DNA of 24,052 nucleotides from a virus, in the IMG/VR virus record IMGVR_UViG_3300031539_000315, positions 1 through 24,052 of that record; one strand, given 5' to 3'. The position numbers and the translations under genes are program-made. The notes beneath the pieces were generated by a model. The model saw nothing but the letters and a program-made list of their open reading frames with translations, ran no database searches and was not told where the DNA came from. Positions 1 to 24,052 of the stretch are shown piece after piece (within the stretch, counting starts at the first letter, position 1; every line of letters begins with the position of its first letter).

Positions 1-748
1 CGGCATTCAATAACCAGGCAGATTTACCTGAAGCTGTGCCTCCAGCAATGATATAAATCCTACCCATTTGAAACCCACCCCCTAAATCAGAATCGACATA
101 TTCAAATCCTGTTGGTGTTCTGTTAACTGGATCATTGCATCCAAGTATATATTCATTTATATCATAACAGTCATCTAATCCAACAATACAGGAGGATTGA
201 CTTGCAAGCATTCTTGCCCTTTCAGATCTTTTTTCAATATCATACAACTCAAAAATTATATCACCAATGTCTTCATCTATTTTAGATCCAGAGGCGTATC
301 CCAAATTATTAATTTTTTCCAACACCTTTTTCATAACTTCAATTTTAGGAGATCTCAAATGATTCCGAACTGAGACATCAATAGAGTCGACTATATTCTC
401 TAATCTTTTTTTAGATATGACTTCGGTTTTGCTTAAATGTAAACTAGTCCAAAACTGTTGTGTTGTTTGATCATCTTTCTTTTTATATACATCGGCTGAT
501 ACAGTTAAATCAAAAGCACTTTCAAATGATCTATTTTTATTTATATGTTCATCAAGAAATCCCTGTAGAAATTTTAATCTAAGTTCCTGATCCATTGGAA
601 ATAGTTTATCCCCTTCTGTATCGTTAGATACATTCCAACTAACAACTTCTAAAATTTCATTAAGCATTTCTTTACTTCTTGTTACTCCAATTGATTCATT
701 AAAACACCATTGAAAAAACGCTGTTATTTCATTTACGGATAACGACAT
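1..748 (-). CDS. DnaB-like replicative helicase, N-terminal part (runs off left edge)
   Basis: This is a minus-strand open frame starting with ATG at 748-746 and still open at base 1, so only the first 249 residues are visible. A GGAGGGG ribosome binding site lies just upstream (about 754-760). Residues 1-210 are mostly helical and I do not recognise them. Residues 211-249 read like the entry to a RecA-fold helicase domain: TPTGFEYVDSDLGGG, then a hydrophobic strand IYIIAG, then the Walker A loop GGTASGKS at 236-243. That arrangement (TGF..LD...GGG...G..-IIA-GKS) is typical of DnaB and related replicative helicases, which unwind DNA at the fork using ATP. The Walker B and arginine-finger parts are outside the window. 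It overlaps the preceding small ORF by 20 bases, so it is the last visible gene of the leftward operon. A KaiC-like or other RecA-fold ATPase is the main alternative. Confidence 0.8.
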   Translation of the reverse strand, partial: MSLSVNEITAFFQWCFNESIGVTRSKEMLNEILEVVSWNVSNDTEGDKLFPMDQELRLKFLQGFLDEHINKNRSFESAFDLTVSADVYKKKDDQTTQQFWTSLHLSKTEVISKKRLENIVDSIDVSVRNHLRSPKIEVMKKVLEKINNLGYASGSKIDEDIGDIIFELYDIEKRSERARMLASQSSCIVGLDDCYDINEYILGCNDPVNRTPTGFEYVDSDLGGGFQMGRIYIIAGGTASGKSAWLLNA

Positions 749-881
749 TCAAACCCCTCCTACCTAATACCAACGAACTTCCATCATAATCAGGATCTTC
801 TTCTAATTGTTTTTTGATAAGTTCTGTGGTTAGTTTTTTGAAATCTTCATCATTTGGATCTACTACATTGGACTTATTCAT
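729..881 (-). CDS. Small coupled ORF, 50 residues, unknown function
   Basis: A 50-residue frame starts at ATG 881-879 and stops at TGA 731-729. Its start overlaps the stop of the upstream DUF3223-like gene as ATGA (4 bases), and its end overlaps the start of the helicase-like gene by 20 bases. A GGAAG sequence about seven bases before the ATG could bind the ribosome. The protein starts MNKSNVVDPNDEDFKK, is rich in Lys, Asp and Glu, and has no membrane segment or recognisable domain. The double overlap is the main evidence that it is a real gene: it joins two stronger genes by translational coupling. It could be a small helicase partner such as a loader, but nothing in the residues shows that. 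Confidence 0.6.
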   Translation of the reverse strand: MNKSNVVDPNDEDFKKLTTELIKKQLEEDPDYDGSSLVLGRRGLNVVIRK

Positions 882-1501
882 TTTGAACTTCCAAAATATT
901 TATACTCATTAGAGTGTATATATTTATGATGTTCAATTCTAACAACTTGTAATGTTGCATTTTTATTATGATATTCAAACCATTTATTTGATAACTCCTT
1001 ATCCTTGAAACTTATTGGATCAGTATTGAATTTAACTTTCTTTATATCAATTTTATATTGTTTTATAAACTCATCTATTAAATCATTAAGTTTTATTTTA
1101 GCGTGATGAACTTGAAATACTCCATCCAAATTATTCCTTTCAACACAATCTTTTCTTAAATCTGCTAAACAATCTCTTATGGTTGTTCCACATGCTCTTC
1201 TAAAGTTTTCTAAACTATCAGGATATTTACCAGCTTTACAATTTTTCAAACTAAAATGTTGAAGGTATCCATTGTTTTTGACTACCCAAAAACATTTATT
1301 GGGATAATTTGGATGATTTTTAACTAGTATATCCCCAGACCAATCTTCAAATAGTTCATCTGCATCTGGATGTCGTTTAGCGAACAAAAAAACAAAATTA
1401 CAATCTGAACTACATAATTTCTTACCACTATCATAATCTCTTAAAATTTCAATACATTTATTATATATTTGATTAAGGCTTAACTCGGATTTCTGTTTCA
1501 T
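878..1501 (-). CDS. DUF3223/DCL-like protein with possible HNH-like C-terminal part
   Basis: The protein has 207 residues. It starts at ATG 1501-1499 with ribosome binding site AAGGGAG eight bases upstream. The N-terminal third carries the pattern HPDADELF...GDILVKNHP, then KCFWVVKNNGYLQHFSLKNC, which resembles the DUF3223 (DCL) family: a His-Pro-Asp-Ala start, a G..I.V stretch, a CFW/CF strand, then a dG....FS..KC end. The central part (FRRACGTTIRDCLADLRKDC) and the C-terminal part (VHHAKIKLNDLIDEFI, later NKWFEYHNKNATLQVV) resemble the longer bacterial and phage members of this family, whose C-terminus I recall as HNH-like with a D/H-H pair and a W..yH segment. I assign the family from this pattern; the activity is not known. 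The gene follows a 193-base untranslated stretch that could fold over its ribosome binding site. Its last bases overlap the next small ORF. Confidence 0.7.
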   Translation of the reverse strand: MKQKSELSLNQIYNKCIEILRDYDSGKKLCSSDCNFVFLFAKRHPDADELFEDWSGDILVKNHPNYPNKCFWVVKNNGYLQHFSLKNCKAGKYPDSLENFRRACGTTIRDCLADLRKDCVERNNLDGVFQVHHAKIKLNDLIDEFIKQYKIDIKKVKFNTDPISFKDKELSNKWFEYHNKNATLQVVRIEHHKYIHSNEYKYFGSSK

Positions 1502-1694
1502 TTTGATATCTCCCTTGTAGATAGTTGATGATTCATTGAGGGTAATTCTAACAAGGGTAGAAAAAGCTGGCCGAAGCTCTGTCCCCTCAATAAATCTAGT
1601 TTGGAGATTTGGACAATGGCAATACCCAAATCACAGTAAGAATACTAACAACCCCGTGGCATAAGCTCAATGAGTTGTTTTATATTAATTTGTT
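1502..1694 (-). promoter_or_regulatory. Structured untranslated leader, possible SD-sequestering pseudoknot
   Basis: This 193-base gap between two minus-strand genes contains several complementary segments. ATTGAGGG (1591-1584 read on the minus strand) pairs perfectly with CCCTCAAT (1542-1535). Inside that loop, CCCTTGT (1557-1551) pairs perfectly with ACAAGGG (1518-1512). ACAAGGG holds the ribosome binding site of the DUF3223-like gene. The order of the four segments is that of an H-type pseudoknot. The second stem can be extended by AGA/TCT past one bulged base. Further upstream are GATTTGG/CCAAATC (1606-1612 and 1626-1632) and AACAACTC/GGGTTGTT (1672-1679 and 1647-1654). The latter needs a T-G pair that exists only on the minus strand, in line with the gene direction. 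I do not recognise a known riboswitch class. I see no coding frame here. Confidence 0.4.
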
Positions 1695-2132
1695 CTAAGG
1701 GTTAGGGAAATCATCCCCTCTAAATGTTTGATTATAGTTCAAGGTTTCAATCGGTGTATTTTTAGGAATAGTTGTCTTACCAATTATACGGTCTTTTGTT
1801 GCATCTCTATTGATAGTAGTTATGCCATTTCCCATTATAACTTCATAACCAAGTTTCTCTAAAACCTTAGTTACTCTTCCTACATTATCTAATGCTTCCC
1901 ATTTACTGTGTGTAAGGCCATAATTAATATCCAATATGAAAACAACTTTCTCATCTTTTAAAATATCATATGAACCCCATGAGGTAACCCATATAAAACC
2001 GTAATTCCCGTCGTGTGCTTCATGTGCTTCAAATGCTCGATTCAAATAATGTTCGGTCCAAATAATATCTTTCTGTTGTGGAGTCCACTTACAGATCTTT
2101 TTCAATTTCTTTATATTCAGTTTAGTTTGCAC
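1695..2132 (-). CDS. Hypothetical protein, 145 residues, GTG start
   Basis: I place the start at GTG 2132-2130 because a strong AAGGAG lies seven bases before it (about 2140-2145). An in-frame TTG at 2171 would add 13 basic residues, but it has no ribosome binding site and would run through the 3' arm of a 14-bp hairpin. The protein begins MQTKLNIKKLKKICKWTPQQ and has a Trp-rich middle (FIWVTSWGSYDILKDEKVVFILDINYG), with alternating strand-like segments. Its end is polar (RDATKDRIIGKTTIPKN). No signal peptide or membrane helix is visible. I do not recognise a family. It lies between the RHH gene and the structured leader of the DUF3223-like gene, in the putative early operon. Confidence 0.75.
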   Translation of the reverse strand: MQTKLNIKKLKKICKWTPQQKDIIWTEHYLNRAFEAHEAHDGNYGFIWVTSWGSYDILKDEKVVFILDINYGLTHSKWEALDNVGRVTKVLEKLGYEVIMGNGITTINRDATKDRIIGKTTIPKNTPIETLNYNQTFRGDDFPNP

Positions 2133-2154
2133 TTCGCTTCTCCTTTTTTTAGTT

Positions 2155-2210
2155 GGGTGATGAGTTTTCAAGGAATGAAAGGATAAAAGAGAACCTAAAA
2201 CTCACCACCC
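2155..2210 (-). promoter_or_regulatory. 14-bp RNA hairpin between RHH gene and hypothetical gene
   Basis: On the minus strand, GGGTGGTGAGTTTT (2210-2197) faces AAAACTCATCACCC (2168-2155) across a 28-base loop. All 14 positions pair if one G-U pair is allowed. On the plus strand that position would be an A-C mismatch, so the repeat is best read as a minus-strand RNA hairpin. No U-tract follows the 3' arm, so it is not a standard intrinsic terminator. It may set mRNA stability or cover the region before the ribosome binding site of the downstream gene. Confidence 0.45.
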
Positions 2211-2228
2211 AGATCTTTAGTTAACATA

Positions 2229-2402
2229 CTACTTACTCCTTTCAATTTCTTTGGCAATACCTCTTCTCATCAATTCAGCCATTGTTTCCTCATTCTTACT
2301 GGACACCTCATTCAAATCTTTATACATCCTTTCTGTTATATTCAGATTGATGTATTTACCAAATCTCTTTCCTGGACCTTTATTTTTATAATCCGTAATC
2401 AC
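2229..2402 (-). CDS. Ribbon-helix-helix (Arc/MetJ-type) DNA-binding protein
   Basis: A 57-residue protein starts at GTG 2402-2400, seven bases after a near-perfect AAGGAGG, and stops at TAG 2231-2229. The sequence has the RHH layout: a basic N-terminal arm (DYKNKGPGKRFGK), a strand YINLNIT at about 17-23, helix A ERMYKDLNEVSSKNEE at 24-39, and helix B TMAELMRRGIAKEIER at 40-55. Proteins of this fold act as dimers that insert the strand pair into the DNA major groove, usually repressing their own operon. It is the first gene of the leftward block, next to the divergent intergenic region, so it is a good candidate for the early/late control switch. The operator has not been shown. Candidates are the inverted repeats in 2403-2620. 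Confidence 0.75.
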   Translation of the reverse strand: MITDYKNKGPGKRFGKYINLNITERMYKDLNEVSSKNEETMAELMRRGIAKEIERSK

Positions 2403-2620
2403 TTAGTCACCTCCTTTACAAAAAAATGTACAAACAGTCCTTTCAATAATTAATATATATAGACCCACCAATTAAAAATAACCATTTTCTTTTTTTGGTT
2501 TGTTCTAAATGTTTTAGCAATCGACCACATAAGAACCATATATCTTGTATTTAATTTTATTGGTTAACCACCCACATTTAGAACAAACAATTAGACCGAT
2601 ACGATAAGGAGACCAGCATA
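2403..2620. promoter_or_regulatory. Divergent intergenic control region with 14-bp perfect inverted repeat
   Basis: This 218-base AT-rich gap lies between the divergent blocks and must contain their promoters unless transcription enters from outside. GTTTGTTCTAAATG at 2498-2511 is repeated as its exact reverse complement CATTTAGAACAAAC at 2575-2588, with 63 bases between. A perfect 10-base palindrome TGGTTAACCA lies at 2561-2570, between the arms. Short C-rich motifs ACCCACC (2463-2469) and ACCACCCAC (2567-2575) recur beside A/T runs. No -35/-10 pair was clear enough to assign. Because the terminase genes follow at once, a packaging site could also lie here. I see no coding frame in it. Confidence 0.55.
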
Positions 2621-2971
2621 ATGGTAGAAGACTATATAACAGATGATGAAGAAGCCTTCTTGAAACTTATGAAAGAAGATGAACCATTCCTAAAAGAGGA
2701 TGGGTCAGTAGATTTAGAATTTGAACCACTAATTGAAAATCTGGATGTGACAAATGAGTTTGAAGAATTAGTATTAGAATTTGAAGCATATAGAAAACAA
2801 AAACCAAAATATCCTCTTGATCATTTGATTCTCTGTGGTAGATGTGGATATAAAGCTACAGTTGGATTTAGACAAATATTTTGTCCACGCTGTAAGGAAC
2901 ATCTCATTCGTCCAGAGGATGCAGAGAAAACAGATTGGCCTGTTAGAGTTAGGCCAAAGGGATGTTGCTAA
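2621..2971 (+). CDS. Zinc-ribbon protein, first gene of late operon, unknown function
   Basis: The protein has 116 residues. It starts at ATG 2621, nine bases after AAGGAG. The N-terminal 65 residues are very acidic and helical (DYITDDEEAFLKLMKEDEPF, then long Glu/Asp-rich stretches). Residues 72-92 form a C-x2-C-x12-C-x2-C zinc-ribbon motif (CGRC ... CPRC), and the chain ends in KGCC. A zinc ribbon after an acidic region suggests DNA or protein binding. Its position directly before the small terminase fits a role in packaging or late-gene control, but that is context only. The next gene starts 20 bases after its stop codon. Confidence 0.75.
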   Translation: MVEDYITDDEEAFLKLMKEDEPFLKEDGSVDLEFEPLIENLDVTNEFEELVLEFEAYRKQKPKYPLDHLILCGRCGYKATVGFRQIFCPRCKEHLIRPEDAEKTDWPVRVRPKGCC

Positions 2972-2990
2972 TGAAAGGAGTATCAGTTTA

Positions 2991-3350
2991 ATGCCTATGA
3001 ACACCAAAAAAACAGGAAAGATTCTAACTGATGAGCGTGGTAGATGGTTACCCGGAACAGCATCTCCAAATCAAGCAGGTCGCCCAAAATTGACAGAAGT
3101 GCAAAAATACTTGCGAAAAGCATCTGGAGAAGTGACAGAAGACCTATTCAATATTTTGATTGAAATGGCGTGTTACTCTCAAGAAGAAAGACAAGATAGA
3201 TGGGAACGTATTAAACCAGCGGAAAAGATTCGCGCTATTGAACTGTTACTTGCTTATGCACATGGTCGCCCAACACAACACGTTGAGGCAGAAATAGAAA
3301 CTAAAAGTTTAAACGTACATCTCAATGCACCTAAAGACATAGACATATAG
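2991..3350 (+). CDS. Putative small terminase subunit (DUF5681-like N-terminus)
   Basis: I place the start at ATG 2991, ten bases after AAAGGAG (2974-2980), giving 119 residues. The frame is open further upstream, but that part overlaps the zinc-ribbon gene and lacks a ribosome binding site. The N-terminal GRWLPGTASPNQAGRPKL segment matches the W.pG.SgNp.GRPk pattern of DUF5681, common in small terminase-like phage proteins. The rest is mostly helical (KYLRKASGEVTEDLFNILIE, then EKIRAIELLLAYAHGRP), ending in a polar tail. The small terminase recognises packaging-site DNA and delivers it to the large subunit. The call rests on this pattern and on lying ten bases before the large terminase gene. 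Confidence 0.7.
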   Translation: MPMNTKKTGKILTDERGRWLPGTASPNQAGRPKLTEVQKYLRKASGEVTEDLFNILIEMACYSQEERQDRWERIKPAEKIRAIELLLAYAHGRPTQHVEAEIETKSLNVHLNAPKDIDI

Positions 3351-3360
3351 GGGATAACCT

Positions 3361-4587
3361 ATGAACATAAACATTGACCTGAGTAATTTGCATGATGTAG
3401 TTAACGACTCATTCTATCCATACTTAGAAGATAGGAATCGTTACATGGTGCTATATGGTGGAGCAGGATCAGGTAAGTCTAAATTCATTGCTCAAAAAAA
3501 GATATTAAGAATTCTTGTTGGGATGGGAAAGGGTATACATCATAAGTTTTTATGTTTAAGAAAGACTCAACCATCATGCCGACAATCAATCTTTGCAGAA
3601 TTTAAAAGTATAATAAGTGAATGGAACTTGACAGACTTGGTTACTCCAAACAAGTCAGATATGTCATTCACATTTGTAAATGATTCACAGATACTAACCG
3701 GTGGCTTGGACGACCCGGAGAAACTCAAATCAATTCAGGGTATTACAGGAGTTTGGTTGGAGGAAGCAACAGAACTATCTCTTCCTGACTTTAGACAGAT
3801 TGATTTACGATTAAGAGGAAGGTCAGACAGCTATAAGCAAATAGCTATATCATTCAACCCAATTAGCAAACTTCTTTGGCCATACAATGAATTTTTCATG
3901 AATCCAAAGAGTGATGCAACAGTCTTTCATTCAACATATAAAGATAACAGATTCCTTGATAAAGAATACATTGAAAGATTAAATAAACTTGAAAGGGAAG
4001 ATCCAAGATACTATCAAATATACACCCTTGGAGAATGGGGGGAATTGAAGGCAGTTATCTATAACAACTATGTTATAGAAACAAAGTTCCCTAAGACATT
4101 TAAGGAAGTAATATATGGCATGGATTTTGGATTTAATGATCCTAGTGTTCTTCTTGAGATAGGAGAATATGATAGTGAATACTATATTAAAGAATTACTC
4201 TATCAACGGGGATTAACAAACTCTGATCTCATTAAGAAACTTATTATAATGATTCCCTTGAAGCATAGACGTAATAGAATCATCTATGCTGACAACGCCG
4301 AACCAGCACGCATAGAAGAAATAAACAGAGCTGGATTCATTTGTAAACCAGCAGACAAATCAGTCAAAGACGGGATTGACTTTTGTCGAAGAAACAAACT
4401 ACATCTTGACGCAGGAAGCAATAACCTGGTCAAAGAAATACAATCGTATAAATATAAAGAAACGAAGGATGGAGATACACTAGAAGATCCATTGAAATTC
4501 AATGACCACACCTGTGACTCTTTTAGATATGCATTGTATACGCACTATGGCAAAATAAGACCCAAAGCTCAAATAGCTTTCGCCTAA
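3361..4587 (+). CDS. terL: Large terminase subunit (packaging ATPase and nuclease)
   Basis: This 408-residue protein is the motor that translocates DNA into the prohead and cuts it. The ATPase half has Walker A GGAGSGKS at 33-40, Walker B VWLEE with catalytic Glu at 131-135, and a coupling-type SFNP at 164-167. The nuclease half has the acidic residues expected of the RNase H-like fold: D255 in GMDFGFNDP, D311 in IYADNAEP, and D382/D386 in FNDHTCDSF near the end. Length and motif order fit PBSX/phage-type large terminases. The ribosome binding site is weak (GGGGA about ten bases upstream). It follows the small subunit directly, and an HNH gene follows it. Confidence 0.95.
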   Translation: MNINIDLSNLHDVVNDSFYPYLEDRNRYMVLYGGAGSGKSKFIAQKKILRILVGMGKGIHHKFLCLRKTQPSCRQSIFAEFKSIISEWNLTDLVTPNKSDMSFTFVNDSQILTGGLDDPEKLKSIQGITGVWLEEATELSLPDFRQIDLRLRGRSDSYKQIAISFNPISKLLWPYNEFFMNPKSDATVFHSTYKDNRFLDKEYIERLNKLEREDPRYYQIYTLGEWGELKAVIYNNYVIETKFPKTFKEVIYGMDFGFNDPSVLLEIGEYDSEYYIKELLYQRGLTNSDLIKKLIIMIPLKHRRNRIIYADNAEPARIEEINRAGFICKPADKSVKDGIDFCRRNKLHLDAGSNNLVKEIQSYKYKETKDGDTLEDPLKFNDHTCDSFRYALYTHYGKIRPKAQIAFA

Positions 4588-4608
4588 CCAGGGTTCGACG
4601 GACGTAAG

Positions 4609-4654
4609 GGAGATGTTCCTTATCAACATCTCCGCCCTAATTTCTGATAAGGAG
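4609..4654 (+). promoter_or_regulatory. Hairpin with loop complementary to the HNH ribosome binding site
   Basis: GGAGATGTT (4609-4617) and AACATCTCC (4625-4633) form a perfect 9-bp stem with the 7-base loop CCTTATC (4618-4624). The loop is the exact complement of GATAAGG (4646-4652), which includes the AAGGAG ribosome binding site of the HNH gene. The RNA could therefore form an H-type pseudoknot that hides the start signal. Alternatively CCTTATCA could pair with TGATAAGG in a simple hairpin that excludes the 9-bp stem. Either form would lower HNH translation. It could also act as a weak terminator after the large terminase gene, although no long U-tract follows. Confidence 0.5.
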
Positions 4655-4661
4655 AAAAGAT

Positions 4662-4976
4662 ATGTCACGACCAGTAGGATATAAACACACTAAAGAAACT
4701 ATAAGAAAGATGCGAGAATCAAGTAAAGGAATAAAACATTCCAAAGAAACAAAAAGAAAAATAAAAAAGGCACTAAAAGGAAATAAATATAATTGGAGAG
4801 GTGGTAAATACCAGTGGTGGGCAAAAGAATTAAAAAAAATAAACACCAATTGTTGTCTTTGTAAATCAGAACGTATACTTGAAATGCATCATAAAGATAC
4901 AAACAGAGAGCATAATTACAGGGAAAACCTGATTATCATCTGTAAGGAGTGTCATGAATTTTGGCACCATACATAG
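4662..4976 (+). CDS. HNH homing endonuclease with NUMOD3 repeats
   Basis: The 104-residue protein starts seven bases after AAGGAG. Two tandem NUMOD3-type helical repeats occur at about 7-22 (YKHTKETIRKMRESSKG) and 25-40 (KHSKETKRKIKKALKG); these bind DNA and steer the enzyme to its target. The C-terminal half is a compact zinc-type HNH nuclease: C64-x2-C67, catalytic HH at 76-77, REHN at 82-85, an N-L pair at 89-90, C94-x2-C97-H98 and terminal FWHH. Such genes are selfish elements inserted between essential phage genes; this one separates the large terminase and portal genes. It appears intact. A relative lacking its N-terminus lies at 10547-10684. Confidence 0.9.
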   Translation: MSRPVGYKHTKETIRKMRESSKGIKHSKETKRKIKKALKGNKYNWRGGKYQWWAKELKKINTNCCLCKSERILEMHHKDTNREHNYRENLIIICKECHEFWHHT

Positions 4977-4985
4977 GAGATTGAT

Positions 4986-7052
4986 ATGACAACAGGATCA
5001 TATGACAATGACCCAAGATTCACAGAGGCAGTTGATAAAGCTGTTTCTCAAAAACTTGATGGATTTGCAGATGTGCTTAACAAACAGATAGCAGATCAAT
5101 TCACAAAAGATTACGCCAACACGTGGCTTAAGGCTTCCCCGCTAATGATGGGTGGGCAAGAAGCCGGTGAAATTGTAACTCCTGCTTCACAAAGCTATTT
5201 GGTTTACAAGTGTGTAACTGTAATCGCAAACAACTTCCCACAGGCGCCATTTGTGTTATTAGGAGATAATGATCAACCCATTTCAGAGAGCCATCCACTA
5301 TGCCAATTATTTAAAAACCCAAACGATACAATGTCAGGATTTGATTTATGGTCATCTACATCTACCTTCTATACGTTGTATGGTGAAGCATTCTGGTATA
5401 TTGTAAGAAGTGTGGGTCAGAATATGGGCACGACAAAGATACCGGCAGAGATTATAGTCCTTGATCCAAGGAAGATGAAAGATGTTGTATCTCCTGATAC
5501 CGGTGAATTGTTAGGATGGTTATACAATGGAAGCGTATCTCTTTCACTTGATGAAGTAATTCAATTTAAGAATACAAACCCTTACAATAGATTCAGAGGA
5601 TTGAGTCCATTGGATGCAGTTAGTATGGAAGTTAAGTCTGATTATAAAGCTTCTGTCTATCAAGCTAAATTTTTTGATAACAATGCAATACCTGGTATGG
5701 TATTACAAGTAGACAAAGATGACAACTCAACATTAGCTGAATTAAAGAAACTTGTAAGGATTTGGGAACAAGGACATCAAGGTGTGACTAATGCAGGAAA
5801 GACTGGTATCTTAAGAGGAGGTATGACATTTGAAACTGTTGGGTTAAATCAACAGGAAATGGACTATATCAATTCAAGAGCATTTACCAGAGATGTTGTT
5901 TTATCTGTATTCGGTGTTCCAAAAACACTAGCTGGATTCACAGAAGGAATTAACAGAGCAACATCAGATACACAGAAAAGAATCTTTTGGCAAGAAACTG
6001 TAAAACCACAGATGCTTCGTATGCAAGAGGTAATCAATTCACGTCTAGTCTATATAGTAACAAATGGTATCCATGGTAAGTTTGATTTCTCAAAGATCGA
6101 TGAACTTAAATCTTCAATGGAAGAGGATGTTAATGCTGCAACTACATTGTTCAGTATGGGATTCTCAAGAAATGAATTGAATACAAGATTCGGATTAGGA
6201 TTTGAGGACTCTCCAACTGGAGATGTTCAATACGTTCCAATTAACTTAATTGATACAGAAATGGAAACAGTTAAGGTTGGACAGCATATAGAACCATTAG
6301 CTGAACAAGAACCAGAAAAGGCAATTGCGTTACAAACTGTAGAAAAAAATGAGAAATCAGCTAGAATAAGTCGACAAAGACAGATATTCTTAAGACATCA
6401 AACAGGAAATGAACGAATATTGTTAGGGAAGATCAAGAAGTATTTTATCTCACAACGAACTAATGTGCTAAAGGGATTATATCAACAGAAAGAGATCTCA
6501 ATATCTGAAGTAATATCTCGTATAAATATATTTGAGAGAGAGGATGAGAGATTAATTACTGCTATAACACCAGTATTCCAAAGCATTATGGAAGATGCTG
6601 GAAAAATGTCTTTAGACTTTATCAATAATAAGATTGATTATCAACTTGATAAAGAGATTCTATTTAAAAGAGTTAATCGTTTAAAAAATATAAATAAGAC
6701 CATATTTAATCAATTGAAGGCGGAAATAGCTGTTGGTGTTGATGCTGGAGAATCAATCGACGATATCTCAACTAGAATTAAGAAGGTTTATAAGTTTGCA
6801 GACAAGAGATCATTCACGATTGCACGAACAGAGTCAAGTTCATTGATTAATGAGACTTCATTAGGAGTCTATAAGACAAGTGGTATACAATATAAACTAT
6901 GGATGACATCTGGAAATGGAAGAGCAGACCACGAAGGTAATGCAAATCAAGGACCTGTAGCAATTAATCAACCATTCCAAAATGGAGAGCAGTTTCCAGG
7001 TGATAAATCTATCAACTGTTTGTGTTCAATTCATGCAGCCATTAGTTTATAA
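4986..7052 (+). CDS. Portal protein fused to MuF-type head morphogenesis domain
   Basis: The protein has 688 residues. Residues of about 40-430 match HK97-type portals: an early ASQSYLVYKCVTVIANNF helix, the LYGEAFWYIV strand, a ..EVIQFKNTNPYNRFRGLSPLD segment, the KFFDNNAIPGMVLQVD stretch and the PKTLAGFTEGINRAT region. The portal is a twelve-fold ring at one capsid vertex through which DNA enters and leaves. From about residue 470 a helical, charged region leads into a Mu F/SPP1 gp7-like domain: ADKRSFTIARTESSSLINE near 605-622, then KLWMTSGNGRADHEGNANQG, ending in NCLCSIH (Cys 677 and 679). Portal length is usually 400-500, so the extra 200-plus residues are the fused MuF part. It starts nine bases after the HNH stop. 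Confidence 0.93.
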   Translation: MTTGSYDNDPRFTEAVDKAVSQKLDGFADVLNKQIADQFTKDYANTWLKASPLMMGGQEAGEIVTPASQSYLVYKCVTVIANNFPQAPFVLLGDNDQPISESHPLCQLFKNPNDTMSGFDLWSSTSTFYTLYGEAFWYIVRSVGQNMGTTKIPAEIIVLDPRKMKDVVSPDTGELLGWLYNGSVSLSLDEVIQFKNTNPYNRFRGLSPLDAVSMEVKSDYKASVYQAKFFDNNAIPGMVLQVDKDDNSTLAELKKLVRIWEQGHQGVTNAGKTGILRGGMTFETVGLNQQEMDYINSRAFTRDVVLSVFGVPKTLAGFTEGINRATSDTQKRIFWQETVKPQMLRMQEVINSRLVYIVTNGIHGKFDFSKIDELKSSMEEDVNAATTLFSMGFSRNELNTRFGLGFEDSPTGDVQYVPINLIDTEMETVKVGQHIEPLAEQEPEKAIALQTVEKNEKSARISRQRQIFLRHQTGNERILLGKIKKYFISQRTNVLKGLYQQKEISISEVISRINIFEREDERLITAITPVFQSIMEDAGKMSLDFINNKIDYQLDKEILFKRVNRLKNINKTIFNQLKAEIAVGVDAGESIDDISTRIKKVYKFADKRSFTIARTESSSLINETSLGVYKTSGIQYKLWMTSGNGRADHEGNANQGPVAINQPFQNGEQFPGDKSINCLCSIHAAISL

Positions 7053-7088
7053 AAAATGTAACCAGATCGTATATAGGAGCATAAACAA

Positions 7089-7928
7089 ATGAAAGACAAA
7101 ATTATCAAGTATTTAACCAAGACACCAGAAAAGCAAGAAGATAGAGTGTTGAGATTTATTGGAAGCGATCAATCTATTGATCGTGACAATGAAAGAGTTA
7201 TGGTAGAGGGTTGGGATTTAAGAAGTTATAAGAAGAATCCTGTGGTGCTTGCTAATCATAATCCATTCGATTTCCCAGTTGCTAAAACAAAGAAAGTGTG
7301 GATTGATAAAGAAAAGAAAGCATTGATGTTTGATATTGAATTTCCAACTCCGGAAGTATCCTCAATAGGCGATACTCTATATAAACTATATTCAAATGGT
7401 TTTATGAATGCCACGAGTGTAGGTTTCCGTCCTGATCGTGATAAGATTACATATGGTGATGGAAATAAACAACCAAGGGCAACATTCAATGGTCAGGAAC
7501 TGTTGGAGATTAGTTTAGTTTCAATCCCTGCTAACCCAAGAGCTCTATTGACTTCAAAGGGTGTAGAGGATGCTATTGAACTAAAGGTTATTGATGAGTT
7601 GGAATTAGATGAATTGAAATTATGGTTAGATGAAGTTCTTGATAATGAGAATACTTCTGTTTATGAATCCCCAGAAGAAAACCAACTAATCGAAGATAAT
7701 TCAGAACAAACAATTGATAGTGGTAATACGGTTCATATTCACAAATGTTCAGTTTGCGATGATGAACTAGTATGTGTAAAATGTAAAGGTTTTACTCTAG
7801 ATGAGAAGGACAGCACTTATCTAGATTATTTCTTTGAAGACTTTGATGAATCCAACGAGATTAACATCAAGAGTGACAACGAAGAAAACCCATATATAGA
7901 AGAGCTGTTAAAAATGTTAAGGAGTTAA
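7089..7928 (+). CDS. HK97-family prohead protease with acidic CxxC C-terminal extension
   Basis: The protein has 279 residues. The protease domain covers about 18-160: the FIGSDQSIDRDNERVMVEGW start, H57 in LANHNPFDFPVAK, S110 in GFMNATSVGFRP, and E140 in ELLEISLVSIPANP. These are the likely catalytic residues of this serine protease family, which matures the capsid by cutting the delta domain of the capsid protein and other head proteins. After residue 160 comes a very acidic tail of about 120 residues with the motif C220-x2-C223-x5-C229-x2-C232, ending in IEELLKMLRS. The tail may serve as scaffold, since no separate scaffold gene is visible. The capsid gene starts six bases after the stop, and its AAGGAG lies inside this gene. 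Confidence 0.92.
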   Translation: MKDKIIKYLTKTPEKQEDRVLRFIGSDQSIDRDNERVMVEGWDLRSYKKNPVVLANHNPFDFPVAKTKKVWIDKEKKALMFDIEFPTPEVSSIGDTLYKLYSNGFMNATSVGFRPDRDKITYGDGNKQPRATFNGQELLEISLVSIPANPRALLTSKGVEDAIELKVIDELELDELKLWLDEVLDNENTSVYESPEENQLIEDNSEQTIDSGNTVHIHKCSVCDDELVCVKCKGFTLDEKDSTYLDYFFEDFDESNEINIKSDNEENPYIEELLKMLRS

Positions 7929-7934
7929 AAAACA

Positions 7935-9098
7935 ATGGATAAGAAAGAAGAACTAAAAGGTTTGCTGTTAGAAGCAAATCAAGGTATACTTGATGCTGTT
8001 AAAGCACAAGGCGAAAAGGTTGATGAAACCATCGCAAAAATGAAAGAGGAAAGTGCGGAGATGAAAGCAAAGATTGAAGCTATCGAAAAAGCTCCAGCAC
8101 AGAAAGTCGCTCTTGAAGTTCCTGGTAAACCTGGGAGCAAAGTTGAAGTATATAAAGGTTACGACCTTTCCAAGCAAGGTGTTAAACTTACCTTGGTTGA
8201 TGAAGATGTTAAAAATGAAATCGCTAAAATGTTTATCAATCTGATTCAAGGCAAAGCAGCAATGAATGAAACTACAGCTTCTCAGGGTGGAAATTTAGTT
8301 CCTGAGGAATATGCTGATGCAGTATTCGCATTTGCAAGACTTATTTCTGTAGCTCTTCAAGATGCTGATGTTATTTCTACATCAACAGATAGTTTCAATA
8401 TTCCTTACGAGGATGCCGGAATCACAGTATCATGGAAAGATGAAGCAATAGCACTAGCTGCTTCTGATCCTACATTTGGTAACATCAATCTAACACCTGC
8501 TAAATTGGGTGCTTATTCAACAGCTTCAAATGAGTTGTTAATGGATAGCAAATACGATATCGTATCACGCTTGACACAACAGTTCGGAGAAAGCATTGGA
8601 CAAGAAATTGATAACCAAACATTCAACGGAACAGAATTTACAGCTCTAATTGGTGCCGCTGGTATCAACACTGTTGATTCAGGTGGTTCTGGTCCAGGAA
8701 GTATCACATTTGCAATGGCATCTGCTGCAGTTGCGGCATTGCCTTCAAATAAGATTCTTGGTGCCAAGTTCTATATGCACAGAACTTTCCTACATTACTG
8801 GAGAGCGAAAACAGATGATAACAAAATGCCTATCATCAATGTAGAAGATGGTGGATTTACACTATATGGTTATCCAGTTAGATTGGTAGAAGCTATGCCA
8901 ACAGATTCAACAGGCAGTTCTTGTATCGCTATCTTTGGTAACCTTAATTACTATGCAGTCGCACGAAGATTAGGTATAATGGGTCTAGATGTTGATCCTT
9001 ATGGAAAATTCCTTGAGTATCAAACTAGATTTAGATCTGTAACCCGCTGGGACGGAGCTCCTAAAGCAGGATCAGCTTTTGTTCAGCTTACTATCTAA
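7935..9098 (+). CDS. HK97-fold major capsid protein
   Basis: The 387-residue protein starts with a charged coiled-coil segment (about 1-60, KKEELKGLLLEANQGILDAV onward), the delta domain that acts as internal scaffold and is removed by the prohead protease. Then comes the HK97-type body: ASQGGNLVPEEYADAVFAFA near 115-135, IPYEDAGITVSWKDEA, LTPAKLGAYSTASNELLMDS, and the C-terminal FGNLNYYAVARRLGIMGLDVDP region ending in VRSVTRWDGAPKAGSAFVQL-like residues. Length and order fit the family. The main assembled product is the icosahedral shell. A hairpin after the gene could set its mRNA level. Confidence 0.95.
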   Translation: MDKKEELKGLLLEANQGILDAVKAQGEKVDETIAKMKEESAEMKAKIEAIEKAPAQKVALEVPGKPGSKVEVYKGYDLSKQGVKLTLVDEDVKNEIAKMFINLIQGKAAMNETTASQGGNLVPEEYADAVFAFARLISVALQDADVISTSTDSFNIPYEDAGITVSWKDEAIALAASDPTFGNINLTPAKLGAYSTASNELLMDSKYDIVSRLTQQFGESIGQEIDNQTFNGTEFTALIGAAGINTVDSGGSGPGSITFAMASAAVAALPSNKILGAKFYMHRTFLHYWRAKTDDNKMPIINVEDGGFTLYGYPVRLVEAMPTDSTGSSCIAIFGNLNYYAVARRLGIMGLDVDPYGKFLEYQTRFRSVTRWDGAPKAGSAFVQLTI

Positions 9099-9111
9099 TC
9101 ACCTATATAAC

Positions 9112-9139
9112 GTGGGAGATGCTTATTCAGGTCTCCCAC
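9112..9139 (+). terminator. Hairpin after the major capsid gene
   Basis: GTGGGAGA (9112-9119) and TCTCCCAC (9132-9139) form a perfect 8-bp GC-rich stem with a 12-base loop. Only TTTA follows, so it is a weak terminator at best, or an RNA processing or stability element. Many phages carry such a hairpin after the capsid gene to raise its message relative to later genes. It shares GGGAGATG with the hairpin at 4609-4633. Confidence 0.5.
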
Positions 9140-9160
9140 TTTACATAAAGGAGAAGTAAA

Positions 9161-9736
9161 ATGTCAGTAGCAGACTACGCCCTTGCAACATTGGATGAAA
9201 TAAAAGATTATTACCAGTTTGGAAATACCCGCCAGATTGATGATGACTTACTTGAGGATCTATCGGATAGAGTTACTATACTATTTCAAACCTATTGTGG
9301 TGTTAAACAGTTTTATGCAAAAGATTATACGGAATATGTTGACGGATCTGGCGATAGATATCTATTTCTTAAAAACACTCCAATAAATTCAGTTGCAGTA
9401 ATCAATGAAGATTCAGATTGGGTATGGGCGTCAGATACTACTATTGCTTCAGATGCTTATAGGGTTATAGACGAAAAGTATTTGGTGAGTAAAGAAAGTT
9501 GGTGGACCTTGGGTGAACAGAATTATAAAATCACCTACAACGCGGGTTACGCCACGATTCCGTTGGATTTAAAGCAGGTTGCGATAGAGGAAATTGTAAG
9601 GAGATATAAACATAGAAAAGATTTTGATGTAATTGCAAAATCTCAAGAAGATGGAAATGTTACTTATTCTGAAAAGGGATTGCTTACAAGCACCAAACAA
9701 ATATTAAATAGATATAGAACTCTTTGGATATTATAA
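9161..9736 (+). CDS. Head-tail connector (HK97 gp6-like adaptor)
   Basis: The 191-residue protein starts at ATG 9161 after AAGGAG. The N-terminal half is a helical LDEIKDYYQF...DDDLLEDLSDRVTILFQTYCG stretch, then a strand region with FLKNTPINSVAVINED and a hydrophobic YKITYNAGYATIPLDLKQVAIEEIVRRYKHR segment. The YNAGYA.iP.dLkqa..e.v...Y pattern is typical of gp6-like connector proteins, which form a ring below the portal and join it to the tail. Its place after the capsid gene and before the gp10-like gene agrees. Confidence 0.88.
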   Translation: MSVADYALATLDEIKDYYQFGNTRQIDDDLLEDLSDRVTILFQTYCGVKQFYAKDYTEYVDGSGDRYLFLKNTPINSVAVINEDSDWVWASDTTIASDAYRVIDEKYLVSKESWWTLGEQNYKITYNAGYATIPLDLKQVAIEEIVRRYKHRKDFDVIAKSQEDGNVTYSEKGLLTSTKQILNRYRTLWIL

Positions 9737-9737
9737 A

Positions 9738-10118
9738 ATGTTTAAATCAGAGTTACGACTTACTTCAGCATCACTGATAATGTTACAAAAATTTCCAGAA
9801 GATGCAAGAAGAGCATTGTTTAATGCTATGGTTAAAGCATCAAAGTTTCTTGAGGTTGAAGTTAAGAAGTCATTTGGGCAATCAGGTTATCCAAACATAA
9901 GAACTGGAAACTTAAAACGCTCAATTTACAATAGAGCATTTGAACGAGCATCAGAAGTTGTAGGTGCGGTTGGTGCAACAGCTTTATATGCAGGATTCCT
10001 TGAAGATGGAACACGAAGGATGAGAGCTAGACCATTTCTTCGCCCAGCAATTACAAGAAATTCAGCACAACTATCAAGAATTATAACAGACAGTATAGCT
10101 GAGGAGTTGAATAAATGA
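9738..10118 (+). CDS. HK97 gp10-like head-tail joining / tail completion protein
   Basis: The protein has 126 residues and starts one base after the stop of the connector gene. It shows the gp10 family pattern: an N-terminal helix (PEDARRALFNAMVKASKFLEVEVKKSF), then YPNIRTGNLKRSIYNRAF, a strand VGAVGATALYAGFLEDGTRRMRARPFLRPA and a C-terminal helix. The R-T-G-x-L-x-R-S and YA.flE.GT..m.aRPFlrpA signatures are typical. Family members act at the junction of head and tail. Its stop overlaps the next start as ATGA. Confidence 0.9.
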   Translation: MFKSELRLTSASLIMLQKFPEDARRALFNAMVKASKFLEVEVKKSFGQSGYPNIRTGNLKRSIYNRAFERASEVVGAVGATALYAGFLEDGTRRMRARPFLRPAITRNSAQLSRIITDSIAEELNK

Positions 10119-10546
10119 CAACCAGAAAAGATATAATCAAACAGTTTAAAACTGATGTTGAATCTAAATTAACATTGGCGAACGGTTACAATACAAGTTT
10201 AGTTGAGGTTAGGTTAGGTATTTGTTCATTTGATCAATTCGCTCAACGTCCAGCTCTTGGCTACTGGATGTTTCTTGATGAAAAGGATACAGAAAATTAC
10301 GGAACTACTCGTTTGCGTTGGTTAAATTTTTATATATACTTTTACACAGACGATGAGAATATGACAGATTATGAAAAGATTTACGATCTAGCAGATGATA
10401 TAGAAACCTTTATAATGTCCTCTCATTGGACTCACACAGATGCTACACTACTTGGAGACCTTATAGTTACAGTTGGTGGAGTGGAAGAAGGTAGAGCAAT
10501 GGGAGATCTTGTTATCAAAGTTGGATATTATCAAGGATGCGATTAA
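10115..10546 (+). CDS. Tail terminator-like protein
   Basis: The 143-residue protein starts at ATG 10115, overlapping the gp10-like stop by 4 bases, so the two are probably coupled. It starts with a helix (RKDIIKQFKTDVESKLTLA), then strands such as LRWLNFYIYFYTDDE, a helix YEKIYDLADDIETFIMSS and a final strand pair (DLIVTVGGVEEG, GDLVIKVGYYQGC). That alpha-beta layout and the position between the gp10-like protein and the tail tube protein fit a tail terminator of the lambda U/DUF3168 type, which caps the tail tube at its set length. The sequence match is less specific than for the neighbours. The TAA stop is followed in the same frame by an HNH remnant. Confidence 0.7.
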   Translation: MTTRKDIIKQFKTDVESKLTLANGYNTSLVEVRLGICSFDQFAQRPALGYWMFLDEKDTENYGTTRLRWLNFYIYFYTDDENMTDYEKIYDLADDIETFIMSSHWTHTDATLLGDLIVTVGGVEEGRAMGDLVIKVGYYQGCD

Positions 10547-10684
10547 GATGTTTACAATTGTTCTCTTTGTCATTCTGATTACAAATTAGAACTTCATCAT
10601 AGAGATGAGGATAGAGAACATAATGAAAGAAGCAATCTTTTTATGTTATGTAAAATATGCCATGATTTTTGGCATAAGAACTAA
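10547..10684 (+). pseudogene. Remnant of an HNH endonuclease gene (C-terminal half only)
   Basis: Directly after the TAA of the tail terminator gene, and in the same frame, 45 sense codons run to a TAA at 10682-10684. They encode the zinc-type HNH core: CSLC at residues 5-8, LELHHRDEDREHN, then SNLFMLCKICHDFWHKN. Aligned with the C-terminus of the HNH protein at 4662-4976 I count 23 identical residues of 39, and all Cys and His positions are kept. There is no ATG, GTG or TTG before the core in this frame, and no NUMOD3 region, so it is best read as a truncated gene. The unbroken frame and kept ligands mean either recent decay or expression by stop-codon readthrough; the former is more likely. 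Confidence 0.75.
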
Positions 10685-10716
10685 TGTTTAGCATCAGCTA
10701 AATTTAACAACATTAG
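10681..10716 (+). promoter_or_regulatory. Two-layer hairpin before the tail tube gene
   Basis: CTAATGTT (10681-10688) is the exact reverse complement of AACATTAG (10709-10716). Inside, TTTAGC (10687-10692) and GCTAAA (10697-10702) form a second stem over the loop ATCA; the two stems share two T residues. It starts inside the HNH remnant stop region and ends 17 bases before the tail tube start. It may be a processing or stability hairpin for the tail tube message, or an edge of the former HNH insertion. Confidence 0.45.
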
Positions 10717-10733
10717 AATAAGGAATAAAAACA

Positions 10734-11150
10734 ATGACTTGTCCAGTCAATCTTGGGCGTAATGCCAGAATTAAGTTGGATACCACTACAATCGGTAGAA
10801 TGACATCTATGGATGTTACTATCAATAACGAAACCATAGACATTACATCATTCGGCGATGCGTGGGCAAAGTTTTGTAGGGGGATGCAATCGTGGACTGC
10901 AACAATTTCAGGTTTTCTTGATCTGGATGATGTTTCACAATCTACACTTGTAGCTGCAGCTGAAAGTGGAACTCTTGTTACAAACTTGAGATTCTACATA
11001 GATTCAACTAACTATTTTGCAAGTGATTTAATTACAGATTCTGAAGCAGGGTTGTATATTGACAGTTATAACTTCACAGCAGACAACAATTCAGTTGTTG
11101 CCTTCACAATGAGTGTAACTGGAAATGGACCGATTGCAAGGTATCCCTAA
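10734..11150 (+). CDS. Major tail tube protein
   Basis: The 138-residue protein starts at ATG 10734 after a weak AAGGA about nine bases upstream. It is almost all strand: CPVNLGRNARIKLDTTTIGRMTSMDVTINNE, then TIDITSFGDAWAKFCRG, QSWTATISGFLDLDD and a C-terminal FTADNNSVVAFTMSVTGNGP. The G.....-N..iDiTsfgd.w......g...w..tisg..D pattern is typical of TP901-1-like tail tube proteins. These stack as hexameric rings to make the tube through which DNA passes. Position before the chaperones and tape measure gene fits the usual order. Confidence 0.88.
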   Translation: MTCPVNLGRNARIKLDTTTIGRMTSMDVTINNETIDITSFGDAWAKFCRGMQSWTATISGFLDLDDVSQSTLVAAAESGTLVTNLRFYIDSTNYFASDLITDSEAGLYIDSYNFTADNNSVVAFTMSVTGNGPIARYP

Positions 11151-11179
11151 TAAATAAATTCAAATAGGAGGTCAGCATA

Positions 11180-11428
11180 ATGACTGAATCTAAACACCGA
11201 CGTGGGGATGATCGTATAATGTCCCCACGTCAACTCATAAAAGGTCTGGCAGATTCAAATCTATATGATTTGTTAGCATTTATAGTATGGTATGTTAAAC
11301 GTGATGGAATAACATGTATAGATTGTATTGAAACCAGAGCGTTGGGAAGTAAGATCAAACCCAACTGTGAGAAGTGTGGTCTTCCAACTGCACGCCTCCT
11401 AAAAAAATACTTTAAGGAGACAATATAA
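11180..11428 (+). CDS. Small CxxC-CxxC protein, related to the G-T chaperone motif
   Basis: The 82-residue protein starts at ATG 11180 after AGGAGG. The N-terminal 25 residues are basic (TESKHRRGDDRIMSPRQLIK), followed by a helix LYDLLAFIVWYVKR and then a C-x2-C-x13-C-x2-C motif (CIDC, later CEKCG). The same spacing, with TR at matching positions and a P-x-C before the second pair, occurs in the T part of the frameshifted chaperone just downstream (CEDC, CKKCG). That suggests a common origin. It sits between tail tube and chaperone genes, so a role in tail assembly is likely by context. The stop TAA overlaps the chaperone ATG by one base. Confidence 0.75.
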   Translation: MTESKHRRGDDRIMSPRQLIKGLADSNLYDLLAFIVWYVKRDGITCIDCIETRALGSKIKPNCEKCGLPTARLLKKYFKETI

Positions 11429-11760
11429 TGAGGAAAATTAACAGAAAAAAATTAGAAGCTAAATGGTGCACCTTCCCACAAGATGAACAAATTCAATTCC
11501 TACTTAAACCTTTCTCTCTATTTCATCTAACTAAACTTCCAAGCGATAGTACAGAATTTACGTCGGAAATGTTTTGGAGTTTATTCAATGAAGTAGTTGT
11601 TGATTGGAAAGGTATTGAGGATGAAGATGGTGACATTAAATGTGATGAAGATAACAAAAAAATTATTTTTGATTATGCACAAGACCTAGTTATTTTTGTA
11701 ATTAATTCAAGTGCAGAACTTCATGGAGAGGTAGTAACAGAAAAAGAAGCAAAAAACTAA
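11428..11760 (+). CDS. Tail assembly chaperone, unshifted form (lambda G-like)
   Basis: The 110-residue protein starts at ATG 11428 after AAGGAG (11414-11419). A segment FNEVVVDWKGIEDEDGDIKC at about 50-70 followed by a helical stretch (IIFDYAQDLVIFVINSSAEL) matches the V.dW.Gi.dedG pattern of tail assembly chaperones. These proteins coat the tape measure protein and recruit tail tube subunits without being part of the finished tail. The last codons are AAA AAC TAA, which hold a -1 slippery site. Most ribosomes should stop here; a fraction make the longer G-T form. Family identity is supported mainly by this mechanism and position. Confidence 0.85.
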   Translation: MRKINRKKLEAKWCTFPQDEQIQFLLKPFSLFHLTKLPSDSTEFTSEMFWSLFNEVVVDWKGIEDEDGDIKCDEDNKKIIFDYAQDLVIFVINSSAELHGEVVTEKEAKN

Positions 11761-12119
11761 TTGCTCTCGCCACATGGCGGTTTGCTAGTGCGCGGGAGAT
11801 ATCATGTGAAGATTGTATGTATACCAGGAAAATGTTCTCTGGTATACCACCAGATTGTAAAAAGTGTGGATTTGAAATCTGTTTACCTGAAAACTACGAG
11901 TTTATGTCTATCTTTGAAAGATATTCAATACTATTGTGGAATGGTATGGGAGGTGTAGATACAGCATCCATTTTATTGATAGTTGAACAAGAAGACATAG
12001 AAGACTTCCATATATTTTTAAAAAAATTCACAATATTTACATCTGCTGGTTTGAATAAGCAGCACGAGGACTCAAATAATGGCACGAAAAATCGAACAAG
12101 AATGGGTAGTAAAAGATAG
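11428..12119 (+). CDS. Tail assembly chaperone G-T fusion made by -1 frameshift
   Basis: A -1 shift at A AAA AAC (11751-11757) joins the G frame to a second frame with next codon CTA at 11757 and stop at 12117-12119, giving about 230 residues. The T part starts LIALATWRFASAREISCEDC, then MYTRKMFSGIPPDCKKCG, CLPENYEFMSIFERYSILLW and GGVDTASILLIVEQED. The C..C...C..C plus LPEN..... pattern resembles the DUF1799-type T domains of tail chaperones. In lambda the T domain binds the tail tube protein while G binds the tape measure. The last 41 bases overlap the tape measure start. The T frame also has an ATG at 11817, but I see no good ribosome binding site for it. The ratio of the two products is not visible from sequence. 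Confidence 0.85.
11751..11798 (+). promoter_or_regulatory. Programmed -1 frameshift signal (slippery site plus stem-loop)
   Basis: The heptamer A AAA AAC (11751-11757), read in the G frame as GCA AAA AAC TAA, is a canonical X XXY YYZ slippery site. After a six-base spacer (11758-11763), CTCTCGCCAC (11764-11773) pairs with GTGCGCGGGAG (11788-11798) as ten base pairs, with one bulged C on the 3' side and one G-T pair, around a 14-base loop. This stem stands out in AT-rich DNA. It sets the ratio of G to G-T, which in related phages is critical for tail length and assembly. Confidence 0.88.
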
Positions 12120-14454
12120 TGGTTCGACAACCATAAAACAAGGCGCCACTAGTATCATATCCTCTTTCGGAAGTATTGGAGGAGGTGCTACGAAACTGGC
12201 GGCAGCATTTAATCCTGTAACCGCTGCGGTTGTAGCCTCTGTTGCTGCCTTTACAGCTGTTACTAAAGTAGCCAAAGAATCCTACGATGTATTTGTTAAG
12301 TATGAAGAACAACTGAATAATGTTTGGACTATGCTAGATGTAAGTAACACGGAAATGGAAGCATTTGGAAAGGAGGTCAGATCATTACCTTCTGCTTTAG
12401 GATCAACCACAGAACTTTTGAAAGGTATGTATGAAATTTTATCAGCTGGGGTTCCCAAAGATAATGCTGTAGAATTCCTTACAACAGCAGCAAAGGCTGG
12501 TAAAGCTGGTATGACTGATATGAAAACTGCTGCGGATGGTCTTACAACTGTGGTAAATGCCTATCACCTATCATTCACTAAGGCACAGGAAGTTTCTGAC
12601 AAAATGTTTACAGCAGTTAAAGCTGGAAAGACTACATTCGATGAGTTAGCTCAATCAATTGGTAGAGTTGCTCCTACTGCAAGTCAATTGGGTGTTACAA
12701 CGGATGCATTACTAGCATCAATTGCAATATTAACTAAAAGTGGTATTAAGACATCTGAAGCAGCATCATCACTAAAAGCAGCTTTTACAAATATTATCAA
12801 ACCTCAGAAAGCAGCGGCAGATATGGCAGAAGAACTTGGAATTCAATTTGATGCTGCAGCTTTGAAAGCAAAAGGTATGAAACAATTTATGGAGGACATT
12901 TCTATAGCAGCAGATGGAGATGTTGCCAAGATGGGTAAGTTGTTTGGATCTAGTGAAGCTCTTAATGCAATGCTTATTCTTACAGCAAAAGAAGGTGGAG
13001 CTCAAATGACAGAGCTATTAGACCAAATGGCAAAATCTGCTGGAGCGACCCAAACAGCTTTTGAGAAGATAGAAGGCGGTGCTGGAGCTGGAATGAAGGA
13101 GTTGGATGCAACCTTTGAAAAGATTTACATTACAATCGGTGAAAGACTTGCACCTGTAGTTGGCGATCTAGTAACTCGTTTTAATGATTGGCTTGAAGTG
13201 TCTCTAAAAGCTAAAGATTCAGGTTTAAATGTCGCTATTGATCTTTTGGGGAACTCGTTTAAAATTCTTGGTGGATTAATTAATATAGCAATAGACGTTT
13301 TTAATATTTTATCTCCATTACTTTTACCTCTAAAGGGACTCGTTATGCTTTTAAATGTGGCGCTTGAAGCAGAAGCCTGGTGGATTGGGCAACTTGAAAA
13401 AGCACTTAGAGCATTAGCGGACTTTATGACTGGTGGACTATCCACTGTTATAAGTAAAACGGCTGATGGAATGACAGCTGTAGGTACCGCAGCCAAAGAT
13501 GCTGCAACTGGTGTAGGATCAGCAATTAAAGAAGCGGCAGTTGGTTATAAGGAATCTGTTAAAGATATGTTAGGTATGAATGATGAATTGGACGAGAAAA
13601 CGAAGAACATTATCCGAGGATATAATGCATTATTCAAGCAGCAAAGAGAGAAGCGTGAGGAAAGATTTCCAACGATGAGTAAAAAATCTATTGATGAACA
13701 GATGGAATACTATGCTAAGTCCTTTAAAGAATCAATTCCGGAAGACCATCAAGTTTATATCGACTTCTATGGTAGAGGTTCATCAGTATTACCTCTAAGT
13801 GAAAAGATTGCTGAGTTGTCTGGTAAACTGTTTGGTATGATTGGTGACGCAGAAAGTTCTGATCCTAAAGTTACATTTGATTTAAAGGGTCCTGCTGGTC
13901 AGTCATTAACCTCAGCATTAAATACAGCAGAGTCTGGATTCAAATCAATGTTCGACAGTATTGTATCTGGAACATTTAACGCTAAGAATGCTTTCAGTAG
14001 TATGGCATCGAGTATTTTATCAACTATTGCTAATATGCTTTCAAGTCAAGCAATCAATAGTTTTGTTTCACTTTTAGGTGGAGCAATTACAGGTGCTTTA
14101 GGTGGAGGCGCAGGTGGTCTTGATCCATCTGCTGGATATGGATGGGGAAGAGCTAAAGGTGGACCGGTAGGTGCTGGCAAATCATATCTTGTTGGAGAAC
14201 GAGGACCTGAACTATTTATGCCTGGTTCATCTGGAACAATTATTCCTAACAATCAACTGGGAGGAGCTGGCAATAATGTAACCTTCCAAAATAATATAAA
14301 CATTCAGAATGGTGGAGCTTTAACAGATCCTGAAGAAGCAAATAAAGTATTCTCAAGTATGGCACAGTTGATGAAAGATCAAGTGAGACAGGTTATTCAT
14401 AATGAGAAACGTGTTGGTGGAATGTTAAATGCTAACACAGGGAGGATGGCGTAA
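12079..14454 (+). CDS. Tail tape measure protein (TP901-like core, lambda H-type C-terminus)
   Basis: The 791-residue protein is the longest before J. It sets tail length and passes out with the DNA. A hydrophobic stretch lies at 41-64 (AAAFNPVTAAVVASVAAFTA). The TP901-type core spans about 98-330: LPSALGSTTELLKGMYEILS, AKAGMTDMKTAADGLTTVVNAY, AQSIGRVAPTASQLGV and KTSEAASSLKAAFTNI. A second hydrophobic region lies at about 388-430 (ILGGLINIAIDVFNILSPLL), possibly used in membrane passage. The C-terminus has a Gly/Ala-rich part and the common end motif GERGPELFMPGSSGTIIPN near 705-725. No lytic transglycosylase or peptidase domain was seen. Its stop overlaps the next ATG by one base (TAATG). 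Confidence 0.93.
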   Translation: MARKIEQEWVVKDSGSTTIKQGATSIISSFGSIGGGATKLAAAFNPVTAAVVASVAAFTAVTKVAKESYDVFVKYEEQLNNVWTMLDVSNTEMEAFGKEVRSLPSALGSTTELLKGMYEILSAGVPKDNAVEFLTTAAKAGKAGMTDMKTAADGLTTVVNAYHLSFTKAQEVSDKMFTAVKAGKTTFDELAQSIGRVAPTASQLGVTTDALLASIAILTKSGIKTSEAASSLKAAFTNIIKPQKAAADMAEELGIQFDAAALKAKGMKQFMEDISIAADGDVAKMGKLFGSSEALNAMLILTAKEGGAQMTELLDQMAKSAGATQTAFEKIEGGAGAGMKELDATFEKIYITIGERLAPVVGDLVTRFNDWLEVSLKAKDSGLNVAIDLLGNSFKILGGLINIAIDVFNILSPLLLPLKGLVMLLNVALEAEAWWIGQLEKALRALADFMTGGLSTVISKTADGMTAVGTAAKDAATGVGSAIKEAAVGYKESVKDMLGMNDELDEKTKNIIRGYNALFKQQREKREERFPTMSKKSIDEQMEYYAKSFKESIPEDHQVYIDFYGRGSSVLPLSEKIAELSGKLFGMIGDAESSDPKVTFDLKGPAGQSLTSALNTAESGFKSMFDSIVSGTFNAKNAFSSMASSILSTIANMLSSQAINSFVSLLGGAITGALGGGAGGLDPSAGYGWGRAKGGPVGAGKSYLVGERGPELFMPGSSGTIIPNNQLGGAGNNVTFQNNINIQNGGALTDPEEANKVFSSMAQLMKDQVRQVIHNEKRVGGMLNANTGRMA

Positions 14455-14822
14455 TGGCAGTCCTGTTAGACACAGATACATATAAAGTAACCAAAAATAC
14501 ATCCAAGAAACGTAAACTCAATACAAAAGAGCTACAATTTGGTGATGGTTATAGACAAATTCTTGTTGATGGTATAAACTATGACCGTGAACAATGGTCT
14601 ATGGATTTTGTCTTGTTAGACTCAACGTCTGCCTCAGCATTAGAAGATATACTTGTTAATAGTGTTTATGCTCCAGCGAATATAATTCAATGGACTCCAC
14701 TTGATTCAACAGAAACAAAATATTGGACAGCTGGTGAAGTATCAAAAACTCCTAATGGAATACCAGGTAGATGTCAATGGAAAATAACTTGTACACTAAT
14801 GCAAGAATTTCCATTGGTATAA
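14454..14822 (+). CDS. Minor tail protein, lambda M-like
   Basis: The 122-residue protein starts on the last base of the tape measure stop codon. It follows the M family pattern: a polar N-terminus ending NTKELQFGDGYRQILVDGIN, then REQWSMDFVLLDSTSASALEDIL, PANIIQWTPLDST and GIPGRCQWKITCTLMQEF. The L.FGDGY.Q....GIN and W..tc...e. signatures are typical. M lies at the tail tip next to the distal tube end in lambda. The order H, M, L, K, I, J is kept here. Confidence 0.9.
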   Translation: MAVLLDTDTYKVTKNTSKKRKLNTKELQFGDGYRQILVDGINYDREQWSMDFVLLDSTSASALEDILVNSVYAPANIIQWTPLDSTETKYWTAGEVSKTPNGIPGRCQWKITCTLMQEFPLV

Positions 14823-14831
14823 GAGGAACAC

Positions 14832-15545
14832 ATGGCAACTTACTATAAGATTAAAGAAGACCAACAACAATTAATGCCAGGTAGTGCGTTAGTGGAATTG
14901 TTTAGGATTGATGCTACACAAATTGGTGGAAGCATATACTATTTCACAACAGGCACAAACAATGCGGGTGGTAAGGTAACATTCAATGCAATAGATTATA
15001 ATCCTGCACCTATTCAATTTGAAGGTCTTGAACAAAACGATGAAGGAAAGTTTCCAAGACCAAAGGTAAGGTTATCAAATGTGACTCCAATATTACTTGC
15101 AGAAGTTATAGCTTATCAGGATTTGGTTGGGGCAAAGATTGTGAGGACTAGAACATTTGAGAAATATCTTGATGGGAAACCAGAAGCAGATCCAAATGCC
15201 AAATTCCTTGACGATGTATTCTTTGTTGAACGTAAAACTAAACAAACAAAAACTGTTATCGAATGGGAGTTAAGATCAGCACTTGACTTAGAGAATATAT
15301 TAATTCCTAAACGTCAAGCAATTGCAACCTGCACACATAGATATCTTGGTGTTAATAATGAAGATTCAACTTGTCCATACACAGGAATCAATGGATATTG
15401 GACTAAAACAGGACAGGCAACAGATGAGGATGGCGATGAATGTGGCAAACAACTATGTGATTGCAGATTAAGATACACAATTGATGAAGGATTACCATAT
15501 AGAGGATTCCCAGGGATCGGAAACTTCGGGATCCCATTCCGATAA
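14832..15545 (+). CDS. Minor tail protein, lambda L-like, with Fe-S type Cys cluster
   Basis: The 237-residue protein starts at ATG 14832 after AAGAGGA. The N-terminal two thirds are strand-rich (ALVELFRIDATQIGG, APIQFEGLEQNDEGKFPRPKVRLSN, then the FFVERKTKQTKTVIEWELRS segment). The C-terminal third has Cys at 167, 181, 204, 209 and 211 within CTHRYLG, STCPYTG and DECGKQLCDCRLRY. In lambda, gpL is known to bind an iron-sulfur cluster with four C-terminal Cys; the spacing here suggests the same. L forms the ring at the tail tip that anchors J. The role in other phages is inferred from that structure. Confidence 0.9.
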   Translation: MATYYKIKEDQQQLMPGSALVELFRIDATQIGGSIYYFTTGTNNAGGKVTFNAIDYNPAPIQFEGLEQNDEGKFPRPKVRLSNVTPILLAEVIAYQDLVGAKIVRTRTFEKYLDGKPEADPNAKFLDDVFFVERKTKQTKTVIEWELRSALDLENILIPKRQAIATCTHRYLGVNNEDSTCPYTGINGYWTKTGQATDEDGDECGKQLCDCRLRYTIDEGLPYRGFPGIGNFGIPFR

Positions 15546-15554
15546 GGAGTTTAT

Positions 15555-16298
15555 ATGTTTACGAATAAGATAAACATTTTTTCAATAAAAGCAAAGCAAG
15601 ATGCAATCGAACATTGTCGTTCCTGTCTTCCAAATGAAGGATGTGGAATCATTTCAAAGGATAAGTTTATTCCTTTTGAAAATAGATCAGAAGCTCCTGG
15701 ACAAGAGTTTATAATTGATGATGATAGATTCAACTATCTACTTGCTACAGATATGATTGATGCTATTATTCATTCACACATAAACTATCCGCATGCTAGT
15801 GAAGAAGATCAACAACAGCAAAGAGCATTGGAAATCCCATTTGGAATTGTTAATTTTCAAAAGGGATGTGCTACTCATTTAATTTTCTTTGGAGATACAC
15901 TTGAAACAGAACCATTGATTCAACGTCCATTCTTCTTTGGTGTTTTTGATTGCTTAAGTTTAGCAAGAGATTACTGGAAACAGAAATTCAATATCAGGAT
16001 ATCAACTCCTATTAGAAGTTTAGGATATTGGAAAAGAGAACAATCATTATTTGAAGATCATATCAACTCAGATGACTATCCTGTTGATTTCATTAACAAG
16101 AATGAAGCTAAACCAGGCGATGTTTTATTTTATAAGATGGTAGGATCAAAATATATTAATCACGTGGGATCAATTCTAGATACAGGAAAAGTCATGCATC
16201 ATTTCATCAATAAGATCTCGTGCACTCTTCCCCCATCATATTATCAAGAAATGTTATATATGGGTGGTAGATTAAACAGAGATTTGGGAGAAGTTTAA
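15555..16298 (+). CDS. Tail tip assembly protein, lambda K-like: JAMM plus NlpC/P60 domains
   Basis: The 247-residue protein starts nine bases after the L stop, with AAGGAG upstream. Residues 1-110 form a JAMM/MPN metalloprotease-type domain: E28 in NEGCG, then H73-S-H75, S82 and D85 in IIHSHINYPHASEED. There are six residues between HSH and S, while the general motif has seven, so the spacing is one shorter. Residues 125-247 form an NlpC/P60-type cysteine peptidase domain: C133 in FGVFDCLSLARDYW, a PGDVLFYKM strand and H203 in INHVGSIL. The enzyme may cut peptidoglycan or process tail proteins. In lambda K is needed for tail tip assembly but is not found in the finished tail. Confidence 0.92.
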   Translation: MFTNKINIFSIKAKQDAIEHCRSCLPNEGCGIISKDKFIPFENRSEAPGQEFIIDDDRFNYLLATDMIDAIIHSHINYPHASEEDQQQQRALEIPFGIVNFQKGCATHLIFFGDTLETEPLIQRPFFFGVFDCLSLARDYWKQKFNIRISTPIRSLGYWKREQSLFEDHINSDDYPVDFINKNEAKPGDVLFYKMVGSKYINHVGSILDTGKVMHHFINKISCTLPPSYYQEMLYMGGRLNRDLGEV

Positions 16299-17000
16299 AT
16301 GGAAAATACCATAAATCTATATGGAAGTTTAGCCAGGAAGTTTGAAAAGAAATATAAGCACGATGCGAAAGGTATAAAGATTGCGGTTAGATCACCTCGT
16401 GAGATGATGAGTGCTTTAGAAGCTAATTTTCCTGGATTCAAAACATTGATGAAAAAGACTGGATACTATCGAGTTGCAAAAGGAGAATCATTACATAACG
16501 GTCAACAGATCAAACCAGACGAAGTCGAAATGAGATTTTCAAAAGATAGTTGGCACATGATGCCTATAGCAGCTGGATGTGGAGATAATGGATTCTTTAG
16601 TGTGGTTCTTGGAATTGTTCTTGTTGTGATTTCATATCTTGTTCCTGCATTTGCTCCAATCGGATACAAATTAGGAGCTGCTTTGATTCTTGGAGGTATA
16701 GCACAGATGCTTTCTCCAAATCCAGCAATTGGAAACTATGGTGACAATGAAAAACCTGATGAGAATCCTTCGTATTTATTTGATGGTCCTGTAAACTCTG
16801 TTGAACCTGGTTTGACAATTCCTGTAGCATACGGTCATACATTTGTAGGATCTATTTCAGTATCAGGTGGTATTCGTATAACAGATCTTTCAACAGATAT
16901 AGTTGAAGATGATGTTGACTTCCGATGGCCTCATGATGATGACGATAAATATGGTAGTGGAGACTCAGATAAATGGCCAAGCGCTCCAAGCAAGTGGTAA
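16299..17000 (+). CDS. Tail tip assembly protein, lambda I-like
   Basis: The 233-residue protein starts directly after the K stop. It begins with a ubiquitin-like strand-helix part (INLYGSLARKFEKKYK ... VRSPREMMSALEANFPGFKTLM), followed by two hydrophobic stretches near 100-145 (FFSVVLGIVLVVISYLVPAF, GYKLGAALILGGIAQML). The typical SPNP and PGLTIPVAYG segments come after, as in lambda I. The last 30 residues are very acidic (VEDDVDFRWPHDDDDKYGSG), which looks unusual. Its end overlaps the start of the first PanC-like gene by 28 bases. In lambda, I acts in tip assembly with K, L and J. Confidence 0.9.
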   Translation: MENTINLYGSLARKFEKKYKHDAKGIKIAVRSPREMMSALEANFPGFKTLMKKTGYYRVAKGESLHNGQQIKPDEVEMRFSKDSWHMMPIAAGCGDNGFFSVVLGIVLVVISYLVPAFAPIGYKLGAALILGGIAQMLSPNPAIGNYGDNEKPDENPSYLFDGPVNSVEPGLTIPVAYGHTFVGSISVSGGIRITDLSTDIVEDDVDFRWPHDDDDKYGSGDSDKWPSAPSKW

Positions 17001-17845
17001 TTAATTCATTCAGAGATGTAATTGAAAACTATGATCTAAATGATATCTGTTCGGTAACATTTGATAAGAAAAATAACTATGACAACTTTCATAAAGGACA
17101 TGATTATATATTTGATTATGCAAAGGCAAACTTCAAATATGTTCTTTTGATCTTTGCAGATCCAAGATCGTTTCCTAAATACTTCTATGTAGGCAATAAA
17201 TATAAAGAAAACAAGAAAAGTAAAGCAAACTATCTTGATTGTTACAATTGGTCTATGAAACATGATGCTGATCTGTTCTGGTGGCATGATGATGACTTTG
17301 TAAAAGATTATGCACCTGACTATAGAGATTGGGTAGATGAATGGTTCGAGGAACACGATTTATACAAATGTCTTACATCACATAAGAGAAATCAACATAT
17401 AATTGAAAGAATTAAAGCAATGATGATGTTGAAAAGAAGATCACAACTGACTTGGAATAAACTTGCTTCGTGGAAGGATGGGTATGTAAAGTTCTATGAT
17501 GCTTGGTTCATCAATAATTTCACACCAGAAAAGCATTTGTTAATTGAACCGATTAAGAATGAGAATGGAGTTTACTATTCAAGACACTATAAAGAGTATG
17601 ATAAGAACCAGATTAAGATATTCAATTTATTTGAAGAGTATGCTGAGCACATTAACAAAGATAACTTAACAGAGTTTTTCAATAGATTATATAAGAAGAT
17701 GCTTGTAAATAGAATGAAATTACAAAACATTGAGATAGCAGATGGCAAGATTATGAATGGAAAGGAAATGATCTTTTATTCATTCAAAATCAATAACATT
17801 GCTGAATCATATCCTGTTGTGAGGGAACTAAATGAGCAAAGATAA
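16973..17845 (+). CDS. PanC-like (pantothenate synthetase-like) HxGH ligase, I-J interval
   Basis: The 290-residue protein starts at ATG 16973 with GGAG about ten bases upstream, overlapping I by 28 bases and J by 14 bases. It can be laid over PanC (E. coli PanC has 283 residues) in full. HKGH at 40-43 matches HxGH; VLLIFADPRSF at 57-67 matches the VSIFVNPMQF strand; the DCYNWSMKHDADLFW stretch (89-103) matches the helix-strand before the APS segment; WKD at 167-169 matches the GEKD region; and IEPIKNENGVYYSRHY at 191-206 matches the VPI.R..DGLA.SSRN segment. PanC joins pantoate and beta-alanine using ATP. Here SSRN is changed to YSRH, so the substrate may differ or activity may be lost. The match was made by eye; a different nucleotidylyltransferase is possible. 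Confidence 0.7.
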   Translation: MAKRSKQVVINSFRDVIENYDLNDICSVTFDKKNNYDNFHKGHDYIFDYAKANFKYVLLIFADPRSFPKYFYVGNKYKENKKSKANYLDCYNWSMKHDADLFWWHDDDFVKDYAPDYRDWVDEWFEEHDLYKCLTSHKRNQHIIERIKAMMMLKRRSQLTWNKLASWKDGYVKFYDAWFINNFTPEKHLLIEPIKNENGVYYSRHYKEYDKNQIKIFNLFEEYAEHINKDNLTEFFNRLYKKMLVNRMKLQNIEIADGKIMNGKEMIFYSFKINNIAESYPVVRELNEQR

Positions 17846-20800
17846 ACAGATCGTAAGAGGACGAGGTGGTGGAGGAGGTGGAGAAGCTTATACTCCAGTA
17901 GAGGCACCTAACAATCTTAAGTCAACATCAACAGCAAGAATCGTAGACGTTTTATGTGAAGGTTTGATTTATGGACCTGCGAATGGAGGGGTTGGTGATG
18001 GAGATGGATTGAAATGGAAGAAATCTACATACTTCAATGAAGTGCCAGTAGTAGGTGAATCTGGAACCATAAACTTTACCGGTGTTACTCTTGATGGTCG
18101 TTGCGGTTATTCAATGGGAACTAGTGATTCCCTGAATAAAGCTTATCCTTTAACAGACTTTGACTCAATTGATAATGTTACAGTTGTAAACACTCAGATT
18201 AAAAAAGAAACAGGCGAATATACACTTGTTATAACTGATCCTGATGTAGATACTGTCTATATAACTCTTGAGTTTCCAGTAATGTTACAACAAGAAGACA
18301 ATGGAGATACGAATCCAACAACAGTTAAGTATCATGTTGATGTAATTGGTGATGATGGTGCTGGCGATGTAATGCATTGGATAACAGCCGCTGGTGAAGG
18401 AACTCTAACAGGAAAAAATGTATCTCCATTCAGGCGTCAACATCAACTTGATGGTTTGAATACAACAGCATATCTATGGGGAACCGGACCGTATCATATT
18501 AAAATCTATAGAGATACAGATGATACCGATACAGTAAAGAAACAAAATGCTATGTATCTTTATTCATATACAGAATCAAAATCTGTTAAAATGTCATATC
18601 CAGATACAGCAGTAGCTGGTGTATCATTGATCTCAGATAAATTTGGTGGTTCAGTTCCTGCTCGTGCGTATAACATATACGGAAGATACATGTGGATTCC
18701 ATCTAACTATACTCCAGACATTGAAAATGGTGGTGGAACTTATAGTGGTGTTTGGGATGGTGAATTTAAGTATGGTTATTGTAGTAACCCTGCTTGGGTT
18801 CTCTTTGATATGATTAACAATGAAAGATTTGGATTAGGTGAAGATGTAGATCCTGCTTTAGTTGATAAGTGGAAGTTATATACAATTGGACAATATTGTG
18901 ACGAACCTGTTGACTTTATTGAAAGAACTAGGCTTCCAGGCGGTGGATATTCTTCAGATTCAACATCTTCTGAACCTAGATTTACATTTAATGGAGTAAT
19001 TTCAGATAGACGTCAAGCATTAGCAGTCATTAATCATTTGTGTTCAGTATTCAGAGGATATCCAATTTGGACTTCTGGATTTGTTTCATTTGATCAGGAC
19101 ACTCCAAAAGATATAACTCGTATAGCTAATCAATCGAATGTTAAAGATGGTTTGTTTGAATACGAAGGAACCGCAAAGTCATCTAGAACAACTGCCGTTA
19201 ATGTTTCATACAATGATATGGATCAATTTGGGAAACCTACAATTGTTACTATTCACGATGAAGATGGAATCATTAGATACGGTTACAATCCAATTGACAT
19301 ATTCTGTTTCGGATGTACATCAAAGAACGAAGCTATTCGTAGAGCAAAGTATATTCTTTATACAGATCTCAATCAAACAGAACTAGTTTCATTCACAGGT
19401 GGTATTGAATGGGCAGATGGAATCCCAGGTGAAGTTATAGGAATTCAAGATAAAGATTATGTTTCATCTGTAAATCAATCAGGTCGTGTTGTTTCAGGCA
19501 CCACTACATCCATCACAATTGATCGTCCTATGGAGATCGAAGTAGGAGAGACCTATACACTATATTGTGCTGACAACACAGCAGCAACGGTGTTTGAAAA
19601 GATTTTAACAAACGACGCAACAACTACAACAACCCTTACATGGTCTGGTGCTGTTGCTGAAGCACCTTCACCTGGACAAACGTGGGCAGTAACTAAATCA
19701 AGTGTAACAGATGTAAGGCAATTTCAAATTACAAATGTTAAAGAATTGACGATGGGATCAGAGTATGAGGTATCTGCTATTCTCTACGACCCAAACAAGT
19801 ATACATTTGTTGAAGATGGAAACATAATTGAAGTTCCGCCTGCATCTAATCTTCCTATTGGAGCTCTTGACCCACCATCAAATTTACAAGTTCAACCATT
19901 TACATATACAGATGGTGATAAAAAGAATAGAAAGTATGGTGCATTAATAAGTTGGGTAGCATCACCTGATTCACGAACACAAGATTATCAAATTCAAATT
20001 CAAAAGACGTCCGAAGCTGCATTTACATTAGATAGAACAGCTAGTCTTTCATATACTTGGAGAGATGTTCCTGCTGGCACATATTCAATTAAGGTAAGAG
20101 CTACATCTGCAACTGGAAATTCAGAATGGATTCTGTATCCTGATTTCACAATGGTTACAAACGTAAAAGATTTAGCGGCTCCTACAAACCTACGAACAAT
20201 TGACGAACCTGCAACAGATGAGTTTAATGGGCCTGACTGTGAGATTGAATGGGATGCTTCTGTTGGAGCAGCCTATGATGGATCAACAGTTGTTTATATA
20301 TCAGATGGAACTGATACTAACATCCTAGAATTAGACACAACAAGTTCAGTAGGTTATGATACAGTATTCGGATACAAAATTGAAGTTTATAAAGTAGACA
20401 ATACATTGCTACGAACATGGGTAACGGAGGATGGAGAAACACTTCAATACATCTATACGTTCAATATGAACAATGATGATAATGCCGGGAGTCCTATCCG
20501 ACAAATCAAGTTCAAAGTCTATGCATTTAACAAGAATGGGACACTTTCGCCGCCAGCAACATTGACAGCATCGAACCCACAACCAACAATGGTAGGTCAA
20601 ACCCCTACTGTATATTCAAAACCAACATACTTAGATGTAACATGGAGTCATGTTTTAGATAATGACTTATCATTCTATAGAGTATACTATGACTCAACAT
20701 CTACTTTAACATATACTCAATATATAGATGTCCCATATCCTATAACTGAAGCTGAAGTCTTTGGATTAAATTTCGGGACAACATACTATATCGAGATTGT

Positions 20801-22664
20801 TCCTTATGATTTATTTGGAATTGGTATATCAAGTCAACAAGGAACCGGAACACCAACTCAAATTATATATGAAAATGTTGATCTAGAATTATCACAATCA
20901 ATTATTATAACAGATTCGCTAGACACGACTTCAGAGCAAATCATTGAACTGTATGATGGTATACTTGATTCGGGTGGAGTTGTATATCCAGATACTGTTG
21001 ATAGTTGGATTAAATATGATATGGCAATTGAAAACTTCATCAATGGAGTTCAAGTATGGTCAGACTCTGCTGTTCAATGTTGGTTTGAATTAGAGAAGGC
21101 AGATGGAACCAAAACATATTATGGAGGAAATGGATCTCACGCTCTTGTATCTTCAGAAGGACAAGATAGATTAACACAGTATGCAAGTCTTGCTTTGGCA
21201 AAAACAAACTATTGGCAGAAGACTACATCTGGATATGAGCATGCATTTCTACCAAATGGTGTGGTTGCAAAGTATTGCACAATTTATATGACAGCACCAA
21301 GCGATTATCAAATCTATGAATTAGTATTCAGAAGAATTGTAATTGCTGAAGATATAGCAACAGAGAATCTATCTGCAATATCTGCGGATATAGGTGTAAT
21401 CACAGCAGGATCAATTCAATCACCAGACTATTCAGCAACAGAGGGTATGATAATTGATCTAGACAATAAAGATATAAATATTCGTAAATCTTCAGTTGAC
21501 ATCTTAACATATGATGGTGACACAGGAGATTTGAGTATAAGAGGTGTAATCACAGCGTTAAGTAGTTCAGATCTTCCTTGGTCATCTGTATCAGGTGAAG
21601 CTAAACCGGAAGACTATGCTACAGATAATAACAGTTGGGAACATCCAAGCGATCAAACAAAGATTGATGGTGGTCAAGTTTATATTGGTTCTACATTGAA
21701 ATTAGCTGAAGGTGGAATAGCAGAATTTGGAAATAAGAATGTTATCATTGATACAGCTGGTAACCATGGATCAATTATTGTAGCTGTTGATGGTGGACCT
21801 GAAGCTGGCGACTATTGTGTGCTTTCAGATGGTGATCTTGATTTCTATATCAAAGTAGGAGAAGAACACTTTCCTTATAAATCATTGACCAGAGTTGAGG
21901 GTGGAACAGCAGCTAATGGAACTTGGACTACAATTCCAGGATACTTTAAGAATGCTCCAAGAGTAATTGTAACACCTGCTTCATTAAGAACTTATGATAA
22001 TAGATATCCAACTCAATCACAATCATTGAAGATGGAAGCTACACAAGTTCAAGAAACGTCACTTGGTTCAAAGCAATGGAAATTTTATACACAGGCAACT
22101 CTTGAATTGAGTGAAGGATCAACAGGCGGTCTCCCTATAAACGATACGGAATCAAGAAGCGTTTATGCTCTATCATCATGGGCAACATTAACTCAAAGTC
22201 CAACTGTATCTCTTGTTGGAACTACAAGATCAATAACTGTTAATTTTCAAACAGATGGATATACAAGAAAGTTAATTCGAGCATCTAGAACAACAACAGA
22301 TAAAGCTGGACACACAACATACTATCCAGGTTTAACTTATTTCTATCGTGCAGCATATGTTATTAGATTGTGGGTGTATCTTGTTGGTTCTGGTTGGGCA
22401 TACATTGATAAGTATATCAATCCTGGTAGAGGATCATCGCCTGCACCACAGTCATTCTCTATGACTTATAGTCATCCAACATATAATTTATCACAATTCT
22501 ATTCTCAATGGATTTATAGTGGATTGAATAGTTATTCTACAATAAATACTGCACAATCTACATATACAAGAGAGTTGTTGACTTGTGTAAGTTATTCATC
22601 AGATCAGATTTCAACATCAATTCTAGAAACAGGAAATCTGAATTGGTTAGCAATAGGAAGTTAA
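17832..22664 (+). CDS. Tail tip attachment / central fiber protein, lambda J-like
   Basis: The 1610-residue protein starts at ATG 17832, overlapping the PanC-like gene by 14 bases. The N-terminus is typical of J: a Gly-rich start (RGRGGGGGGEAYTPVEAP), then STARIVDVLCEGLIYGP. Central parts include PAWVLFDMINNERFGLG, the R..ALAVINHLCSVFRGYP segment and a second hub-like part (LYDPNKYTFVEDG at about 650). Three fibronectin type III-like domains follow at about 680-775, 785-900 and 930-1015. The last 600 residues include a stretch near 1190-1200 (TENLSAISADIGVITAGSIQ) common before tip fiber ends, then a variable receptor-binding part. J forms the trimeric hub and fiber at the tail tip and defines host binding. 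Lambda J has 1132 residues, so this one is long. Confidence 0.93.
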   Translation: MSKDKQIVRGRGGGGGGEAYTPVEAPNNLKSTSTARIVDVLCEGLIYGPANGGVGDGDGLKWKKSTYFNEVPVVGESGTINFTGVTLDGRCGYSMGTSDSLNKAYPLTDFDSIDNVTVVNTQIKKETGEYTLVITDPDVDTVYITLEFPVMLQQEDNGDTNPTTVKYHVDVIGDDGAGDVMHWITAAGEGTLTGKNVSPFRRQHQLDGLNTTAYLWGTGPYHIKIYRDTDDTDTVKKQNAMYLYSYTESKSVKMSYPDTAVAGVSLISDKFGGSVPARAYNIYGRYMWIPSNYTPDIENGGGTYSGVWDGEFKYGYCSNPAWVLFDMINNERFGLGEDVDPALVDKWKLYTIGQYCDEPVDFIERTRLPGGGYSSDSTSSEPRFTFNGVISDRRQALAVINHLCSVFRGYPIWTSGFVSFDQDTPKDITRIANQSNVKDGLFEYEGTAKSSRTTAVNVSYNDMDQFGKPTIVTIHDEDGIIRYGYNPIDIFCFGCTSKNEAIRRAKYILYTDLNQTELVSFTGGIEWADGIPGEVIGIQDKDYVSSVNQSGRVVSGTTTSITIDRPMEIEVGETYTLYCADNTAATVFEKILTNDATTTTTLTWSGAVAEAPSPGQTWAVTKSSVTDVRQFQITNVKELTMGSEYEVSAILYDPNKYTFVEDGNIIEVPPASNLPIGALDPPSNLQVQPFTYTDGDKKNRKYGALISWVASPDSRTQDYQIQIQKTSEAAFTLDRTASLSYTWRDVPAGTYSIKVRATSATGNSEWILYPDFTMVTNVKDLAAPTNLRTIDEPATDEFNGPDCEIEWDASVGAAYDGSTVVYISDGTDTNILELDTTSSVGYDTVFGYKIEVYKVDNTLLRTWVTEDGETLQYIYTFNMNNDDNAGSPIRQIKFKVYAFNKNGTLSPPATLTASNPQPTMVGQTPTVYSKPTYLDVTWSHVLDNDLSFYRVYYDSTSTLTYTQYIDVPYPITEAEVFGLNFGTTYYIEIVPYDLFGIGISSQQGTGTPTQIIYENVDLELSQSIIITDSLDTTSEQIIELYDGILDSGGVVYPDTVDSWIKYDMAIENFINGVQVWSDSAVQCWFELEKADGTKTYYGGNGSHALVSSEGQDRLTQYASLALAKTNYWQKTTSGYEHAFLPNGVVAKYCTIYMTAPSDYQIYELVFRRIVIAEDIATENLSAISADIGVITAGSIQSPDYSATEGMIIDLDNKDINIRKSSVDILTYDGDTGDLSIRGVITALSSSDLPWSSVSGEAKPEDYATDNNSWEHPSDQTKIDGGQVYIGSTLKLAEGGIAEFGNKNVIIDTAGNHGSIIVAVDGGPEAGDYCVLSDGDLDFYIKVGEEHFPYKSLTRVEGGTAANGTWTTIPGYFKNAPRVIVTPASLRTYDNRYPTQSQSLKMEATQVQETSLGSKQWKFYTQATLELSEGSTGGLPINDTESRSVYALSSWATLTQSPTVSLVGTTRSITVNFQTDGYTRKLIRASRTTTDKAGHTTYYPGLTYFYRAAYVIRLWVYLVGSGWAYIDKYINPGRGSSPAPQSFSMTYSHPTYNLSQFYSQWIYSGLNSYSTINTAQSTYTRELLTCVSYSSDQISTSILETGNLNWLAIGS

Positions 22665-22665
22665 T

Positions 22666-23259
22666 ATGAAATATGTTGATAATTTAAATGATTTCTTATA
22701 TATAGTTAAAGATGATCCGTGTGCAGTTATTGGACTTCATAAGAAACATCCGAAGTTAAGTCCATTTCATGCTGGACATATTTATTGCATTAAAGAGATG
22801 CTTAAACTGAAGGTTGATTATACAGTAGCTTTAATGTGGGATAGTGAAGATGGAATGAAATATATTTACAATAGAATGATAAATGAAAGACCCCTCAATT
22901 TAAATTATATGAAAAACATACTTGAAAAAATAGGAATTGATGTCTTTTATTATCTAAAACACGAAGATTTTATGAATAATTGGGTGCCAAGAATAGATTT
23001 CGATTATTATCATAAATTTATTGATGAGGTAATAACGAAGGAAAACTATCTAAAGACTCTTGACATTGCACATTATTTTCCAGCATATGTATTTGATCAA
23101 TTCTTTAATCGAAAGTATTGGATTGGATCTTCAAAGGATGTTCAAAGAAAAACAATGAAAGACTTTTGTGAGAAATATACAAACACAACAATGGTTATAT
23201 TAAGAAGGATAAAAAATCAAATGGGGCAAGTTTATACAAGTAGTGAAGGAGTAATTTAA
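22666..23259 (+). CDS. Second PanC-like HxGH protein, truncated form after J
   Basis: The 197-residue protein starts one base after the J stop, with AGGAAG in the J end as ribosome binding site. It shows the PanC layout up to the last active-site motif: HKKHPKLSPFHAGH with HAGH at 35-38, strand VDYTVALMW at 50-58, helix-strand NYMKNILEKIGIDVFYYL at 80-97, a GSSKDVQRK segment at 154-162 placed like GEKDFQQ of PanC, and IKNQMGQVYTSSEGVI at the end, placed like I.R..DGLALSSRNGYL. It keeps SS (192-193) but stops there, lacking the 90-residue C-terminal domain of PanC. The two phage proteins differ strongly from each other, so this is not a recent copy. The SSKDVQR stretch could also be read as an ISSTxIR-type motif of other HxGH transferases. 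Confidence 0.65.
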   Translation: MKYVDNLNDFLYIVKDDPCAVIGLHKKHPKLSPFHAGHIYCIKEMLKLKVDYTVALMWDSEDGMKYIYNRMINERPLNLNYMKNILEKIGIDVFYYLKHEDFMNNWVPRIDFDYYHKFIDEVITKENYLKTLDIAHYFPAYVFDQFFNRKYWIGSSKDVQRKTMKDFCEKYTNTTMVILRRIKNQMGQVYTSSEGVI

Positions 23260-24052
23260 ATGGCAAAATATATCACAGACATCATTCAGGATATTATTGA
23301 TGAGGTAGATTCAACAGCATTAAATGCAACCATTCAGGAATATCTTGAGACTCCTGCTAATGGTTATATGGACTCTACGGCAACTTCAACATATTACAAT
23401 GATGGCACAGCGTATGTTCCAATTGATGCAACCACTTATGGATATATAACTCTTGAAGGATATACAGACGGACAAGAATATGTTCTTCCACCTACATTAA
23501 CAGTTGAACAATGGAAGGCATTATATCTTGAGCAAACATACAATGATGCAATGATTTCAATTGAAAAGATTGCATTTCTAGATACAAATTCACCTAACTA
23601 TCCTATGACAGATTATGAGGATATCTTATTCAACTTTGATACAGCTGATTCATTAAACTATGCTATAACTCCAGTTTCTGATGAAGTCTATCTTGAATAT
23701 AGATATGCAGTAGCACAGAAGATTGATGGTTTCTTCTTTCAAGCTGGTGAGGATGGAGCACAAGTATATGGAGCAGACTCAACTGCATCTGTAATTCTTG
23801 CTGGATATATATCTTATTCAAATAATGAAACAGATTGGGTGTATGTTAAGAATGGAACTCTAAATCAAGCAGGCGATAGTGTTGGTATAATTACAACAGA
23901 TGAGGCAGAAGCCAAAGCAGCTCCATTCATATTTGATTTTCCTACAGGATTTGAATTTCGAGAAATTGTAAACATTCTATTTAACAATATATCTGTTGAA
24001 GCCAAATTCTGGAGGTTCTATCCTGTTGATCTTCTTACATATCTTACAAGTA
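23260..24052 (+). CDS. Downstream tail gene, N-terminal 264 residues (runs off right edge)
   Basis: An open frame starts at ATG 23260, directly after the TAA of the second PanC-like gene, with GAAGGAG about eight bases upstream, and remains open to the window end. It begins MAKYITDIIQDIIDEVDSTA and is rich in Tyr, Thr and Asp, with strand-like segments such as YGYITLEGYTDGQEYVLPP, VYLEYRYAVAQKIDGFFFQA and SVILAGYISYSN. I recognise no family. Its place after J and its composition suggest a tail fiber or another distal tail part. There is no signal peptide or membrane helix in the visible part. Confidence 0.8.
   Translation, partial: MAKYITDIIQDIIDEVDSTALNATIQEYLETPANGYMDSTATSTYYNDGTAYVPIDATTYGYITLEGYTDGQEYVLPPTLTVEQWKALYLEQTYNDAMISIEKIAFLDTNSPNYPMTDYEDILFNFDTADSLNYAITPVSDEVYLEYRYAVAQKIDGFFFQAGEDGAQVYGADSTASVILAGYISYSNNETDWVYVKNGTLNQAGDSVGIITTDEAEAKAAPFIFDFPTGFEFREIVNILFNNISVEAKFWRFYPVDLLTYLTS

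Follow-up and report, generated by a model that had tools for sequence, protein, structure and literature searches.

Two putative HxGH nucleotidylyltransferase-like proteins flank gene J, the receptor-binding gene of a lambda-like siphophage

Is the protein encoded between tail genes I and J of this virus a pantothenate synthetase (PanC), and what could such a protein do in a tail-tip operon? The window, by which we mean the whole stretch of 24,052 bases that was analysed, is an IMG/VR virus record and holds the head and tail module of a siphophage in lambda order: terL, portal, protease, MCP, tail genes, tape measure, M, L, K, I and J. The names portal and protease, like those given to the smaller genes for head and tail, are putative, being our own reading of gene order and sequence; gene L was matched by Phage_tail_L (E 3e-42) and gene K by NLPC_P60. 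The left part of the window is nearly identical to the contig L002 (window 1-9302, 99.9% identity), and the contig L003 corresponds to window 665-7822 at 99.6% identity. This part also carries a DUF3223 protein to the left of the terminase genes (window 878-1501, minus strand, E 1.4e-9), which is very AT-rich (GC 0.26), and a small NUMOD3/HNH-type homing-endonuclease-like ORF in the gap between terL and portal (window 4662-4976, plus strand, Pfam NUMOD3 E 1.9e-9). The features around J are listed below, where P0001 and P0002 denote the two proteins under study and L296 is a related contig described later.

16299..17000, plus strand: tail assembly protein I, neighbour of P0001, with a C-terminus about 35 aa longer than that of gene I in L296
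16973..17845, plus strand: P0001, HxGH nucleotidylyltransferase-like protein of 290 aa, inserted between I and J; weak profile matches; not present at the I/J junction of L296
17832..22664, plus strand: host-specificity protein J, matched by FNIII-A_GpJ (E 8.8e-23)
21609..22664, plus strand: C-terminal block of J, 69% identical to L296 and running on into P0002
22666..23259, plus strand: P0002, HxGH protein of 197 aa, same family as P0001 by homology; ortholog in L296

The ORF of P0001 shares 28 nt with the end of gene I (stop at 17000) and 14 nt with the start of J (ATG at 17832). The frame, both overlaps and the motifs named in the initial annotation, including IFADPRSF at residues 60-67 and NENGVYYSRHY at 196-206, were all found in the sequence. 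The same annotation did not count the gene among the expected members of a lambda-type tail module, and the genomes compared agree with this: an annotated gene between I and J was seen in none of the eight annotated phages with a related J, nor in L296. One of the eight, P106B, has a gap of about 370 nt between I and J, with J annotated from a later start. A second HxGH protein, P0002, had been overlooked; it adjoins J downstream. The GC contents of P0001 (0.31) and P0002 (0.28) are both lower than those of I (0.38) and J (0.37). Promoter-like sites that might provide the two genes with a promoter of their own were no commoner than in shuffled sequences (35 vs. 46.7). The additional C-terminal stretch of gene I (window 16900-17000, plus strand, about 35 residues relative to L296) is acidic and overlaps the start of P0001; this extension may be a by-product of the insertion of P0001. 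Directly 3' of P0002, a frame of at least 264 aa (window 23260-24052, plus strand) stays open to the window end, showed no Pfam match at E <= 0.01 and is likely the next gene of the tip operon.

P0001 and P0002 were compared with each other by BLASTP, which gave E = 0.002, and by local alignment, which spans nearly all of P0002 (Z 6.5, none of 5000 shuffles as high). The similarity persisted when the HxGH octet was removed (Z 4.9, 1 of 5000 shuffles). By these tests the two proteins are homologous and are therefore paralogues, one on each side of J. At 27% identity they have HxGH, KD and K-x3-G in common with PanC-like spacing, at the following positions.

17090..17101, plus strand: HKGH motif of P0001, residues 40-43, facing HAGH in the alignment with P0002
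17474..17479, plus strand: KD pair of P0001, residues 168-169, in the place of the PanC GEKD and identical in P0002
17555..17581, plus strand: K195-x3-G199-x3-S203 of P0001, in the place of the PanC R-x3-G-x3-S; K and G are the same in P0002, and S is replaced by T
22768..22779, plus strand: HAGH motif of P0002, residues 35-38, retained in the L296 ortholog
23134..23139, plus strand: KD pair of P0002, residues 157-158, identical in P0001
23212..23238, plus strand: K183-x3-G187-x3-T191 of P0002, matching K-x3-G-x3-S of P0001

All four columns predicted from PanC (K, D, K and G) are identical between the two proteins, for which the expectation at 27% identity is about 0.005. P0002 stops just past the K-x3-G motif and has no counterpart of the C-terminal part of P0001; lacking the residues that follow this motif, it could be inactive.

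Profile searches place both proteins in the neighbourhood of one superfamily. In Pfam and NCBIfam, the sole matches of P0001 were CTP_transf_like (E 0.23, 87 residues) and cyt_tran_rel (E 0.013), those of P0002 were HIGH_NTase1 (0.02), PRK13670 (0.004) and cyt_tran_rel (0.034), and those of the L296 ortholog were HIGH_NTase1 (0.097), FAD_syn (0.1), a RibF-type model (0.071) and, more weakly, SAM_1 (0.27). None of these matches of three sequences in two libraries lies above a curated cut-off, and all but SAM_1 agree on one superfamily. In all three proteins the HxGH motif lies near the N-terminus, after the first strand. Because nearly all of the weak matches are to HxGH nucleotidylyltransferase families, P0001 and P0002 very probably belong to this superfamily, as judged from sequence. 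The best family match of P0002 is to TmcAL/HIGH_NTase1 (PF05636, PRK13670) around PFHxGHxY, but it covers only 25 residues (33-57) of a model of about 400 positions. AlphaFold models built on shallow inputs had a pLDDT of 33.5 for the pair and 46.7 for P0002 alone, and a PADLOC search gave no match.

Membership of the PanC family is a different matter. P0001 had been described as following pantothenate synthetase from end to end, but when aligned globally with a profile built from 13 PanC sequences it gave Z = 0.65, with 262 of 1000 shuffles as high, and Z = 0.20 once the HxGH part was removed; P0002 gave a weak Z of 2.4 (12 of 1000 shuffles). Global alignment was used since free-end semi-global alignment gave trivial end matches. 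The comparison with PF02569 that the initial annotation had proposed yielded no match of P0001 at E <= 10. A PanC HMM scored P0001 at 1.8 bits and ranked NadR (8.0), CitC (6.9) and CoaD (5.7) above it, so P0001 is no nearer to PanC than are other superfamily members. The above-chance similarity of P0001 to PanC is confined to residues 38-69, comprising HxGH and IFADPRSF, and its best pairwise match, E. coli PanC (Z 5.2), covers these residues only. The resemblance of IFADPRSF to the PanC IFVNPxQF is seen in P0001 only.

The likeness to PanC lies instead in length and in the order and approximate spacing of the motifs. The spacing is HxGH-(124/118)-KD-(25/24)-K-x3-G-x3-[S/T] in P0001/P0002, against 111-115 and 26 in PanC. 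The layout HxGH..KD..[KR]x3Gx3[ST] with PanC-like spacing, a pattern defined post hoc after P0001 and P0002 had been seen, occurs in 13 of 13 PanC sequences and in 0.04-0.05% of shuffled tails, and was not found in CitC, NadD, RibF, NadR or CoaD. A PanC-like active-site layout is thus plausible for both proteins. The residues of the PanC GEKD and SSRN motifs diverge, the E of EKD being W in P0001 and S in P0002, and SSRN being YSRH and TSSE, respectively. In PanC structures, two active-site glutamines contact pantoate. The active-site positions of the M. tuberculosis enzyme include Asn69, Gln72 and Gln164 (PMC5772511); their counterparts in P0001/P0002 are D/D, S/D and V/R, so that both glutamines are missing. 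Neither panB nor panD was found beside P0001, and none of the papers searched mentioned a PanC-like protein together with phages. The identity originally proposed for P0001 is supported at the level of the superfamily, through concordant weak profile matches and a homologous second copy, and not at the level of the PanC family, given the absent PF02569 match, the chance-level alignment, the low PanC-HMM score and the missing glutamines. P0001 and P0002 are probably not vitamin-B5 synthetases. Some phage records searched do contain genuine panC, for example that of Microcystis phage MaAM05 (L082:2950-3819). That gene likewise represents PanC-related chemistry in a phage record, but its identity to E. 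coli PanC is 43% and panB lies nearby, neither of which is true of P0001. The MaAM05 record also carries sufB and sufC, and the panC region could be either a metabolic cassette or host DNA included in the record.

Relatives of the pair were sought in several collections. None of P0001 was found in the viral_contigs, phages, genome_contigs and plasmids collections, among 38 records with relatives of TerL or among 50 with relatives of TerL and J; a single-sequence search found none of P0002, and a flanking ORF of this family was seen at 0 of 88 J-bearing loci. These searches depend on short exact peptide matches or BLAST-level similarity, and the absence is only that strong. A search with the aligned pair, P0002 first, returned one relative, the 7.6-kb contig L296 from metagenome 3300031565. 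In L296, genes K, I and J are directly joined, the stop of I overlapping the start of J, without P0001, and an ortholog of P0002 lies directly 3' of J, where the contig end cuts it at residue 132. Identity to L296 is 36% for K, 42% for I, 50% for J, 69% for the J C-terminus and 77% for P0002 (up to residue 132). P0002 and its ortholog differ with dN 0.136 and dS 0.584 (dN/dS of about 0.23), indicating purifying selection. Within J, the first 1300 or so residues are 34-60% identical and those that follow 62-90%; from this rise and the 77% of P0002, the conserved block comprises the J C-terminus together with P0002. If P0002 were inherited jointly with the receptor-binding end, the observed pattern would result; coming from two genomes, it is no more than suggestive.

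Two further candidates were rejected. A weak match of P0001 in L016 (E 0.03) falls in a portal-like ORF and was taken to be chance. A degenerate DNA pattern of the three motifs retrieved 104 stretches; those in frame proved to be PPAT-like proteins (PPHKGH) and a DNA polymerase, outside the P0001/P0002 family. L016 (IMGVR_UViG_3300029825_000532) is a terminase and portal contig that carries, at 3372-7418, ORFs recognised by eye as type IV CRISPR-like (a Csf1-like zinc protein, and Csf2- and Csf3-like RAMP proteins) and a CysH-like protein. The motif scan also detected a PPAT/NMNAT-like family of short phage proteins (L102, L107, L154 and L161), about 200 aa long, in which GKFKPPHKGH is accompanied by an ISATQMR-type motif.

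Taken together, our preferred explanation is that P0001 and P0002 are a strongly diverged, homologous HxGH-fold accessory pair flanking the receptor-binding J of a lambda-like siphophage, P0001 being facultative and P0002 tied to the J tip; we judge its chances of being right as about even. It was weighed against four others. That the motifs arose by chance on an unrelated fold is very unlikely: the lack of any match above a curated cut-off would fit this, as would sequence and profile searches of the PDB, which matched no HxGH chain and only unrelated proteins, but three sequences in two libraries gave concordant matches to one superfamily, and the position of HxGH is the same in the two paralogues and the L296 ortholog. 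It is rather doubtful that P0001 is a genuine diverged PanC-type ligase, adenylating pantoate or another carboxylate and joining it to an amine, with P0002 as a shortened copy. Motif order and spacing, which in both proteins fit PanC and not CitC, NadD, RibF, NadR or CoaD, and the top pairwise match to E. coli PanC speak for such a ligase; the profile, alignment, HMM and active-site results given above speak against it.

Assignment of the pair to the NMN-adenylyltransferase (NadR-like) side of the superfamily, with a role in NAD+ metabolism or counter-defence, is improbable in our estimate. P0002 has the HxGH-Y-x-I start, could be aligned for 113 residues with the adenylyltransferase domain of NadR (Z 5.2, 3 of 3000 shuffles) and was given 8.6 bits by a NadR-family HMM, which gave the L296 ortholog 11.4 bits, but P0001 scored 0.5 bits, that is, no match. 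The NadR start GKFxPLHxGH is approximated in P0002 only (KLSPFHAGH), and the ISATxIR-type signature and a kinase domain are absent from both proteins. NadR and NadM are frequent in phages, where HIGH-superfamily nucleotidyltransferases have been reported for NAD+ salvage (PMC9503650); however, no NadV, Nudix or kinase partner was seen within the window, and a tail-tip operon is an unusual location for salvage genes. Other phage members of the HIGH superfamily have been proposed to make NDP-sugars and are tied to sugar modification (PMC7824862); P0001 and P0002 share with them the superfamily and the occurrence in a phage genome, but no glycosyltransferase or sugar kinase was seen within this window. 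The two proteins might instead have retained the fold without its chemistry and serve as components of the tail tip or as assembly factors specific to J. The position of the genes inside the tip operon, the conservation of P0002 together with the J C-terminus and its lack of the region after the third motif are in line with such a role, which we nevertheless consider unlikely, as HxGH, KD and K-x3-G are kept across paralogues of only 27% identity, more easily explained by catalysis or at least nucleotide binding, and P0001 is dispensable in L296.

Under the preferred explanation of a diverged accessory pair, P0001 and P0002 would use HxGH and the lysine of KD to bind a nucleoside triphosphate, and late in infection they may activate a small molecule, transferring a nucleotidyl group to it or forming an adenylate. 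Pantoate is not the expected acceptor because the two PanC active-site glutamines are missing. Since P0002 appears to be linked to the J tip, the product might concern attachment: either J or the tip would be modified, or a group on the host surface would be changed via an activated precursor. P0001 would then contribute a related activity that the phage can do without. A more specific version is possible but has a low probability in our view: a two-gene nucleotidyltransferase cassette specific to the receptor-binding locus. In it, P0002 would be passed on with the C-terminus of J and would adapt J, the tip or the receptor by chemical means; an exchanged host-recognition end would thus come with a modifying enzyme of its own, and P0001 would add a second, optional activity.

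HxGH enzymes that make NAD+ or sugar nucleotides are already known in phages, but a homologous HxGH pair flanking gene J was found in no other record examined. If P0002 truly travels with the J tip, the locus would offer a direct test of whether host-recognition exchange modules come with modifying enzymes of their own. Should the two proteins lack catalytic activity, they would illustrate how a metabolic fold can be co-opted for tail assembly.
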